Notes under the pieces: generated by a model
The model's input: only the letters and a program-made list of their open reading frames with translations
Told to the model about the DNA's origin: nothing
The model's database searches: none
Program-made: the position numbers and the translations under genes
Part shown: one piece after another, positions 1-64,000 of the stretch
Position numbering within the stretch: the stretch's first letter is position 1
Layout: each line of letters starts with the position of its first letter
Assembly (NCBI GenBank): GCA_028875725.1
Contig: JAPPCR010000006.1
Span: 398,134 to 462,133 of the forward strand
DNA: 64,000 nucleotides
From: Acidobacteriota bacterium
Lineage (GTDB): Bacteria; Acidobacteriota; Thermoanaerobaculia; Multivoradales; Multivoraceae
Direction: 5' to 3'

Positions 1-507
1 CCGCATGGTGCCGTAGTTGACGGCGAGCAGGACGTCCTTGAAGGTCTCGGCCGGACCGGGGACGTGTTCCAGCAACCAGGAGCGGTCCTCCTCGCAGTCC
101 GGTCCCAGGATGTGGACGTGGTGGAAGCCGGGGTGCTTCGCGTCCTCGAGGAGTTCGATCTTCGCGCCCCAGGGATCCGTCACGAACGAGATGTAGAGCT
201 TCGCCGGCCCGAAGTGCCGGGGTTCCCAGAACTCCGTAGCGCCATCGGCGAGCATCGCGGCGTGGAGATCGTCCAGGTTGTCGACGGACCAGCCCGAGTG
301 ATCAAGTCCGGTGCCGATGCTGGGGCCGGGAGTCTCGGCGCCGCGCCAGTGGAGGTCCGCCGTGCCGTTGCCGGCCCGGAAGCGGGCGGCGGCGCCGTCC
401 GCGCTTGCCAGGAGTTCGCCGCCGAAGTGCCGCGCATACCAGTCGGCGGCGGCAGCGGGATCGGAGGCGTTCAGCGCCAGGCGGTCAAATCGGCAGGTAT
501 CGGTCAT
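1..507 (-). CDS. VOC (glyoxalase/bleomycin resistance) family protein, 3' end cut by window edge
   Basis: Reading leftward from an ATG at 507 gives 169 uninterrupted codons that run off the window, so the C terminus is missing. The start MTDTCRFDRLALNASDP followed by a WYARHFGGEL segment is the first beta-alpha unit of a vicinal-oxygen-chelate fold. Later come a D-P-W-G-A-K-I-E-L-L segment, with the Glu that often ligates metal in this fold, and a second half beginning near residue 130 (FHHVHILGP). The protein therefore seems to hold at least two betaalphabetabetabeta modules. VOC enzymes include glyoxalases, dioxygenases and epimerases; the substrate cannot be read here. It is divergent from the helicase gene that follows. 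Confidence 0.75.
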   Translation of the reverse strand, partial: MTDTCRFDRLALNASDPAAAADWYARHFGGELLASADGAAARFRAGNGTADLHWRGAETPGPSIGTGLDHSGWSVDNLDDLHAAMLADGATEFWEPRHFGPAKLYISFVTDPWGAKIELLEDAKHPGFHHVHILGPDCEEDRSWLLEHVPGPAETFKDVLLAVNYGTMR

Positions 508-646
508 GGCCGGAGGCTCCTCGGGCTTGGGTGACGGCGGAGAGGGAAGGGCGGTGATTGTGTCACCGATCGGCGGTGCCCCGCGGGTTTCGACCGATCG
601 GGCGTAAGCTGTGTCCCGTGAGAGGGATGCGGTGCGGCAGCCCGCC

Positions 647-2848
647 ATGACGACGCCGGCCAGGGATCGCGAGGCGCTATCGGGCGTCGTCGAGCGGGTC
701 GTCTTCCACAATCCGGACAACGGATTCGCGGTGCTCCGCATACGGGTACGGGGCAGCTTCCAGTTGACGACCGTGGTGGGACGGCTGCCACTGGTCTCAC
801 AGGGGGAGACGATCCAGGCGTCCGGCTCGTGGAAGAACGACCCCAACCACGGGGTCCAGTTCCAGGCCGAGCGGCTTGCTGTATCGCCGCCCGATTCGCT
901 GGACGGCATCCGTCGCTACCTCGGTTCGGGCAAGGTGCATGGCGTCGGCCCCAAGATGGCGAAGCGCCTCGTCAAGGCGTTCGGCGAGGACGTGTTCGAC
1001 ATCATCGAGAACGAGCCTGAGCGCCTGGTGGAGGTTCCCGGCATTGGTCCCAAGCGGGCGAAGAGTCTGAGCGAAGGATTCAGGGACCAGAAGGCTGTGC
1101 GGGACATCATGGTCTTCCTGCAGACGCACGGCCTCGGCTCGGCACGGGCGGCCCGGATCTATAAGTCCTACGGCGCCGACGCGGCGACGTTGCTCACGGA
1201 GGATCCGTACCGGTTGGCGAGGGACATCCGCGGCATCGGCTTCAGGATCGCGGACAGCATCGGCGCCAGTCTGGGCAAGGACCGCGAGGGTCTGCCGCGT
1301 GCGCGGGCCGGCCTCGGCTACACGCTGGAGCAGGCGCGAGGCGCCGGACACTGCGGGCTTCCCCGGAACGAGCTCCTCGAACAGGCGCAGGAACTGCTGA
1401 AGATCCCGGAGGAGATTCTGACCACCGCGCTGTCGGACGAACTGAACGCCGGGCGGCTGGCTGTCACGCGTCTGAACGGCGAAGAGGCCGTATTCCTGCC
1501 GCCGCTGCTGTCGGCTGAGCGCGCCATCGCCCGCCGGCTGGGGGAGCTGATTCGGGCCGACCCGCCGTCCTGGGCCGATATCGAAGCCACGAAAGCCCTG
1601 GCGTGGGTGGAGCAGCGTCTCGACGTGACGCTCGCGCCGACCCAGCGCGCCGCGGTGGAGACGAGCCTCTGTTCGCGCGTCGCCGTGATTACCGGTGGCC
1701 CGGGGGTTGGCAAGACGACTCTGGTCAACGCTCTGCTGCGGATCCTGAAGACCCGCAATGTGCGCTGCGCGCTCTGCGCGCCTACGGGTCGGGCGGCCAA
1801 GCGGCTCGGCGAGAGCACCGGTGAGACGGCGAGGACAATCCACCGGCTGCTGGAGATCGACCCGTCGAGCGGCGCCTTCCGCCGCGGCCGCCTGCGCCCG
1901 CTCGATTGCGGCCTGCTGGTCGTCGACGAATCCTCCATGGTAGACGTCGAGCTGATGGCGGCACTGCTCCAGGCGCTGCCGGCGGAGGGGTCGCTGCTGC
2001 TGATCGGCGACGCGGACCAGTTGCCCTCGGTCGGCCCGGGCCAGGTGCTGCGGGACCTGATCGACTCAGGCGCCATCCCGGTAGCGCGTCTTCGGGAGAT
2101 CTTCCGGCAGGCCGACAACAGCCGGATCGTGCGCAACGCGCATCGCGTGAACCGGGGCTACCTGCCGGCGCTCGAGTCCGCGCGAGGCGAACTGAGCGAC
2201 TTCTACTTCGTGCCGGCAGAGGACGCCGAGGACGGCCAGCGCAAGGTAGTGGAAATCGTCGCCGGGCGGATCGGCCGTCGGTTCGGTCTCGATCCGATCC
2301 GCGACGTCCAGGTCCTGTCGCCGATGAACCGCGGTCCACTGGGCGTACGGACCTTGAATGTGACCCTGCAGGCCGTGCTGAACCCGGCGCCGGAGTCAGG
2401 CGCCGTCGAGGTCGAGCGCTTTGGTTGGAAGTACCGCGCCGGCGACAAGGTGATGCAGACCGAGAACGACTACGACAAGGACGTGTTCAACGGCGACCTC
2501 GGCCGCATCCAGTCGATCGACCCGGGCGCCGAGAAGATGACGATCGCCTTCGACGGCCGCCCCGTCGAGTACCGCTTCAGCGACCTGGACCGCCTCATGC
2601 TGGCCTACGCGGTCACCGTCCACAAGTCGCAGGGCTCCGAGTACCCGGCGGTCGTCGTGCCGGTAACGACGCACCACTACGTCATGCTGCGCCGCAACCT
2701 GCTCTACACGGCGATCACCCGCGGCCGGAAGCTCGTCGTCATCGTCGGCCAGAAGTGGGCTCTCCAGAAAGCCGTCGAGGAAGCCTCCGACCTGCGCCGC
2801 TACTCGACGCTGCGCGAGCAACTGACGGCGCTGCCGTCCGGGAGCTAG
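647..2848 (+). CDS. recD2: RecD2-type ATP-dependent 5'-3' DNA helicase
   Basis: SF1B helicase of the RecD2/TraA-like class, which acts in DNA repair without RecBC. The 733-residue chain has the family order: N-terminal OB-like region (LSGVVERVVFHNPDNGFAVL), helix-hairpin-helix repeats around residues 90-230 (PGIGPKRAKSL), Walker A GGPGVGKTT at about 350-358, Walker B VVDESSMVD with D427/E428, and the C-terminal UvrD_C_2 motif VHKSQGSEYPAVVV near 660. Length fits the usual 720-850. The ATG at 647 is preferred because family members begin just before this OB segment; an in-frame GTG at 611 would add 12 residues. The stop overlaps the convergent symporter gene by 4 bases. Confidence 0.93.
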   Translation: MTTPARDREALSGVVERVVFHNPDNGFAVLRIRVRGSFQLTTVVGRLPLVSQGETIQASGSWKNDPNHGVQFQAERLAVSPPDSLDGIRRYLGSGKVHGVGPKMAKRLVKAFGEDVFDIIENEPERLVEVPGIGPKRAKSLSEGFRDQKAVRDIMVFLQTHGLGSARAARIYKSYGADAATLLTEDPYRLARDIRGIGFRIADSIGASLGKDREGLPRARAGLGYTLEQARGAGHCGLPRNELLEQAQELLKIPEEILTTALSDELNAGRLAVTRLNGEEAVFLPPLLSAERAIARRLGELIRADPPSWADIEATKALAWVEQRLDVTLAPTQRAAVETSLCSRVAVITGGPGVGKTTLVNALLRILKTRNVRCALCAPTGRAAKRLGESTGETARTIHRLLEIDPSSGAFRRGRLRPLDCGLLVVDESSMVDVELMAALLQALPAEGSLLLIGDADQLPSVGPGQVLRDLIDSGAIPVARLREIFRQADNSRIVRNAHRVNRGYLPALESARGELSDFYFVPAEDAEDGQRKVVEIVAGRIGRRFGLDPIRDVQVLSPMNRGPLGVRTLNVTLQAVLNPAPESGAVEVERFGWKYRAGDKVMQTENDYDKDVFNGDLGRIQSIDPGAEKMTIAFDGRPVEYRFSDLDRLMLAYAVTVHKSQGSEYPAVVVPVTTHHYVMLRRNLLYTAITRGRKLVVIVGQKWALQKAVEEASDLRRYSTLREQLTALPSGS

Positions 2849-4542
2849 CCGTCTGCCGCCCGCTCGCGCGGCAGCCGAATCTCGCTTACCAACTGCTGCA
2901 CCTCATCCGGCGGCGGCTTCGTGAACCGGCTGACGATGATGGCAAGAGCGAAGTTGATCAGCATGCCGACGGCGCCGATGCCCTCGGGGCTGATGCCGAA
3001 CAGCCAGTCCTCGGCGGTCGCTTCCGGCCGGATCAGGCGGAAGTAGACGATGTAGGCGCCGGTGAACAGGATGCCGCTGCTCATGCCGGTGATCGCGCCC
3101 TCCTTCGTTGTGCTCTTGGTGAAGATGCCGAGTACCAGGACGGGGAAGAAGCTGGACGCGGCGAGTCCGAAGGCGAAGGCCACAACCTGGGCGACGAAGC
3201 CGGGCGGCGAGATGCCGAAGTAGGCGGCGACGACCACCGCGACGGAAGCGGTCACGCGCGCGAGCAGGAGTTCCCTGCGCGAACTCATGTCCTTCCACAG
3301 GATCGACTTGCCGATGTCGTGGGAGATCGCCGACGCGATGACCAGCAGGAGACCGGCCGCGGTCGACAGCGCCGCCGCGAGTCCGCCGGCGGCGACCAGG
3401 GCGACCACCCACGCCGGCAGCTCGGCGATCTCCGGGTTGGCGAGGACCATGATGTCCTGGTCGACGGTCAGCTCGTTGGCCCCGTCGGACATATCGATCA
3501 CCCCGTCGCCGTCCTGGTCGTCGAACGAGATCAGGCCGGTGGTCTCCCAGCTCCTGAACCACTCCGGCACCTCGCTGTAGCTCGTGTTGTGCAGCGTCGA
3601 GATCAGGTTGACGCGGGCGAAGGCGGCGACGGCGGGCGCCGTGGTGTAGAGCAGACCGATGAAGACCAGCGCCCAGAGCGCGCTCCAGCGCGCCGCGCGG
3701 GCGCTGCGCACGGTGTAGAAGCGGACGAGCACATGGGGGAGTCCGGCGGTGCCGACCATCAGCGCCAGCGCGATCGCGGTGACGTCGATCATGCTCTTCT
3801 TGCCCGGCACGAAGGCTGCCGTGTACTCGGGCAGGCGGAGTTCCCGGTGCAGCGCGTCCAGCGCCTCGAGCAGGAAGACGCCGGCCTGCTGGCCTTCCTG
3901 CACCGTGCCGCCGAACCCGAACTGCGGGATCGGATTCCCGGTGATCTTCCACGAGATGGCCGCGGCCGGAATCAGGAAGGCGACGATCAGGACGCAGTAC
4001 TGGGCGACCTGCGTGTAGGTGATGCCTCTCATGCCGCCGAGCACGGCATAGAAGAAGACGATGACCACGCCGATGATCACGCCCCAGTGGACCTCGACTT
4101 CCAGGAAGCGCGAAAAGACGACCCCGACGCCGCGCATCTGGCCGGCGATGTAGGTGAACGAGACGAAGATGGTGCAGGCGGCTGCCACCAGCCGGGCGGC
4201 GTCGGAGTAGTAGCGGTCGCCGACGAACTCGGAGGTCGTGAACTTGCCGTACTTGCGGAGGTATGGGGCAAGCAGGAGCGCCAGCAGGACGTAGCCGCCG
4301 GTCCAGCCCATCAGGTAGATGGTGCCGGTGTAGCCCATGAAGGAGATGAGGCCCGCCATCGAGATGAAGGAGGCCGCGCTCATCCAGTCGGCGCCCGTCG
4401 CCATGCCGTTGGCCACGGCCGGCACGCCGCGACCGGCGACGTAGAAGCCCGACGTGGTCCTGACGCGGCTCCACCAGGCGATGCCGATGTACAGCGCGAA
4501 GGTCGCTGTGACGATCAGGTAGGTCCAGGCCTGAACGTTCAT
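2845..4542 (-). CDS. Sodium/substrate symporter large subunit (SSS family, VC_2705-like)
   Basis: A 565-residue polytopic membrane protein of the sodium:solute symporter family, resembling acetate permease ActP and the VC_2705 subgroup. About 13 hydrophobic helices are visible, starting MNVQAWTYLIVTATFALYIG, with the conserved GRGVPAVANGMATGADWMSAA region after TM1 and a GGLAAALSTAAGLLLVIASA helix. The DUF4212 small subunit lies 43 bases upstream on the same strand, the usual arrangement for this two-component carrier. The substrate is probably a short organic acid or similar solute and is not determined. A loop at residues about 340-360 carries a 12-residue EF-hand-like Ca-binding sequence (see findings). 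Confidence 0.9.
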   Translation of the reverse strand: MNVQAWTYLIVTATFALYIGIAWWSRVRTTSGFYVAGRGVPAVANGMATGADWMSAASFISMAGLISFMGYTGTIYLMGWTGGYVLLALLLAPYLRKYGKFTTSEFVGDRYYSDAARLVAAACTIFVSFTYIAGQMRGVGVVFSRFLEVEVHWGVIIGVVIVFFYAVLGGMRGITYTQVAQYCVLIVAFLIPAAAISWKITGNPIPQFGFGGTVQEGQQAGVFLLEALDALHRELRLPEYTAAFVPGKKSMIDVTAIALALMVGTAGLPHVLVRFYTVRSARAARWSALWALVFIGLLYTTAPAVAAFARVNLISTLHNTSYSEVPEWFRSWETTGLISFDDQDGDGVIDMSDGANELTVDQDIMVLANPEIAELPAWVVALVAAGGLAAALSTAAGLLLVIASAISHDIGKSILWKDMSSRRELLLARVTASVAVVVAAYFGISPPGFVAQVVAFAFGLAASSFFPVLVLGIFTKSTTKEGAITGMSSGILFTGAYIVYFRLIRPEATAEDWLFGISPEGIGAVGMLINFALAIIVSRFTKPPPDEVQQLVSEIRLPRERAADG

Positions 4543-4585
4543 CGCGGCGGTCGGCGGGCGTCAGAGTCGGGCGTCTGCGACCGGC

Positions 4586-4840
4586 TCAGTCGACGCCGTA
4601 GCGGCGGTCGAGCCGGTCCATCATCGCCGCGTAGACGAGGATCAGGACGATGAAGACGTAGATCGACCCCTGGTGCGCGAACCAGAACCCGAGCGGGAAG
4701 CCGCCGAGTTGGGCGCCGTTCAGCGGCTCGACCAGGAAGATGCCGAGGACGTAGGAGCAGACGAACCAGATGGAGAGCAGGATCGCCATCAACCGCAGGT
4801 TTGCCCGCCAGTAGGCCGAAGGGTCGGGTTGTTCGCTCAA
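4586..4840 (-). CDS. Sodium/substrate symporter small subunit (DUF4212)
   Basis: An 84-residue protein with two membrane helices (LMAILLSIWFVCSYVLGIFL and IYVFIVLILVYAAMMDRL) separated by a short loop containing the family's GGFPLGFWFAHQGS sequence. DUF4212 proteins are found next to VC_2705-type sodium symporters and are considered their small subunit. Here the stop is 43 bases before the start of the large subunit on the same strand, so the two are almost certainly co-transcribed. The charged tail DRLDRRYGVD is typical. How the small subunit contributes to transport is not established. Confidence 0.9.
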   Translation of the reverse strand: MSEQPDPSAYWRANLRLMAILLSIWFVCSYVLGIFLVEPLNGAQLGGFPLGFWFAHQGSIYVFIVLILVYAAMMDRLDRRYGVD

Positions 4841-4884
4841 GAGCCGGCATAGTACACCGTCGCCACTTACACTCTTGTACCGAC

Positions 4885-5814
4885 ATGACCGACCGCACCA
4901 CCGGAGCCTTTCTCCATGCCGTCTCCTGGCTGATCCGCCTGCTGCCGGTTGGTTTGTTCGGGCCTGCTTCCGGCCTTCTCGCGCACCTGCGGGGCGTGAC
5001 GCCGCGCGACGTCCGGTTGATGCGGCAGAACCTCGCGGTCGTACTGCGGCTGCCTCCGGGGTCGCCGGAGGCGCGTGACCTGGAATGGCGCTGCGTGCGC
5101 CACCAGATCGTGGCGGCCCTCGAGACGGTCCGGATCAGCTTCGACCGGAAACGGCTCGACGTCGCGTCGATGGATGGCTTCGACGATCTGCGGGAACTGA
5201 TGGCCGATGTCGAGGAGCACGGCCGCGGTCAGGTGCTGGTCACCGGTCACCTGGGCGCCTGGGAACTGCTGGCCCAGAGCACTGTCCGCGCCTCCTCGTC
5301 GCCGGTCTGCGCGGTGGCCAAGCCATCGCGCGCCAGGGCGGCGTCCGCGTTCGTCGAGCGGATGCGCGCCCGGGCCGGGGTCCGGGTGATCTGGAGCGGT
5401 CGGACGTCCCTCCTGCGGGACATGCTGAGCTGCCTCAAACGCCGGGAAACCCTGATCATGGTCGTCGACCAGAGACCCGACCAGAGGCGCGGCCCGGAGG
5501 TGGACTTTCTGGGTCGCCGCACCGTGTTCGTCGGCGGTCCCGCGGCGCTGGCGGCCAAGCGCGACTGTCCGCTGATCGCCGCTTTCTGTATCCGCGAAGG
5601 GCCCTTCAGCTACCGCCTGGAGAGCGAGATGCTGCGCCGGCCCGGCGGCTCGCGCGATCCGGTGGAGTTGTCGCAGAGAATCGCGGCTGCGATCGAACGG
5701 AGAGTACGGGTGCAGCCGGAGCAGTGGATGTGGAACTACCGGCGATGGAACTACGATGCGGAGGAACTGGCCGCCGTGGGCCTGGGGCGTACCGATTCCG
5801 GGCAAGCGGTATGA
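4885..5814 (+). CDS. LpxL/HtrB-like lysophospholipid (lipid A) acyltransferase
   Basis: A 309-residue member of the LPLAT superfamily. An N-terminal hydrophobic anchor (FLHAVSWLIRLLPVGLFG) is followed by the HX4E catalytic motif as GHLGAWE near residue 122 and by VVDQRPDQRRGPEVDFLGR, the substrate-site region of LpxL/HtrB proteins. The C terminus PEQWMWNYRRWN matches the family's WxxRRW ending. These enzymes transfer acyl chains to lipid A precursors or related glycolipids at the inner membrane. The ATG at 4885 is chosen because homologous sequence begins directly after it. It is followed 10 bases later by a sulfatase gene; the acyl acceptor is not certain. Confidence 0.85.
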   Translation: MTDRTTGAFLHAVSWLIRLLPVGLFGPASGLLAHLRGVTPRDVRLMRQNLAVVLRLPPGSPEARDLEWRCVRHQIVAALETVRISFDRKRLDVASMDGFDDLRELMADVEEHGRGQVLVTGHLGAWELLAQSTVRASSSPVCAVAKPSRARAASAFVERMRARAGVRVIWSGRTSLLRDMLSCLKRRETLIMVVDQRPDQRRGPEVDFLGRRTVFVGGPAALAAKRDCPLIAAFCIREGPFSYRLESEMLRRPGGSRDPVELSQRIAAAIERRVRVQPEQWMWNYRRWNYDAEELAAVGLGRTDSGQAV

Positions 5815-5824
5815 GGAACTGACC

Positions 5825-7384
5825 ATGACGACGAATCAACGAAGACGGATGACGGCACCGAGTGTCGGAGCGCTCCTGGCCGCGGCTTGCATGGCGACGC
5901 TGCCGGTCGTGGCGCCGGCCCGGGCGGACGAGCGGCCGAACATCGTCTTCATCCTGATCGACGACCAGCGCTTCGACGCGGCGTCCGCGCTCGGCCACCC
6001 GTTCCTCGAGACGCCTCATCTCGACCGCCTGATCGAGCGCGGCGTGCTGTTCGAGAACGCCTTCGTGACGACCTCTCTGTGCTCGCCGAGCCGCGCTTCG
6101 ATCCTCACCGGGCAGTACGCCCACCGGCACGGCGTGCTCGACAACCGCACCCGGTTGAATCCGGACACGCCGACCTTCCCGCAGGAACTCCAGGGTGCGG
6201 GCTACCGAACCGCCTTCGTCGGCAAGTGGCACATGGGGGGTACGTCCGACGCCCCCCGACCCGGATTCGATCGCTGGGTCTCGTTCCCGGGCCAGGGCCT
6301 CTACTACAACCAGACCTTCAACGTCGACGGCGAACGGGTGCCGCGGCAGGGCTACACGACGGACCTGATCACGGACTACGCGCTGGACTTCCTGGCCGGC
6401 GCCGAAGGGGAGGAGGCGCCGTTCCTGCTCTATGTGTCGCACAAGGCCGTGCATGCGTCGTTCCGGCCGGCGGAACGCCATCTCGGCAGCTATGCCGGGC
6501 AGCGGTATCCACCGCCGGTGACGATGCCGAACCGGCACGAGAACTACGAGGGCAAGCCGAACTGGGTCGAGGCGCAGCGGCGGAGCTGGCACGGCGTCGA
6601 CGGCTTGTACGACAACTCGGTCGACTTCCAGCAGTTCGCCGTGGACTACGCGGAGACGATGCGCGGCGTGGACGACAGCGTGGGCCGGATCGTCGGAGCG
6701 CTGGAGGAGCGGGGCCTGCTGGAAGAGACCCTGCTCGTCTTCACGTCGGACAACGGCTTCCAGTTCGGCGAACACGGTCTGATCGACAAGCGGACGATGT
6801 ACGAGGCGTCGATCCGGGTGCCGCTGGTGGTGATGGCGCCGTGGCTCGGCGGCGGCGCCGGGGGCCTCAGGCGTCCCGAGATGATCGTCAACCTCGACTT
6901 CGCCCCCACCTTCCTCGAGGCCGCGGGGCTGGAGGTCCCTGGAACGGTTCAGGGTCGGTCCTTCTTCGGCCTGCTCGAGGCCGGTCCCGGCGCCGAGCGG
7001 CCGCCGTGGCGCGACGCCTTCCTCTACGAGTACTTCTGGGAGCGGAGCTTTCCCCAGACGCCCACCGTGCTGGGGGTTCGCACCGATCGCTACAAGTTCA
7101 TGCGCTTCCACGGCGTCTGGGATCGCTACGAGCTCTACGACGTGCAGGCGGACCCGGAGGAGCGGCGCAATCTCCTGGGCGGCTTCATCACCCGTCACGG
7201 CGCCGGCAACGTCGAGACCCGGCTTCGGGTGGCGGCCGCGAACGCCGCCCGGAACCCCCGCGACGACTGGGCCCGCGACGTGCTGGAACTCAAGGCGCTC
7301 TTTGACCGGCTCTCGGCACGGCTCGATGAGCTTCTGGACGAGACGGGCGCGTTGCGCGAGCCGAGCTGGCTGCCGTCCCGCTAG
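5825..7384 (+). CDS. Secreted sulfatase (type I, formylglycine-dependent)
   Basis: A 519-residue arylsulfatase-family enzyme that would hydrolyse sulfate esters outside the cytoplasm. A Sec signal peptide covers residues 1-36 ([20 protein letters not shown]). The mature protein begins with [14 protein letters not shown], whose paired Asp bind Ca. The sulfatase signature [11 protein letters not shown] has Cys86, the residue converted to formylglycine, and the second signature [13 protein letters not shown] follows. [13 protein letters not shown] metal-binding segment lies near residue 310. No formylglycine-generating enzyme is seen in this window. The start ATG at 5825 follows GAGGAACTGACC. 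It is probably co-transcribed with the acyltransferase 10 bases upstream. The substrate cannot be assigned. Confidence 0.92.
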
Positions 7385-8340
7385 AGCTTGCGCAGCCGGA
7401 TCCGCCGCACGGCGTGGTCCGGCGCTTTCTCCAGGATCAGATCCGCCCGCTCGCGGGTCGGCAGGATGTTCTGGACCAGGTTCGGTTCGTTGATCGTCTT
7501 CCAGATGCCCCGGGCGGTGTCGATCGCGTCCCTCTCGCTCAGGCTGGCATAGCGGTGGAAGTAGGCGTCCGGATCCCGGAACGCCGTGTCGCGGAAGGTC
7601 AGGAACCTCTCGACGTACCACCGCTCGATGACTTCCGTCTCGGCGTCGACGTAGATCGAGAAGTCGAAGAGGTCGGAGAGCATGAGCCGGCTGTTCCGCG
7701 AAGGCGACTGGGAGCGGGCCTGCAGCACGTTCAGGCCCTCGAGGATCACGATGTCGGGCTGGTCGACGACCTCGGTGACACCGGGAAGGATGTCGTACGA
7801 ATGGTGCGAGTACACGGGATGCTCGACTCTCCGCTCACCCGACTTGACCTGGAGCACGAAGTTCACCAGCGTGCGCAGGTCGAAGCTCTCCGGGAAGCCC
7901 TTGCGGTCCATCAGGTCCCGCTCTTCCAGGACCGCGTTGGGATGGAGGAAACCGTCGGTCGTCACCAGGTCGACCTGGGGGTGGTTCGGCCAGCGGGCGA
8001 GCAATTCGCGGAGGATACGTCCGGTGGTGCTCTTGCCGACCGCGACGCTGCCGCCGATTCCGATGATGTAGGGCACCTTGGCCGTCAGGCCTCCCAGAAA
8101 CGTGCTGCTGGCCCGGTAGAGATCCTGCGTGGCGCCGACGTAGAGATTGAGCAGCCTCGACATCGGCAGGTAGATCTGCGCGACCTCCTCGAGCGAGACC
8201 TGCTCGTTGATGCCGCGCAGGCGCTCCAGTTCCTTCTCGGAGAGCGGCAGCGGCGTTTCAGCCCGCAGCCGTCCCCACGCCTCCTCGTCGAAGGGGACGT
8301 AGATCGAATCCGTGAGGCTGTCGACCCTGTGGTTGGTCAA
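7381..8340 (-). CDS. coaA: Type I pantothenate kinase
   Basis: Phosphorylates pantothenate in the first step of coenzyme A synthesis. The P-loop is [17 protein letters not shown], followed by the [12 protein letters not shown] segment and the [10 protein letters not shown] / [13 protein letters not shown] region, all characteristic of prokaryotic CoaA. With a TTG start at 8340 the protein has 319 residues, close to the 316 of the E. coli enzyme, and begins [14 protein letters not shown]; a GGGAG lies a few bases upstream. A GTG at 8421 would add 27 low-complexity residues and overlap the peroxiredoxin gene, so it was rejected. The stop overlaps the convergent sulfatase gene by 4 bases. Confidence 0.92.
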
Positions 8341-8371
8341 GAGACTCCCAGGCGGAGAACTGTGGGGCGAC

Positions 8372-8857
8372 TCAGCCGAGCTGTTCGATGACCGCTTCGG
8401 CGCCGCTGACGCCGACTTCACCGGCCGGCTCGACGCCGAGGTAGGTCACCACGCCGTCGTCGACGATCGCTGCGTAGCGTTTCGACCTGGTTCCCATGCC
8501 GAAACGCGAAGCGTCGAGTTCGAGCCCGATCCTCGAGGTGAACTCGCCATTGCCGTCGGACAGCAGGACGATGTCGTCGGGGATGCTTCGCGCCTTGCGC
8601 CACTCGTTGATCACGAAGACATCGTTGACGGCGAGGCAGGCCACGGTGTCGACGTTGGCCGACTTGATCGCCGCGAGGTTCTCGATGAAACCCGGCATGT
8701 GGACCTCCGAGCAGGTCGGGGTCATCGCGCCGGGCACCGCGAAGAGAACGACCTTCTTGCCCTCGAACAGCTCGCGGGTCGAAACGTCGACGATGCCGTT
8801 CTGGGTCATCTGCTTGAAACTGGCTTCCGGGATCGGGTCCCCGATCTTGATGCTCAT
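8372..8857 (-). CDS. Peroxiredoxin (Prx5-type)
   Basis: A 161-residue thiol peroxidase reducing hydrogen peroxide and alkyl hydroperoxides. The peroxidatic cysteine is Cys49 in [17 protein letters not shown], the exact Prx5 active-site pattern (PxxxT/SxxC). A second cysteine, Cys74 ([10 protein letters not shown]), lies where many bacterial Prx5 enzymes have a Cys, while the mammalian C-terminal resolving Cys is absent; a glutaredoxin- or thioredoxin-dependent one-Cys mechanism is possible. The C terminus [12 protein letters not shown] is also typical. The gene is on the same strand as coaA, whose TTG start lies 31 bases downstream of its stop, so the two may form one transcript. Confidence 0.93.
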
Positions 8858-8913
8858 GGATTGCTCTCTCGTGTTCTTGGTCCTGGGGGGGCGGCAGTAT
8901 AGCTTCGATCCCG

Positions 8914-9975
8914 ATGCTCGCTACGACCGCGGCGAAAGGCGTTCGCAAGGTGCTCAGCCTGGCGGTCGCCACGGCGATCCTGGCCGGCGCCTGTGCGCGC
9001 CCTTCCGGCAGCGGCGCCGAAGCGGAGGGCGGCACGCCGCTCGACCTGACGGGCGATCACGCGCACTACCTGCGGAGCGTTGAGGGCGCCCGGCTCGAAC
9101 TGGTCGAGCCCGGCACCGACGGTGCCTGGCGTGAGATTCGAGGCGGCGGGAGGGTGGTGAGGTTGACGGCGCCGCCCGAGCGGATCGCTTCGCGGACGCT
9201 GGCGACCGACGAGATCCTGCTGGAGATCGCGGAACCGGAGCGGATCGTGCTCCTGTCGCCGTTCGCCGGCGACCCGCAGTTCAGCGCCAGCGCGGACCGG
9301 GCCCGGCGTCTTGGGCGGGTCGGCGGCTTCAGCACGGAGGAGATCCTGGCGGCCTCCCCCGATCTGGTGTTCGCCGCGAGTTTCAACACGCAGGAAACCC
9401 TCGCTCAACTGGAGGCCGCGGGCGTGCCGGTCGTCGTCCTGCTCAATCACGAGAGCCTTGCGGCGATCGCGGAGAACATCCGCATCGTCGGTTTCGCGAT
9501 CGGCCGCGACCGTGAGGCGGAGCGGCTCGTCGAGTCGATGCAGTTGCGGCTTGCCGAGACCCGCGCTCGGGCCGCGTCGCGGGTCGCCGGCCTGCGTATC
9601 GTCCACTGGAGCGGGGGCGTCGTGCTGGGCAGCCGGACCGTCTTCGACGATGCCGTGCGCTACCTCGGCGCGGTGAATCTGGCCGCCGAGAACGGTCTCG
9701 AGGGCTGGCCCCGGATCAGTGCCGAGCAGGTCGTGATCTGGGACCCGGACGTCATCTTCACGGACTCCTACGGGGCCAACGACGCCGGCGTGGGCACACT
9801 GGACGGCACGCGGGCGGCCCGGCTCGGCAATCTGGAGTCCCTCGACGGGAGGGATATGGCGGCGATCTCGCATCACGTTGCCGGCATGGTCGACCGGCTC
9901 GCGGACGCACTCGTGCGGGCGTCGGAGCGGATCGAGGCCGCGGGCGCCGGGAAGCCCGTGGCTGCGGCGGAATGA
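8914..9975 (+). CDS. ABC transporter substrate-binding lipoprotein (BtuF/FecB family)
   Basis: A 353-residue periplasmic binding protein for a chelated metal, haem or cobalamin. Residues 1-27 form a lipoprotein signal with lipobox LAGAC (Cys27). The two-lobe class III fold is recognisable from PPERIASRTLATDEILLEIA, then EEILAASPDLVFAAS and a second lobe containing ISAEQVVIWDPDVIFTDSYG. It heads a three-gene operon: its stop overlaps the permease start by 4 bases (ATGA). No TonB-dependent receptor, Fur box or cobalamin riboswitch is evident nearby, so the ligand remains open. The start ATG at 8914 directly precedes the signal peptide. Confidence 0.9.
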   Translation: MLATTAAKGVRKVLSLAVATAILAGACARPSGSGAEAEGGTPLDLTGDHAHYLRSVEGARLELVEPGTDGAWREIRGGGRVVRLTAPPERIASRTLATDEILLEIAEPERIVLLSPFAGDPQFSASADRARRLGRVGGFSTEEILAASPDLVFAASFNTQETLAQLEAAGVPVVVLLNHESLAAIAENIRIVGFAIGRDREAERLVESMQLRLAETRARAASRVAGLRIVHWSGGVVLGSRTVFDDAVRYLGAVNLAAENGLEGWPRISAEQVVIWDPDVIFTDSYGANDAGVGTLDGTRAARLGNLESLDGRDMAAISHHVAGMVDRLADALVRASERIEAAGAGKPVAAAE

Positions 9976-11027
9976 GGATCGCCTTCGCCGGGAATCGGGC
10001 CGGGTTCTGGTGGTACATGGCCGCCGGTGCGGTGCTGCTCCTGGCGTTCGCCGGCATCGGCCTGTTCCGGGGGGCTGTGGCTATCGACGAAGGCGACGTG
10101 CTGGCGGTCCTTGCGCGCCACCTGCTTCCCGGCGAGAGGGCCGCCGACCCGAGCGTGGACACGATCGTCTGGTCGCTTCGGGCGCCCAGGGTGGTCGTGG
10201 CGGCGATGGTCGGCGGTTGTCTGGCCCTGGCCGGCGCCCAGATGCAGGGGCTCTTCCGCAATCCCCTGGCGTCGCCCGGGATCGTCGGCACGAGCACCGG
10301 CGCCGCCGCCGGCGCGGTCTTCGCCCTGACCTTCGGGTTGGCCGGCACCTTCCTGCTCGCCGCCCCGCTGTTCGCGGTCGCGGGCGCGCTGCTTTCGCTT
10401 CTGATCGTCACCCGGATTGCGACCCGTGACGGATACACGCCGGTTACCACCCTGCTGCTGGCCGGCGTCGCCCTGAACGCGCTGCTGGCCGCCTTCAATT
10501 CGTGGCTCATCGCCCGTTCCTGGGAGCAGTACGAGGCGGCCCGCCGCATCGCCTACTGGATGATGGGCGGCGTTACCGACCGCGGCTGGGTCCATGTCGG
10601 GATGGTGCTGCCTGGGATGGTGATCGGCTGCGCCATGGCGGTCTGGTTCGCGCGCGACCTCGACCTGCTGCTCGAGGGTGAGGAAGTGGCCGCCTCGCTC
10701 GGCGTCGACATCGAGAAGACGAAGCGGGCGGTGCTCTGGAGCGCCGCGATCCTCACCGGCAGCGCGGTCGCGGTCAGCGGCGTGGTCGGTTTCGTGGGTC
10801 TCGTCGTACCGCACCTCGTGCGCCTCCTGCTGGGCCCGGTGCACCGCCGCCTGCTGCCGGCGGCTTTCCTTACCGGAGCCTGGTTCGTCGTCGGCGCCGA
10901 CCTCCTGGCGCGGACCCTGGTGGCCCCGGAAGAGGTATTCCTGGGAGTGGTCACCGCCTTCGTCGGCGCCCCGTTCTTCCTGTTCCTGCTGGTTCGCCAC
11001 GAGAGTGAAGTGGCGGTGTCCCGATGA
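9972..11027 (+). CDS. FecCD-type ABC transporter permease
   Basis: A 351-residue inner-membrane permease of the FecCD/BtuC family with about ten helices. Family landmarks are LRAPRVVVAAMVGGCLALAG followed by AQMQGLFRNPLASPGIVGTS (the conserved Q-x-x-x-RNPLA-x-P-x-xLG segment), the cytoplasmic coupling region EEVAASLGVDIEKTKR, and GFVGLVVPHLVRLLLG near the end. It would form the homodimeric channel for the upstream binding protein and use the downstream ATPase. Both junctions are 4-base ATGA overlaps, indicating translational coupling in the order binding protein, permease, ATPase. Confidence 0.93.
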   Translation: MRIAFAGNRAGFWWYMAAGAVLLLAFAGIGLFRGAVAIDEGDVLAVLARHLLPGERAADPSVDTIVWSLRAPRVVVAAMVGGCLALAGAQMQGLFRNPLASPGIVGTSTGAAAGAVFALTFGLAGTFLLAAPLFAVAGALLSLLIVTRIATRDGYTPVTTLLLAGVALNALLAAFNSWLIARSWEQYEAARRIAYWMMGGVTDRGWVHVGMVLPGMVIGCAMAVWFARDLDLLLEGEEVAASLGVDIEKTKRAVLWSAAILTGSAVAVSGVVGFVGLVVPHLVRLLLGPVHRRLLPAAFLTGAWFVVGADLLARTLVAPEEVFLGVVTAFVGAPFFLFLLVRHESEVAVSR

Positions 11028-11827
11028 TGGAAGTGAGGGGCTCCGCGCGCCGGGCGCCGCGGCTCGAGCTCGTCGACGGCGGCGTCGAGCGCCGGGGACG
11101 GTGGCTGCTGCGCGACGTCGACCTCGCCATCGAGCCGGCCATGCTGACCTCCGTCGTGGGGCCGAACGGCGCCGGCAAGTCGACCCTGCTGCGGCTTCTG
11201 AGCGGTACCTGGCGCCTGACGGAAGGCAAGGCCCTGCTGGGGGGCTTCGATCTGTCGGCGTTGCCGCGCCGGCAGGCGGCCCGGCGGGTGGCCTACGTGC
11301 CGCAGACGGTCCGCCCGACCTTTGAGTTCACGGTGCGGGAGTTCGTCACCCTGGGCCGCTATCCGCACGAAAACCGCCTGTTCGGCACCCGTTCCGCCGA
11401 CCGCGGATGGATCGACCGCTGCCTGGACGACACGGACGTTCTGGCGCTCGCCGACCGACGGGTGACGACGTTGTCGGGAGGCGAGTTGCAGCGCGTGTTG
11501 ATGGCGCGCTGTCTGGCCACCGAGGCCGAGGTCCTGCTGCTTGACGAACCGACCTCGAACCTCGATCTCGCCCACGGTCTCGACCTGCTGGGGCTGGCGC
11601 GCAACCTGGTCGATGAAGGTCGCTCCGTCGTGCTGGTGTTGCACGATCTGAACGCCGCCGCCCGTTTCGCCGATCGAGTGGCGGTCCTTGACGGCGGCGC
11701 CCTGATCGCGGAGGGTCCGCCGGCGGAAGTGCTGAACCCGGACCTGCTGCGCCGCGTGTTCCGGGTCGAGGCGGTGCCGCTCGAAGGATCCGCGGTGCCC
11801 GTGTTCGACTTCGAGCCGTTGCGGTAG
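11024..11827 (+). CDS. ABC transporter ATP-binding protein (FecE/BtuD-like)
   Basis: A 267-residue nucleotide-binding subunit that completes the metal-chelate importer. Walker A is GPNGAGKSTLL, the Q-loop lies in RVAYVPQTVRPTFEFTVREF, the ABC signature is TLSGGELQRVLMAR, and Walker B plus catalytic Glu is VLLLDEPTSNLDLAHG, followed by the H-loop VLHDLNAAARFADR. This LDLAHQ-like variant is characteristic of FecE/BtuD/HmuV ATPases. The start ATG overlaps the permease stop by 4 bases. The operon ends here: the next gene is convergent 2 bases downstream, and the 10-bp palindrome GTAGCGCTAC spans the junction (11824-11833). Confidence 0.93.
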   Translation: MMEVRGSARRAPRLELVDGGVERRGRWLLRDVDLAIEPAMLTSVVGPNGAGKSTLLRLLSGTWRLTEGKALLGGFDLSALPRRQAARRVAYVPQTVRPTFEFTVREFVTLGRYPHENRLFGTRSADRGWIDRCLDDTDVLALADRRVTTLSGGELQRVLMARCLATEAEVLLLDEPTSNLDLAHGLDLLGLARNLVDEGRSVVLVLHDLNAAARFADRVAVLDGGALIAEGPPAEVLNPDLLRRVFRVEAVPLEGSAVPVFDFEPLR

Positions 11828-11829
11828 CG

Positions 11830-12285
11830 CTACAGGCGCACCAGGTAGCTCTGCCGCCCCTCCAGCACCCGCTCGCCCCGCTGGTTGTCGATCTCGCTCT
11901 CCAGCACGATGACGCCGGTTGACCGCTGGCGCTTCAGCTCCGCGATGCGTAGCGTCGGGTACAGCGTGTCCCCCGGATACACCGGCTTCAGGAACCGGCA
12001 TGACTGGTCGATGTAGCCGACCATGGCCCGTCCGACCACGTCGGCGAAGGTGCCGGATCCGGCGGCGGTGTAGCAGAGCACCTGGAGACCGTGGGCGAGC
12101 AGCCCGTCGTGGCCCTGGGACCGGCAGTATTCGAGGTCGTAGTGGATCGGGTGGTTGTCTCCCGAGATTGCCTGGAACGCCGCGAAGTGGGCGTCGGTCA
12201 CCGTGCGGCTGGGCAGCGGGAAGGTCTCGCCAACCTTCAGCTCGTCGAACGGCCTGACCGGGACCAGGCCGCGTTCTTCAGCCAC
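11830..12285 (-). CDS. MaoC-like hot-dog dehydratase
   Basis: A 151-residue single hot-dog-fold protein with the hydratase-2 motif SGDNHPIHYD followed by GLLAHGLQV, typical of MaoC / (R)-specific enoyl-CoA hydratases acting on acyl-CoA thioesters. The C terminus RQRSTGVIVLESEIDNQRGERVLEGRQSYLV matches the second strand pair of the fold. It is translationally coupled to the threonine aldolase gene upstream on the same strand (8-base overlap), which suggests joint expression although no pathway linking the two is obvious. The exact substrate is unknown. Confidence 0.88.
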   Translation of the reverse strand: MAEERGLVPVRPFDELKVGETFPLPSRTVTDAHFAAFQAISGDNHPIHYDLEYCRSQGHDGLLAHGLQVLCYTAAGSGTFADVVGRAMVGYIDQSCRFLKPVYPGDTLYPTLRIAELKRQRSTGVIVLESEIDNQRGERVLEGRQSYLVRL

Positions 12286-13312
12286 CGAACACCCGGGTCA
12301 GGGCTTCGGCCGCCTGCGCCGTCTCCTCCGGGCTCACGTCGCGGTGGGTGACCAGCCGGATATGGATCGGGCTAACGTCCAGGCAGAGCACGTTCTCGCG
12401 TGCAAGAGCTTCGACGCAATCCGGCGCGCTCCGGCCGGTCCCCTCGACCGAGAAGATGAGGATGTTCGTTCGCTGCTCGGCGATCAGGGCGACGCCGGGA
12501 AGATCGTTCAGGGTGTCCGCGAGCAGACGGGCGTTCTCGTGGTCCTGGACCAGCAGTGGCGGGCTCTCGTCGAGCGCGACCTCGGCGGCGGCGGCGAGCA
12601 CGCCGACCTGGCGCATCTGGCCGCCGCACATCTGCCGGTAACGCCGGACGTTGCGGATGAAGTCGCGGGAGCCGGCGACGATGGAGCCGGCCGGCGCGCC
12701 CAGACCCTTCGAGAAGCAGAAGGAGAGCGAGTCGACGGGCCCCGCGGCCTCGGCCGGCGTGCAGCCGAGAGCGGTCGCGGCATTGAAGAGCCGCGCGCCG
12801 TCGAGGTGGACGCGCAGACCGCGGCGGTGCGCCAGGTCGCAGAGCGCCCGCGTGCGTTCCGGTTCATAGACGGTTCCGCCGGCGTGGTTGCAACTGTTCT
12901 CCAGGCAGAGCAGCCGGGTCGGAGCCGCGGTCGGGTGGTCGGGCTGAATCGCCGCCTCGACCTGTTCCGGCGCCAGGATGCCGCGGGCCGCCGCCGTCAC
13001 CGCACGCGGCAGGAGTCCGCCGATGCCGGTGATGCCGTTGTTCTCGTGGTTGATGATGTGCGCGTTCGATTCGAGCAGCACCTCGCTGCCGCGGGGCAGC
13101 TCGTGCCCGAGCAGAGAGGAGAGATTGCCCTGGGTGCCGGAAGGGACGAACAGGGCCGCCTCCCGTCCGAGCAGGTCCGCCACGCGTTCCTGCAGGCGGT
13201 TGACCGTCGGGTCTTCGCGGAAGACGTCATCCCCGACCTCCGCGGCCGCCATCGCCCTGCGCATGGCGGGGGATGGCCGGGTCATCGTGTCGGAGCGAAG
13301 TTCCACCGGCAT
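12278..13312 (-). CDS. ltaE: Low-specificity threonine aldolase / beta-eliminating lyase family
   Basis: A 344-residue PLP enzyme that cleaves L-threonine or L-allo-threonine to glycine and acetaldehyde. The N terminus ELRSDTMTRPSPAMRRAM is diagnostic of the family. Other landmarks are VPSGTQGNLSSLLGH, EVLLESNAHIINHE (the PLP-stacking region), and the Schiff-base Lys202 in FCFSKGLGAPAGS, with Asp171 (HLDGARLFNAA) pairing with the pyridine nitrogen. Length agrees with bacterial enzymes of about 340 residues. It is followed by the MaoC gene with an 8-base overlap and is divergent from the Ppx/GppA gene across an 82-base gap. Confidence 0.92.
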   Translation of the reverse strand: MPVELRSDTMTRPSPAMRRAMAAAEVGDDVFREDPTVNRLQERVADLLGREAALFVPSGTQGNLSSLLGHELPRGSEVLLESNAHIINHENNGITGIGGLLPRAVTAAARGILAPEQVEAAIQPDHPTAAPTRLLCLENSCNHAGGTVYEPERTRALCDLAHRRGLRVHLDGARLFNAATALGCTPAEAAGPVDSLSFCFSKGLGAPAGSIVAGSRDFIRNVRRYRQMCGGQMRQVGVLAAAAEVALDESPPLLVQDHENARLLADTLNDLPGVALIAEQRTNILIFSVEGTGRSAPDCVEALARENVLCLDVSPIHIRLVTHRDVSPEETAQAAEALTRVFGG

Positions 13313-13394
13313 GGTGAGGTATTCCAGACTTCCGATCGATCCTGAAGTAGAGCGACCGGTCCCGATTGAGGCGAGTCATCATACTTGCGCGCGA

Positions 13395-14924
13395 ATGGCC
13401 GACTCGCAGCACTCGCTCCCTCTCCCGCCGACGGATCCGGAGGTGGTTGCTGCCGCCGACCTGGGCTCCAACAGCTTTCATCTGGTCGTGGCCGAAGTTC
13501 GGGGTGGCCAGCTCGTGTTCGTCGACAGGCGAAAGGAGTTCGTGCGGCTCGCAGCCGGACTCGATGAGCGTAAACGCCTGACCCCGGAGGCGACGGCGCG
13601 GGCGCTCGACTGTCTCGGCCGCTTCGGTGAACGCGTGCGCTCGTTTCCTCCGGGAACGGTCCGGGTCGTCGGCACGAACACGCTGCGGCAGGCGCGCAAC
13701 GCCCGCGACCTGCTGGAGGCGGCGCAACGATCGCTCGGCCATCCGGTGGAGATCGTGTCGGGCCTCGAGGAGGCGCGGCTGATCTACCTGGGCGTGTCGA
13801 GGAGCCTGGCCGGCGACGAACGGCGCCTGGTGGTGGACATCGGCGGCGGCTCGACCGAGCTGATCATCGGCGAGGGCTCGCGGCCGCTCGATCTCGAAAG
13901 CCTGTACATGGGTTGCGTCAGCTTCAGCCTGCGGCACTTCCCGAACGGCCGGGTGAAGGAGAAGCGGTGGCGTCGGGCGGAGATCGCGGCCCTGCAGGAG
14001 CTGGAACCGGTCGAGCGCCGTTTCCGGAACGGCGCCGGCTGGCGAGTCGCGGTCGGTTCGTCGGGGACCGTTCGCTCGGTGGCGGAAGTCGTGCAGGCGG
14101 CGGGCTGGTGCGAGCAGGGAATCACGCTCGAGGCCCTGCTGCGCCTTCGCGAACTGCTCCTCGAACGGGGAACCACGGTGCAGGGTGGCATCAAGGGCCT
14201 CAGCGACGGGCGGGCGCCGGTGTTCGCCGGCGGCGTCGCCGTGCTGCTTGCGGTGTTCAAGGCGCTGGGCATCGAGCAGATGCGAGTTGCCGGCGGCGCC
14301 CTGCGGGAGGGTGCCCTGTACGACCTGCTCGGCCGTCTGCACCACGAAGACACCCGGCACGCGGCCGTCGAGTCGATGGCCAGGCGCTATCACGTGCAGC
14401 CGGAGCAGGCGGAGAGAGTTCGGGAAACCGCGCTGCAGCTCCTGGGGCAGTGTGCCGAATCGTGGAATCTCACCGGGAAACTCCCGTGGCTCATGCTCTC
14501 CTGGGGGGCCCAGTTGCACGAGGTCGGCCTTGACATCAACCACGCCGGCTATCACAAGCACGGCGCCTACATCGTCGAGAACGCGGAGATGCACGGGTTC
14601 TCGCTCCAGGAACAACTGCTGCTGGCTTCGCTCGTGCGCAGCCACCGCCGCAAGTTCCCGCGCCAGATCTTCGATCGCCTTCCCTCGGGATGGAGGCAAC
14701 CGGCCCGGCGCGGCGCCGTCCTGCTGCGGCTCGCGGCAGTGCTCCACCGGAGCCGGCGGGACGAACCACTGGCGGTCAAGCTCGAAGTCGACGGTCGTGA
14801 TCTGAGGCTCGTGCTGCCCGCGGCCTGGCTGGAGAAGTCGCCCCTGACCAGGGCCGACCTGCGTCAGGAGGCCAGGTACCTCGCCGCTGCGAAGTATCGG
14901 TTGACGGTGGAGGAGGACGGCTGA
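13395..14924 (+). CDS. Ppx/GppA exopolyphosphatase / pppGpp phosphohydrolase
   Basis: A 509-residue phosphatase acting on inorganic polyphosphate or pppGpp, thus linked to stringent-response and phosphate metabolism. The ASKHA-type phosphate loops are visible as AAADLGSNSFHLVVAEV (first loop) and VVDIGGGSTELIIGEG (second loop), with conserved RVVGTNTLRQARN between them. The C-terminal third has an HD-like helical domain: WGAQLHEVGLDINHAGYHKH and ASLVRSHRRKFPR. Length is near E. coli Ppx/GppA (494-513). The ATG at 13395 is used because homology begins about 10 residues later; upstream in-frame sequence lies inside the divergent aldolase gene. Whether it prefers polyphosphate or pppGpp cannot be told from sequence. 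Confidence 0.92.
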   Translation: MADSQHSLPLPPTDPEVVAAADLGSNSFHLVVAEVRGGQLVFVDRRKEFVRLAAGLDERKRLTPEATARALDCLGRFGERVRSFPPGTVRVVGTNTLRQARNARDLLEAAQRSLGHPVEIVSGLEEARLIYLGVSRSLAGDERRLVVDIGGGSTELIIGEGSRPLDLESLYMGCVSFSLRHFPNGRVKEKRWRRAEIAALQELEPVERRFRNGAGWRVAVGSSGTVRSVAEVVQAAGWCEQGITLEALLRLRELLLERGTTVQGGIKGLSDGRAPVFAGGVAVLLAVFKALGIEQMRVAGGALREGALYDLLGRLHHEDTRHAAVESMARRYHVQPEQAERVRETALQLLGQCAESWNLTGKLPWLMLSWGAQLHEVGLDINHAGYHKHGAYIVENAEMHGFSLQEQLLLASLVRSHRRKFPRQIFDRLPSGWRQPARRGAVLLRLAAVLHRSRRDEPLAVKLEVDGRDLRLVLPAAWLEKSPLTRADLRQEARYLAAAKYRLTVEEDG

Positions 14925-14947
14925 GGAATGGCGCCCGCGGTTCGGCC

Positions 14948-15691
14948 CTAGGCCCCGGTGCTCGCGCACGCCGCCACGGCCGCTGCCATCTCGCCCATCG
15001 AGAAGAACACGAAGTCGGTGGTCGGCATCGTCTCGACACGTTCGGTAGCACCCCAGCTTCCGCCCTCGGAGAGGCGTTGCCGGTCGATCCAGGCGTTGGC
15101 GAGCCCGAACCGGTTCGCCGGCACATGGTCGTGGTGGAGGCTCTGCGCGGTGTGCAGGATGTCGGACCGGTCGAGTCCGAAGTCGGACTGGAGGTGCGCG
15201 ACCAGGTACTCGAAGTTCGCGTCTGCCGGCTTGTAGGAGCCAACGTCCTCGGCCGTGTAGATCGCGTCGAACTCGACTCCGAGCTTGCGGTTCGAGCCGA
15301 CGATGCCGTCCTTGTGAACGTTGGAGAGAATGACGAGCCGGAAGTGGCGCTTGAGGACCCGCAAGGCGTCCGCGGTGTCGGCGAACGCCGGCCAGTCTGG
15401 AACCGAGGCGCCGAACGCTTCATCGAGTTCCGGGTCCGTTTGCATGCCCAAGCGGTCGGCGATGCGTCCATGCACGCGAGCTAGCAGGTCGGAGTAGAGC
15501 AGATCAGGCGTCTCCCGCTCCTGAAGGCTCTCGCACTGCCCGAACGCAAGCAGCGCGGCGTCGCGGGTGACCTCGGCGTCGGGGTTCCGCATGATCAGCG
15601 GCTGCAAGGCGTCCCAGATGCCGGTCTCCCAGTCGATCAGGGTGCCGTAGCAGTCGAAGGTCAGGACGCGGTAGTCGGTGAGTCGTCGCAC
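14948..15691 (-). CDS. HAD-superfamily haloacid dehalogenase type II-like hydrolase
   Basis: A 247-residue HAD hydrolase. The nucleophile Asp lies in VLTFDCYGTLIDWE, the typical start of L-2-haloacid dehalogenases. Motif II is LVILSNVHKDG, motif III Lys is in EDVGSYKPADANFEY, and the C-terminal acid region is FGLANAWIDR. In type II dehalogenases the nucleophile attacks a C-halogen bond, but many annotated members act on phosphate esters, so the real substrate is uncertain. It is convergent with the Ppx/GppA gene and marks the left border of the HigBA-McrBC island. Confidence 0.85.
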   Translation of the reverse strand: MRRLTDYRVLTFDCYGTLIDWETGIWDALQPLIMRNPDAEVTRDAALLAFGQCESLQERETPDLLYSDLLARVHGRIADRLGMQTDPELDEAFGASVPDWPAFADTADALRVLKRHFRLVILSNVHKDGIVGSNRKLGVEFDAIYTAEDVGSYKPADANFEYLVAHLQSDFGLDRSDILHTAQSLHHDHVPANRFGLANAWIDRQRLSEGGSWGATERVETMPTTDFVFFSMGEMAAAVAACASTGA

Positions 15692-15836
15692 GGTCGGCCC
15701 CTTCGGGCGCGCCAGCGTATCGGCTGTTCCGGCATGCAGGTAACGGGTTGTCTGCCGAGTTCGCTGACGTCAACTGCCGCAGCGGTCGACTACCATGGCC
15801 GGCCAAGCTGCTTCAGCGGGAAGTGCGACGTCTGGC

Positions 15837-15860
15837 GTAGTACGTGTCTTGTACTACAAT
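15837..15860 (+). promoter_or_regulatory. higBA promoter and palindromic operator
   Basis: GTAGTAC (15837-15843) and its exact reverse complement GTACTAC (15851-15857) are separated by 7 bases, a form expected for a HigA dimer site. The right arm overlaps a -10-like TACAAT (15855-15860). The predicted higB GTG begins 7 bases after that hexamer, so the transcript may be leaderless. No good -35 is visible. HigA-type antitoxins repress their own operon by binding such palindromes; the assignment here is inference from position and symmetry. Confidence 0.6.
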
Positions 15861-15866
15861 CCGGCG

Positions 15867-16154
15867 GTGATTCGGTCCTTCGCTGACAGCAAGACCCGGC
15901 GGCTGTTCGAGGAGGATCGCCAACGAGGATTCCGTGGCTTGGACTATGACCGTGCGTTGCTCCTTCTGGACACACTCGATGCGGCCCCGTCGCTCGACTC
16001 GCTCCGCGCCCTCCGGTCGGTTCGACTGCACGCCCTCAGCGGCAAGCGGAAGGGTACGAGTTCCATGACGATCAACGCGCGTTGGCGACTGACTTTCCGG
16101 TTCGCCAGGGGGAATGCTCAGGACGTCGCGATTGAGGACTACCACAAGGGGTGA
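15867..16154 (+). CDS. higB: HigB-like toxin (RelE/ParE superfamily)
   Basis: A 95-residue toxin of the plasmid-maintenance killer family; HigB enzymes cleave mRNA on the ribosome. The family start MIRSFADKxTRxLF is matched by VIRSFADSKTRRLF, so the GTG at 15867 is chosen rather than an ATG at 15795, which would place the operator inside the coding sequence. The core LRSVRLHALSGKRKGTSSMT plus WRLTFRFARGNAQDVAIEDYHKG is the HigB fold, with basic residues in the active-site region. higA follows on the same strand after 2 bases, in the toxin-first order characteristic of higBA. Confidence 0.9.
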   Translation: MIRSFADSKTRRLFEEDRQRGFRGLDYDRALLLLDTLDAAPSLDSLRALRSVRLHALSGKRKGTSSMTINARWRLTFRFARGNAQDVAIEDYHKG

Positions 16155-16156
16155 CG

Positions 16157-16480
16157 ATGACCAGAGTGAAAAACCACCCGGGCCAGATTCTCAAGGCAGA
16201 ACTCGAAGCTCGAGGACTGACTGCCAACCAACTGGCACTCGCGCTCCGAGTTCCAGCGAATCGAATCACGGCAATTCTCCGCGGGGAGCGTTCCGTTAGC
16301 GCGGAGACGGCAGTTCGCCTTGGGCGCTACATGGGCACGGGCGCGGTTCTGTGGATGAACCTCCAGGCTGCGTACGACGTGTCCGTTGTCGAGGCTAGGC
16401 AAGGTGCGGCGATCGATCGGGAAGTGCTGCCTGCTTCAGCGGCCTCCTCCGAGAGCAGATTGGCCGGGGCCAATCGCTAG
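16157..16480 (+). CDS. higA: HigA-like antitoxin (XRE-family HTH)
   Basis: A 107-residue antitoxin with a helix-turn-helix at residues about 18-60: LKAELEARGLTANQLALALR, VPANRITAILRGERSVS and ETAVRLGRYMGTGAVLWMNLQ, the VapI/HigA signature. It should neutralise HigB and repress the operon through the palindrome at 15837. The ATG at 16157 has an AAGGGG ribosome-binding site 6 bases upstream; a GTG at 16151 overlapping the higB stop is the alternative. The C-terminal 35 residues are polar and probably the toxin-binding or disordered tail. It ends 32 bases from the convergent end of mcrC. Confidence 0.92.
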   Translation: MTRVKNHPGQILKAELEARGLTANQLALALRVPANRITAILRGERSVSAETAVRLGRYMGTGAVLWMNLQAAYDVSVVEARQGAAIDREVLPASAASSESRLAGANR

Positions 16481-16512
16481 CAGGCCCGCACGCCTGTCGA
16501 AGTCCAGCATCT

Positions 16513-17730
16513 TCAGGCGGCTTGGCGGAGCTCGATGGCGCTGCGGCGAAGCGCGCGGACTCGTTCAGCCAGCCTGCCGATCTCGCTTCTCAGGCTCTCG
16601 ATGCTGCCTGACAGGTCGAGTGTGGCGATTTCGAGCTGCTTCCCGGCGTGGCGAACTCGATGCTCGACGTCGTCGGCCTCTCCTTCGGCGTAGACCAGCA
16701 GGCCTCCGGGCAGGTCGAGGGCGGTGGTGTAGGCGAGGAGCTGGTAGAGATCGGCGTTGGGCACATGGGCGTGCTTGACGCGCTTGTACTTTGCGTCGCC
16801 GACGAAGGTGCAGGTCAGGCCGTTCCACCAGGAGAGGTCCGGCTTGAGTCGCACCCGTCCTGCTGTATCGAGGTGGATTGGCGGCAATCGACGGTCTGAC
16901 CGGAACGCGCGTTCGGATAGGCGGAGCTCCTCGCGTAGCGCCCGCGTCACGAACTCCTGGAAGACGTCGTTCATGTCCATCAGGAAGCCGTTCGCCCGCA
17001 CGGCGCCGCGCGCGGCTTCAAAGGACGCGTGGCGAAGGATGAGCCGCGCGAGGGTGACCGCCTCCCGGTAGTGCTCATTCAGGCGGTCGAACTTGACCTC
17101 GGGGACGGCATTCGCCGGGAAGTCGACCAAGCTCACGTTGTCCAGTGTCGCGGCGACCCAGGCGAGATCGAGGCGCGACTGTGCTGAACGGATGCGAAGC
17201 TTGCCGAGACGGTCGGCCGCGGCCTTGACGAGTCGATTGGCGAGCACGTCGTCGGTGAAGTCGTCGTAGCGGACCTCGACCGGCAGGGGAACGCCGAACC
17301 GGCGGCGGATCTGGTCGGCGACGCGGATGCGTCCGCGGACCGTGTGCAGCGCTTCTTCTTGCGTGCGGTAGCCGTGGAGGAGTCCGCGAGCGAAGGCCCG
17401 GCGCGCGGCGCGTGTGAGCGCGGGCACGAGAGCTTCGATGAGCGTCTGTCGCCGAACGAAGTCGAAACGCTCTTCCCGGAAGTCGACGCCCATGGCGTAG
17501 GACGCCAGGTAGAGCACACGGCCGATGGGCAGCTTGGGTTCGATGGCGACGGAAAGGTCGCCGATCTCGAGCGCGCCGATCGTGGAACCGGGCCTGAGGT
17601 AGTACGCGTCGCTAGTCCCGGGCGCGGGTTCGATGCTCGCGAGGTGGGGCTTCAACCGGTCGCGTTCCCTGACCGAGAGCGCCACCGGCTCTTCGGTGGG
17701 GGTCCACTCGCGGAGGTCAAGATTCCGCAT
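16513..17730 (-). CDS. mcrC: McrC-like nuclease subunit of a McrBC restriction system
   Basis: A 405-residue McrBC-family endonuclease subunit. The middle carries the McrC conserved core (EALHTVRGRIRVADQIRRRF and VEVRYDDFTDDVLANRLVKAA). The C-terminal PD-(D/E)xK nuclease shows as RLKPDLSWW, with D in the PD position, and FVGDAKYKR, with D-x-K as the second catalytic pair. In characterised systems McrC cuts DNA once McrB translocates from modified cytosine sites. The ATG at 17730 begins MRNLDLREWTPTEEP and overlaps the mcrB stop by 14 bases, so translation is coupled. The longer in-frame extension upstream is only the antisense-like tail of mcrB in another frame. Confidence 0.9.
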   Translation of the reverse strand: MRNLDLREWTPTEEPVALSVRERDRLKPHLASIEPAPGTSDAYYLRPGSTIGALEIGDLSVAIEPKLPIGRVLYLASYAMGVDFREERFDFVRRQTLIEALVPALTRAARRAFARGLLHGYRTQEEALHTVRGRIRVADQIRRRFGVPLPVEVRYDDFTDDVLANRLVKAAADRLGKLRIRSAQSRLDLAWVAATLDNVSLVDFPANAVPEVKFDRLNEHYREAVTLARLILRHASFEAARGAVRANGFLMDMNDVFQEFVTRALREELRLSERAFRSDRRLPPIHLDTAGRVRLKPDLSWWNGLTCTFVGDAKYKRVKHAHVPNADLYQLLAYTTALDLPGGLLVYAEGEADDVEHRVRHAGKQLEIATLDLSGSIESLRSEIGRLAERVRALRRSAIELRQAA

Positions 17731-19996
17731 CGTCAGTCGCCCCGTCCTCTTCGTTGCCTCCCGGGTCGCCGGAGGGCGCCTCGGCGTTCGAGTTCGGGTC
17801 GCTGTCGGCAGCGTGGTCAGTGCCGTCGCCGCCAGCCACTTGGCGCAGCTTGTCGAGATCGAACTCGGCAAGCCGGTCCGTCTCACCGTATAGGTGCTCC
17901 TCGACGTACGGCAGGACGTTGTGTTCCCAGATGAGCCGGACCTTCTCCTCGTCGAGGTCCTCCTTCATGAAGTAGCTGGGTCCGATGGCCGCCTGCCGGT
18001 CGTTCAATCTGCTGTTCGCTCGCTTCATGACATCCGCCACCCAGGCCATGTCGGGCGACGAGTTCTTCTCCAGCCAGCGACCGAGTAGTCCCTCGACCGG
18101 CGGCTTGTCGGGATGGAACTCGACGAAGTGGAACCGTCGGCGCAGCGCCAGGTCGACCAGCGCGATCGAGCGGTCGGCCGTGTTCATCGTGCCGATGATG
18201 TAGAGATTCTCTGGCAGACTGAACGGCTCGTCCTCGGCCGAGGCGTACTGGAGCCTCATGTCTTCGTCGCGGTACTCGAGCAGGAAGTACAACTCGCCGA
18301 AGACCTTGGCCAGGTTGCCTCGGTTGATTTCGTCGATGATCAGGAAGTGTGGCGTGCCCGGCTCAGCACGGGCCCTTCTAGCGGCGTTGACCAGCGGGCC
18401 CTCGCGCAGCGCGAAGCCAGCTTGGCCCTCATCGGACAGCGTCGGCCGGTAGCCTTGAACGAAGTCCTCGTAGGCGTACGAAGGGTGGAACTGGACCAGA
18501 GTGACGCGCTCTTCGGAGTCGGCAAGGAAGCTCGCTAGTTCGCGGGCGGCGTAGGTCTTGCCCGTGCCGGGCGGCCCCTGGAAGATGACCTGACGTTTGT
18601 CGTCGAGGAGCGACGCTATCTTCCGGAGGTCTGCCTCGTTGTAAAGCAGATCGCGCGCGAGGTCCGAGAAATCGGCGTCCGCCAGCGTCTCACGGGACGC
18701 ATCTGGAACCGGTTGAGGCTCGTCGTTGTCCGGATCGCCGTACCGTGCAAGGAACCGGTCGTAGTCCTGCTCCTTTCCGTGGAACGTGAAGTCGATCAAG
18801 GCGCTGGCCTCCCACGGACGATCTCCCGAATCGCGCGTGACCTTCCAGATTGTGCGAAGACCAGCGTAGAAGTACCACTCGTGGGGTGGTTCCACGGGCG
18901 TCCAGGTCACCCGGAGGTTGCGACCGTCTCCCTTGTTCTCGGTAACGACGCCGATCGCCTTGATCGCCATCGTGGAGATGTTCTTGCCTCGGTTCTCGAA
19001 CGGGAGCCCCCGCTTCTTGACGAAGGTGGCCTTGATCGCGATTCGGTCTCCAGGCTCTATCGACTTGACAAGGTCCAGATACTTGTCCTCAAAGCCGTGC
19101 TGCCAGATGCCCTCCTGTACGAACCGGTTCGTCTGATCGCCTGCCTCCCAGAAAGCTCCCACGAACCAGCACGGCCGCTCTTCCGATCCTCGGCCACCGG
19201 CCATCGCGAACAGGACTGATTGAGCTTCGAGGCGATCCTTCGGTCGTTCTAGGCCTGCTCCGCGAGCGCGGTGTACGAGCTCATCGAGTAGTCCGAGCCC
19301 GTGTTCGTAGTGCGTCGCCTCGTCGCCTCCGGGAGCGGGCATCGGATGCCCGGTGCGTTCGTACGTCGCGTTGAACTCGGTGACTTTGTAGGGCGGGTAC
19401 TGACGAGCGCCGCATGCCATCAGGAGAAGGGCGATCCATCTCAGGCGGGTACCAGTGCCGCGGGTGGGCGCCTGCCGGCCGCTGGGCAAGCTCTCGGGAA
19501 CCAGGGGCGTGAACGCCCGGATTCGATCGGCTATCGACAGCCCCGCGTCCTCGGCCCAGATGACTCGCAGAGCTTCGCGAGCTCCCTCCGGCTGCTCCTG
19601 GAACCAGTTGCGCAGGCCGGTCTTATCGTAGGTGGAGGTGAGGTTGTTTCCTATCGCTCTCGCGACGATGTCGAGGCAGTTCTCGTCGCCCTCCAGAACG
19701 GCTCGGCGGGCCTCCTGAAGCTGTCGCTCGATAGCGAGCTTGTACTCGACCTCTTGGCTATCCAGAAGGCCGCTCTCGAGGTAGCGGCGGACCTCCTCCA
19801 GGTACGGCTTCCATTTCTTCGTTGCCGCTGCCTTCTTCCCCATCCTCTTGTAGGCGTCAGGCCCATGACGTTCCCGGATCGTCTCGACCGCTTTGTTGGC
19901 CGCCTTCCTCCCGGCGTCCGGATCTTCCGCCCTTCGCGTCGCCCACGCCTTGTCCGCAGGGCCTTGCGGTCCGTTCGTATCGTCTCGGCCTGCCAT
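17717..19996 (-). CDS. mcrB: McrB-like AAA+ GTPase subunit with N-terminal modified-DNA reader region
   Basis: A 759-residue motor subunit of a modification-dependent restriction system. Residues about 450-720 form the McrB AAA+ domain: Walker A QGPPGTGKTYAAREL (near 472), Walker B LIIDEINRGNLAKVFGELY (near 550), and GTMNTADRSIALVD (near 604), the McrB-specific GTP-recognition motif. Residues about 275-395 resemble an EVE/PUA-like reader (CWFVGAFWEAGDQTNRF, then EPGDRIAIKATFVKKRGLPF and PPHEWYFYAG), expected to flip and read modified bases. The first 100 residues are basic and helical with no recognised domain. The acidic tail after 725 is low-complexity. A GGGAG precedes the ATG at 19996. 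It sits beside HigBA, as in defence islands. Confidence 0.92.
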   Translation of the reverse strand: MAGRDDTNGPQGPADKAWATRRAEDPDAGRKAANKAVETIRERHGPDAYKRMGKKAAATKKWKPYLEEVRRYLESGLLDSQEVEYKLAIERQLQEARRAVLEGDENCLDIVARAIGNNLTSTYDKTGLRNWFQEQPEGAREALRVIWAEDAGLSIADRIRAFTPLVPESLPSGRQAPTRGTGTRLRWIALLLMACGARQYPPYKVTEFNATYERTGHPMPAPGGDEATHYEHGLGLLDELVHRARGAGLERPKDRLEAQSVLFAMAGGRGSEERPCWFVGAFWEAGDQTNRFVQEGIWQHGFEDKYLDLVKSIEPGDRIAIKATFVKKRGLPFENRGKNISTMAIKAIGVVTENKGDGRNLRVTWTPVEPPHEWYFYAGLRTIWKVTRDSGDRPWEASALIDFTFHGKEQDYDRFLARYGDPDNDEPQPVPDASRETLADADFSDLARDLLYNEADLRKIASLLDDKRQVIFQGPPGTGKTYAARELASFLADSEERVTLVQFHPSYAYEDFVQGYRPTLSDEGQAGFALREGPLVNAARRARAEPGTPHFLIIDEINRGNLAKVFGELYFLLEYRDEDMRLQYASAEDEPFSLPENLYIIGTMNTADRSIALVDLALRRRFHFVEFHPDKPPVEGLLGRWLEKNSSPDMAWVADVMKRANSRLNDRQAAIGPSYFMKEDLDEEKVRLIWEHNVLPYVEEHLYGETDRLAEFDLDKLRQVAGGDGTDHAADSDPNSNAEAPSGDPGGNEEDGATDDAES

Positions 19997-20230
19997 CGTC
20001 GCTCCCAGTTGTGCGCCGTCTGTGCCTTCCAGGTCGTCGCGGTTCGCGGCTTCGGCGTTCGGAGCCGCCTTGAGCGACGCGGGATGCTACTAGCTGGCGA
20101 GACCCTCAGGACCGCGCCGTTTCGTCAGTGCAATCGCGCTGCGGCTTCCGCTTGTGGAACTCCGCTGCTGAGGGACGAGCGCCCGCGGCCGGAGCTAGGC
20201 GATAGCGCTGGCGCTGGTAGGTTCGCGGTC

Positions 20231-20374
20231 ATGTTGGAAGTGCTGGTTGCCTTGCTGGCCTTCATCGCGCTGCTGGTTGCAGGCGCCTGGATCGTAGGCG
20301 ACCTTGTCGCGCGGTACCTCGTTCGGGCCACTGCCGACTCTCTCGACGCCGTCGAATCGGCGCGTCGGCTCTGA
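20231..20374 (+). CDS. Putative one-helix membrane peptide
   Basis: A 47-residue reading frame beginning MLEVLVALLAFIALLVAGAW, with one strong transmembrane helix (residues about 3-23), a second mildly hydrophobic stretch, and an amphipathic charged tail ending DAVESARRL. It starts 235 bases upstream of the divergent mcrB start and has only a weak TAGG as ribosome-binding site, 9 bases before the ATG. It could be a real small membrane protein of the defence island or a chance hydrophobic frame. I see nothing else in the 19997-20230 gap apart from the mcrB leader. Function unknown. Confidence 0.35.
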   Translation: MLEVLVALLAFIALLVAGAWIVGDLVARYLVRATADSLDAVESARRL

Positions 20375-20391
20375 CGGTCCTCACGGGCGGT

Positions 20392-20447
20392 GCCGACCCG
20401 AGGCGGCCGGCGCGTTTCCCTGGCCGCCTTCGGCGGCAGCGGGTCGG
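20392..20447. repeat. Intergenic inverted repeat
   Basis: GCCGACCCG (20392-20400) plus GGCGGCC (20402-20408) can pair with GGCCGCC (20422-20428) and CGGGTCGG (20440-20447), giving a two-part stem just after the putative membrane peptide. There is no T-run, so it is not a standard intrinsic terminator. From here to element A at 20596, about 150 bases, I see no supported gene; a minus-strand 84-codon frame (20467-20721) overlaps element A and lacks family features. Confidence 0.5.
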
Positions 20448-20595
20448 GAGACCCGCGCACCCAGAGCTACACCGTCACGTGATGGGTGTCTTTACTACGA
20501 CCGGTGAAGCTCACCGCGGGCGGATGCTGGCCAGAAGGCCGGCGCACCGACACCCGGCACTTGGCGGGCTGCAGCGCGGAGCTGATGTCCTCCAG

Positions 20596-20767
20596 CCTGA
20601 ACCGGGCCGAGGGGAGGGTCCCAGGGGGCTGGAGGCGAGCGACTGCCGATGGCCTCTCAGTAACTGACGTCCTACCGGAGCGAAGCCGACCGAAGCGAAC
20701 CCTCATCCCTCCAGTTATCAAGAAGGGGTGAGCGGCTCCTGGGACCCTCCCCTCGGCCCGGTCCAGG
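20596..20767 (+). repeat. Long-stem inverted-repeat element, copy A
   Basis: The two 30-base ends (20596-20625 and 20738-20767) are inverted copies with one mismatch, enclosing about 112 bases. A second element with the same design lies at 56721-56899 in the opposite orientation. The interiors share at least two blocks: 20626-20641 with 56851-56866 (15 of 16 identical) and 20671-20698 with 56794-56821 (26 of 28 identical, compared as reverse complement). Stem differences between copies are compensated on both arms. This copy sits between the island and the convergent carboxylase gene, 24 bases before its stop. It could be a structured RNA, bidirectional terminator or small non-autonomous element. 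Confidence 0.85.
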
Positions 20768-20791
20768 CGGGTGCGACCGGCGCCGCCGCTG

Positions 20792-23700
20792 TCAGGGCCG
20801 GAACTGCGTCGCCCGCGGCTTGAGCCGCGCCGGCTGCGAGACGATGTTCCACGCCATGTCGAGCCACTCGCAGATGAGGGCGCGGGTGTCGCGGGGGTCG
20901 ATCATCTCTTCGACCTGGAACCGGGAGAGGGGGCCGACGGGGCCGCGGGCGCTTTCGATGCGGGCCATCAGTTCTTCCCGGAAGGCCTTCGGGTCTTCGG
21001 CCTGGGCGAGCTGCCGCTTGTAGGCGGCCTCGATGCCACCCTCGGGCGGGATGCCGCCGGTGTCGGCGGCCGGCCAGACGACGCGCATCGAGGGCTGGGC
21101 CCGTGGGGTCGCGTAGTTGTTGCCGGCGACGCCGAAGCTGCGGCGCATGATGACGGTGAAGACGGGGACGGTGGCCTGGGCGAAGGCGATCATCCACTGG
21201 CCGCCCCAGCGGATCGTGCCGGTGATCTCGTGTTCGAGGCCCACGGCGAAACCGGGGTTGTCGACGAGGTTGAGGACCGGCAGGTGGAAGAGGTCGCAGA
21301 GGTCGAGGTGGCGGATCAGCTTGCGGCAGCCGTCGGCGGTGAGCGCGCCGCCGTTGGCATGCTGGCTGTCCGAGGCGATGACGCCCATGGGACGGCCGGC
21401 GAATCTCACGAAGCCGGTGACCTGGTCGGTGCCCCATAGCGGACCGATCTCGAAGAACGAGTCCCGGTCCGCCATCAGCCGGATCGCGCGGCGGACGTCG
21501 AAGGTCGCCGTGCGCTTGCGGGGGATCAGGCTGAACAGCTCTTCGTCGCGCCGGTCGGGCGGGTCGTTCGGGTCCGGCGTCGCGGTCGAAGGCGTCTCGA
21601 AGACGGAGGAAGGCAGGTAGGAGAGGAAGCGCCGGGTGAGGACCATCGCCTCCTCCTCGGTTTCCGCCAGGTTGTCCACCGAGCCGTTGCGGCAGTGGAT
21701 GTGCCAGCCGCCCAGGTCCTCCTTGGTGATGTCGTAGCCCATCGCGGGGCGCACCACCGGCGGTCCCGCGACGAACAGTTGCGCGATGTCGCGCACCATG
21801 ACCGAGAAGTGGCCGAGCACCGCTTTGGCGGCGCCGATGCCGACGACGCTGCCGAGCAGGACGTTGACGACCGGCACGGTGCCCAGTTGCTCGGTGTACA
21901 TGGTGCTGCCGAGGTGGCCGGGCAGGAAGGAGCCGCCGCCGCCCGCGACCCGGGGCCGCCCCGCCTTGATCGCGCCCCGGCTCTCCTTCGCCTTGCTCTC
22001 GCCGTCCTTCTGCTGTTGCGGCACCATCGCGGCGACGCTGCCGCCGCCCGACGAGCCGTCGAGCAGGCGGATCGAAGGCGCGCGCATCTCGAGGGCCAGG
22101 CGGTCTAGGTAGCTGCTCTTCGCGCCGATCGCGCCGTCCGCGTGGCCGCCCCGTGAGGTGAAGTCGTCGGCGCAGACGACCGCGGTGCGGCCCCCGATCC
22201 GGCCCCATCCGCCGACGTGGTTGGCCGGCGTGAAGGCCGTGATCGCGCCGGCCTCGTCGTAGGACGCGAAACCGGCGATGCTGCCGATCTCGTGGAAGGA
22301 GTCTTTGTCGAGCAGGAGGTCGATTCGTTCCCTGCAGGTCAGCTTGCCGCGGCTGCGCTGGCGGACGACCCCGGGATCGCCGGAGCCCGGGGCGAGGCGT
22401 TCGAGGGCCAGGGCCTGCATCGTGGCCACGTCCTCGAGCATCGGCGCCCAGGTGTCGTCCCGATGCGCGGTGACCGCTTCGCAGGTCGCGTCCCCGGCCG
22501 GCGCGACGACCGCGACGACCTGGCCCGCCTCCACCGTGTCGCCGGGTTGCAGCGGCTGCAGGGCGGCCACCCGGCCGTCGCAGGGCGAGGTGACGGCGGA
22601 CTCCATCTTCATCGCGCTGACGACGAGCAGCGTCTCGCCGGCGGCCACCTGCTCGCCGTCCGTCGCGCGCACCTCGAGGATCGAGCCGGCCATCGGGCAG
22701 GCGACGGCCTGCTGGCCGGGTTCGACGTCGAGTTCCGCGGAGGTCGTCCTCGCCGCGGGCTGCGTGCCCGCGCCGCTCGCGACGGAGAGCCCCATCACGG
22801 TCGCCTGTTGCCGCAACAGGGTCATGGCGCCGTTGGCGGTCGCGATGCCGACGTCGGCCGAAAGTAGCTCCGGGTTCTCCTCCAGGAGGGTGGTCCGGGC
22901 GTCGCCGGCGCGGACGGAGGGATGGGCGAGGATCGCCTTGAGCTGGTCGAGGTTGGTGGCGAGTCCGCCGACGTGGAACTCCGAGACCGCGCGCCGTACG
23001 CGCTCGACGGCGGCGGTGAAGGACGCGGCGCCGGGACCGAACGAGGAAGAGCTGGTGGCCGTCACCTTGGCGAGCAGGGGGTCGAACTGGGGCGGTGGCG
23101 AGTAGCCGACGTAGCCGCAGCCGTCGACCCGCACGCCGGGGCCGGCGGGTTCCTTGTACGCGCTCAGCGTTCCGGCGCCGCGGGCGACCACGCGGGCCTG
23201 GACGGCGAAACCCCGCGGTTCACCGACCGCAGTCTGGTCGCCGAGACCCAGGGAGTCGAGGCTGGCGCCGGCGGCGAGTCGAAACTGAGCCTCGACGAGA
23301 TCGAACCCGGTGACCTGCTCGGTGACCGTGTGCTCGACCTGGATGCGGGCATTGCACTCGATGAAGAAGTGCTCGCTGGTCTCGGGGACGATCAGGAACT
23401 CGACGGTGCCGGCGTTGACGTAGGCGGCGGCCTCCATCAGCCTGACCGCGTCGGCGAGGAGGCGGTCGCGCAGATCGCCGTCCAGGCCGGGCGCGGGGGC
23501 CGTCTCGATCACTTTCTGGTTGCGCAACTGAACGGAGCAGTCCCGCTCGTGCAGGTGGACGGCGTTGCCGTTCGCGTCGGCGAGGACCTGGACCTCGATG
23601 TGCCGTGGGCGCTCGATCAGCTTCTCGACGAACAGCGCGCCGTCACCGAACGCGGCCGCCGCTTCGCTTCGGCACCGCTCGAAAGCGTCGGCCATCGCGC

Positions 23701-24232
23701 CGCCGGACCGCACCGTGCGCATGCCGCGGCCGCCCCCTCCGGCGGCCGCCTTGAGCATCACGGGATAGCCGAGCAGATCCGCGAGCGCGGCCGCCTCGTT
23801 CGCGGAGTCCACCGGTCCGTCGCTGCCGGGAACGACCGGGATATCGAGGGAAGCCGCAAGCTGGCGCGCGCGCACTTTGTCGCCGAACAGGGACAGGACG
23901 GTGGGCGGCGGGCCGACGAAGACGAGGCCGGCCGCGGCGCACCGCTCGGCGAAGGTCGCGTTCTCGGCCAGGAATCCGTAGCCCGGGTGGACGCAGTCGC
24001 AGCCGCTGGCGAGGGCGGTGGCGACCAGATCCTCGGCGTCGAGATAGGCGGCGACGGGATCGTCGGGGGCGCCGTTGCCTATCTGCAGCGCCTCCGTCGT
24101 CAGCCGCGTGTGGAGCGACAGGGAGTCGGCGGCCGGATAGACGCCGACCGACTCGATGCCCAGCGCCTCCGCCGCCTTGGCGATGCGGATGGCGATCTCG
24201 CCGCGGTTGCTGATCAGGACCCTCTGGAGCAT
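20792..24232 (-). CDS. Single-chain acyl-CoA carboxylase (BC-BCCP-CT fusion)
   Basis: A 1146-residue biotin-dependent carboxylase carrying all activities in one chain. Residues 1-450 are biotin carboxylase (LQRVLISNRGEIAIRI, AAAGGGGRGMRTV glycine-rich ATP loop, FIECNARIQVEHTVTEQVTG). The biotinyl domain has Lys542 in VVSAMKMESAVTSP. Residues about 600-1146 are carboxyltransferase with N and C halves (SRGGHADGAIGAKS, LNLVDNPGFAVGLEHE, MRRSFGVAGNNYATPR). This order matches the single-chain long-chain acyl-CoA carboxylases known from mycobacteria rather than split AccABCD or pyruvate carboxylase. The ATG at 24232 is chosen because the BC domain starts at once. Likely products are malonyl-CoA or longer 2-carboxyacyl-CoAs. 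Confidence 0.92.
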   Translation of the reverse strand: MLQRVLISNRGEIAIRIAKAAEALGIESVGVYPAADSLSLHTRLTTEALQIGNGAPDDPVAAYLDAEDLVATALASGCDCVHPGYGFLAENATFAERCAAAGLVFVGPPPTVLSLFGDKVRARQLAASLDIPVVPGSDGPVDSANEAAALADLLGYPVMLKAAAGGGGRGMRTVRSGGAMADAFERCRSEAAAAFGDGALFVEKLIERPRHIEVQVLADANGNAVHLHERDCSVQLRNQKVIETAPAPGLDGDLRDRLLADAVRLMEAAAYVNAGTVEFLIVPETSEHFFIECNARIQVEHTVTEQVTGFDLVEAQFRLAAGASLDSLGLGDQTAVGEPRGFAVQARVVARGAGTLSAYKEPAGPGVRVDGCGYVGYSPPPQFDPLLAKVTATSSSSFGPGAASFTAAVERVRRAVSEFHVGGLATNLDQLKAILAHPSVRAGDARTTLLEENPELLSADVGIATANGAMTLLRQQATVMGLSVASGAGTQPAARTTSAELDVEPGQQAVACPMAGSILEVRATDGEQVAAGETLLVVSAMKMESAVTSPCDGRVAALQPLQPGDTVEAGQVVAVVAPAGDATCEAVTAHRDDTWAPMLEDVATMQALALERLAPGSGDPGVVRQRSRGKLTCRERIDLLLDKDSFHEIGSIAGFASYDEAGAITAFTPANHVGGWGRIGGRTAVVCADDFTSRGGHADGAIGAKSSYLDRLALEMRAPSIRLLDGSSGGGSVAAMVPQQQKDGESKAKESRGAIKAGRPRVAGGGGSFLPGHLGSTMYTEQLGTVPVVNVLLGSVVGIGAAKAVLGHFSVMVRDIAQLFVAGPPVVRPAMGYDITKEDLGGWHIHCRNGSVDNLAETEEEAMVLTRRFLSYLPSSVFETPSTATPDPNDPPDRRDEELFSLIPRKRTATFDVRRAIRLMADRDSFFEIGPLWGTDQVTGFVRFAGRPMGVIASDSQHANGGALTADGCRKLIRHLDLCDLFHLPVLNLVDNPGFAVGLEHEITGTIRWGGQWMIAFAQATVPVFTVIMRRSFGVAGNNYATPRAQPSMRVVWPAADTGGIPPEGGIEAAYKRQLAQAEDPKAFREELMARIESARGPVGPLSRFQVEEMIDPRDTRALICEWLDMAWNIVSQPARLKPRATQFRP

Positions 24233-24324
24233 GAATGTACTGCCGAGGTTGGGCATTCTGCGCTGATCCCTATGGTGGTGAAGAGGGACAGGAGGATACA
24301 GGCGGGGCGCTAGCATCCCGCGCC

Positions 24325-24831
24325 ATGGTCTTCACCTGGCGCTACGCCACCGCCGCCGACGCCCCGGCGATCGTGGCGCTCGTCAACGACGCGTTCGAAG
24401 TGGAGGCGGACGTGCTGACCGGCGAACGGATCGCGCTGCCGGACGTACTGGGCCGCCTTGAGCGCGGTTCATTCCTCGTGTGCGACGGGAGCGCCGGCGG
24501 TCTGGCGGGTTGCGTCTATGTCGAGTTGCGCGGCGAGACTGGCTACCTCGGCCTGGTGTCCGTCGCATCGGCACGGCAGAGCCTGGGGCTGGGCCGCGAC
24601 CTGATGGCCGCGGCCGAGGGCTGGTTGCACGAAGCGGGCTGCAGCGTTTGCCAGCTCTGGGTGCTCAGCAGCCGGCCGGAGCTGCTGGCCTGGTACGGCC
24701 GGCGCGGGTACCGGGTGGTCCGGAAGGAGCCGTTCGAAGCCGTCAACCCGCCTCCGACGAGAAAGCCCCTTCGGCCCGTCCACTTCGAGATCATGGAGCG
24801 CGAGCTGACGCCCCTGGGAGGGAGCGGCTAG
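24325..24831 (+). CDS. GNAT-family N-acetyltransferase
   Basis: A 168-residue GCN5-related acyltransferase. It opens with FTWRYATAADAPAIVALVNDAF, the usual beta1-alpha1 of the fold. GYLGLVSVASARQSLGLGRDLM is motif A (V.p..qg.GiG..L), the acetyl-CoA pyrophosphate site with a relaxed QSLGLGRDL loop. WYGRRGYRVVRKEPFE is the C-terminal motif B. The acceptor substrate is unknown. The ATG at 24325 is used because upstream in-frame sequence lies in the 92-base promoter gap shared with the divergent carboxylase. Its stop overlaps the convergent downstream gene by 4 bases. Confidence 0.88.
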   Translation: MVFTWRYATAADAPAIVALVNDAFEVEADVLTGERIALPDVLGRLERGSFLVCDGSAGGLAGCVYVELRGETGYLGLVSVASARQSLGLGRDLMAAAEGWLHEAGCSVCQLWVLSSRPELLAWYGRRGYRVVRKEPFEAVNPPPTRKPLRPVHFEIMERELTPLGGSG

Positions 24832-25457
24832 GGCTCCCTGAGGGCGTCGTAGAGATCGAGCAACTGGCGCCGGAATCGCCGTTCCTGGATCTGCTCCTCG
24901 AGCAGCCGCCTGAAGTCGTCCCTCGAAGGCAGGTAGCGGCCCATCTGCGAGACGAGCGAGAACTTCTCGGTGTCGGCGAAACGGGCGTCGAGTTCGAGCA
25001 GGGCGTCGTAGTAGTCGAAGTCGTTCTTGATCAGGTCCGTTTCCCCGGCTTCGGCCATGACCAGGGCGACCCGGTGGTAGGGCGCCACCAGCGAGCGCGT
25101 CGATCCAGGCGTTTCGTGGGCGACGATCTTCACTTCGTCGCCGACGGCGAAACGATCGCGCAGTTCTCGCGCGCTGAGGGGCTGCTTCGTGCAGTTCTCG
25201 TCCGTCGTCTCGACGGTCACCGCGTAGCGCGAACGGGGCCGCGGAAGGTGAACGGCGTCTTCGACCTGGACCTCGAGCTGGAAGGCGCCGCCATCTTCCA
25301 GCGGCAACGCGGCCGCTTCGGTCACGAAGCCGCGGAAGACGTAGATGTCCTGGGGGAAGAGGCCGTGGAGTTCAGGGCCGGGGCAGTCCTGGGCGGTCGC
25401 GGCGCCGGCGGTCAGGGCCACGCACAGGATGGCGATGCCGAACAGGGCTCGACTCAT
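24828..25457 (-). CDS. Secreted protein of unknown function
   Basis: A 209-residue protein with a clear Sec signal peptide (FGIAILCVALTAGAATAQ, cleavage near residue 22) and two cysteines (DCPGPE and ENCTKQ) that could form a disulfide. The mature part starts with a probable beta-rich region (IYVFRGFVTEAAALPLEDGG) and ends in a charged helical segment (RRLLEEQIQERRFRRQLLDLYDALR). I do not recognise the family. Its start overlaps the stop of the MATE gene upstream by 4 bases, so the two are translationally coupled; a role with that exporter is possible but unproven. Confidence 0.7.
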   Translation of the reverse strand: MSRALFGIAILCVALTAGAATAQDCPGPELHGLFPQDIYVFRGFVTEAAALPLEDGGAFQLEVQVEDAVHLPRPRSRYAVTVETTDENCTKQPLSARELRDRFAVGDEVKIVAHETPGSTRSLVAPYHRVALVMAEAGETDLIKNDFDYYDALLELDARFADTEKFSLVSQMGRYLPSRDDFRRLLEEQIQERRFRRQLLDLYDALREP

Positions 25458-26896
25458 GCAGGCTCGGGCGCCTCGGCCGCACTATCTACCGACAGTTCTC
25501 CGCTGCCGGCGGGGGTACCGAGCGGAGACTCGCCGCGGCCGACCCTGGCGATCGCCTCGCGCAGGCCGGCCGCGAGCCAGGCGAGCGCTATCGAGGCCGA
25601 GATGACCGTGCCGATCAGGGACGAGTACCAGACCCATTGCACCGGCCCGCGCAGCCAGAACGTCGCCGCCCAGGCCAGGGGAGCGCTGATCAGGATGACC
25701 CGCAGCAGGGACAGCCAGAGCTCCGGGGAGCCGCGGCCCAGGCCCTGCAGGCTGCGGCCGGTGAGGATGGAAACGCCGATGAAGGGATAGGCGAAGACGA
25801 CCACCCGCAGGTAGTCGACGCCCAGTGTGTGGATCCCGGGACTGTCGGTGAAGAAGGCGACGAGGGCGGGTGCAAGGACATAGAACGCCGCGGCGATCGC
25901 GATGCTGAGCAGGATCGTCCGCACCATCGCGTAGCGGACGATCTCCCGCAGCAGATCGCCGCGGCGGGCGCCGTAGAACATGCCGACCAGGGTCACCAGG
26001 CCGGAGGCGATCGCGACCTGGGGCAGGATGACCACGTGGTCGAGACGGCTGCCGATCTGAAGCGCGGCCACCGCGTCCGGCGTGTGCTCGACCAGGATGC
26101 GGTTCAGTACGCCGCCGCCGAGCGACATGACCAGGAACGACAGCGAGGCGGGCAGGCCGATGACGCAGATGCTGCGGATGATCGCGCTGTCGTAGCGGAA
26201 GTTCGCGAGGTCGAAGCGGACGTAGGAGAGCTTGGCCACGAACAGCAGGTAGACGAAGACCAGGGCGGCCGCCGCCTGGCTGACGATCGTCGCCAGGGCG
26301 GCGCCGGCCACGCCCATGCCGAAGGTGAAGATGAACAGCGGGTCGAGGGCGATGTTCAGCACGGTGGCGGCGCCCTGGACGATCACCGGCGTCTTCACGT
26401 TGCCTTCGCCCGAGAGGATTGAACGGAAGAAGACGGCCAGAATCATGAATGGGTAGCCGCAGGCCAGCACGCGGAAGTAGCTCCAGGCCTGGGGCACGAG
26501 TTCGGCCGGCACACCGAGCGCGTGGAGCAGGGGAATGCCGAAAACGAGCGCCGAACCCGTCGTCAGTGCGGCGACCAGGGCGCCGATCAGCACCGAGTGC
26601 TCGGCGGCGCGGTCGGCGCGCACGCGGTCGCGGGCGCCGATCGCCTGAGCGATCACCGCCGTGATGCCGGTGCCCAGGCCGAAGGTCACGCCCATCGCCA
26701 GGAACACGAGCGGCATGTTGAAGGCGAGAGCGGTCAGGGCCTCCGGGCTCACGCGGCCGACGAAGAACATGTCGACGATCATGTAGAGCGTCTGGATCGA
26801 CATGCCGATCAGGATCGGCATCGCCAATAGCCACAGCGCTCGCCGCGGATTCTCGGCGAAGCGGTCGAGACGGTCGGCCCCCGGACGCTCCTGCAT
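25454..26896 (-). CDS. MATE-family efflux transporter
   Basis: A 480-residue multidrug and toxin extrusion transporter with twelve predicted helices. Landmarks are the N-terminal PILIGMSIQTLYMIVDMFFVGRVSPEALTALAF pattern (read in pieces: PILIGMSIQTLY, VDMFFVGR, ALTALAFNMPL), GITAVIAQAIGARD after TM3, and a matching half-repeat ASGLVTLVGMFYGARRGDL in the C-terminal bundle. MATE proteins export cationic drugs or metabolites in exchange for sodium or protons. The ATG at 26896 gives a normal family length. It is followed by the secreted unknown gene with a 4-base overlap; 118 bases separate it from the divergent propeller gene. Confidence 0.92.
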   Translation of the reverse strand: MQERPGADRLDRFAENPRRALWLLAMPILIGMSIQTLYMIVDMFFVGRVSPEALTALAFNMPLVFLAMGVTFGLGTGITAVIAQAIGARDRVRADRAAEHSVLIGALVAALTTGSALVFGIPLLHALGVPAELVPQAWSYFRVLACGYPFMILAVFFRSILSGEGNVKTPVIVQGAATVLNIALDPLFIFTFGMGVAGAALATIVSQAAAALVFVYLLFVAKLSYVRFDLANFRYDSAIIRSICVIGLPASLSFLVMSLGGGVLNRILVEHTPDAVAALQIGSRLDHVVILPQVAIASGLVTLVGMFYGARRGDLLREIVRYAMVRTILLSIAIAAAFYVLAPALVAFFTDSPGIHTLGVDYLRVVVFAYPFIGVSILTGRSLQGLGRGSPELWLSLLRVILISAPLAWAATFWLRGPVQWVWYSSLIGTVISASIALAWLAAGLREAIARVGRGESPLGTPAGSGELSVDSAAEAPEPA

Positions 26897-27013
26897 CGGC
26901 GGAGACTACATCGGGGTCCCGGCACTGCCGCCTCGAGGATCCGGATGGGGTTTCTTCTTGTATAGTCCGGCCCAACTGCACCCCAAGCCACCCAAGAAGG
27001 CACAGGAGGTCCC

Positions 27014-28750
27014 ATGTTCCGACCCGCTCCGTCCCTGGTCGCAATGACCAGCTTCGCAGTCCTCGCGCTCGTCGCGTCCGCGACCGTCGCGGCGGCCCCG
27101 AACGCGAACAACCTCGACGCACCGCTGACCGTCTACACGGGCTCGATCGTCGGCAACGACGGCGAGCCGATTCGCGGCGCCACCGTGTCGCTGTTCTCGA
27201 CCGACGAACAGCGCAGCATCTCGGTGTACAGCCAGCCGGACGGCACGTACAAGCTGCCCGCCGTTCCCTCTGGCAAGTACAAGCTCCGCGTCCGCCTGAC
27301 CGGCTGGCTCGACGAGTGGAAGGACCTCAAGGAAACGACCGAGCCGACACCGATTCAGGTCCGCCTGCGCCAGGCCGAGGGTTGGGCCCTGCAGTCGCAG
27401 CGCCCGGCGCACGACCTGATGAACATGATGGAGTGGGAGGACGAGGCGGACGCGCTGAACTTCAAGATGATGTGCGCCTACTGCCACCAGGTCGGCACCG
27501 TCGGCTTCCGTTCACCCGAAGAGCCCGTCGACTGGGAAGTCATGCTGACCCGGATGGACGGCTTCCAAGGTCTGTACAAGCACACCCAGGACATCCTGGT
27601 CGACAAGATTGTGGACGTCTACGGCCGCGACGCGGAAGAGAACTGGACGAACTTCGAGCCGCCTGAGGCGCCGTCCGGCGAGTCGCTCAAGGGCGAGGTT
27701 CGCGAGTGGCTGATGGGTGACCAGGCCGGCGCCGTGATCCACGACCTCGAGCTGGGCGACGACGGTCTCGTCTACACCGTCGACATGGCCCAGGACGTGA
27801 TCGAGACCCTCGACCCGGTCACCGGCGAGCGGGCCTTCTACACGGTTCCCGGCGGCAAGGACTACCTCTCGCCGTCCAGTCCGACGACCGGCATCCACTC
27901 CATCGAGAAGGCCGAGGACGGCAACATGTGGGTCACCCTCGCCTACTCGGGCCAGATGGGTGAGTTCGACGTCGAGACCAAGGAATGGCGGCTTGGCTCC
28001 GGCCGCACGGCTCCGCGTCCGCGCGGCGGCTACCCGCACACCCTGCGCTTCGCGCCTGACGGGATCCTCTGGTGGACCGACGCCGGAAGCCCGAACGGCG
28101 TCGGCGTCATGTCGCTCGATCCCGAGACCTGGGACGGCAAGCGGTGGGAAGTCACCGAGTACAAGCTGCCGACCAAGGACCAGGTCCGCGGCGGCGGCGC
28201 CCGCGGTGAGTCCCGCGGCGTGACACCGTACGGCATCGACGTGGCGCCGAACGGCCACGTCTTCTACAGCAAGCTGAATGGCCAGCGCGTCGGCCGGATC
28301 CGCCCGCAGCTCGATGCCGGCGATCCGGAGCGGATCGTCGAGTGGCGGCCGCCGGTGCACGGTCCGCGCCGTCTGCACGTGGCCCCCGACGGCATCGTCT
28401 GGGTGCCGGGCTGGGCTTCGGGTGACGTCGCGTCGTTCAACGAGGAGACGGAAGAGTGGAAGGTCTATGACCTGCCGCACGGCCCGAACTCGCTGCCCTA
28501 CGCGCTGAACATCAATCCGACGAACGGTGAGGTGTGGATCACCGGTACCGGCACCGACTCGATGCTCCGCTTCGATCCGAAGACGGAGAAGTTCGTCGAG
28601 TACCGGATGCCGATGATGGTCACCTACACCCGCGAGATCGAGTTCGACGAGGAAGGCAACGCCTGGACCACGAACTCGAACGCTCCGTCCCGTCACGCCG
28701 AGCACCGTCAGGGCTCGGTGCTGATGATCTCGTCGGGCGGCGGCGAGTAG
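27014..28750 (+). CDS. Secreted CarboxypepD_reg-like / cytochrome-c-site / Vgb-type beta-propeller protein
   Basis: A 578-residue exported protein. A signal peptide (SFAVLALVASATVAAA) precedes a carboxypeptidase-regulatory-like beta-sandwich at about 35-120 (GNDGEPIRGATVSLFSTDEQ, PDGTYKLPAVPSGKYKLRV). Next comes a short helical segment with a c-type haem motif CAYCH (Cys154, Cys157, His158). Residues 230-575 form a virginiamycin B lyase-like propeller with repeats such as DDGLVYTVDMAQDVIETLDP, APDGILWWTDAGSPNGVGVM and APDGIVWVPGWASGDVASF. An AGGAGG site lies 5 bases before the ATG and a TATAGT -10 at 26961-26966. The combination suggests an extracytoplasmic redox or lyase role; no substrate can be named. 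A strong terminator follows. Confidence 0.85.
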   Translation: MFRPAPSLVAMTSFAVLALVASATVAAAPNANNLDAPLTVYTGSIVGNDGEPIRGATVSLFSTDEQRSISVYSQPDGTYKLPAVPSGKYKLRVRLTGWLDEWKDLKETTEPTPIQVRLRQAEGWALQSQRPAHDLMNMMEWEDEADALNFKMMCAYCHQVGTVGFRSPEEPVDWEVMLTRMDGFQGLYKHTQDILVDKIVDVYGRDAEENWTNFEPPEAPSGESLKGEVREWLMGDQAGAVIHDLELGDDGLVYTVDMAQDVIETLDPVTGERAFYTVPGGKDYLSPSSPTTGIHSIEKAEDGNMWVTLAYSGQMGEFDVETKEWRLGSGRTAPRPRGGYPHTLRFAPDGILWWTDAGSPNGVGVMSLDPETWDGKRWEVTEYKLPTKDQVRGGGARGESRGVTPYGIDVAPNGHVFYSKLNGQRVGRIRPQLDAGDPERIVEWRPPVHGPRRLHVAPDGIVWVPGWASGDVASFNEETEEWKVYDLPHGPNSLPYALNINPTNGEVWITGTGTDSMLRFDPKTEKFVEYRMPMMVTYTREIEFDEEGNAWTTNSNAPSRHAEHRQGSVLMISSGGGE

Positions 28751-28773
28751 GCGGCTCGGCCAGACGCAGTTCG

Positions 28774-28799
28774 ACGGCCGGTCCTTCGGGGCCGGCCGT
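28774..28799 (+). terminator. Intrinsic terminator with UUCG tetraloop
   Basis: ACGGCCGGTCC and GGGCCGGCCGT form an 11-bp stem (one G-T pair) closed by TTCG, followed by TTTGCGTTT. It lies 24 bases after the propeller stop codon and separates that transcript from the Phd-VapC promoter. Confidence 0.85.
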
Positions 28800-28826
28800 T
28801 TGCGTTTCGGTGCCTCCCTACGTGTA

Positions 28827-28847
28827 AACTAGTTGAATGAACTGGTT
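28827..28847 (+). promoter_or_regulatory. Phd-VapC operator: two near-palindromic half-sites
   Basis: AACTAGTT (28827-28834) and AACTGGTT (28840-28847) are 8-base near-palindromes repeated with a 13-base period directly upstream of the antitoxin gene. The first overlaps a weak -10-like TAAACT (28826-28831 region). Phd/YefM antitoxins autoregulate by binding paired palindromes, so this is a likely operator; the assignment is positional inference. Confidence 0.55.
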
Positions 28848-28866
28848 GACTGAGTCGGGAGAGACT

Positions 28867-29103
28867 GTGAGTGTAGGCGCGTTCGAGGCGAAGACCCACC
28901 TCTCAGCCCTGCTCGACAGGGTTTCGCAAGGCAAGGAAGTGGTCATCACGCGCAGGGGCCAACCTGTGGCACGGCTGATTCCCGCGCGTCAGGCGAAGCG
29001 GAGCGAGACGGAGAGTGTGATCGCGGAGCTCCGCCGCCGGCGGGCGGGTCTGACCTTGGACGGTCTGAATTGGAAGGACCTTCGCGATGAAGGTCGCCGA
29101 TGA
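28867..29103 (+). CDS. Phd/YefM-family antitoxin
   Basis: A 78-residue type II antitoxin. VGAFEAKTHLSALLDRVSQG followed by KEVVITRRGQPVARLIPA is the Phd/YefM N-terminal DNA-binding and dimerisation domain. The C-terminal part (ELRRRRAGLTLDGLNWKDL) should wrap the VapC toxin. The GTG at 28867 is preferred: it has a GGGAGAG site just upstream and places the family start correctly, whereas the ATG at 28837 would lie inside the probable operator. The stop overlaps the toxin start by 4 bases. Confidence 0.9.
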   Translation: MSVGAFEAKTHLSALLDRVSQGKEVVITRRGQPVARLIPARQAKRSETESVIAELRRRRAGLTLDGLNWKDLRDEGRR

Positions 29104-29513
29104 GCTTCGTTCTCGACTGCTCGGTAACGGTAGCCTGGTTGTTCGAGGACGAGGCGACTCCGGCGATTGATGCGCTGCAGGACCAGTTGAAGGAGGAAGT
29201 GGCACTGGTTCCGGGACACTGGCGTCTGGAAGTCGGCAACGTTCTGGCGCAGGCAGAACGGCGGAAACGGCTCACACCGGCCCAGACCTCGGCGCATCTT
29301 GAACTCCTGGACCGTCTGCCGGTCGCAACCGACAACGAGACGGACAGTCGAGCGTTCCGTGAGATCCTCTCGGTCGCCCGGACCGAGCGTCTGACCACTC
29401 ATGATGCGGCCTACTTGGAGCTGGCCGCCCGGCGCGGCGTACCGTTGGCTACTCTGGACCGCGCGCTCGCGCGGGCGGCGCGAAGGGTGGGTGTAGCGAC
29501 GCTGCCCGCCTGA
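29100..29513 (+). CDS. vapC: VapC-like PIN-domain toxin
   Basis: A 137-residue PIN-domain ribonuclease. The acidic metal-binding residues expected in VapC are present: Asp6 (MSFVLDCSVTVAWLF), Glu44 (HWRLEVGNVLAQAE), Asp102 (LTTHDAAYLELAARRGVPLA) and Asp120 (ATLDRAL). VapC toxins cleave tRNA or rRNA and are held inactive by the antitoxin. It overlaps the antitoxin gene by 4 bases (ATGA). Four related membrane-protein genes follow on the same strand about 180 bases downstream, so read-through from this operon is possible. Confidence 0.93.
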   Translation: MSFVLDCSVTVAWLFEDEATPAIDALQDQLKEEVALVPGHWRLEVGNVLAQAERRKRLTPAQTSAHLELLDRLPVATDNETDSRAFREILSVARTERLTTHDAAYLELAARRGVPLATLDRALARAARRVGVATLPA

Positions 29514-29620
29514 GGTCATCAGGCTCGAAGGCGCTCTCGAGGGGTGGGCGTCGGGTGCTACCGTAGCTGTCGTGACTCGGGAGAACACCGGAGCGCTTTC
29601 GGAGCGCCATGATCGGAGAT

Positions 29621-29635
29621 TCACGCTACGCGTGA
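29621..29635. promoter_or_regulatory. 15-bp inverted repeat upstream of tandem membrane genes
   Basis: TCACGC and GCGTGA flank TAC in perfect inverted symmetry, 60 bases before the first membrane gene of the array. It is the right size for a regulator dimer site, but no regulator is known, and the site could equally lie within coding sequence if translation starts at the GTG at 29572. Confidence 0.35.
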
Positions 29636-29694
29636 CGGAGAAGGCGCTTCCTAGGCTGGCCTTATGGCGTCTGGCCCGGCAGAGGTCACGCGAG

Positions 29695-30117
29695 ATGTCG
29701 CCGGCCAAGCAGAGGGCGATGGTCGTTCTCATGCTCTTCGGGACGGCCGTGTGGACCGTGAACTCGGCGATGTCGCTAGGTGACTGGCGCCCGCCGTTCC
29801 TTGGCTTGGTCGCCGTCGGCATCCTGTTCGTCGGCGCCGCGGTTCTGGCCCGTGTGAACCGGCAACCTGAACAGCAGCGATCGAGCGGCCTCGCGGCGTG
29901 GCTCGACGGTTGCCCGGGATGGTTCCAGGGAGCCGTTCTTGGCCTGATCGCCGTGGCCCTGGCGACCGCTCTCTACCGGTTTCTCGGGACCCTTGATGAA
30001 ACGGCAGCAGCCGCGCGTGGCTGGGGCTTTGACCCGTTGTTCGTCTTCCTGTTCGGTGGCATTACCCTCGTGTTTCTGCTTCAGATGCGGCGGTTGGGCC
30101 CAGAAGACGTACCGTGA
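29695..30117 (+). CDS. Four-helix membrane protein, tandem paralogue 1
   Basis: A 140-residue protein with four hydrophobic helices (AMVVLMLFGTAVWTVNSAM, FLGLVAVGILFVGAAVLAR, GAVLGLIAVALATALYRFL, PLFVFLFGGITLVFLLQM). Between helices 2 and 3 it has GLAAWLDGCPGWFQG, matching the same loop in the next three genes (W-L-D-x-x-P-x-W). I do not recognise the family. The ATG at 29695 is preferred over a GTG at 29572 because the extra 41 residues are low-complexity and unmatched in the paralogues; an AGAGG lies upstream. Its stop overlaps the next gene by 4 bases. Confidence 0.6.
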   Translation: MSPAKQRAMVVLMLFGTAVWTVNSAMSLGDWRPPFLGLVAVGILFVGAAVLARVNRQPEQQRSSGLAAWLDGCPGWFQGAVLGLIAVALATALYRFLGTLDETAAAARGWGFDPLFVFLFGGITLVFLLQMRRLGPEDVP

Positions 30118-30560
30118 CGGGGTTGGGGGGAGCGGCGGGTCGAGGGCGCGCGGATCCGAGCATGCGATGGTGCGCGTTCTGGCTCTTCACGGCCTGCTAT
30201 GGCTCGTCGGTTGCTCTCGCTGTTAGGGGATCGACCGAGCCCCGTTTGGCTGCCTATCTTCCGCTCGCAGTACTGACGCTTGTGGTCGCCGGCGTAGCGG
30301 CCATGGCTTGGAGCGCGCGCCGCGCGCTTCTTCAAAAGCCCTCGGGACTGCTGGCCTGGCTCGATTCGATCCCTGACTGGCAAGTGCGGTGCTTGCACTT
30401 GACTGGTTTGGTCGTTCTGGTCGGCTCGTTGGTTGCTGCCTGGCCCGGGGGAACGGGGATGACGCAGCTTGAGGCGACCGGGATGCTCGTCGGCGGAGGC
30501 CTCCTGATACTGGCCGTGTGGTGTGGACCACGGCCACTCCGGTTTCGTCGGCGTCGCTGA
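30114..30560 (+). CDS. Four-helix membrane protein, tandem paralogue 2
   Basis: A 148-residue four-helix protein. The N-terminal motif MRWCAFWLFTACYG matches RWVMFWLFWTYY and RWGLFWLCSVCA of the next two genes; the central loop is GLLAWLDSIPDWQVRCLHLTGL; the basic end RPLRFRRRR matches RPFRFRRR of copy 4. These shared positions identify gene duplication. The GTG at 30114 overlaps the stop of copy 1 (GTGA), so coupled translation is likely; an ATG at 30162 directly before RWCAFW is the alternative. Function unknown; with termini and central loop basic or amphipathic, it may be a small channel, holin-like or scaffold protein, but nothing decides this. Confidence 0.65.
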   Translation: MTGLGGAAGRGRADPSMRWCAFWLFTACYGSSVALAVRGSTEPRLAAYLPLAVLTLVVAGVAAMAWSARRALLQKPSGLLAWLDSIPDWQVRCLHLTGLVVLVGSLVAAWPGGTGMTQLEATGMLVGGGLLILAVWCGPRPLRFRRRR

Positions 30561-30643
30561 GCTTCGGACGGCGGCTCCCAGCCGGGCGCGGTTGCCTTAC
30601 GTTTGGTCGTTTCGGTGGTTGATAGCCTGCGCGCGTCCGACGA

Positions 30644-30669
30644 GCAGCGGCCGAATACGGGGCCGCTGC
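30644..30669 (+). repeat. Hairpin before the third membrane paralogue
   Basis: GCAGCGGCC (30644-30652) and GGCCGCTGC (30661-30669) form a perfect 9-bp stem around an 8-base loop, ending 18 bases before the ATG at 30688. No T-run follows. It could attenuate or shield translation of the third gene, or be left from duplication. Confidence 0.5.
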
Positions 30670-30687
30670 GACGAGGCGAATCAAACG

Positions 30688-31188
30688 ATGCAGGTCGTTC
30701 GACAGCCGAAAGCCGAGATTACTCGCGGAAGTGCGCCACCCGACTTGAGGTGGGTCATGTTCTGGTTGTTCTGGACCTACTACGTTCTCGCGGGACTTGA
30801 GGTGACATTGGCGCTTCGACGGTCGAGCGAGGGGTTGGGACTGTCGATAGCGACGTTCTCGGCACTGACCTTTCTCGCAGGCGTACTCGCGACGGCTGGC
30901 TTGAGTGCGCGGACCGAAGGCGTCGGGCTCCTGGTCTGGGTGGAGCGGTTTCCCGACAAGCTGATTCAGTCGGCACAGTTGACCGGTTTGGCTCTGGTCC
31001 TCTTGGCCGTTTACTCAGGCACTCCCTGGGGGGCGGGCTTAGAGGTGTTGCACGAGTCGGCCTTCATGTTGGGATTCGCCCTGGCGGCTCTTGCGATCTT
31101 CTGCAACGTCAGACCTCTCTTCGGGCGTCGCTGGACCTGGAAGATCGGCGCCAGGAAGAGCGGAGATCCCGCGGGCGATTCGAAGTGA
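30688..31188 (+). CDS. Four-helix membrane protein, tandem paralogue 3
   Basis: A 166-residue relative of its neighbours: DLRWVMFWLFWTYYVLAGLE (helix 1), ATFSALTFLAGVLATAGLSA (helix 2), loop GLLVWVERFPDKLIQSAQLTGL, then two further helices ending FALAALAIFCNVRPLFGRRW. It has an N-terminal extension of about 20 residues and a longer basic tail (WTWKIGARKSGDPAGDSK). The start ATG at 30688 follows a hairpin; GAGG about 12 bases upstream is a weak site, so an upstream start within 30523-30687 cannot be excluded. Function unknown. Confidence 0.6.
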   Translation: MQVVRQPKAEITRGSAPPDLRWVMFWLFWTYYVLAGLEVTLALRRSSEGLGLSIATFSALTFLAGVLATAGLSARTEGVGLLVWVERFPDKLIQSAQLTGLALVLLAVYSGTPWGAGLEVLHESAFMLGFALAALAIFCNVRPLFGRRWTWKIGARKSGDPAGDSK

Positions 31189-31227
31189 AGGACGCGCCCG
31201 CTTGGAGGAGAGAACCTGAGCTCTGGC

Positions 31228-31605
31228 GTGCGGTGGGGCTTGTTCTGGCTGTGCAGCGTCTGCGCCGCGCTTATGGCGGCCATCTCTTGGGAGTCCGACG
31301 AACGGCGGTGGCTTGCTCTCGCCATTGCCGTCGTGCTGGGCGCCTACCTCGGCGTGTTGGCGGCGGCCCGGTGGACTGAAGGCGAGGCGCTTTCGCGATC
31401 AAGGACCCTGATGGAACGGTTCCAGGCGGCGCCTGATTGGGTAGTCCGGCTGGCTGCACTGACTGGTGCAGCCGCCCTGCTCACGGCGTCGTTTCTCCCA
31501 TGGGGACGGCAGGAGATCTTCGCTCCGGCCGCAGTCGTGGGTTGGTCCTTGATCGGCCTGATCTGGCTGGCGCGCCCCCGGCCCTTCCGCTTCCGCCGTC
31601 GCTAG
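31228..31605 (+). CDS. Four-helix membrane protein, tandem paralogue 4
   Basis: A 125-residue member of the array: MRWGLFWLCSVCAALMAAIS, ALAIAVVLGAYLGVLAAARW, loop MERFQAAPDWVVRLAALTGA, AALLTASFLPWG, then AAVVGWSLIGLIWLARPRPF and the basic RFRRR end. It is in the same reading frame as copy 3, 39 bases after its stop. The GTG at 31228 lies 16 bases after an excellent GGAGGAGA site at 31204-31211, which is too far. An in-frame CTG at 31216 has better spacing and would give a start like SSGVRWG, closer to the paralogues; a non-standard start is therefore possible. Confidence 0.6.
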   Translation: MRWGLFWLCSVCAALMAAISWESDERRWLALAIAVVLGAYLGVLAAARWTEGEALSRSRTLMERFQAAPDWVVRLAALTGAAALLTASFLPWGRQEIFAPAAVVGWSLIGLIWLARPRPFRFRRR

Positions 31606-31653
31606 CTCGGACAGGCCAGAACGACCGCGAGAGGCGACTCCTGGACTGGTTGG

Positions 31654-31800
31654 ATGGGAGCCGGAGATAGCAGAACGACTCGGAAGTGCGCCAGTCGGCC
31701 GCAGACACAGGGGCCAACGTGGATCAGGCTGTGGTGCGTCGCCGTGTGGGGTCTGCTTTGCGTCGAGTTCATTTGGGTGGTTGTCAGATCGATGTCGTGA
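31654..31800 (+). pseudogene. Fragment of a fifth membrane paralogue (first helix only)
   Basis: A 48-codon frame following copy 4. Its last half, TWIRLWCVAVWGLLCVEFI then WVVVRSMS, lines up with helix 1 of copy 3 (LRWVMFWLFWTYYVLAGLE...LRRS) with W, R, W, E and RS in register, and is preceded by a similar polar leader. A TGA at 31798 ends it directly after helix 1, and no continuation is visible before the convergent DUF481 gene. It is either a decayed copy or a one-helix derivative. The remaining bases of the 31606-31823 gap hold nothing else I can support. Confidence 0.45.
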
Positions 31801-31823
31801 AAAGGCTGGGCTGGCGTAGATCC

Positions 31824-32687
31824 CTAGAACGAGTACCGGAGCGAGTTCGACAGCACGACATCCGTCTCCTTGACGCCCGTGGGCGGCTCGCTGTCGTGGG
31901 CGACGTTCAGGTTGATCGCCAGGGCGAGGCCGCGAAGAAGCTGGATTTCGAAAGAGGTCTCGGAGAGCACGCGGTAGTCCTCGGCGCGGTCGAACCGGGT
32001 CTGGAAGTAGAGAGTCTCGACCAGACGGAGGCGTTCGTCCCTGCTGTTGTAGCGGACGGTCAGGTAGTTGGTGGAGCGGTGGTGTTCGCTGCGTCGCGCG
32101 TCGGCGAGTTCCGCGGGCAGATCCAGGGTCTCCCGCTCGAGCATGTAGCCGGTGCCGAGGAAGACCTCGGCGCGGGGCGACTCCAGCACCTGGAAGCGGC
32201 CCCCGCCGCCGAACAGGAGCCGCTGTTCGAGCCGGGTGAACTCGTTGAACTGGTGCTGGCCGAACACCTCGTACGAGAACCGGCCACTGTGTTCGCGGAT
32301 GAATCGCAGGTGGCTCAGCGCGTTGTTGACGAAACGGCTCTCGTTCAGCCGGGTGAAGGAGTAGTTCGACGTCAGGAAGATGACGTTGGTGGGACGTTTC
32401 GGGGCGTCCTCGCCGTCCGTCGACTCCTCCTCGGCCGGGTCGGATACCCCGTTGGGATGCATCCAGGCGTACTGGACGCGAGCGCCGGCGCCGAGAATGT
32501 CGCGCTCCGTGTTGCCTCGCTGGAGGGAGGAGCTGAGGTCGATCGTGCTGGCCCACCCCGGCGCCTCGGCGCCGACGCGCATGCTCTCCGTGTTGACTTG
32601 GGCCGCGGCGGGCAGCGTCAGTGCGGTTGTCGCCGCCAGGGCGGCGAGCAGGCGCACGGCGAGGGCGCATTGGCCTTCCAGTCTCAT
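31824..32687 (-). CDS. DUF481-like outer-membrane beta-barrel protein
   Basis: A 287-residue exported protein with signal peptide (LLAALAATTALTLPAAAQ). After cleavage come alternating strand patterns typical of DUF481 salt-induced outer-membrane proteins: STIDLSSSLQRGNTERDILG, NVIFLTSNYSFTRLNESRFV, FSYEVFGQHQFNEFTRLEQR, and YLTVRYNSRDERLRLVETLY, closing with DVVLSNSLRYSF, whose terminal Phe suits BAM-dependent insertion. An acidic loop (EEESTDGEDAPKR) lies near residue 70. The ATG at 32687 is 11 bases after the stop of the serine hydrolase on the same strand, so the two are probably co-transcribed. Biochemical function is unknown for the family. Confidence 0.8.
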   Translation of the reverse strand: MRLEGQCALAVRLLAALAATTALTLPAAAQVNTESMRVGAEAPGWASTIDLSSSLQRGNTERDILGAGARVQYAWMHPNGVSDPAEEESTDGEDAPKRPTNVIFLTSNYSFTRLNESRFVNNALSHLRFIREHSGRFSYEVFGQHQFNEFTRLEQRLLFGGGGRFQVLESPRAEVFLGTGYMLERETLDLPAELADARRSEHHRSTNYLTVRYNSRDERLRLVETLYFQTRFDRAEDYRVLSETSFEIQLLRGLALAINLNVAHDSEPPTGVKETDVVLSNSLRYSF

Positions 32688-32698
32688 GCAGCGCGACG

Positions 32699-35206
32699 TT
32701 ACTCTGGAAACGCCGACGTATCGGCGAGGCCGCAGAAAGAGCGGCTCGGATTCGTATAGGTGCGTGCGGCGTCGCCCGCCTTGTCCTTCACGGTCAGCCG
32801 GTAGTCGACGTCGGTGAGGCCGGCGGCGAAGACCCAGAAGGCGTCGTTGTGCGTCCGGCCATCCAGCACCTTCACCGCAAGTTCGATGTTGCCGGGCGAG
32901 AAGAAGGACATGTAGCCCGTGGTGCCGGCGCCGGGGAACGGCGAGGCCGGGCCGGTCTCGCCGTCGGCCTTCGTCCAGACGGCCGTGATCTCGAACCGGC
33001 CGTCGAGCAGGCAGAACGCGCCGGGCGCGCAGTCGACGCCCGCTTCTTCGGACGAGGAGGGGAGGGCGGCGGTAACGGGCAATACCGACGCGGCGCTGGC
33101 GCCCGCCGGCTCGGCGAAGGCCATCGTGTCGCCTCGGCCGCACACCTCACCGGGCGGATTCCGGTAGACGACGACCTGGTCGCGCAGCGTGTCGGTGACG
33201 GCCAACCAGTACTCGACATCGGTGAGGGCGCCGTAGAACACCCAGTGGTGACGGTTGACGCCGCTGCCGTCGAGGATCTTCACGACCAGTTCGACGTTGT
33301 CCGGGGAGAAGAAGGTGGCGATGCCGCTCTCGTCACTCAGTCGGCTGAGCGAGCCCGTGCCGCGCTCACCGTCGTGCTGGGACTCCCACTCGACCTCGAC
33401 CCGGAAGCGGCCCCCGCCGAGGCAGAGAGCGCCGTCGTTCTCCGTGCAGCCCGCGGCTGCGGTCATGTCCTGGATGACCCCCACGGCACGGACCTCCGGC
33501 AGGTCGGCGCCTCCCTGGACGTGGCTCAACGTGAAATCGAACAGTTCGCTTCGCTCGATCTGGTCGTCCGCCATCAGGGGCACCGTGACCTCCCGCGGCC
33601 CCGACTCGCCGTGCCGCCAGGTCAGACGGCCGGAGACGGCGCCGAAGTCCGCTTCTTCGGCCGAACGGGGCGCCGTGCGGTAGTCGACGGCGACATCACC
33701 CTCCGTCCCGCCTCGCCGCTCGACCGACACCGTGGCCAGGCCGCCCTCCTGGCCGACGAAGGCCGGCGCGGTGAACTCGATCGAACCTGCGGGGTTCGCG
33801 GGCTCGCCGCCGGGGCCGATCCAGATTCTCATGCGTCGGGGAGCGTCGATGCCGCCGCTCATCGCTTCGAACTCGAAGCGGAGGTCGCGCGGGTCGATAC
33901 TGGTGGCGTTCGGGAGCAGCGGCACGCGGACGGTGCGGGGCGAGGCGTCGCCGTGCTCCCAGCGGAGTTCGCCTTCGGTACGGCGGAAGTCGCGGCCGGC
34001 GCGGGCGCTGCCGTTGCGGGCGCGGTAGGCGAGAGTCGCCGCTCCGTCGCTGCCGCCCTCTCGGCTGATCTCGATCGTGATCGCTCTCGGACCGCTGTCC
34101 CCGGTCGAGGACAAGGTCGCAGCGGTCCACCGGCCCCGCCGTTCCGGCCTGATCGCAGCCCGGGCCAGGTCCTGCAGTTCCTCAAAGTAGCTTCGGAACG
34201 TCTCCTGAGGGCGAGGCGAGCGTTCGGAGAGGGTGATCATCGTCATCACGATGTCGGCTTCCGGATCGACGCCGATGTACTGGCCGTTGTAGCCGTGGGC
34301 GAGGTAGCGCCCCCGTGGCCTGATCCACCACTGGTAGCCGTAGCTCGGCGCGCCGGCGATGCCGCCGGTCTGGCTGCGTGTGGACTCCGCGATCCACTCG
34401 CGGGAGACGAGGCGCCGGCCCTCCCAGAGGCCTTCCTGCAGGGCGAGCTGCCCGATCTTCGCCATGTCGCGGGGCCGGATGCGGAGGCCGGTGCCGCCCC
34501 AGTGCCGGCCGCTGAGGTCCGGGTCCCAGGTTGCAGTGTGGATGCCCAGCGGTTCGAACAGGTGTTTCCGGACGAAGGCGAGATGGCTCTGCCCGGAGGC
34601 GCGGTTGTTCGCCTCGGCGATCACGTGCGACAGCCCGCTCGAGTAGGAGAACTCGGCGCCGGGCTGCGCCACCACCTCCCGGGTCAACACGTAGTCGACG
34701 CTATCCGGGTTGTTCCAGAACGCCTGGTCGGTGTCGTTCCATGCCATGCCGGCGGTCATCGTCAGGGCATGGCGCAGCGTCAGCCGGTTCTTCGGCGCCT
34801 CCGCGAGGCGGTGGGCGTAGTGCGGAATGAGGTCCGCCAGCCGGGCGTCGACGGAGGGGATGAGGCCGCGGTCGAGCGCGATGCCGGTCGCCAGCGAGGT
34901 GACACTCTTGCTGACCGAATGGACGTTCTTGAGGGTCGTGTTCGTGAAGCCGCCGAAGTAGGTCTCGGCGACCAGGGTCCCGTGGCGGACGATGACGATC
35001 CCGCGCACGGTCTGGAACTCGGGGCGGGAGCCGACCCGGTCGAAAATGTCCTGGACGGCTCCCCGGTCCAGACCCTGGTGCGCCGGGACGGAGCGGGCCC
35101 AACCGTCGCCGATGTCCGGCGGCTGGGCCAGACCGGGTTGGGCCGCGAGGGCGAGCAGGACGACGAAGGCCGCGGCCGCTCCTCCACCTGGATCAGGATT
35201 CGACAT
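32699..35206 (-). CDS. Secreted beta-lactamase-family serine hydrolase with Calx-beta-like and twin C-terminal modules
   Basis: An 835-residue exported, modular protein. A signal peptide ends near residue 28. Residues 35-360 are a class C beta-lactamase / serine hydrolase domain with SxxK at Ser97-Lys100 (HSVSKSVTSLATG), a YSSG-type second motif (FSYSSGLSHVI) and HGYNG as third motif. Residues about 370-600 hold two Calx-beta-like beta-sandwiches (RTEGELRWEHGDASPRTVRV; GRLTWRHGESGPREVTVPLM). The end has two ~100-residue repeats starting CTENDGALCLGGGRF and CAPGAFCLLDGRFEI and ending with DTMAF and DTSAF. Such repeats are, to my memory, common in Acidobacteriota secreted proteins. It is likely an esterase or peptidase at the surface. 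Confidence 0.85.
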   Translation of the reverse strand: MSNPDPGGGAAAAFVVLLALAAQPGLAQPPDIGDGWARSVPAHQGLDRGAVQDIFDRVGSRPEFQTVRGIVIVRHGTLVAETYFGGFTNTTLKNVHSVSKSVTSLATGIALDRGLIPSVDARLADLIPHYAHRLAEAPKNRLTLRHALTMTAGMAWNDTDQAFWNNPDSVDYVLTREVVAQPGAEFSYSSGLSHVIAEANNRASGQSHLAFVRKHLFEPLGIHTATWDPDLSGRHWGGTGLRIRPRDMAKIGQLALQEGLWEGRRLVSREWIAESTRSQTGGIAGAPSYGYQWWIRPRGRYLAHGYNGQYIGVDPEADIVMTMITLSERSPRPQETFRSYFEELQDLARAAIRPERRGRWTAATLSSTGDSGPRAITIEISREGGSDGAATLAYRARNGSARAGRDFRRTEGELRWEHGDASPRTVRVPLLPNATSIDPRDLRFEFEAMSGGIDAPRRMRIWIGPGGEPANPAGSIEFTAPAFVGQEGGLATVSVERRGGTEGDVAVDYRTAPRSAEEADFGAVSGRLTWRHGESGPREVTVPLMADDQIERSELFDFTLSHVQGGADLPEVRAVGVIQDMTAAAGCTENDGALCLGGGRFRVEVEWESQHDGERGTGSLSRLSDESGIATFFSPDNVELVVKILDGSGVNRHHWVFYGALTDVEYWLAVTDTLRDQVVVYRNPPGEVCGRGDTMAFAEPAGASAASVLPVTAALPSSSEEAGVDCAPGAFCLLDGRFEITAVWTKADGETGPASPFPGAGTTGYMSFFSPGNIELAVKVLDGRTHNDAFWVFAAGLTDVDYRLTVKDKAGDAARTYTNPSRSFCGLADTSAFPE

Positions 35207-35310
35207 GGGGTTCGGAATGGGCGCTATTCTTGGGCATTGAGCATAGTCACAGGTGGAGCCACAGAGTCCGTGTCGCCGGCGGGCGCGGAATCGGCTGGAA
35301 GGAGTTCATG

Positions 35311-36942
35311 ATGAACCGACGAGTTTCCCTGATCGCAGCCCTCCTCGCAGTTCCGATCGTCTGGCTGGCGGCAGCGGGCTGCGCCGTCAGCGGCGGTTCG
35401 GAGGCGGAAGCCGCGACCGACGTGTCCGACTTCGACGCCTCGGTCGATGTCGGATCGATCGACTTTCCGACCTCAGCGGGCGAGGAGGCGCAGAGGCACT
35501 TCATCCGCGGCGTCGCGATTCTCCACAGCTTCGGCTACGAGCAGGCACGCGAGCAATTCCACGCCGCCCAGGAGATCGAGCCCGATTTCGCGCTCGCGTA
35601 CTGGGGCGAGACGCTGACCTACAACCATCCGTTGATGCCGGAACGGGATCTCGAGTCGCCGCGCGAAGCCCTGGCGCGGCTCGGCGAGACTCGCGACGAA
35701 CGGGCGGCCAAGGCCGGCGACGAGCGCGAACGGGGCTTCCTGACCGCGGTCGAGGAGTTGTTCGGCGAAGGCGAACTGGTCGAGCGGCGCATCGCCTACA
35801 TGGAGGCGATGGAGCGGCTCTACGAGGGCTACCCGGACGACGACGAGGTCGCCGCTTTCTACGCGCTGTCGCTGCTGCAGGCGGTCGGGCCGCTCGACGA
35901 CGACACCTTCCGGCTGAACGTCCTGGCAGGGTCGATCGGTCTCGGCGTCTTCGAGCGCAACCCGAACCACCCCGGGGCGGCCCACTACATCATCCACGCC
36001 TTCGACGATCCGGTCCACGCGCCGCTGGCGCTGCCGGCGGCCTATCGTTTCGCCGACATCGCGGCCGCCGTCTCCCACGCCCGCCACATGCCGTCGCACA
36101 TCTTCATCCAGCGCGGCATGTGGGACCGGGTGTCGCAGTCGAACGACTCCGCGTATGAGGCCGCGGTGGCGCTCTGGGACCCGGGCGAGCGCGTCAGTGA
36201 CATGGTCCACTCGCTCGACTGGGGGCAGTACGGCGACCTGCAGCGCGGCGACTACGCCAAGGCGCGGGAGTGGATCGCCGAACTCGACGACTTGGTCGAG
36301 CGCACCGAAAGCGACTGGGCCGAGAACACCGTGCCGCTCGTGCGCGCCCGCTACATCGTGGAGACGGAGGAGTGGGAGACCCGCGAGATCACGGACGACA
36401 CATCCACTTCGGAGTTGCTGGCGACCGGGATCTCGGCGGTCCACTCCGGCGAGCTCGACCTGGCCCGTGAGGCCGCCGCGCGGCTCAGGAAGGCGGGCGA
36501 GCGGCAGAGCGGCGACAGCTCGACGTTCCAGCGCGGCCCCAAGCCCGCCCAGGTCATGCACCACGAGGTGGCCGGCCTGATCCGGCTCGCCGAGGGCGAC
36601 GCCGACGGCGCCGTCGAACTGTTCGACAAGGGGCTGGCGATCGCTTCGACGATGGGGCCGCCGCGCGGCGCCGCGTCGCCGATCAAGCCGATCCGGGAGC
36701 TCTACGGCGAGGTGCTGCTGAAGCTCGAACGCCCGGAGGACGCGATCGCGCAGTTCGAGGATCAGTTGCTCTACACGCCGAACCGGCCACGCACCCTGCT
36801 CGGGCTGGCGCGCGCACAGGCCGTGGCGGGTGACAGGGCCGCGGCCTCCGAGTCGTACCAGCGACTGCTCGAGACCTGGGCAGGCGCGACCGAGCCGAAG
36901 GAGCTTGCCGAGGCGCGGGAGTTCGTCTCGGCCTCCGCGTGA
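35311..36942 (+). CDS. TPR-repeat lipoprotein
   Basis: A 543-residue exported protein with a lipobox LAAAGC near residue 24, then tetratricopeptide-like helical repeats: FIRGVAILHSFGYEQAREQF with HAAQEIEPDFALAYWGE, and near the C terminus AIAQFEDQLLYTPNRPRTLL and ARAQAVAGDRAAASESYQRL. Conserved non-TPR histidines (HPGAAHYIIHAFDDP and ARHMPSHIFIQRGMW) recur in this family of proteins; they could bind metal, but their role is unknown. The ATG at 35311 is 6 bases after GAAGGAG; another ATG 3 bases earlier is nearly equivalent. The gene is divergent from the serine hydrolase. Confidence 0.82.
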   Translation: MNRRVSLIAALLAVPIVWLAAAGCAVSGGSEAEAATDVSDFDASVDVGSIDFPTSAGEEAQRHFIRGVAILHSFGYEQAREQFHAAQEIEPDFALAYWGETLTYNHPLMPERDLESPREALARLGETRDERAAKAGDERERGFLTAVEELFGEGELVERRIAYMEAMERLYEGYPDDDEVAAFYALSLLQAVGPLDDDTFRLNVLAGSIGLGVFERNPNHPGAAHYIIHAFDDPVHAPLALPAAYRFADIAAAVSHARHMPSHIFIQRGMWDRVSQSNDSAYEAAVALWDPGERVSDMVHSLDWGQYGDLQRGDYAKAREWIAELDDLVERTESDWAENTVPLVRARYIVETEEWETREITDDTSTSELLATGISAVHSGELDLAREAAARLRKAGERQSGDSSTFQRGPKPAQVMHHEVAGLIRLAEGDADGAVELFDKGLAIASTMGPPRGAASPIKPIRELYGEVLLKLERPEDAIAQFEDQLLYTPNRPRTLLGLARAQAVAGDRAAASESYQRLLETWAGATEPKELAEAREFVSASA

Positions 36943-36957
36943 GGCCGCTGGGGTGAC

Positions 36958-37359
36958 GTGACCTTCGAGACCGAGTTCGAGACCAGACACAGCGACTGCT
37001 TCGCCGCCACCGGCTTCGTCCACGCAGGCGTGCTGCTGGCGCTGACCGAGATGGCGTACGCGCGGTTCGAACAGCACTGCGGAATCGATGCGGACCTGAA
37101 GCCCGCCCGCGTCTACGCGGTGCAGCGGTCGACGACGGCGACCTACTTCTCGCCGCTGCGCTGGCAGGAGGGAGCGCGGATCCGGGTACACACGACGGAG
37201 GCGACGGAGCGTGGATTCTCCCAGGACTTCGAGGTCCTTTCCGCCGCCGCCGGCCGCGAGGTCGCCCGCTTCACCCACCGCTGGGTATGGCTGGACACGG
37301 AAGCCGGGCGGCCGGTCATCCTGTCCGGGGAAGTCCAACGACTGCTGCTACGAGGCTGA
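36958..37359 (+). CDS. Hot-dog-fold acyl-CoA thioesterase (4HBT/YbgC-like)
   Basis: A 133-residue single hot-dog protein. FETEFETRHSDCFAATGFVHAGVLLALTEMAYARF (in parts: RHSDCFAATGFVHAG and LALTEMAYARFE) matches the catalytic helix of YbgC/4-hydroxybenzoyl-CoA thioesterases, with Asp after RHS as likely catalytic acid. The strands ARVYAVQRSTTATYFSPLRW and GFSQDFEVLSAAAGREVARF complete the fold. The start is a GTG at 36958, 15 bases after the TPR lipoprotein stop, suggesting a shared transcript. The acyl-CoA hydrolysed is unknown. Confidence 0.8.
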   Translation: MTFETEFETRHSDCFAATGFVHAGVLLALTEMAYARFEQHCGIDADLKPARVYAVQRSTTATYFSPLRWQEGARIRVHTTEATERGFSQDFEVLSAAAGREVARFTHRWVWLDTEAGRPVILSGEVQRLLLRG

Positions 37360-37386
37360 CCCCGGGAACACGGAAGGAGGACGCAC

Positions 37387-39036
37387 ATGAGGCGTCGAAG
37401 TCACTCTCTACTCACCCTGTGCCTATGTCCGATAGCCGCCGTCTGGGCGTGTGATGCGGTCGATGAGCCCGAGGCCGGCGGTCCTGGCGTGGTGATCGAA
37501 ACCTCCTACGGCGCGGTCGAAGGCGCGCCAGTGGATGACGGCCGCGGTCCGGCCGGCGACGTGCTCGTCTTCCGCGGCGTTCCCTACGCGGCGCCGCCCG
37601 CAGGCGATCTGCGCTGGCGGCCGCCGCAGCCGCCGTCCTCGTGGGAAGGTGTACGGCCGGCCCTTCAGTCGGGCGCGCCGTGCTGGCAGGCGATCAGTCC
37701 GGACACTTCCATCTGGAGCCGGGGGGAGATCGACCGGAGCGAGGACTGCCTGTACCTCGACTTGTGGACCGCCGCCGACGGTGGCGGTCCGCGGCCGGTC
37801 ATGGTCTGGTTCCACGGCGGCAGCCACGAAGTGGGGCACGGGTCGTCCCTCATCTTCGACGGCGCGGCCCTTGCTCGCAAGGGCGTCGTCCTGGTGTCGA
37901 TCAACTACCGGCTCGGCCCCTTCGGCTTCTTCGCCCACGAAGCGCTGACCGCCGAGTCGGAGCATGGGTCTTCCGGCAACTACGGCCTTCTCGACAAGAT
38001 CGCCGCGCTGCGGTGGGTGCGGGACAACGCGCAGGCGTTCGGCGGCGACCCCGAGCGAGTGACCATCTTCGGGCAATCGGCGGGTTCGATGAGCGTCTGC
38101 AGCCTGGTCGCGTCGCCGCTCGCGGCCGGCCTGTTTCACCGTGCGATCGGCCAGTCCGCCGGTTGCTTCACTCCGCTCGAGAGCCTGGAACAGGCGGAGC
38201 GGCGCGGCATGCTGCTCGCCGACGGGTTGGGAGTCGCGGAGGATGCCGCCGCGGCTGAGACCGCCGCCGCGATGCGGGCCGCTTCGCCCGAGGACGTGCT
38301 GGCCGGGGCCGGCAGTTCCGGTTGGTCGGCGGGCGCGAAGACGGTGGTCGACGGCTGGTACCTTCCGGATCAGCCGTCGACGATCTACGCTCGCGGGGAG
38401 CACAACCGGGTGCCGATGATGGTCGGCTTCATGGGAGACGAGTCGCGGGCACTGTTCGCGCCCGGCCCGGTGCTTGAACGCCCGGCACTCCGACGGCAGT
38501 TGAAAGAGCAGTACGGCGAGGCGGCCACCGGGCTCCTGGCTGCCTACGCCGTCGAGGCGGAGCAGGCGCCTGCCGCGGTGCCGAGCCTGATCTTCTCCGA
38601 CACGATCTTCGGCTGGGGCAGCCGCTCCTGGGTCCGCTACGCCGCGGCGGCCGGCGGCGACGCCTACCTCTACTACATTCCCCACGCACCGCCGGTGTTC
38701 CGGCTGTACTTGCCGGACCGGCCGGACCTGGGCGGTGAAGGCGGTCCGCGACGGATGGGCGCCTACCATTCCGGCGATCTGGCCTACGTCTTCGGCAACA
38801 CCGACCTGGTGGGGATCAACTGGGAGGACTGGGACCACGAGATCGCCGACCTGCTGTCGAGCTACTGGACCAACTTCGCGAAGACCGGCGATCCGAACGG
38901 CGAGGGGTTGCCCGAGTGGCCGCGCTACCAGCCCGAAACCGACCAGGCGCTCGTCGTCGGCGACGCGGTGAGTGTCGAGTCGGGTGTGCTGAAAGAGAAG
39001 CTCGACGCCCTGGACGTGGCCCTGGGCGGCGGATGA
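37387..39036 (+). CDS. Carboxylesterase type B, exported
   Basis: A 549-residue alpha/beta-hydrolase of the carboxylesterase/cholinesterase family. The N terminus carries a signal or lipoprotein-like leader (LLTLCLCPIAAVWACD; Cys22 could be a lipidation site). Diagnostic segments are VFRGVPYAAPPAGDLRWRPP, the EDCLYLDLW signature, the oxyanion WFHGGSHEVGHG, and the nucleophile elbow TIFGQSAGS with Ser231. A Glu in FMGDESRALF and a His in MGAYHSGDLAYVFGN fit the remaining triad. It hydrolyses esters, substrate unknown. The stop overlaps the acyl-CoA dehydrogenase start by 4 bases. Confidence 0.92.
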   Translation: MRRRSHSLLTLCLCPIAAVWACDAVDEPEAGGPGVVIETSYGAVEGAPVDDGRGPAGDVLVFRGVPYAAPPAGDLRWRPPQPPSSWEGVRPALQSGAPCWQAISPDTSIWSRGEIDRSEDCLYLDLWTAADGGGPRPVMVWFHGGSHEVGHGSSLIFDGAALARKGVVLVSINYRLGPFGFFAHEALTAESEHGSSGNYGLLDKIAALRWVRDNAQAFGGDPERVTIFGQSAGSMSVCSLVASPLAAGLFHRAIGQSAGCFTPLESLEQAERRGMLLADGLGVAEDAAAAETAAAMRAASPEDVLAGAGSSGWSAGAKTVVDGWYLPDQPSTIYARGEHNRVPMMVGFMGDESRALFAPGPVLERPALRRQLKEQYGEAATGLLAAYAVEAEQAPAAVPSLIFSDTIFGWGSRSWVRYAAAAGGDAYLYYIPHAPPVFRLYLPDRPDLGGEGGPRRMGAYHSGDLAYVFGNTDLVGINWEDWDHEIADLLSSYWTNFAKTGDPNGEGLPEWPRYQPETDQALVVGDAVSVESGVLKEKLDALDVALGGG

Positions 39037-40247
39037 GCGCCATCGCCGAGCCGCTGCCCGCGGCCATCGAGGACTTCCGCGATCAGGTGCTGGAGTTCGC
39101 GGAGCGCGAGGTGCTGCCGCGGCACCAGAGCCGCCCCGAAATCCTCGACGATCCCCGCGGTCGCTACGACCCAACCGGCCGGCTCCGGCCCGAGGCCGTC
39201 GAGCTGATACGCGAAGTCCGCATGGCCTCGGCCCGCGAGGGACTCTTCACCGCGTGCGTGCCCGAGGAGCTCGGCGGCGGCGGCCATGGCCATCTCGCCT
39301 ACTACGCTGGCTGGCAGGCCCTCTTTCACCGCCTGGGGCCGCGTCCATGGCTCCTGCTGCACGTCATGGCGCACTGGGCGTTCGGCCCGAGCCGGCTCCT
39401 GTCGCAGCTATCGGAGCAGGCGTGCGAGCGCTTCCTGCCGGGGTTGATGGACGGTTCGAAGATCATGTGCTTCGGTCTCTCCGAACCGGGCGCCGGCTCC
39501 GACCTGTCGGCCCTTGCGACGAGAGCGGAGCGGGACGGTGACGGCTGGCGGATCATCGGCCGAAAGATCTGGACGACGCACGGGCCGATCGCCGACTACT
39601 GCGTGCTGTTCGCGCGCACCGGCGAGGGCGGGATCACCGCCTTCATCGTGCCGACTGAAGCGGAGGGCTTCAGGCGCGTACGGGTCGTGGAGCTCTTCGG
39701 CGACATCGGCGGCGACGAGGCGGAGATCGCTCTCGAAGGCCTCTACGTCGAGCCGTGGCAGGTCATCGGCGAAGTCGACCGCGGTCTGGCCGCGGCGCTC
39801 TACGGAGTTTCGCTGGGCCGTGTCTACAACTCGGCCCGCGCCGTCGGGACCGGTCGCTGGGCGATCGAGACGGCGCTCGCTTACGCCCGGACGCGTGAAG
39901 CCTTCGGTTCCCCCATCGCCGAGTACCAGGGAGTGAGCTTTCCCCTGGCCGAGTCCGCAACGGAGCTCCATGCCGCGCACCTGATGGGCCGAAACGCCTC
40001 CCGACTGCTCGATGGCGGCAGCCGCGCGATCAAGGAACTCAGCATGACGAAGACCTACTCGGTCCAGGTGGGGCTGCGCGCGGTCGACCGCGCGATGCAG
40101 ACGCACGGCGCCCTCGGCTTCACGAACGAACTCGGCCTCACCGAGGCCTGGAAGGCGCTGCGGGTTGTCAACGTCGCCGACGGCTCGAACGAGATCATGA
40201 ACCGGATGATCGCCCGCCAGTTGCTGAGGGGCGACACCGATCTCTGA
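39033..40247 (+). CDS. Acyl-CoA dehydrogenase
   Basis: A 404-residue FAD-dependent acyl-CoA dehydrogenase. MCFGLSEPGAGSDLSALATR is the ACAD signature 1, WRIIGRKIWTTHGPIADY the flavin-adjacent strand, and YSVQVGLRAVDRAMQTHGALGF plus DGSNEIMNRMIARQLL the C-terminal helical bundle. The catalytic base position near VADGSNEI carries no Glu in the short-chain ACAD position, so the base is unclear. The N-terminal section (EELGGGGHGHLAYYAGWQAL) is normal. The ATG overlaps the esterase stop by 4 bases, which points to one operon for ester cleavage and beta-oxidation of the released acid, an inference from order. Confidence 0.92.
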   Translation: MSAIAEPLPAAIEDFRDQVLEFAEREVLPRHQSRPEILDDPRGRYDPTGRLRPEAVELIREVRMASAREGLFTACVPEELGGGGHGHLAYYAGWQALFHRLGPRPWLLLHVMAHWAFGPSRLLSQLSEQACERFLPGLMDGSKIMCFGLSEPGAGSDLSALATRAERDGDGWRIIGRKIWTTHGPIADYCVLFARTGEGGITAFIVPTEAEGFRRVRVVELFGDIGGDEAEIALEGLYVEPWQVIGEVDRGLAAALYGVSLGRVYNSARAVGTGRWAIETALAYARTREAFGSPIAEYQGVSFPLAESATELHAAHLMGRNASRLLDGGSRAIKELSMTKTYSVQVGLRAVDRAMQTHGALGFTNELGLTEAWKALRVVNVADGSNEIMNRMIARQLLRGDTDL

Positions 40248-40259
40248 GGCTTGACCTCT

Positions 40260-40793
40260 TCAGTACTTGCCCATCTCCAGCGTGCCGGACGCCAGTTCAT
40301 GGGTCTCGTCGCCCATGCGGTGGACCGCCTTGACGGTCAGGTAGTAGCTGTTTCCGCGGCCGCCGGAGCAGGGCGGCAGGTAGGCGCCGGCCTTGTCCCA
40401 CGTCGGTGCCTTGTGCTCCTCGACGACGAAGAAGCCGGCCGGCAGGTCGGTCGTGTGGCCGGGTACAGAGCCGACGTCTGTGCTGCCCGTCCCGGGCTCG
40501 ATCTCCAGGCCGAACTTGCCGTGGCCGCCGTTGTCCATGGGCGGGAAGTCACGGTCGCTGAACTCGATAATCAGCGCGTTCGCCTGCTCGGGAATGCCCG
40601 CGACGTGGATGGTGGGAGATCCCGCCTCTCCTCCGAACTTCTGGCACTGGCTGCCCTCGGGCACGGTCTCGCCGTTCCAGGCTTCATCGAGGAATCGGAG
40701 TTCAAGGTCCGCCGCGGTGCCCGCGGCGGCCGTGCCGATGGCGATGAGAATTGCGGCCGTCAGACGGCGTGCGGTGGTTGGGCGATGCGGCAT
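40260..40793 (-). CDS. Secreted PEBP-family (YbhB/YbcL-like) protein
   Basis: A 177-residue phosphatidylethanolamine-binding-protein relative. After a signal peptide (LTAAILIAIGTAAAGTAA) the mature part contains FGGEAGSPTIHVAGIPEQAN and IIEFSDRDFPPMDNGGHGKF, the bacterial counterpart of the PEBP DPDxP...H ligand site, and YLPPCSGGRGNSYYLTVKAV, matching the second conserved CR2-like block (GPxPPxGxxHxY) only loosely. Bacterial YbhB/YbcL proteins have no firm function. The ATG at 40793 is chosen because the signal peptide follows immediately. It is convergent with the dehydrogenase gene. Confidence 0.78.
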   Translation of the reverse strand: MPHRPTTARRLTAAILIAIGTAAAGTAADLELRFLDEAWNGETVPEGSQCQKFGGEAGSPTIHVAGIPEQANALIIEFSDRDFPPMDNGGHGKFGLEIEPGTGSTDVGSVPGHTTDLPAGFFVVEEHKAPTWDKAGAYLPPCSGGRGNSYYLTVKAVHRMGDETHELASGTLEMGKY

Positions 40794-40842
40794 AGACTGC
40801 TCCTGCTTTGACGTTGAACTGAGCCCGAATCTGGGAGTCGAC

Positions 40843-42246
40843 ATGAGCCTACCCGCAGAGGCGACGCAGTACGCCGCCTCCACGTCAGATCGCGACCACC
40901 TGTCTGTCCTCCATCCGACGACGGACCTTCCCGCTCTCCGCCGTGACGGCCCGCTGGTGATCGAACGGGGGCAGGGCATCCGGGTTTGGGACGAGGACGG
41001 TAAGGAGTACATCGAGGGGTTGGCCGGCCTTTGGTGCACGGCGCTGGGCTACGGCGTGGAAGAACTCGCGGAAGCCGCCGCAGAGCAGATCCGGAAGCTC
41101 TCCTTCTCCCACCTCTTCGCGGGCCGCAGCCACGAACCGGCGGTTGCGTTGGCCGAGAGACTGCGCGAGATCGGGCCGGTCGAGAACGCGAAGGCGTTCT
41201 TCGGTACCTCCGGCTCGGACGCGAACGACACCCAGGTCAAGCTCATCTGGTACTACAACAACGCGCTCGGCCGGCCGGAGAAGAAGAAGATCATCAGCCG
41301 CCGCCGCGGCTACCACGGGGTTTCGCTGGCCGCCGGCAGCATGACCGGGCTGCCGCCGTTCCACAAGAGCTTCGACCTGCCGTTGCCGCAGTTCCGCCAC
41401 GTGACCTGCCCGCACTACTACCGCGAGGGCGAGCCTGGCGAGACGGAAGCGGAGTTCACGGCCCGGCTGGCGGCCGAACTCGACGAGCTGATCCGTGCCG
41501 AGGGGCCTGAGACCGTTGCGGCCTTCATAGCCGAACCGGTGCTGGGCGCCGGGGGCGTCGTCGTGCCGCCCGAGGGCTATTACCCGGCGATCCAGGCGGT
41601 CCTGGACGAGCACGATGTACTGCTGATCGACGACGAGGTGATCTGCGGTTTCGGCCGGCTCGGCACGCCGTTCGGCGCCGAGGCGATGGAGATGCGGCCG
41701 GACACGGCCTCGGTCGCGAAGGCCCTGTCATCCGCCTATCTACCGATCAGTGCGGTGCTCGTGCCGGACAAGATGGTCGATGTCTTCGTCGAGGCCGGGG
41801 AGCGCTGGGGCCTGTTCGGTCACGGCTTCACCTACACGGGCCATCCCGTCTGCGCGGCCGTAGCGCTCAAGGCGCTGGAACTGATGGAGGAGCGGGACCT
41901 CTTCGCTCACGCCGCCCGCGTGGGGCACTACTTTCAGGCCGGGCTGCGGCGTTTTGCCGATCATCCGCTCGTGGGGGAAACGCGGGGCAAGGGACTGCTC
42001 GGCGCCTGCGAGCTCGTGGCGGACAAGCAGAGTCGCGAGGCCTTTCCGATCCAGCGCGGAGTGGGGGCGTACTGCATGCAACGCTGCCTTGACCACGGTC
42101 TGATCGTGCGGGCGCTGGGCGACACGGTGGCGTTCTGCCCGCCGTTGATCGTCACTGAGTCGGACGTCGACGAGATCCTGGAGCGCTTCGGCCGTGGCCT
42201 TGACGAGACCCTGGCCTGGGTCGAGGCTGGAGGCGCGGCGTCATGA
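40843..42246 (+). CDS. Class III PLP-dependent aminotransferase (omega-aminotransferase type)
   Basis: A 467-residue fold-type I transaminase. RVWDEDGKEYIEGLAGLWCT is the class III N-terminal block; GTSGSDANDTQVKLIWYYNN the cofactor phosphate region; VLLIDDEVICGFGRLGTPFG gives the Asp pairing with the pyridine nitrogen; the Schiff-base Lys293 lies in SVAKALSSAYLPISAVLV. The sequence resembles beta-alanine/pyruvate or amine:pyruvate transaminases. An SDR gene is coupled by a 4-base overlap, so an amine-to-aldehyde-to-alcohol or acid route is possible. The ATG at 40843 is preceded by CTGGGAG. Confidence 0.92.
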   Translation: MSLPAEATQYAASTSDRDHLSVLHPTTDLPALRRDGPLVIERGQGIRVWDEDGKEYIEGLAGLWCTALGYGVEELAEAAAEQIRKLSFSHLFAGRSHEPAVALAERLREIGPVENAKAFFGTSGSDANDTQVKLIWYYNNALGRPEKKKIISRRRGYHGVSLAAGSMTGLPPFHKSFDLPLPQFRHVTCPHYYREGEPGETEAEFTARLAAELDELIRAEGPETVAAFIAEPVLGAGGVVVPPEGYYPAIQAVLDEHDVLLIDDEVICGFGRLGTPFGAEAMEMRPDTASVAKALSSAYLPISAVLVPDKMVDVFVEAGERWGLFGHGFTYTGHPVCAAVALKALELMEERDLFAHAARVGHYFQAGLRRFADHPLVGETRGKGLLGACELVADKQSREAFPIQRGVGAYCMQRCLDHGLIVRALGDTVAFCPPLIVTESDVDEILERFGRGLDETLAWVEAGGAAS

Positions 42247-43022
42247 CGGAACTGACCACCTTGAGCCGGTCAGTAGCGGGAAAGACCGCGCTGATCACGG
42301 GCTGCGCTTCGGGCATGGGCAGGGCGACGGCGATGCTGTTTGCCGCGGAAGGCGCGAATGTCGCCGCGACCGACATCAACGGTCCGGGCGTTGAGGCGGT
42401 GGTCGCCGAGATTCGCGCGGCGGGCCGGGAAGCGACCGCGTGGGCCCTCGACGTGGGCGACGCCGATGCGATCGAGAGTGTCGTGGGCGAGGTGGCCGGC
42501 CGCTACGGCGGCCTGGACATCCTCGTGAACAACGCCGGCATCTCGCGCGGTGGACCGATCGACGCGGACGAGTACGAGCAGCGCTGGCAGGAGACCGTGA
42601 ACGTGCTCCTGACCGCCCACCAGCGGACAATCCGCGCGGCGCTGCCCCATCTCCGCAAGTCGGACTCGCCGCGGATCGTCAACATCGCCTCGACCGAAGG
42701 GCTGGGAGCGACGGCCATGAACAGCGCCTACTCGGCGGCCAAGACCGGGGTCATCGGCCTGACCCGGGGACTCGCGGTGGAACTCGGCAAGGAGGGCATC
42801 ACGGTGAACTGCATCTGCCCCGGCCCGATCCGCACCGGGATGACGGAGCGGATTCCCGAGGAGCACAAGCAGATCTATGCGCGTCGGCGCACCGCGCTAC
42901 GTCGCTACGGCGACCCGGAGGAGGTGGCGCACGGCACGCTGCATCTCTGCCTGCCTGCCTCGTCCTTCATCACCGGCGTCGCCTTGCCGGTCGATGGCGG
43001 TTTGACCGTTCGCCGCGCTTGA
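42243..43022 (+). CDS. Short-chain dehydrogenase/reductase coupled to the aminotransferase
   Basis: A 259-residue classical SDR. The nucleotide site is ITGCASGMGRATAMLFAAEG, then LDVGDADAIESVV, LVNNAGISRGGPID, the catalytic Ser in NIASTEGLGATAMNSAY and the YSAAK motif (Tyr-Ser-Ala-Ala-Lys). The end FITGVALPVDGGLTV is typical of FabG-like enzymes. The Asp at the end of beta2 (AATDINGPG) suggests NAD rather than NADP preference. The ATG overlaps the aminotransferase stop by 4 bases. Confidence 0.92.
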   Translation: MTELTTLSRSVAGKTALITGCASGMGRATAMLFAAEGANVAATDINGPGVEAVVAEIRAAGREATAWALDVGDADAIESVVGEVAGRYGGLDILVNNAGISRGGPIDADEYEQRWQETVNVLLTAHQRTIRAALPHLRKSDSPRIVNIASTEGLGATAMNSAYSAAKTGVIGLTRGLAVELGKEGITVNCICPGPIRTGMTERIPEEHKQIYARRRTALRRYGDPEEVAHGTLHLCLPASSFITGVALPVDGGLTVRRA

Positions 43023-43050
43023 CGACAACGCGCCGCGCAGCCGCGACGCT

Positions 43051-45321
43051 TCAGTCCAGGTAGCCGAGCGCCTCGAGCGCTCTCCGCTGCTCGGGCGGCA
43101 TGTCCGGTTCCAGACCGGGTTCGAGTTGCTCCCGCGACCCACGGCGCATGAGTCTGCCGATCGCCCGGAGGTAGCCGGCCCAATGGGGCTCCCTCGCGCC
43201 CAGATTGCGCAGTTCGGCCGGGTCGCTGGTCGTGTCGAAGAGCTGGTGCGTCTCTCCGAACGAGGCGCTCCAGTAGTCGATCAGCTTGCGACGGGGCTCG
43301 TCGTCCTGCTCGAGCAGTAGCGCGTCGACGGCCTCTCCGTCGTTGCGGAGGTCGGACATGGCGATCCGGTGCTCTGCAGGGCTGCGTCGGGAGTTCATGA
43401 GAGGCAGCAGCGACCGGCCGTCAGTTTCGATCAGACCGGGGCGGTCGATCGCTTCGAGAATCGTCGGCACGATGTCGATCTGCTGCACCTGTTCCTCGAC
43501 CACCGAGCGTTCAACCGCCGCGCGCAGCCGGGCCGGGAGCTGAAGGATCAGGGGTACGTGGATCTGTTCACGGTAGAGGTTCGAGCCGTGGCCGTGGTTA
43601 CCGTGGTCCAGGAACTCCTCGCCGTGGTCAGAAACGAACACGACCAGGGTGTCGTCGAGGAATCCTCGCCTGTCGAGTTCTTCGAGCAGGCGGCCGAAGT
43701 GCTCGTCCACGGCGGCGATCTCGGCGTCGTAGACATCGCTCAGGTGAGGGATCTCGAAGGGTTGCAGCTTGCCCATGTTCTTCCCGAGGGCGCCGGCGGG
43801 AGCGTCAGGCGCAAAGCGCGACCGGTGCGGCTCCGGGGGGTAGTAAGGCGCGTGCGGATCCATCGCGTGCATGAACACGAAGAAGGAGTCTTCGGGACCT
43901 ATCCGCTCAAGCCACTCCAGCGTCTCATTTACGACCCGCCACACCGGAATGTGGATGCCGGGGCTCGAGAGGTTCTCCGGCAGTTGCTTGAAGTGGCTAA
44001 AGCCGCGGCGGAACCCGAAGGTCGGTCCGGCGATGCTGTTGCTGGACACGCCGAGCGCCCGATAGCCGATCGAGCGGAGGACTTCGGGCAGGTAGGCGAC
44101 GTCGCCGGCCAGAACGTGGTTTCTGCTGCGGGCGCCGTGGTTGTGCGGATAGAGGCCAGTGAGGATGCTGGCCGTCGACGGCCGAGTCCATGAGGACTGG
44201 GCCACCGCGTGCTCGAACCGAACGGCGCCGGCCGCGAACCGGTCGATGTTCGGCGAGGTCGGTCGGTCGTAGCCGTAGCAGCCGAGTCGATCCGCCCGGA
44301 GGGTATCGACGAGGAAGATGAGCACGTGAGGGAGCTTCGCTGCGGGCCCGCTGGCGGCGCTTTCCGGTTCGGGACCGGCTGCCGGCGCCGCGGCGGTTGG
44401 GAGGGCGGCGTGCGGCCACGGGTTGCCCGCGCTGTTCAGTACGCCGGAGAAGCGGAACCCGGCCTCTGCCTGGGGTAATCGCGCGCCGGCGACCGGCTCG
44501 ATGCGGATCCTGATCGGGAGGTGGTGTGGCCGCAGACGGACGCGCCCGCGCCTTTCCGTGATCGTCTCGCTGACCACGGCCGGCGCAGCCGGATAGCGAT
44601 GGACGGAGACCAGAAGCGCGGAGGCAGGCTCGGCGTTCCGCCAGGCGCCCTGGGGACCGTAGAGCGCGATGTCGTCCAGTTCGAGGGAACCGCCGTCGGG
44701 CAGCATGACGTAGAAGTCGAGCGCCGTTCGGAAGGGCAGTTGCAAAGATCCGTCGGAGCCCGCCGCCGGCTTGACGCCGACACCGGCCCCCTCGACCCGG
44801 ATGCGACTCCAGGCGACCTCTGGCGGTGTCGCCGAGGACGCGTCGACCGCGGAGTAGTTGAGGCCAATGGTGTTGGCTCCGATCCGCTGCAGGTCAGGCG
44901 GCACTTCCAGTCGGTAGTCCTGCATGCCGGCACTCGCGGTGAGTTGGAGATCGCCCAGCGATTGGTCGTTCCAGGAGACCGCCACCGTCGTCGGCGCGTC
45001 GTCGGCGGTGGTCATCGGTCGGCCAGTGAGCACCAGGTCGAGCGGCCGGGTCCAGGCGAGACGCCAGGCGATCTCCGAACGCGGCCCCTCGTTCGTGGCA
45101 AAGGCGCCCTCCGCATCCTGCCGGGGCGGGGACCACCCGGCCATCAGTTCCCGTCGCTGGTCGTAGTCGCTTGGAGCGACTTCGCTCGATTCGGCCGTCA
45201 CATCGGCAAGATCCAGGTGTGAGGCGAGATCGGTGGTGACCGGCGGCAAGTCGTCGCCTCCGCAGGCGAGGAGCGCCAGGGCGACCGCACCGAGGGCGCG
45301 GTGGGGCTCGCGTAACGCCAT
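43051..45321 (-). CDS. Alkaline-phosphatase-superfamily 'sulfatase' lipoprotein with Thr at the nucleophile position
   Basis: A 756-residue exported protein. Lipobox LLAC with Cys20; residues about 60-310 form a beta-rich domain (VSWNDQSLGDLQLTASAG, WSRIRVEGAGVGV) resembling a carbohydrate-binding jelly roll. From residue 335 comes a sulfatase-like catalytic domain: LIFLVDTLRADRLGCYGYDR, then SSWTRPSTASILTGLYPHNH, VVFVSDHGEEFLDHGNHGHG. In the CxPSR alignment the nucleophile is Thr379 and the Arg is Thr, so formylglycine chemistry is unlikely; Thr occurs in LtaS and phosphoethanolamine transferases. It follows an SDR gene by 2 bases on the same strand and is probably in its operon. Confidence 0.85.
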   Translation of the reverse strand: MALREPHRALGAVALALLACGGDDLPPVTTDLASHLDLADVTAESSEVAPSDYDQRRELMAGWSPPRQDAEGAFATNEGPRSEIAWRLAWTRPLDLVLTGRPMTTADDAPTTVAVSWNDQSLGDLQLTASAGMQDYRLEVPPDLQRIGANTIGLNYSAVDASSATPPEVAWSRIRVEGAGVGVKPAAGSDGSLQLPFRTALDFYVMLPDGGSLELDDIALYGPQGAWRNAEPASALLVSVHRYPAAPAVVSETITERRGRVRLRPHHLPIRIRIEPVAGARLPQAEAGFRFSGVLNSAGNPWPHAALPTAAAPAAGPEPESAASGPAAKLPHVLIFLVDTLRADRLGCYGYDRPTSPNIDRFAAGAVRFEHAVAQSSWTRPSTASILTGLYPHNHGARSRNHVLAGDVAYLPEVLRSIGYRALGVSSNSIAGPTFGFRRGFSHFKQLPENLSSPGIHIPVWRVVNETLEWLERIGPEDSFFVFMHAMDPHAPYYPPEPHRSRFAPDAPAGALGKNMGKLQPFEIPHLSDVYDAEIAAVDEHFGRLLEELDRRGFLDDTLVVFVSDHGEEFLDHGNHGHGSNLYREQIHVPLILQLPARLRAAVERSVVEEQVQQIDIVPTILEAIDRPGLIETDGRSLLPLMNSRRSPAEHRIAMSDLRNDGEAVDALLLEQDDEPRRKLIDYWSASFGETHQLFDTTSDPAELRNLGAREPHWAGYLRAIGRLMRRGSREQLEPGLEPDMPPEQRRALEALGYLD

Positions 45322-45323
45322 CG

Positions 45324-46091
45324 TCACCGACTGCCGCCGTCGATCCGCAGGATCGCCCCCGTCGTGTAGCTCGAAGCGTCGGAGGCGAGGTAGAGCGCCG
45401 CACCGACGATCTCGTCGGGCTCCCCGCCGCGGCCGAGCGCGATGGAGGTCTTCGCTCGCCGGTTGAACGCTTCCAGATCCCACGCCTTCGAGATGTCGGT
45501 CAGGAACGGCCCGGGCATGATCGCGTTGACCCGGACCTTGGGGCCGTAGGCGTGAGCGAGCGATTCGGTCAGGGCGTTCAGTCCCGCCTTGGCCGCGCCG
45601 TAGGGTTCGGCGTTGGCGCTCGGGTGGATCGCGGCCGTGCTCGTCACGTTGATGATACTGCCGCCGTCGCCTTCGGCCATCCTCGCGCCGATCACGGCGG
45701 CGAGTCGGAAGGGCCCCTTCAGGTTGACGCCAACGACCTTGTCGAACAGCTCTTCGCTCACTTCGGCGAGGCTTGGGTAGAGCGGCGACATGCCGGCGTT
45801 GTTCACCAGTACGTCGACCTTGCCGAAGCGCTCGTAGGCGGCGTCGATCAGGGCGTCGACTTCGTTCCAGCGGCCGACGTGGCAGGCATGGGCGAGGCCT
45901 TGCCCGCCCGCCGACTCGATCTCGGTCACGACCTCGCGGCAGGAGTCGATCTTCCGGCTGGTGACGACGACGTTCGCCCCGGCGGCGGCGAAGGCGAGCG
46001 ACATCTCGCGGCCGAGGCCCCGGCTGCCGCCGGTGACGAGGGCGGTGCGTCCGGACAGGTCGAAGATACGGTGCGCGTCTCGGGTCGTCAT
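45324..46091 (-). CDS. Short-chain dehydrogenase/reductase
   Basis: A 255-residue classical SDR with VTGGSRGLGREMSLAFAAAG, VLVNNAGMSPLYPSLAEV, catalytic Ser in INVTSTAAIHPS and the active-site motif YGAAKAG. The beta2 end VVVTSRKIDS, with Arg rather than Asp, suggests NADPH use. The C terminus SSYTTGAILRIDGGSR is normal. The ATG at 46091 leads directly into the fold. The stop lies 2 bases before the start of the alkaline-phosphatase-fold lipoprotein, indicating co-transcription; a shared substrate is not obvious. Confidence 0.92.
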   Translation of the reverse strand: MTTRDAHRIFDLSGRTALVTGGSRGLGREMSLAFAAAGANVVVTSRKIDSCREVVTEIESAGGQGLAHACHVGRWNEVDALIDAAYERFGKVDVLVNNAGMSPLYPSLAEVSEELFDKVVGVNLKGPFRLAAVIGARMAEGDGGSIINVTSTAAIHPSANAEPYGAAKAGLNALTESLAHAYGPKVRVNAIMPGPFLTDISKAWDLEAFNRRAKTSIALGRGGEPDEIVGAALYLASDASSYTTGAILRIDGGSR

Positions 46092-46141
46092 GGCGGGGGA
46101 GATTACAACCGCGGCCCGCGGCGGGGTAGATTCCGCGGACG

Positions 46142-46837
46142 ATGAGCGACGCTCCCCCTGCCGGAGAACCACGTCTGATCCAGGTCCAGGCCGGACCGAT
46201 GGCGAACTTCGTCTATGTCCTGGCCGACCCGTCGACCAGCCGCGCCTGGGCGGTCGATCCGGCATGGGAGCCGATCCGCGTGGTCGAGATCGCGCAGGAG
46301 CAGGGCTACGACGTTGTCGGCGTGCTGGCGACGCACTTCCACCAGGATCACATCGGCGGCGACATCTACGGTCAGCACGTCCCGGGGGTGCGCGAGCTGC
46401 GCGCCGAGTTCGACGTGCCGATGCTGATTCACGAGGCCGAGGCGGAGCGTGGCGCCGAGATGGTCGGTTGCCCGCCCCACCGCGTGGAGTCGTTCCGGGA
46501 CGGTGATGTCCTCGAACTGGGCGACCTGGAGGTCGAGGTGCTGCACACCCCGGGCCACTCGCCGGGCAGTTGCTGCTTCCGCGCCGGCGGCCACGTACTG
46601 ACCGCGGACACGCTCTTCGTGCAGGGAATCGGCCGGATCGACCTGCCGCACAGCGACGCCGACGCGATGTACCGCTCGCTGCAGCGGCTGAAGAACCTGC
46701 CGCCGGACCTCGCGATCTATCCGGGCCACGACTATGGCCCCGAGTCCAGTTCGACGATCGGCCGTGAACTCATGTGGAACGCCTATCTCCGACCGGACAG
46801 TCTCGAGCAGTGGCGGGCGATGCTGGGCTTCCTTTGA
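46142..46837 (+). CDS. MBL-fold hydrolase (glyoxalase II / persulfide dioxygenase-like)
   Basis: A 231-residue metallo-beta-lactamase-fold protein. The metal motif THFHQDHIGGD (HxHxDH), the later His in VLHTPGHSPGSCCF, Asp in VLTADTLFVQGIGRID, and the last His in IYPGHDYGP complete the two-metal site of glyoxalase II-like thioesterases and ETHE1-like sulfur dioxygenases. The length is shorter than full glyoxalase II, which has a C-terminal helical domain. Substrate is undetermined. It is divergent from the SDR gene and followed 20 bases later by an ABC transporter ATPase gene. Confidence 0.9.
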   Translation: MSDAPPAGEPRLIQVQAGPMANFVYVLADPSTSRAWAVDPAWEPIRVVEIAQEQGYDVVGVLATHFHQDHIGGDIYGQHVPGVRELRAEFDVPMLIHEAEAERGAEMVGCPPHRVESFRDGDVLELGDLEVEVLHTPGHSPGSCCFRAGGHVLTADTLFVQGIGRIDLPHSDADAMYRSLQRLKNLPPDLAIYPGHDYGPESSSTIGRELMWNAYLRPDSLEQWRAMLGFL

Positions 46838-46857
46838 GTCCCGGGGAGGCTTCCGGG

Positions 46858-47580
46858 ATGGCGGCGCTCGCGTCGCAGGGGGCTCCGGCCCGCCTCGAGA
46901 CCCGGGGACTGCGTCGCGAACTGCGTTCGGGGGAACGCACCCTGGTCGTGGTCGACGATGTCGATCTCGAAGTGGCCGCCGGCGAGTGCGTTTCCGTCCG
47001 GGGCCCCTCCGGGGCCGGCAAGTCGACGTTGCTCGCGCTGCTTGCCGGACTCGACCGGCCTACCGCGGGCAGCGTCCTGATCGACGGCCAGCCGATCGAG
47101 CAGCTGAGCGAGGACGAACTGGCCCTGCTGCGGCGGGAGAAGATCGGCTTTGTCTTCCAGGCGTTTCAGTTGCTTCCCAACCTGACCGCGCGCGAGAACG
47201 TGCAGTTTCCGCTCGACCTCCTGGGACGCAGGCGGTCCGGCCGGCGGGCGGAAGCACTGCTGGCGGAGGTCGGTCTGGCGGAGCGCGTCCACCACTATCC
47301 GTCGCAACTCTCGGGCGGAGAGCAGCAGCGCGTGGCTCTGGCCAGGGCGTTCGCCGCCGAGCCCCGGATCCTCCTGGGGGACGAGCCGACGGGCAACCTG
47401 GACTCGGTGACCGGCGCGGCGGTCCTCGACGTGATGATGGCGCTGCGGGATCGATTCGGATCGACCCTGGTACTGGTGACCCATGATCCGGCGGTGGCTG
47501 CGCGCGCCGATCGCGAGCTGGTCATGGTCGACGGTCGACTAGGAGCTTGCGCCGTAGACGCGCAAGGGTCTGAGCGGTGA
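46858..47580 (+). CDS. ABC transporter ATP-binding protein (LolD/YbbA-like)
   Basis: A 240-residue ATPase of the MacB/LolD group. Walker A is GPSGAGKSTLLALLAGLD, the Q-loop FVFQAFQLLPNLTARENV is diagnostic of the LolD/FtsE/MacB class, the signature is QLSGGEQQRVALARAFA and Walker B is ILLGDEPTGNLD, followed by VLVTHDPAVAARAD. It should work with the FtsX-type permease encoded downstream. The ATG at 46858 has a GGGGAGG site 8 bases upstream. Its last 13 codons lie in the left arm of a perfect hairpin (47541-47593), so the C-terminal tail GACAVDAQGSER may not be functionally important. Confidence 0.92.
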   Translation: MAALASQGAPARLETRGLRRELRSGERTLVVVDDVDLEVAAGECVSVRGPSGAGKSTLLALLAGLDRPTAGSVLIDGQPIEQLSEDELALLRREKIGFVFQAFQLLPNLTARENVQFPLDLLGRRRSGRRAEALLAEVGLAERVHHYPSQLSGGEQQRVALARAFAAEPRILLGDEPTGNLDSVTGAAVLDVMMALRDRFGSTLVLVTHDPAVAARADRELVMVDGRLGACAVDAQGSER

Positions 47581-47593
47581 GGCGCAAGCTCCT
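47541..47593. repeat. Hairpin spanning the ATPase stop codon
   Basis: AGGAGCTTGCGCC (47541-47553) and GGCGCAAGCTCCT (47581-47593) are a perfect 13-bp inverted repeat enclosing 27 bases that include the ATPase stop. A further GGAGCTTGCG lies near 47621. No T-run follows, so it may regulate the ATPase-to-permease junction or protect the 3' end of the upstream message. Confidence 0.7.
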
Positions 47594-47665
47594 GGTGAGG
47601 TGGGGGATGGGGCCAAACATGGAGCTTGCGACAGGTTTGGCGGCGATCGCGGAAGCAAGTGGCCG

Positions 47666-50245
47666 GTGAGTCCGCGGGTCGCGCTCCGGTACTCGCTGCG
47701 GGAGCTCCGGGGCTCCCTGGGGCGGGTCTGGGTCTGGGTGGCGTGCCTCTCGGTCGGGGTCGGCGCCGTGGTCTCGGTGGCAGGACTCGCCTCGAGTGTC
47801 GACGGCGCGATCCGGGGAGAGGCACGGAAGCTGCTGGCAGCGGACCTGGCGGTTCGCTCGCGGGGCCCGATTCCGGAGGACATCCTGGAGACGATCGATC
47901 GCGTCCCCGGCGCCGCTCGCGCCCAGGTGCGCGAGCTGGCGGCGATGGTGGGCCGCGCTTCGCCCCGCGAACAGGGCGGCGGAGGCCCATCGAGCCTGCT
48001 GGCCGAACTGAAGGCGGTGTCTGGCGGCTATCCGTTCTATGGCGAACTCGTGACGGAGCCGCCGCTGCCTCCCGGAACGAAGCCGGCGGACGTTCTGGGC
48101 GACCACTCCGCGCTCGTGTCGCCGGAAGCGCTCTCCCGACTCGGCCTGACCGTCGGCGACGACCTTCGTCTCGGCCGGCGGACGCTCCGGATCATCGGTT
48201 CGCTTGAAGCGGAGCCGGACCGGTTGCCGACGGCGTTCGCGTTCGGGCCGCGGGTCGTCGTGGGCGTGGCCGCGCAGGAAGCGGCGGGGCTCTTTCCCTT
48301 CGCTGGCTTCGGCGGCTATCGGGTGCTGGTGCGGCTCACCGGAGAGCACTCGCTCGAAGAGCTTGAACTGCGGGCGGACGCCCTGCGCGACGAGATCGAC
48401 GACGGCGCGGTGCGGGTCGAAACCTACGCCGATGCCCAGCCCGGCATTCGTGAGGACCTCGAACGGCTCTCACGCTACCTGGGCCTGGTGGCGCTGCTGT
48501 CGCTCCTGGTCGGCGGCGTCGGCGTGGCCCAGGGTATTCGCGCCTGGCTGACCCAGCGTCTCGACGCGCTCGCGGTGCTCAAGTGCCTGGGGGCCCGGCC
48601 GCGCGACCTGATGCGCACCTACGTCGTCCAGGCGGTCCTGCTGGGCCTGGTGGCCGGGGTGATCGGCGGCGTGGCCGGGCTGTTCTCCATCCTCCTCGTG
48701 CCGGCGATCCTGGGTGGCGCGCTGCCGGTCGAGGCGGTTTCGATCTGGCAACCCTGGGCTTTCCTCCGGGGAGTGGCGCTCGGCGTTGGCGTTTCGACCG
48801 CGTTCTCGGCTCCGGCCCTGCTCGTCGTGCTGCGGGCGCCGCCCGTGCGCGTGTTCCGCAGCGGCGCCGAACCATTGCCGGGTTCACGACTCGCGAGCGC
48901 TTTCTCCGTGTTCGCGGTGGGTGCCGGCGTGGCGGGTTCGACGGCGCTCCAGGCCGGGTCGCTGTGGCTGGCGCTCCGGTTCGTGGGCGCGGTGGCGGCG
49001 GCTGTCGTCGCGTTGATGCTGGCGGCGCTGGTGCTACGGAGGCTGGCCCGGTTCCTGGCGCCCAGGTGCCGCTCTTCCTGGCTCCGCTATGGCGTCGCGG
49101 CGCTGGCGCGGCCCGAATCGGGCACGCTGGCGGCCTCGGTCGCACTGGGAATGGGCCTGATGGTGTTGCTCGCCATGTTCGTCGTCCAGGGCCACCTTCA
49201 CGACGAACTGGCGGCCGGGCTTCCGGAGGAGGCTCCGAGCGCGTTCCTCCTGAACGTGCCGGCGGCGGGTTGGGATGACCTTGCCGGCCTTCTGGAGCGC
49301 CAGGGGGCCCGGAGGGTGCAGTCGGCGCCGGTGGTGATGGCCCGCGTCAGGGCGATCGACGGGGATCCGGTGGCGGAGCGGCTGAACGACCGCAACCGCT
49401 GGGCGCTGAGGCGGCAACTGCGGTTGACCTTCCTCGATGAGCTGCCCGAGGACAACGTGATTCTCGAGACCCGGAACAGGGGTGCCGCCGGGCCGGCAAC
49501 GGCGCCGCAGCCCTGGGTCGATCCGAAGCTCGGCGAGGTCAGTGTCGAACAGGACTTCGCGGAGACGATCGGAGTGAGCGTCGGCTCGACGATCGACCTC
49601 GAGGTTGGCGGCCGCGAGACCAGGATCACCGTGACCAGCCTGCGACGGGTGGACTGGGAGGGTTTCGGCATCAACTTCTTCCTCGTGGTCGAACCGGCCG
49701 TGCTGGACTGGGCGCCGCACACCCGGCTCGCGGCGGCCTGGTTGCCGCCGGAGCGGGAACAACGGATCCAGGACGAGATCTACGTCGCCTTTCCCGGTGT
49801 CGCCGTGGTCCGGATCCGGGAAGTGCTCCAGAAGGTGGTCGACCTGGTCGGCGAGCTTCAGGTCGGCGTGCGGGTTCTCGGCAGCTTCACGGTGGCCGCG
49901 GCGCTGCTGACGCTGGCCGGTGCGGTCGCCGCGAGCTCGGCGCGACGCGGCCGTGAGGCGGCCCTGCTCAAGACGATCGGCTCGACTCGCTTCGACGTGC
50001 TGCGCGCCTTCGCGGCTGAGTACGTACTGGTCGGCCTGTCGGCGGCGGTCGTGGCGGCCGTGCTCGGCTCGGCGGCAGCCTGGTGGCTGGTGACGCGGGA
50101 GCTGGAGCTTGCCTGGTCGTTCAGGCCCTGGGCGGTGTTCGGGGCGCTCGCGGCGGGCAGCCTGCTGTCGCTCGCGACGGGGCTTCTGGCCAGCGTTGGC
50201 GCGCTGCAAAGGCCTCCGATCGACTCCCTGCGCGAGGTGCGTTGA
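47666..50245 (+). CDS. FtsX-family ABC transporter permease (YbbP-like)
   Basis: An 859-residue permease with two FtsX modules, as in YbbP. Helix 1 (VWVWVACLSVGVGAVVSVAG) is followed by a MacB-type periplasmic domain (about 50-260), then the first FtsX helices (LLSLLVGGVGVAQGIRAWLT and QAVLLGLVAGVIGGVAGLFS), a central pair, a second periplasmic region, and the last FtsX core (VAAALLTLAGAVAASSARRG, KTIGSTRFDVLRAFAAEYVL). Such transporters use the LolD-like ATPase to move lipids or lipoproteins or to drive envelope changes. The GTG at 47666 starts just before SPRVALRYSLREL; upstream frames run into the hairpin. The last base overlaps the next start. Confidence 0.9.
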   Translation: MSPRVALRYSLRELRGSLGRVWVWVACLSVGVGAVVSVAGLASSVDGAIRGEARKLLAADLAVRSRGPIPEDILETIDRVPGAARAQVRELAAMVGRASPREQGGGGPSSLLAELKAVSGGYPFYGELVTEPPLPPGTKPADVLGDHSALVSPEALSRLGLTVGDDLRLGRRTLRIIGSLEAEPDRLPTAFAFGPRVVVGVAAQEAAGLFPFAGFGGYRVLVRLTGEHSLEELELRADALRDEIDDGAVRVETYADAQPGIREDLERLSRYLGLVALLSLLVGGVGVAQGIRAWLTQRLDALAVLKCLGARPRDLMRTYVVQAVLLGLVAGVIGGVAGLFSILLVPAILGGALPVEAVSIWQPWAFLRGVALGVGVSTAFSAPALLVVLRAPPVRVFRSGAEPLPGSRLASAFSVFAVGAGVAGSTALQAGSLWLALRFVGAVAAAVVALMLAALVLRRLARFLAPRCRSSWLRYGVAALARPESGTLAASVALGMGLMVLLAMFVVQGHLHDELAAGLPEEAPSAFLLNVPAAGWDDLAGLLERQGARRVQSAPVVMARVRAIDGDPVAERLNDRNRWALRRQLRLTFLDELPEDNVILETRNRGAAGPATAPQPWVDPKLGEVSVEQDFAETIGVSVGSTIDLEVGGRETRITVTSLRRVDWEGFGINFFLVVEPAVLDWAPHTRLAAAWLPPEREQRIQDEIYVAFPGVAVVRIREVLQKVVDLVGELQVGVRVLGSFTVAAALLTLAGAVAASSARRGREAALLKTIGSTRFDVLRAFAAEYVLVGLSAAVVAAVLGSAAAWWLVTRELELAWSFRPWAVFGALAAGSLLSLATGLLASVGALQRPPIDSLREVR

Positions 50246-51444
50246 TGCCGCGTATCTCCACCCGCTGGCAGATAGTCGGGGCACTGTTCGCGATGATGAT
50301 GTTCTCGTCCGGCCTCGGCTTCTACAACCAGTCGGTTCTGCTCGAGGCGCTGACGCGTGAACGCGGTCTGACCGTCTTCGCGGCCTCGCTCGCCCCGACG
50401 ATCTTCTTCGCCGTGAGCGGTTTCGCCGGGCTCGGCGTCGCCAGCGTGATCGAATGGGTCGATGCCCGCTGGTCGGTCGCGGCGGGCGTGGCGATCTGCG
50501 CCGCGTCCCTCGTGCTGATCGGTCGTGTCGAGACGCTCCTTCAGGTCTACCTGGCCTTCGCTCTCTTCGGCTTCGGATTCTCCGCCACGAACATGCTGAC
50601 GGCGAGCACGGTCGTCACGCGGTGGTTCGCGCGCCGACGGGCACTTGCCCTGTCGGTCGTGTTCACGGGGCTGTCGGTCGGCGGCATCGCGGTCGCGCCC
50701 TTCGCCGCCTGGGTGATGGGTGAGTACGGTCTGCGGCGCGGCACCGAGATCGTGGCCGCCGTGTACGTCGTGGGCATCCTGCCCCTGTCGCTTTGGCGGC
50801 TGATTCCGCGGCCGCGCGGAGAGATGGACCGGGTGGGGGAGTTCGAGGGCGCCGAGGAGCCGGGCGTCACCGCCCGGGAGGCGTTCCGCTCACGCTACTT
50901 CCTGGGCATCGCCGGCACGTTCTTCTTCGGTCTGATGGCGCAGGTCGGCGCCATCGCCCACCAGTTTCGCCTGGTCAGCGTCCACGAGCCCGGCGTGGCG
51001 GGCCTCGCGGTCTCGGTGCTGGCCGCCTCGAGCGTGGTGGGACGGTTGGCCTCCGGCGCGTTGCTGGAGCGGATTCCCTACCGTGGGTTCGCGCTGGTCC
51101 TGCTGGTTCTCCAGGGCTTCACGCTGGTCGTCCTGGGATCGAGCACCAGCGTGGCGGGCCTGCTGATCGCGTCGAGCGCCTTCGGGCTCACCATCGGCAG
51201 CTTCCTCATGATGCAGCCGCTCCTGATCGCCGAGGCCTTCGGCACCCGGAGCTACGCACGGATCTACTCGGTGAGCACGCTGCTGGCCTCGATCGGCGTC
51301 GCGCTGGGACCCTTCCTGCTGGGATGGGCTCACGACCTGGCAGGCGGCTATCGGAACGCCTACGCGTTGGGAGCGGTGATGTCCTGGCTCGGCTGCGTGG
51401 CGCTCTGGGCAGCGGGGAGGGACTTTGTGCGCCGGCCGGCGTGA
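50245..51444 (+). CDS. MFS transporter
   Basis: A 399-residue major facilitator with twelve helices, starting MPRISTRWQIVGALFAMMMF. Loop 2-3 is weakly conserved (ASVIEWVDARWSV), the loop near TM4-5 is VTRWFARRRALALSVVFTGL, typical of monocarboxylate/oxalate-formate-type MFS carriers, and the second half has SVVGRLASGALLERIPYRGF. A substrate cannot be assigned, though this subgroup often carries organic acids. The ATG shares one base with the permease stop, so it may be expressed with the ABC exporter. A TetR regulator follows on the same strand. Confidence 0.88.
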   Translation: MPRISTRWQIVGALFAMMMFSSGLGFYNQSVLLEALTRERGLTVFAASLAPTIFFAVSGFAGLGVASVIEWVDARWSVAAGVAICAASLVLIGRVETLLQVYLAFALFGFGFSATNMLTASTVVTRWFARRRALALSVVFTGLSVGGIAVAPFAAWVMGEYGLRRGTEIVAAVYVVGILPLSLWRLIPRPRGEMDRVGEFEGAEEPGVTAREAFRSRYFLGIAGTFFFGLMAQVGAIAHQFRLVSVHEPGVAGLAVSVLAASSVVGRLASGALLERIPYRGFALVLLVLQGFTLVVLGSSTSVAGLLIASSAFGLTIGSFLMMQPLLIAEAFGTRSYARIYSVSTLLASIGVALGPFLLGWAHDLAGGYRNAYALGAVMSWLGCVALWAAGRDFVRRPA

Positions 51445-51471
51445 ACCGGACGCGGCCTGACTTCAGTGACA

Positions 51472-51510
51472 CCAACAAAGTTGGAACGATTGTCGGATCG
51501 ACTGTAGACT
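51472..51510 (+). promoter_or_regulatory. Promoter and palindromic operator of the TetR gene
   Basis: A -35-like TTGGAA (51481-51486), 18-base spacer and -10-like TAGACT (51505-51510) precede the regulator. The perfect inverted repeat CCAAC-AAA-GTTGG (51472-51484) overlaps the -35 element, where a repressor dimer would block transcription. A second, shorter symmetry (CGAT...ATCG) lies in the spacer. The rest of the 51445-51554 gap shows nothing else. Confidence 0.5.
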
Positions 51511-51554
51511 CTGCGCCCATTTCGGACGCGCGGGCTCCCGGGAGAGGAGGTTTC

Positions 51555-52226
51555 TTGGCGGGTCGAAGAGAACTGAACATGCGTCGCCGCAAGCGGCGGA
51601 TCCTGGAGGCGGCAACGAAGCTGATCTCCAATGGAGGCATCGAGGCGTGCACGATGCGCGAGCTGGCCCGCAGGGCGCGGCTCGATGTCACTACCCTGTA
51701 CAACTACTACGGGTCGAAGGAGGAAATCCTCGAGGCTCTGCGCCGATCCGGAGCTCGAAAACTGGAGCGCCGGATCGAGGAACTCGAGGAAACGGAGCCC
51801 ATCGACCGCATTCGTGCGATTGTCGACCTGATGCTGGGTGTAAAGGAGTCACCACCCGCCCTGGCGAGGCCCATCAATCAACCTGGACCACGGCGTCGCC
51901 CGGGAGATGGTCCGATCGAAGGGGTCGCGAGGGTGCACCTCGACCATGAACTGCGCGAAGCAGTTGCCGATGGCGACCTGGTTCCTTCGGTCGACATCGA
52001 GCTGTTGGCCCTGGTCATTCTCGGTCACGCCCATGTGTGGTTGCCGCTGTGGGCGCGTCGAGTCGTCGACGCCGAGGAGACGGCGGCGCGGGTCGGTTAC
52101 TTCGTGAGCCTGTGCCTGCTGGCGGCCGCAACGGACGCGGCGCGTCCCCGACTCGAACGGGAGATGCTGGAGAGCCAGAGTCGGCTCGCCGCCATCGATG
52201 CGGCGGTTGAACCTGCTGCTGTCTGA
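51555..52226 (+). CDS. TetR-family transcriptional regulator
   Basis: A 223-residue regulator. The N-terminal helix-turn-helix is RRILEAATKLISNGGIEACT, MRELARRARLDVTTLYNYYG and SKEEILEALRRSG, a standard TetR domain. The ligand domain continues to RVHLDHELREAVADGDLVPS and LALVILGHAHVWLPLWARRV. The TTG at 51555 has a strong GGAGAGGAGG site 4 bases upstream; an ATG at 51579 is the alternative. Between about residues 107 and 123 the sequence (QPGPRRRPGDGPIEG) looks out of frame; another frame reads INLDHGVAREMVRSKG (see findings). It may regulate itself through CCAACAAAGTTGG, and possibly the MFS gene. Confidence 0.85.
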   Translation: MAGRRELNMRRRKRRILEAATKLISNGGIEACTMRELARRARLDVTTLYNYYGSKEEILEALRRSGARKLERRIEELEETEPIDRIRAIVDLMLGVKESPPALARPINQPGPRRRPGDGPIEGVARVHLDHELREAVADGDLVPSVDIELLALVILGHAHVWLPLWARRVVDAEETAARVGYFVSLCLLAAATDAARPRLEREMLESQSRLAAIDAAVEPAAV

Positions 52227-52274
52227 TCGTTCACGGGCCGGGGCTGTCGGGCATCACGGCCGCGCCGGGATCCC

Positions 52275-53704
52275 TCAAGGGAGGGCAGCCTTCCAGCCGG
52301 CCTCGAGGGCACGTGCGAGATCGTCTCTCAAGGCGGCGTGGGCGGGATCCTTGCTGAGGTTCTCGAACTCCCTCGGATCCGTCTCCAGATCATAGAGTTC
52401 GATCTCCGCGTCGCCGCCTTCGACCGGGGCCCACTCGGTGTAGCGGTAGCGGGCGGTTCGAACGCTGAGCCCGGCGGTGAGATGCTGCCGGTCGGGCCGC
52501 GTGAAACGATCCGAGCGCGAGAAGATCGCGCTCTTCCAGTCCCGGGCCGGGTTCTCGAGTAGCGGTCGGAAGCTCGTGCCCTCGAGACCAACGGGCGCGG
52601 GAAGGCCACAAAGATCGGCCAGCGTCGGGTAGAGATCGACCAGTTCGACCAGCCCTGCGGTCGTCGCGCCGCCGGCGAATCCGGGCGCGCGCACGATCAG
52701 GGGCACGCGGGTCGACTCCTCGAACTGCGACTGCTTGCGCCACATGCCGCCGTGCTCACCGAGGTGGAAGCCGTGGTCGCTGACGAAGACGACGATCGTC
52801 GATTCCCCGAGCCCGAGTTCGCTGAGCGCGTCGAGCAGCAGGCCGACCTGGTGGTCGACCAGGGTCACGGTGGCGTGGTAGGCCGCGATCGCCTGACGCT
52901 GCTGGTCGTCGGTGTGCAGGGCGTCGTCCGGGTAGCCGACGATCGCCGGAGCCGGAATGTCGTCGCGGTCGTCGGTGGGCTCGTTCGGCAACGCGGTCTC
53001 CGAAAGCGGGTGCTGTTCGAAGAAGCTGGCGGGCGCCACCCAGGGCTGGTGCGGTTTGTGGAAACCGGCGGCGACGAAGAACGGCTCGTCGCCGGCGTGC
53101 TCCCGCAGGATCTCGATGACTCTGCGCGTCGTGCGGCCGTCGGGCGTGTCCTCTTCGCGCTCGTCGGTTGCTCGCCAGGTGAGCGGCAGACCGCCGGTGC
53201 GGCCGTGGGGCGCGAAGACGTCGGCGCGCGACATGCCGTCTTCCGAGCCTTCGGTCCAGGAGTTGTCGCGGACCTCCGAGTGGTCGACAGCGGGAACGCC
53301 ACCGAGTCCTCGTAGCGGCCATGCGCCACCTTGCCGACCCGGGCGGTGAAGTAGCCGTGATCCCGGAAGTACTCGGGCAACATCACGGCATCGCCTACCG
53401 CGTGCCGCAGCGCCAGGAAGTTGTGAAGGACCTGGGTCGTCTCGGGCCGCAGGCCGCTCAGGAAAGACGCTCGCGAGGGGTTGCAGACCGGATGCTGTGC
53501 GTAGGCGCGGTCGAAGCGAACGCCCTCGGCCGCCAGGCGGTCGAGGTTCGGTGTCCTCGCGGTCGGGTAGGCGCCGTAGCTGCCGAGCGCGACGTTCAGG
53601 TCGTCGGCGACGATGAACAGGACGTTGTGCCGGACGGGCGGATCGGTAGAGGGCGCGCAGGAGAGGAAGACGAGCAGCAGGACCGAGGCCACGGTTGTTC
53701 TCAT
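52275..53704 (-). pseudogene. Secreted sulfatase (iduronate-2-sulfatase-like) with a frameshift
   Basis: Two frames together encode one type I sulfatase of about 476 residues. The N-terminal frame begins at the ATG at 53704 with a lipoprotein-like signal (VLLLVFLSCAPS), VLFIVADDLNVALGSYG and the active-site CNPSRASFLSG (Cys74 for formylglycine), then RVGKVAHGRYEDSVAF. At about 53292-53294 the frame changes: the rest (PAVDHSEVRDNSWTEGSEDG, FFVAAGFHKPHQPW, FVSDHGFHLGEHGGMWRKQS, ELYDLETDPREFENLS) lies in another frame to the stop at 52275. Adding one C to a CCC run on the coding strand restores continuity. It may be a true pseudogene, an assembly error or programmed shifting. Confidence 0.85.
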
Positions 53705-53713
53705 GCGCGTCTC

Positions 53714-54454
53714 CTAGATCAGTCCCTGGTAGGCGCCGCCGTCGAGCAGAATGCTGGTGCCCGTGATGAACCGCGCCGGCTCTGAGCACAGGAAGGCGAC
53801 CGCCTTGCCGAAGTCCTCGGCGGTGCCGAGCGTCCCGGTGGGCACGCGCTGGGCCACGACGTCCGTGTTGCCGAGCGACTTGATCCGGTCCGTGGCGTGG
53901 ATGCCGGGCTGGGCCGAGTTGACCGTCACGCCGTCCCGGGCGACCTCCGCCGACAGGGTCTTGAGGAAGCTGCTGACTCCGGCGCGGGCCACGGAGGAGG
54001 CGGCGAGGTTGCCGATCGGCTGGCGGGCGCCGATCGAGGTGATCGCCACGATCCGCCCCCAGCCGCGCTCGCGCATGCCGGGGAGAGCCGCCTGGCACAT
54101 CACGATCGTGGACAGCAGGTTCAGGTCGATCGCCTCGCGGTAGCCGTCGATCGAAGTGGTGGCTGGGGAACCGGGCGGCGGGCCGCCGGCGTTGGCGACC
54201 AGGATGTCGACGTGGCCCAGCTTCTCGCTCGCCTGCTCGATGAAGGAACGCGCGCCTTCCTCGGTGGACATGTCGGCGACGACGGGCACGGCGCCGGCGC
54301 CCAGTTCCGCGGCGGCTTCCCTGATCCGCTCCTCGCTGCGGCTGCAGATCGCGACTTCAACGCCGTCCTCGAGCAGCGCCCTGGCGCAGCCGAAGCCGAG
54401 TCCCGTCGATGCCGCGGCGACGGCGGCCTTCTTTCCCTGGATTCCCAGATCCAT
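53714..54454 (-). CDS. Atypical short-chain dehydrogenase/reductase
   Basis: A 246-residue SDR-fold protein. The nucleotide site VAAASTGLGFGCARALLEDG and VEVAICSRSEERI, and ILVANAGGPPPGSP, fit the family, but the catalytic YxxxK is replaced: the segment aligned with Y-S-A-A-K-A-G reads S-S-V-A-R-A-G, with Ser for Tyr and Arg for Lys. The motif Ser is kept in ITSIGARQPIGN. The C terminus RFITGTSILLDGGAYQG is normal. Similar SDRs without the canonical Tyr exist and their chemistry is unclear. It precedes the frameshifted sulfatase by 9 bases on the same strand. Confidence 0.88.
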   Translation of the reverse strand: MDLGIQGKKAAVAAASTGLGFGCARALLEDGVEVAICSRSEERIREAAAELGAGAVPVVADMSTEEGARSFIEQASEKLGHVDILVANAGGPPPGSPATTSIDGYREAIDLNLLSTIVMCQAALPGMRERGWGRIVAITSIGARQPIGNLAASSVARAGVSSFLKTLSAEVARDGVTVNSAQPGIHATDRIKSLGNTDVVAQRVPTGTLGTAEDFGKAVAFLCSEPARFITGTSILLDGGAYQGLI

Positions 54455-54501
54455 CGTTGGCTCTCTCCTCTGTTGTCGGTCCCTGGTTGGGTTTGGCGGC
54501 G

Positions 54502-55497
<996 letters not shown>

Positions 55498-55534
55498 GAG
55501 GCGCACTCTAGCGCCGCTTGGATACGATGGCGCG

Positions 55535-55936
55535 ATGACCGCCCCGACCGCGGTCGAGCGATCCCGGGTCACGCTCGATCTCGACACCTTCTGGAACTGG
55601 CTCGTTCTCCATCCGAACTGCGTCATCCGGGCCGGATCGGTTGATGCCTTGCTCTGCGACGACGAGGACTTCCACTGGCACTTCGTTGCGGAGGAGAACT
55701 CTCTCCTGATCGCACAGCTCGTCTACGGCAAGCGTCTGGTGGGAGAGATCCTGATCGACCGCGAGCGGGTCGTCTACGTCCAGTCGTTCCAGGGCGAGCA
55801 CGGAAACGAGTACGTCTTCGAGCTGATCTCGGAGACGGAGAGTGAGTGCCTGGCCGCATGGGTCTTCGTCATGTCCCACGGCCTGGACGACGAACCTCAG
55901 GAGTCGGCCCACGCGACTCCTTCCCTGGTTCACTGA
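55535..55936 (+). CDS. Hypothetical protein
   Basis: A 133-residue soluble protein with no family I recognise. It opens with a predicted helix (LDTFWNWLVLHPNCVIRAGS) and continues with alternating hydrophobic strands (WHFVAEENSLLIAQLVYGKR, RLVGEILIDRERVVYVQSFQ, EYVFELISETESECLAAWVF), so it is probably an alpha+beta domain of cytosolic type. The last 20 residues are polar. It starts 37 bases from the divergent MBL gene. A small CGGCC-GAAC-GGCCG hairpin (55937-55950) follows the stop. Confidence 0.7.
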   Translation: MTAPTAVERSRVTLDLDTFWNWLVLHPNCVIRAGSVDALLCDDEDFHWHFVAEENSLLIAQLVYGKRLVGEILIDRERVVYVQSFQGEHGNEYVFELISETESECLAAWVFVMSHGLDDEPQESAHATPSLVH

Positions 55937-55961
55937 CGGCCGAACGGCCGGGGGACCGACC

Positions 55962-56024
55962 TTGACGCTGCGCATCCTCGGCGTCGTCGATCTACGCCGG
56001 CGGCGGAGTGGAGTTCGACCTTGA
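55962..56024 (+). other. Duplicated leader frame before the metallophosphoesterase
   Basis: A TTG-initiated 20-codon frame reads (M)TLRILGVVDL and then RRRRSGVRP before a TGA whose first bases overlap the TTG start of the next gene (TTGA). The next gene opens with the same ten residues, TLRILGVVDL, but using different synonymous codons (ACGCTGCGC versus ACTCTCCGG). It is either a remnant of a duplicated 5' end or a coupled leader peptide. Confidence 0.5.
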
Positions 56025-56689
56025 CTCTCCGGATTCTCGGCGTCGTCGATCTGCACTGGTCCGGCAAGAGGCCGCCGCGCCTGCCGGACCCGTCCGGCTT
56101 CGACCTGGTGCTCCTGGCCGGGGATCTGACGAACTTCCTGGGTCCGGACCATGCCCGCCGGATCGTCGAACCGCTTCAGGACTCGGGCGTGCCGGTGCTG
56201 GCGGTGTGCGGCAACTGCGACCAGCCGCCGGTCGAGGACTACTTCCGCGAGATCGACATTGACCTCGATCGTCGGGCTCGCGTGATCGAGGGCGTCCGGT
56301 TCCTCGGCCTTTCCGGCGGCCTTCCCTTCGGTGAGCTTCCGTACGAACGGACCGAGGAGGACTACGAACGAGTAGCCGCCGAGGCCTTCGAGCGGGCCGC
56401 CGCAGTCGAGGGAAGGCCCACCATCCTCGTTTCCCACCAGCCGCCCCACGGCACCGCCTGCGACCTCGCCCGCGGCCAGCACGTCGGCTCGAAGTCGCTC
56501 CGTGCCGCAGTCGAGCGCCACCAGCCCGACCTTGTCTTCTCCGGCCACATCCACGAAGCGATAGGCGAAGACACGATCGGCTCAACCCGCCTCGTCAACC
56601 CCGGCCCCTGGTTCCAGGGCCGCTCCGTGGTCATCGAAGCCGACCCGGACGCTGGGACCGTCGACTTCGAGATTCGCGCGCCGGATTAG
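56021..56689 (+). CDS. Calcineurin-like metallophosphoesterase (YfcE/MJ0936-like)
   Basis: A 222-residue phosphoesterase. Metal-binding motifs of the calcineurin-like fold are LGVVDLHWSGK (D-x-H), VLLAGDLTNFLG (GD), AVCGNCDQPP (GNCD in place of GNHD), LVSHQPPHGT (H) and FSGHIHEAIG (GHxH). The start appears to be the TTG at 56021, since homology begins with TLRILGVVDL; no ATG is suitably placed. The GNCD variant is also found in archaeal-type members. The substrate is probably a small phosphodiester but is not known. Element B follows within the convergent gap. Confidence 0.88.
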   Translation: MTLRILGVVDLHWSGKRPPRLPDPSGFDLVLLAGDLTNFLGPDHARRIVEPLQDSGVPVLAVCGNCDQPPVEDYFREIDIDLDRRARVIEGVRFLGLSGGLPFGELPYERTEEDYERVAAEAFERAAAVEGRPTILVSHQPPHGTACDLARGQHVGSKSLRAAVERHQPDLVFSGHIHEAIGEDTIGSTRLVNPGPWFQGRSVVIEADPDAGTVDFEIRAPD

Positions 56690-56720
56690 CGGCGCGCGCG
56701 GCGCCGTTCGGTTTGGGCCG

Positions 56721-56899
56721 CCTGCCGGCGGGGCCGGAGGGGAGGTTCCCATCGGACGCTCACGCTTGTTCGGTGGATTGGGGGGGTCAGCGCTCGCTTC
56801 GGTCGGCTGCGCTGCGGTAGGTCGTCGGTCGAGGTGACGGTCTGGGGAGGCGCTTGCCTCCAGCCCGCTGGGAACCTCCCCTCCGGCCCCGCCGACAGG
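56721..56899 (-). repeat. Long-stem inverted-repeat element, copy B
   Basis: The 35-base ends (56721-56755 and 56865-56899) are inverted copies with two mismatches, enclosing about 110 bases. It is the second copy of the element at 20596-20767, in opposite orientation: its reverse complement shares the two interior blocks described there and a GTGAGCG near the far arm. It lies in the gap between the convergent metallophosphoesterase and DUF429-like genes. The other bases of this gap (56690-56720 and 56900-56989) hold no gene I can see. Confidence 0.85.
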
Positions 56900-56989
56900 C
56901 TGGACCGCGCTGAGCCGCGTGGCGTCGGTTAGTCGTAGCTGTTAGTAGCCGTTCGCAGCGTCGAGGGTCGACGGTTACGAGTCGGCTCT

Positions 56990-58243
56990 CTAGCGGAACC
57001 AGTAGCCGAAGTCCCTGCGGAAGAGTTCCTTGCGCAATTGGGGGTTCTTTATGTCCGGGAACCAGTCGGGGTGTCTTCGGCGCGATGCGACGTGAGCGTC
57101 CCAGCCGCCCCGAGAGTCGGAGAAGACCTTGGAACAGCCCGGGATCGGGCACCGGTATGTGACCTTCTCGCCGGGGGTGCTCTGTCGTGGTTCTGGCGGG
57201 CGCAGTTCTTCCTTGGGAGCGGCAGCGAGCGGCAGTTGGGCCTTGTCCTGAGGAGCCTTGTCGGGCTTGGGGATGGTTCTTGATCTGCGGGCCGGATCGA
57301 CGGGACCGGCCAGGAGCATCGAGCCTTCGGCGATGTGATCCATCCAGTCGGGCGTCGTCAGCGAAGTGTGTTCAAGGGCGCAGCGCAGAACGGCGGCGGC
57401 GGTGAACAGCGCGTCGAAGTCGTCTTCGTCGTTTCGCGCGCTGTCGAGATCGCCGAGCTTCACGCCGTAGGTCGTCACCCATTTGGCGGCGGCGAGCAGG
57501 TTGCAGGCGTCGTTTCGCGGTTGCTGCCGGGTCTTGGCGACAACGAACCGTCTGGTTGGTAACTCCTCGGCAGGAGCTGCGGCATAGGCGAGGCCGGGGT
57601 ACGTCTCCGCCAGCACGATCCTGTTCGCGGAGAGAAGCTCAGCGAGTTCGCCTTCGAAAGGCCAGACCACGAACTTGCGGTTCGTTCTCAGGTTCGGAGC
57701 CAGCTCTCGCCAGAAGTCACGGGTCCCGGAACCCACGGTTCCAGGGATGCCACTCACGGCGAACAGAGGCTTGGCGCCGGTGGATCGGTCGATCAGACGG
57801 AGGAAACCGTCGTCGGCTTTCTTCGTGAAACCGGTCAGAGCGCCCTTGCCCTTTGGCACGTGGAACCAGGGCCGATCGACGCGCCACTGTTCGTGCTTTC
57901 GGGCCGTGTTGGCCGGGTTGAAGAACTGCTGATTGCCGCCGAGTCGGCCGAGCCAGTCCAGGAAGTTGGTGGGTTGGCCATACCGAGAATCGGCGAGAAC
58001 CAGCTTCCAGTAGCTCGTGGGGACTCCCAGAACCACGTCGACTCCCACCAGCACACTTCCTTCCGTAGAGAGTTCTTCCGCGAGAGTCATCAGGCTCTTG
58101 AGCCGCCAGTCCGACCGTTCCTCCCTGCGGATCTCACGTTCCCTCAGATCGGCGACGTAGACCGCGCGCTTTCTTGGCTCCTTGCTCCAATCCGCAGAGA
58201 CAAAGAAACGGAGGTACCGGTGCTTCTCTAGCTTCGGGGGCAT
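56990..58243 (-). CDS. DUF429-like (predicted RNase H-fold nuclease) protein with C-terminal C2H2 zinc finger
   Basis: A 417-residue protein. Residues 12-310 look like the DUF429/ribonuclease-H-like fold: FVSADWSKEPRKRAVYVADL (first strand pair with Asp), LVGVDVVLGVPTSYW (second acidic strand), IVLAETYPGLAYA (the Glu of the family's E-x-Y-P motif) and NDEDDFDALFTAAAVLRCAL (C-terminal acidic helix). A proline-rich linker leads to YRCPIPGCSKVFSDSRGGWD and AHVASRRRHPDW: Cys365, Cys370, His384 and His391 with C-x4-C-x13-H-x6-H spacing of a zinc finger. The family assignment is moderate; the acidic residues suit a nuclease. No partner gene is evident. Confidence 0.75.
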   Translation of the reverse strand: MPPKLEKHRYLRFFVSADWSKEPRKRAVYVADLREREIRREERSDWRLKSLMTLAEELSTEGSVLVGVDVVLGVPTSYWKLVLADSRYGQPTNFLDWLGRLGGNQQFFNPANTARKHEQWRVDRPWFHVPKGKGALTGFTKKADDGFLRLIDRSTGAKPLFAVSGIPGTVGSGTRDFWRELAPNLRTNRKFVVWPFEGELAELLSANRIVLAETYPGLAYAAAPAEELPTRRFVVAKTRQQPRNDACNLLAAAKWVTTYGVKLGDLDSARNDEDDFDALFTAAAVLRCALEHTSLTTPDWMDHIAEGSMLLAGPVDPARRSRTIPKPDKAPQDKAQLPLAAAPKEELRPPEPRQSTPGEKVTYRCPIPGCSKVFSDSRGGWDAHVASRRRHPDWFPDIKNPQLRKELFRRDFGYWFR

Positions 58244-58284
58244 GTCGCGTGTCGTGCTCGGGAGTCTCAGTGCTTGAGATCTAC

Positions 58285-58299
58285 ACAACCGATCGTTGT
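58285..58299. promoter_or_regulatory. 15-bp inverted repeat upstream of the DUF429-like gene
   Basis: ACAAC-CGATC-GTTGT is a perfect 5-5-5 inverted repeat 42 bases before the start of the DUF429-like gene on the minus strand. It may be a regulator site; no promoter hexamers are convincing here. Confidence 0.35.
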
Positions 58300-58343
58300 T
58301 CTCGTTGTCCGAGCAGCGGCAAAGGGCAGCCGACAGGCGGCTG

Positions 58344-59498
58344 TCACCGAACCCGTCGCAGCCGCGCCACCAACTCGTCGATCGCGGGCAGATCGACGTT
58401 GGCGAAGGCGAGGCGGAGGTAGCGGTCCTGGCCGGGACCGAACATGGAGCCGGCGAGGCAGAGGATGCCGTGGTCCTCGGCGAGGCTGCGGCCGACTTCG
58501 ACGGAGGAGCGGTCGGTGAACGGGTGGCGGAGGTAGACGAAGTAGCCGCCGGAGGAGACGACTTCGAAGCCGGTGTCGGCTTCGCGGAGGCGGCGGGCGG
58601 CGTAGGCGACGCGGTCGCGGACGGTGCGGCGGTACTCGCGCTTCCAGGCGTCGAGATGCTCAAGGCAGAAGGTGGCCGCCAACTGGCCGATGTGCGACGG
58701 GCAGAGGGCTACGCAGTCGGCGATCTTGAGCGTCTCCCGGAGCAGGGCGGGATTCGTGGCCATGCAGCCGATCCGGTAGCCCGCCATGCAGTAGGCCTTG
58801 GACAAGCTGTAGAGGTGGATCAGCGTCTCACTCCAGTCGGGACGGGCGAAGAGCGTGTGCGGCGGCTCGGAGTGTTCGCGGAACTCGCGGTAGGTCTCGT
58901 CGATCACCAGGACCAGTCCGCGTTCGCGGGCGAGTTCGAAGAAGCTCTCGATGAGGGCCGGCGGGTAGACGGCGCCGGTCGGGTTGTTCGGCGTCACCAG
59001 GACGATCGCGCGTGTTCGGTCGGTGATGGACGCCGCCGCCCCTTGCGGGTCGGGGAGCATGTCCGGACCGGGCTCCAGGTAGACCGGCTCGACATCCTGG
59101 GAACGCAGCCACATGTCGTGGTTGAAGTAGGAGGGCAGGGGCAGCAGGACCTCGTCACCTGGTTCGGTCAGCGCCATCATCGCCAGGCAGAAGGCTTGGT
59201 TGCAGCCGGCGGTGACAGCCATGTGTTCGACGGCCACCGGGGCGTCGTAATCCGCGGTCAGAGCACGGGCCAGCGCTACGCGCAGCTCCGGGACTCCCTG
59301 CTGGTCGGTGTAGGTCGCGGTGGCCGGGCTCTGGGCCTGGGCCGCGATGTGGTTGCGCAGTTCCCGGGCAGGCGGGTAGGTGGGCGCTGCCTGGGAGACG
59401 TCGATGAGGGGCAGGTCCGGGGAGGCGTCGTTCTTCCACCGCCCGACCTGGGTGATCGGCGAATCGATCACCCGATGCACTACCTCCCTGATACGCAT
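58344..59498 (-). CDS. Class I/II PLP-dependent aminotransferase
   Basis: A 384-residue fold-type I aminotransferase. Key segments are TYTDQQGVPELRVALARAL, VTAGCNQAFCLAMMALTEPG (cofactor phosphate region), LVTPNNPTGAVYPPALIESF, VLVIDETYREFRE (Asp to pyridine nitrogen) and the Schiff-base Lys234 in YSLSKAYCMAGYRIG, with the C-terminal Arg in DRYLRLAFANVD. The amino acid specificity cannot be told. The ATG at 59498 gives a normal length. It is divergent from gloA, which starts 67 bases away, and 100 bases separate its stop from the DUF429-like gene start. Confidence 0.92.
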   Translation of the reverse strand: MRIREVVHRVIDSPITQVGRWKNDASPDLPLIDVSQAAPTYPPARELRNHIAAQAQSPATATYTDQQGVPELRVALARALTADYDAPVAVEHMAVTAGCNQAFCLAMMALTEPGDEVLLPLPSYFNHDMWLRSQDVEPVYLEPGPDMLPDPQGAAASITDRTRAIVLVTPNNPTGAVYPPALIESFFELARERGLVLVIDETYREFREHSEPPHTLFARPDWSETLIHLYSLSKAYCMAGYRIGCMATNPALLRETLKIADCVALCPSHIGQLAATFCLEHLDAWKREYRRTVRDRVAYAARRLREADTGFEVVSSGGYFVYLRHPFTDRSSVEVGRSLAEDHGILCLAGSMFGPGQDRYLRLAFANVDLPAIDELVARLRRVR

Positions 59499-59564
59499 TG
59501 AGGGCGTAAGCTACCGGATCGATTCGGCGGCTGCGGGGTTGACCGGGATGGAGGAAGACGAAGG

Positions 59565-60005
59565 ATGAAGTACCTGCACACGATGGTCCGGGTCCACAGC
59601 CTGGAGAAGGCGCTCGACTTCTACTGCGGCAAACTGGGCATGGTCGAGCTGCGGCGGTTCGACAGTGAGCAGGGGCGGTTCACGCTTGTCTTCCTGGCCG
59701 CTCCCTCGGATGTCGAACTCGCTCGGGAGCGGACGGCGCCGTTGCTCGAGCTGACGCACAACTGGGATCCGGAGGACTACACCGGGGGGCGCAACTTCGG
59801 CCATCTCGCCTTCGAGGTCGAGGACATCTACGGCACCTGCCGCTCGCTGCAGGAACAGGGCGTCGTCATCAACCGCCCGCCGCGGGACGGTCGCATGGCG
59901 TTCATCCGCTCGCCGGACGGGATCTCGATCGAGCTCCTGCAGGCCGGCGGCTCCCTGCCGGTCGAGGAGCCGTGGGCCTCGATGCCGAACGAGGGCACCT
60001 GGTAG
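59565..60005 (+). CDS. gloA: Lactoylglutathione lyase (glyoxalase I)
   Basis: A 146-residue glyoxalase I converting the methylglyoxal-glutathione hemithioacetal to lactoylglutathione. The four metal ligands of GlxI are at expected places: His5 ([10 protein letters not shown]), Glu62 ([13 protein letters not shown]), His80 ([16 protein letters not shown]) and Glu123 ([12 protein letters not shown]). [20 protein letters not shown] is also conserved. The length and the absence of insertions match the Ni/Co-type bacterial enzyme. The ATG at 59565 follows GAAGGATGA, with the GAAGGA acting as ribosome-binding site. Confidence 0.92.
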
Positions 60006-60030
60006 GAGGCCCGACCTCGGGACCAACCGA

Positions 60031-60423
60031 TCAGTAGTCGGCGTAGTCCTTCTCTTCGACCAGTTCGGAGCCCAGCAGCTCGTTGATGCTCCGTTTGGCT
60101 GCGGCGCGCCGGTCGTTCGTGCGGTAGACCGCGCGCGCGAGCTCGATGAAGCGCTCGCCGAAGTCGCGCTTCCGTTCGCAGTCGCGGATGTCGTCCTCGA
60201 TCTTCCACAGCCGCTCGTTGATCTGGCGCAGTTCCGCGGTCAGTTCGTCCAGTTCCGGGGAGCTCGGCAGCGCCTCGCTGCGCGCGGCGGCCAGACTCCG
60301 GAGTTCGCGCTGTACGTTGGCGACCTTGTCCGGGTCGGCGATCCTCTCGGCCTTGATCTCGAGGATCGTGATCTTGTCGATCAGTTCGCCGGCCGATACC
60401 TCGACCTGCAGCACGGTGCCCAC
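60031..60423 (-). CDS. DUF6165 family protein
   Basis: A 130-residue, mostly helical protein. The opening VEVSAGELIDKITILEIKAE followed by RIADPDKVANVQRELRSL is characteristic of DUF6165, a family of unknown function often found among glycosyltransferase and LPS-related genes. The remaining sequence is a charged coiled-coil-like helix (LTAELRQINERLWKIEDDIR) and a conserved tail RAVYRTNDRRAAAKRSINEL. The start is a GTG at 60423. The glycosyltransferase gene lies upstream on the same strand, 45 bases away. Confidence 0.85.
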   Translation of the reverse strand: MGTVLQVEVSAGELIDKITILEIKAERIADPDKVANVQRELRSLAAARSEALPSSPELDELTAELRQINERLWKIEDDIRDCERKRDFGERFIELARAVYRTNDRRAAAKRSINELLGSELVEEKDYADY

Positions 60424-60468
60424 GACGGCGCAGACACTACAGCAGTTCGGGCCTTCGGACTCGGCCCC

Positions 60469-61668
60469 TCAGCTTCGCTCCCGCCGGACCAGCGCGCTCC
60501 CGGTTTCGACGACCTGGGCGGCCACTTGCCGCCAGTCGTAGCCGGCCGCGCGCTCGACCGCCGAGCTCGAAGCGGCGGCGAGTTGGGCGGGCGCATCGAG
60601 CAGCCGTTCCAGCAGGGCGGCGAGTTCGCCGGCGTCGGGGTCGACCGCCCATCCTTCCCGGCCGTCGCGCACGAGTTCCGACACGGCGCTGTTCGGGGAC
60701 CGGCAGTGGACCACCGGCACGCCTGCGGCCAGCGCTTCGAGCGGGAAGAGCCCGAAGCCCTCCCGGGCGGAGGGTTGTACCGCGAGCTGGGCGCCGGCTA
60801 CGGCACGCCACACGTCCTCGTTCTCGGGCAGGCGTCCGGCGAAGTCGACGACGCTGCCGAGCCCCAGGCGCTCGATCTGCGCGCGTAGGGCGGACTCCGC
60901 CGGGCCGCCACCGATGATCCGGAGCAAGGCGCCCCGTTCTGCCGTGAGCCGACGGCCAGCGTCGGAGACTTGAAGCTTCGCGGTGGCCTCGACCAGAAGG
61001 TCGACCCGCTTCTCGGGGATGAGACGTCCGGCGTAGACCAGAGGCGGAGCGGTCGTGTCCGGTTCCGCCGCGAGGGCGCGGATTCTCTCGAACGGAATGC
61101 CGTTCGGGATCACGTCGACGGCCTCGCCGCGCACCTTCGCCACGCGGCCGGACGTGAGGCGGCTGACCGCCACCGCCTGCGTGCCGAAGCGAAGCGACAA
61201 CCGTTCGCAGAGGGCGTAGAACCGCCACATTCCCGGGCCGAACCGGCCTGGAGGCCGGTGCCGACGCCAGTAGCGGCCCCAGTGCTCGTGCCAGGTGACG
61301 AGCAGCGGAATCCGCCGCCGCCGGCAGCGCCTGGCGAGCAGCGGCAAGTGCAGATAGGGGATGTTCGCGGTCTCGACGATGTCGATGCCGTCCAGCGGAA
61401 TGCGGCGCACCTGGGAGGCAAGCGTCAGCGCTTCGATGCCCGACCTGCGGCCGCGCGCCAGGTAGCGGCGGCTTGCTTTGGCCACCGGTTCGACGCGGAC
61501 GTTGGGGTGGGGTTCGGTCGGTGTCTCAGCCCAGCCCGACAGCACCACGTCGTGACCGAGGCACCCAAGCTCCCGCGCCAACTCGAAGTTCCGGTGCTCG
61601 ACGCCGCCGAGGGATTCCGGATAGATGCAGTCGTAGAAGAACAGCCAGCGCAGTGGGCGTTCGGTCAT
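60469..61668 (-). CDS. GT4-family glycosyltransferase
   Basis: A 399-residue GT-B glycosyltransferase. The N-terminal FYDCIYPESLGGVEHRNFEL is the GT4 acceptor-domain glycine loop; the C-terminal nucleotide-sugar domain has PPLVYAGRLIPEKRVDLLVE, LRIIGGGPAESALRAQIERL, VDFAGRLPENEDVWRAVAG and PSAREGFGLFPLEALAAGVP, the E-x7-E motif for retaining enzymes. It probably builds a surface polysaccharide or glycolipid; donor and acceptor are unknown. The DUF6165 gene follows on the same strand. The ATG at 61668 is divergent from mltA. Confidence 0.9.
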   Translation of the reverse strand: MTERPLRWLFFYDCIYPESLGGVEHRNFELARELGCLGHDVVLSGWAETPTEPHPNVRVEPVAKASRRYLARGRRSGIEALTLASQVRRIPLDGIDIVETANIPYLHLPLLARRCRRRRIPLLVTWHEHWGRYWRRHRPPGRFGPGMWRFYALCERLSLRFGTQAVAVSRLTSGRVAKVRGEAVDVIPNGIPFERIRALAAEPDTTAPPLVYAGRLIPEKRVDLLVEATAKLQVSDAGRRLTAERGALLRIIGGGPAESALRAQIERLGLGSVVDFAGRLPENEDVWRAVAGAQLAVQPSAREGFGLFPLEALAAGVPVVHCRSPNSAVSELVRDGREGWAVDPDAGELAALLERLLDAPAQLAAASSSAVERAAGYDWRQVAAQVVETGSALVRRERS

Positions 61669-61714
61669 TGCCGAGAGCGTACCCGTCGCCCGCTGCTGCT
61701 AGCGTCTCGGCTGC

Positions 61715-63046
61715 ATGGCGCCGCGGTCGGAACGGGGAAGAGTCTCGCGGGAACGCGGGATGCGGATCGCACTGCTCGTGGCTCTTGGCTGGGCGCTGGT
61801 GGCGACCGTCGTGGCGATCGGGCCGGAACGGATCGTGGGATGGTTGGGGACGCTTGGAGAAGCCGAACCGCCGGTGCCGACCGACGCTGCGCCGACTGGC
61901 GCCTACGGGCCTCCGGTCGAGGTCGCTTCGCTGCCGGGTTGGAGCGCTGACGATGTGTCGGAGGTGCTGCCTGCTTTGCTCAGGAGTTGCGATCGCTTAC
62001 TGGCGCAGCCTGCGGACCGGCCGTTGAAGCCGGTCGTGCTGGGCGGCACGCCTGGTGACTGGTGGCGGTTCTGCGGCGCGATGCGCGGCCTGGGAGACGG
62101 AGCCGGCCGGGCGGAAGTCAGCGCGGTCATCGAGCGCGAGATGGTCGCGGTGCCGCTTGCTCGGCCCGACGAGGAGGCGGCCGGCGCCCGTCCGGGCGAA
62201 GGCTCGGGCTGGTCGCGCCGGATCGGCCTCTTCACCGGCTACTTCGAGCCCCTGCTCCATGGCAGCCGCCGTCGGAGCGAGCGGTACAGCGTGCCGCTGT
62301 ACACGCAGCCGTCAGACCTGGTCATGGTGGACCTGGGCCGGTTCCGCGACGATTTGCGGGGCCGTCGGGTGGCGGGCCGCGTTCAGGGCGGGAGCCTCCA
62401 GCCGTACGACGACCGCGAGGCGATCGCGTCCGGTTCGCTCGCGGGCCGCGGCCTGGAGTTGATCTGGGTGGACGATGCGATCGACGCCTTCTTCCTCCAC
62501 ATCCAGGGATCGGGGCGGGTCGCGCTCGACGACGGATCCGTCTTCCGGGTCGGCTACGCCGCGCAGAACGGCCACCCGTACCACGCGATCGGCCGCACAC
62601 TGGTCGACTGGGGCGAGCTGACGCTGGAGGAGGTGTCACTGCAGTCGATCGATGCCTGGCTGCGAGAGCAGCCCGACCGCGCGGACGAGGTCATGGCGAC
62701 GAACGACTCCTACGTCTTCTTTCGCGAGATCCGCGGTGAGGGTCCGATCGGTGCGCAGGGCGTCGCCCTGACCCCGGAGCGCTCCCTGGCGGTCGACCGC
62801 CAGCACGTTCCTCTCGGCGTTCCCGTCTGGCTCGATGCGATGGTCCCGGCCGCGGTCGCCGACGCCCCCGACGAGCGCCGCCAGTGGCTGCTGGTGGCTC
62901 AGGACACGGGCGGGGCGATCCGGGGAGCGGTGCGCGGTGACGTCTTCTGGGGTGCGGGAGACCGGGCGCGGGCGATCGCCGGCCGCATGGCGCACCGGGG
63001 CCGCTACTGGGCGCTGGTGCCGCGGGCGGTGGCGCTGGTGCCGTAA
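61715..63046 (+). CDS. mltA: MltA-like membrane-bound lytic murein transglycosylase
   Basis: A 443-residue lytic transglycosylase that cleaves peptidoglycan to 1,6-anhydro-muropeptides. After an N-terminal signal anchor (IALLVALGWALVATVVAIGP) come the MltA segments LFTGYFEPLLHGSRRRSERY, LIWVDDAIDAFFLHIQGSGR, GYAAQNGHPYHAIGRTLV, and the 3D domain VDRQHVPLGVPVWLDAMVP with WLLVAQDTGGAIRGAVRGDV, whose Asp matches the catalytic acid of MltA. The start is the ATG at 61715, or the ATG at 61760, which would put the anchor directly at the N terminus. No lipobox is seen, unlike E. coli MltA. Confidence 0.9.
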   Translation: MAPRSERGRVSRERGMRIALLVALGWALVATVVAIGPERIVGWLGTLGEAEPPVPTDAAPTGAYGPPVEVASLPGWSADDVSEVLPALLRSCDRLLAQPADRPLKPVVLGGTPGDWWRFCGAMRGLGDGAGRAEVSAVIEREMVAVPLARPDEEAAGARPGEGSGWSRRIGLFTGYFEPLLHGSRRRSERYSVPLYTQPSDLVMVDLGRFRDDLRGRRVAGRVQGGSLQPYDDREAIASGSLAGRGLELIWVDDAIDAFFLHIQGSGRVALDDGSVFRVGYAAQNGHPYHAIGRTLVDWGELTLEEVSLQSIDAWLREQPDRADEVMATNDSYVFFREIRGEGPIGAQGVALTPERSLAVDRQHVPLGVPVWLDAMVPAAVADAPDERRQWLLVAQDTGGAIRGAVRGDVFWGAGDRARAIAGRMAHRGRYWALVPRAVALVP

Positions 63047-63099
63047 CTCTCTGGCTGATCGCCCCTTACGCGCGCCGTGCGGTGGAGTATTGTCGGTCC

Positions 63100-64000
63100 A
63101 TGGAGTCGGTCCGTAACCTGCAGCCGGCGGATGCCGCCGACGGCCTCGGCGTCGTAGAAACCCGGTTCGAGCACTTCGACGAACCGCTCGAACTCCGCTG
63201 CGGCGACATCCTGTCCGGGTTCACCCTGGCCTGGGAGCAGTATGGCGAGTTGAACGCCGAGCGCGACAACGTCGTGCTCCTGTTCCATGCCCTGACCGGC
63301 AGCCACCACGCGGCGGGTACGAACCACGGCGTCCCCGGCCTCGGAGACGCCTGGACCGACGAGATGGTGGTCGGCTGGTGGCACGAGTTCATCGGACCGG
63401 GACGGGCGATCGACACGGACCACTTCTGCGTCATCTGCGTCAACTACATCGGCGGCTGCTACGGATCGACGGGCCCGCTGTCGATCGACCCGGCCACCGG
63501 CGAGCGGTGGGGCCCGTCCTTCCCCCGGGTACGGTTCTCCGACTCGGTACGCGCCGCGATGCGCCTGGTCGACCGGCTGGGAATCGACGTGCTGCACGCG
63601 GGCATCGGACCCTCGACCGGCGGCATGGCGGTGCTGGATCTCGCGGTCATGTTCCCGGAGCGGGTGCGCAACGTCGTCGTGATCGCGGCCGGCATGGAGG
63701 TGACGCCTCTCCAGCGGATCCACAACTTCGAGCAGATCCAGGCCGTCGCCAACGATCCGCGCTTCGACGGCGGGAGCTATCCGCCGGGTACGGAGCTCGA
63801 GGGGATGAAGATCGCGCGCCAGATCAACCACAAGACGTTCGTGTCGCTGCGTACCCTGCGGCGGCGGGCGCGGAACACGGTGGCTGAGGCCTCCGGCGTG
63901 CCGTGGTACGGCGTGAACCACCCGATCGAGTCCTACATGCGGCATCAGGGCCGGAAGTTCGCGGCCCGCTTCGACGCGAATTCCTACCTGCGAATTCTCG
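63100..64000 (+). CDS. metX: Homoserine O-acetyltransferase (MetX), 3' end cut by window edge
   Basis: The first 300 residues of an alpha/beta-hydrolase that acylates homoserine in methionine synthesis. LSGFTLAWEQYGELNAERDN and VLLFHALTGSHHAAG (HG-type oxyanion region), then CVNYIGGCYGSTGPLSIDPA, are MetX signatures. The nucleophile elbow is GIGPSTGGMAVLDLA (usually GGSMGGMQAL), which keeps the Ser and following glycines. IARQINHKTFVSL is a further MetX segment. The catalytic Asp and His lie beyond the window. The ATG at 63100 follows MltA by 53 bases. Confidence 0.92.
   Translation, partial: MESVRNLQPADAADGLGVVETRFEHFDEPLELRCGDILSGFTLAWEQYGELNAERDNVVLLFHALTGSHHAAGTNHGVPGLGDAWTDEMVVGWWHEFIGPGRAIDTDHFCVICVNYIGGCYGSTGPLSIDPATGERWGPSFPRVRFSDSVRAAMRLVDRLGIDVLHAGIGPSTGGMAVLDLAVMFPERVRNVVVIAAGMEVTPLQRIHNFEQIQAVANDPRFDGGSYPPGTELEGMKIARQINHKTFVSLRTLRRRARNTVAEASGVPWYGVNHPIESYMRHQGRKFAARFDANSYLRIL

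Follow-up and report, generated by a model that had tools for sequence, protein, structure and literature searches.

The immunity proteins of colicins of the A and B type are small proteins of the inner membrane that have four helices and neutralise a pore former. Tandem polytopic immunity genes are likewise a known arrangement, being described for TsaI (DUF443) of Staphylococcus aureus, the small, non-identical copies of which lie in strings behind tspA and number two to sixteen by strain in the sections of that report drawn on here (PMC9484751). The same sections give little evidence of recombination between the TsaI copies and mention their carriage on plasmids, with data not shown there (PMC9484751). 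For head-to-tail cyclised bacteriocins, the relevant sections of a second report describe clusters of a precursor, a SpoIIM protein, a transporter and hydrophobic proteins, commonly with Yip1 (PMC8659200).

The locus described here lies in a window of 64,000 nucleotides, the whole stretch of DNA analysed, from the genome designated G000. An array of four open frames (T1 to T4) at 29695-31605 was confirmed by the frames, by hydropathy and by sequence similarity, as was the GTGA overlap of T1 and T2 at 30114-30117 (Table 1), and the central loops read as an earlier note, made from the sequence, had spelled them. The RWxxFWL stretch that the note had often seen before helix 1 was found at the start of that helix in T2, T3 and T4 and not in T1. 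The basic tail, pronounced in T2 and T4, was also there in T3 and consisted of only two arginines in T1, which was the most diverged copy. With T2 as query against all of G000, the search recovered T3 (E 1.6e-16), T4 (E 3.6e-9) and weakly T1 (E 1.5e-3) in place, with a sole further row at E<=1 (0.21), and the similarity of the four proteins is therefore above chance. T1 was also joined to the family via copies of G015 and G009 (36% identity, E 2.8e-10 and 6.7e-5 in the small set of loci searched). In alignments of 33 and 54 members the loop proline was kept in at least 90% of the rows. The ATG at 29695 is the preferred start of T1 because the frame upstream of it (29572-29694) had an omega, from simple counts (NG86), of 1.01 against G018 and 0.91 against G011 (0.47 between G018 and G011), which disfavours a start at 29572.

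Table 1. Coordinates of features in the window and at related loci (L numbers)
Feature	Coordinates	Strand	Remarks
Left border gene of slot	27014-28750	+	Vgb_lyase/CarboxypepD_reg protein (Pfam); matched in 21/21 genus genomes
phd antitoxin gene	28837-29103	+	Pfam PhdYeFM_antitox E 6.1e-13; 92.4% nt identity to G017; outside near-identical stretch
vapC (PIN) toxin gene	29100-29513	+	Pfam PIN E 1.3e-10; 94.4% nt identity to G017; last mismatch 29468
Near-identical stretch with G017	29469-32878	.	T1-T4, fifth-copy relic, DUF481 gene, slightly beyond
T1	29695-30117	+	140 aa; four predicted TM helices; ATG start
T2	30114-30560	+	148 aa; four predicted TM helices; basic tail
T3	30688-31188	+	166 aa; four predicted TM helices; ATG 30688
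T4	31228-31605	+	125 aa; four predicted TM helices; basic tail; GTG start
Fifth-copy relic (T5 type)	31654-31797	+	profile match 31654-31776, E 6.8e-5; absent from the earlier note
Right border gene	31824-32687	-	DUF481 protein; Pfam DUF481 E 2.2e-22
Second right border gene	32699-35206	-	Beta-lactamase/Calx-beta protein (Pfam); matched in 21/21 genus genomes
HEC-01A/B pair	L041:9425-11190; L046:3943-5708; L068:2839-4604; L050:1712-3477		candidate defence pair inside array
SpoIIM genes behind leader-type peptides	L042:9396-10486 (with Yip1); L045:10791-11303; L077:2642-3733		3/21 genomes

The description of the proteins as belonging to an unknown family stood. Sequence searches of Pfam, NCBIfam, PHROGs, PADLOC and the PDB gave no meaningful match for T1-T4, which match no family named in these databases. 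The best score was 17 bits in Pfam-A (DUF3995 with T1, where 34.3 are needed) and 15.4 bits in NCBIfam (with T2, where 35 are needed); PADLOC returned no family at E<=0.1, PHROGs nothing near its cut-off, and a second domain was seen in none of T1-T4. As single queries, T3 had no match among phages and viral contigs and T2 had none among plasmids, and for these single proteins a phage or plasmid family was rejected. In the protein database T2 found seven proteins and a 33-row profile at least 33 (with the 7999 candidates sharing most words scored), none with a precomputed Pfam domain. The profile matched 17 of the 21 whole genus genomes, G001 weakly. In a sample of 297 genomes of the phylum, with 13 candidates scored for most genomes, nine were matched, namely seven of the same genus and two weakly (G057 and G314); since the sample held seven matched and four unmatched genus members, about 286 of its genomes came from elsewhere in the phylum. 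The range of the family is all but limited to a single genus. The T2 search also gave two weak matches in G031, of the same order, where by profile one place was marginal (E 0.004, inside a long frame) and the other gave nothing; G031, G057 and G314, with matches weak or marginal, were not accepted as members beyond the genus. Among the papers listed by a literature search, none deals with this protein family. Two of the genus members, G017 and G018, are from bacteria which we take to be sponge-associated.

Four membrane stretches were found in each of T1 to T4 by hydropathy. Most of the lysines and arginines outside the helices fell in the two termini and in the loop that joins helix 2 to helix 3 (7 of 9 in T1, 12 of 14 in T2, 14 of 16 in T3 and 10 of 13 in T4), from which both ends are predicted to lie inside. 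An AlphaFold2 model of T2, of low confidence (pLDDT 60.5), placed helices at 15-39, 45-71, 79-84, 88-109 and 118-136, that is, four long helices with a predicted short one at the loop motif. The predicted plan is thus one of four helices with cytoplasmic N and C ends, in which the proline-marked loop lies at the inner face and forms a short helix. Both this first model and a second one from 54 rows were too poor for a fold comparison (pLDDT 60.5 and 59.9, pTM 0.38 and 0.35, respectively), a Foldseek search with the first, poor model (pLDDT 60.5) gave no match at E<=0.001, and the best match of the profile among PDB sequences had an E of 0.43.

In a tree of 37 rows, the T1, T2, T3, T4 and T5 types each formed a clade with support of 100/99 to 100/100 and with at least two genomes per clade; the T2-like genes of G004 and G014 joined T2 at 82/89 only, and the deeper joins carry long-branch warnings. 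As the types form supported clades the copy types are old, and the tree indicates that diverged types in tandem are older than the species. Recent duplication was excluded by the tree, which bears out the earlier view that the copies had been kept separately. Omega, by the same NG86 counts, was 0.31-0.52 for T1 (three orthologues), 0.26 against G018 and 0.33 against the T2-like copy of G004 for T2, 0.40 against G011 and 0.33 against G015 for T3, and 0.36 against G011 for T4. These values of 0.26-0.52, compared with 0.07-0.24 for four flanking genes, show T1-T4 to be under purifying selection which is relaxed but real.

The chromosomal slot between the border genes was compared across the 21 genus genomes. 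Family copies were present in 13 (G000, G017, G018, G011, G009, G016, G015, G007, G003, G004, G014, G020 and G013), with one to six each when partial copies are counted, and absent from eight. The sets of copies varied, with a T5-type copy alone in G003 and a T2-like with a T5-type copy in G004 and G014, and single T3-type genes occurred at off-site loci in G008 and G006. Slots without a family copy had a gap of 94-173 bases in G005, G010, G008, G002 and G012, held relics only in G001, and in G019 and G006 were occupied by a large gene of the fn3 or LRR/fn3/Calx-beta kind. The slots of G007 and G017 are interrupted by contig ends, so that one border is on another contig. G007 showed two versions of the slot, one with an array and the other with Phd-VapC only, and this bin, with 5% contamination, may mix strains. 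The left border gene was inverted in G018 (L035, L076; G018:C29), and the MATE gene at G018:C29 now has as neighbours a gene for a leader peptide, a relic of phd and part of a family copy. The array of the earlier note is real and more dynamic than described there.

A relic of a fifth copy follows T4 in the window, its middle having been lost between two repeats of 15 bases, 14 of which agree; the repeat occurs twice in G018 (L035, 8942 and 9284) and once in the window (31762). In G001 the first 27 phd codons run directly into the 3' end of the fifth copy, from which it follows that intervening DNA was lost there. A database protein, P0030, carries a T5-type copy in frame with the C-terminal part of a Phd antitoxin (below the Pfam cut-off), and thus adds to the signs that slots of this kind undergo deletion.

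Comparison of the window with G017 gave 51 mismatches in 28700-29468 and four in 29469-31824, indels not counted. The 2.4-kb stretch with T1-T4 was 99.8% identical to G017 and its flanks 88-95%; the DUF481 gene was 98.9% identical, and identity fell to 87.7-94.7% in the next gene, where mismatches are dense from 32879 on. In G001, from which the array is absent, the DUF481 gene was 99.1-99.5% and the next gene 89.1-94.8% identical to the window. The dense differences at 32879-33340 to both G017 and G001 mark a common right end of the block. A chimaeric contig is a possible source of the near-identical block; against it, two separate contigs of G017 carry the two block ends and G001 has the right end as well, and a recent exchange is for that reason likely. 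The pattern suggests that the array alone, without most of phd-vapC, was recently exchanged with another species (G017). Such an exchange, together with the changing sets, argues against a unit of array and toxin-antitoxin pair and against an obligate hetero-oligomer.

Ten off-site family clusters were found at E<=1e-3, two of them weak. Within 2 kb of four (G008:C7, G006:C43, G012:C101 and G018:C29), at 0.7-1.8 kb, was a gene with a secretion-type leader, MREALRxxLLSVLFF or variants. G008:C7 and G006:C43 are the same locus by descent, the nearest leader frame at G006:C43 is broken after 17 residues, and the partial family copy at G018:C29 belongs to a fragment displaced from the main slot. 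A search of the 21 genus genomes for the leader gave 45 rows in 15 genomes at E<=0.1; in the 29 rows examined the cores differed widely, many being glycine-rich and hydrophobic and some cysteine- or proline-rich, and three frames were broken by a stop. Small proteins with a RGALLSVLFFALLIGGAPTMAAA-like leader and unrelated cores occur genus-wide (L042:10692-11009, L039:1061-1507, L078:6134-6517, L079:5252-5779 and L081-L100), and behind a few of the leader-peptide genes comes a very small frame that has one membrane stretch or two. The four co-locations observed (three if the orthologous pair is counted once), against 0.012 expected, form an inflated figure because the leader had been noticed beside three of these same loci; without these three, one was observed against 0.008 expected (p 0.008), that one being G018:C29. 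At the level of genomes there was no co-occurrence of family and leader (11 with both, four with the leader only, six with the family only and none with neither; Fisher p 0.28). The leader search gave no match in G000 at E<=0.1, and no leader row lay within 2 kb of any of the 13 main-site arrays.

At G008:C7 one strand carries in order a peptide gene, a short hydrophobic protein, SpoIIM (Pfam E 1.1e-16), Yip1 (7.1e-7) and a T3-type gene. The order at G006:C43 was similar with a SpoIIM match (9.8e-16), and the frame in the position of Yip1 had no Pfam match; at both loci SpoIIM thus stands between a glycine-rich peptide gene and a T3-type gene. The SpoIIM proteins of G006 and G008 were 41% identical and the T3-type genes were close (dN 0.085), and given this divergence of SpoIIM beside similar T3-type genes, peptide cluster and T3 do not evolve together. 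A 4.6-kb contig, G012:C333, carries a SpoIIM cluster without a family member. The frames scanned at G008:C7 and G006:C43 included no transporter, the peptide-like genes matched no precursor family, and no SpoIIM relative was found in G000.

The reading that we tentatively prefer, at somewhat below an even chance, is that T1-T4 are stand-alone inner-membrane immunity proteins against membrane-active peptide toxins of related bacteria. Each copy would block one kind of such toxin, each type binding the pore-forming peptide or shielding the membrane against it, and the array of the window would be an orphan set retained without its own toxins. An orphan, partner-free set would account for the gain, swap and loss of copies, and the position of four of the ten off-site loci near bacteriocin-like peptide genes favours orphan immunity proteins. 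As the best explanation, immunity joins the old tandem types, the independence of partners, the sharing of the block and the peptide neighbours. It is kept tentative because G000 had no leader match and family and peptides did not co-occur by genome. No toxin was found in the array. Nor was a variable region facing a toxin seen, as divergence within types affected helices and loops alike, lacked a constant hot spot and left omega below 1, and in T5 the predicted outer loops were the least variable parts. Residence in a shared hot spot would give the same pattern. A wider scheme, in which genus-specific competition among uncultured Acidobacteriota sets a polymorphic family of secreted peptides with one conserved leader and interchangeable cores against a freely exchanged, toxin-free four-helix immunity array beside toxin-antitoxin or HEC-01 genes, is doubtful as a whole.

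It is rather unlikely that T1-T4 are instead lineage-specific envelope accessory proteins with a part in adaptation to lipids, a host or stress, whose genes happen to sit in a recombination hot spot beside neighbours that are uninformative on function. The near restriction to the genus, the changing copy number and the relaxed selection fit such a role, as do the mevalonate-pathway-like genes (identified by eye) that also adjoin the off-site copies at G008:C7 and G006:C43. The maintenance of several old types side by side and the common block would be left unexplained by it, and the repeated nearness to leader peptides speaks against it.

Genes of Phd-VapC, HipBA or HEC-01 were found in eight of the 13 array-bearing slots and none of these in the other five (G003, G004, G014, G020 and G013). 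Family models were run on the HEC-01 pair of G015 (HEC-01A E 8.6e-152, HEC-01B E 4.7e-54; PADLOC) and the HipBA pair of G011, and other genomes were called by identity to these. HipBA occurred in G018 and G011, with fragments of it on either side of an N run in G009, and the HEC-01 pair stood between family copies in G015 and, 84-100% identical to it, in G007 (G007a), G009 and G016. A second unnamed small hydrophobic family lies beside HEC-01 and a T5-type copy (L041:8842-9357 and 11296-11784, L069:2452-2991 and L070). On the minus strand of the window, 29416-29541 encodes a 42-residue match to the HipA C-terminus opposite the 3' end of vapC, and in G011 and G018 the HipA end seemingly runs into former vapC DNA. 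The earlier note had tied the array to Phd-VapC; intact Phd-VapC precedes it in G000 and G017 only, two of the 13 array-bearing genomes, and the stretch nearly identical to G017 starts within the last 45 bases of vapC and excludes the rest of phd-vapC. A single unit of array and Phd-VapC is rejected on this block and on the relatives, and the link of the array to toxin-antitoxin genes is one of common residence in a hot spot. The phrase "stress or defence module" is supported for the neighbourhood only, by the eight slots as against the five without such genes.

It is unlikely that T1-T4 are anti-phage or stress effectors that make the inner membrane leaky once triggered by a partner (Phd-VapC, HipBA or HEC-01) or by a phage. 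The frequency of these partners and the placement of HEC-01 between family copies are in its favour; against it, the partners change or are lacking, the block omits most of phd-vapC, T1-T4 have neither a PADLOC match at E<=0.1 nor a second domain, and four unguarded pore formers in tandem would presumably be costly. That T1-T4 form one hetero-oligomeric channel or transporter, for which the common plan of four adjacent genes and the T1/T2 overlap would speak, is very improbable and is rejected in its obligate form, as the types occur singly or in changing combinations and eight of the 21 genomes have no copy at the site.

For a predicted membrane-protein family that is nameless in the libraries searched, there is now a known location, a profile to search with and a role open to testing. 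If its members are orphan immunity proteins, the slot would show uncultured bacteria stockpiling and trading protection, and would point to a set of bacteriocin-like peptides, the leader of which occurs in 15 of the 21 genus genomes (E<=0.1).

Among known systems, HEC-01 (PADLOC) shares the slot with family copies in four relatives; it is absent from the slot of the window, and T1-T4 match no HEC-01 model. The likeness to immunity proteins of the colicin A/B type is one of description, in the small four-helix membrane plan, and no immunity family was among the Pfam matches of T1-T4 at E<=1. With the cyclised bacteriocin clusters, as the relevant sections describe them, the loci at G008:C7 and G006:C43 share a T3-type gene downstream of a glycine-rich, precursor-like peptide and SpoIIM (DUF95), with Yip1 at the former; in contrast, the window has no precursor, SpoIIM or Yip1, and at the loci of the relatives any cyclisation or activity of the peptides is putative. 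TsaI, in the sections drawn on, differs in having five helices rather than the four predicted here, and DUF443 was not among the Pfam matches of T1-T4 at E<=1. The array also belongs to another phylum and has Phd-VapC upstream instead of a toxin gene at its head; a toxin of another kind may lie elsewhere in G000, where the search covered leader peptides. With immunity of T1-T4 only putative, the likeness to TsaI as described in those sections lies in layout and not in family: a tandem array of diverged, predicted polytopic copies in variable number, one to six in 13 of the 21 slots.
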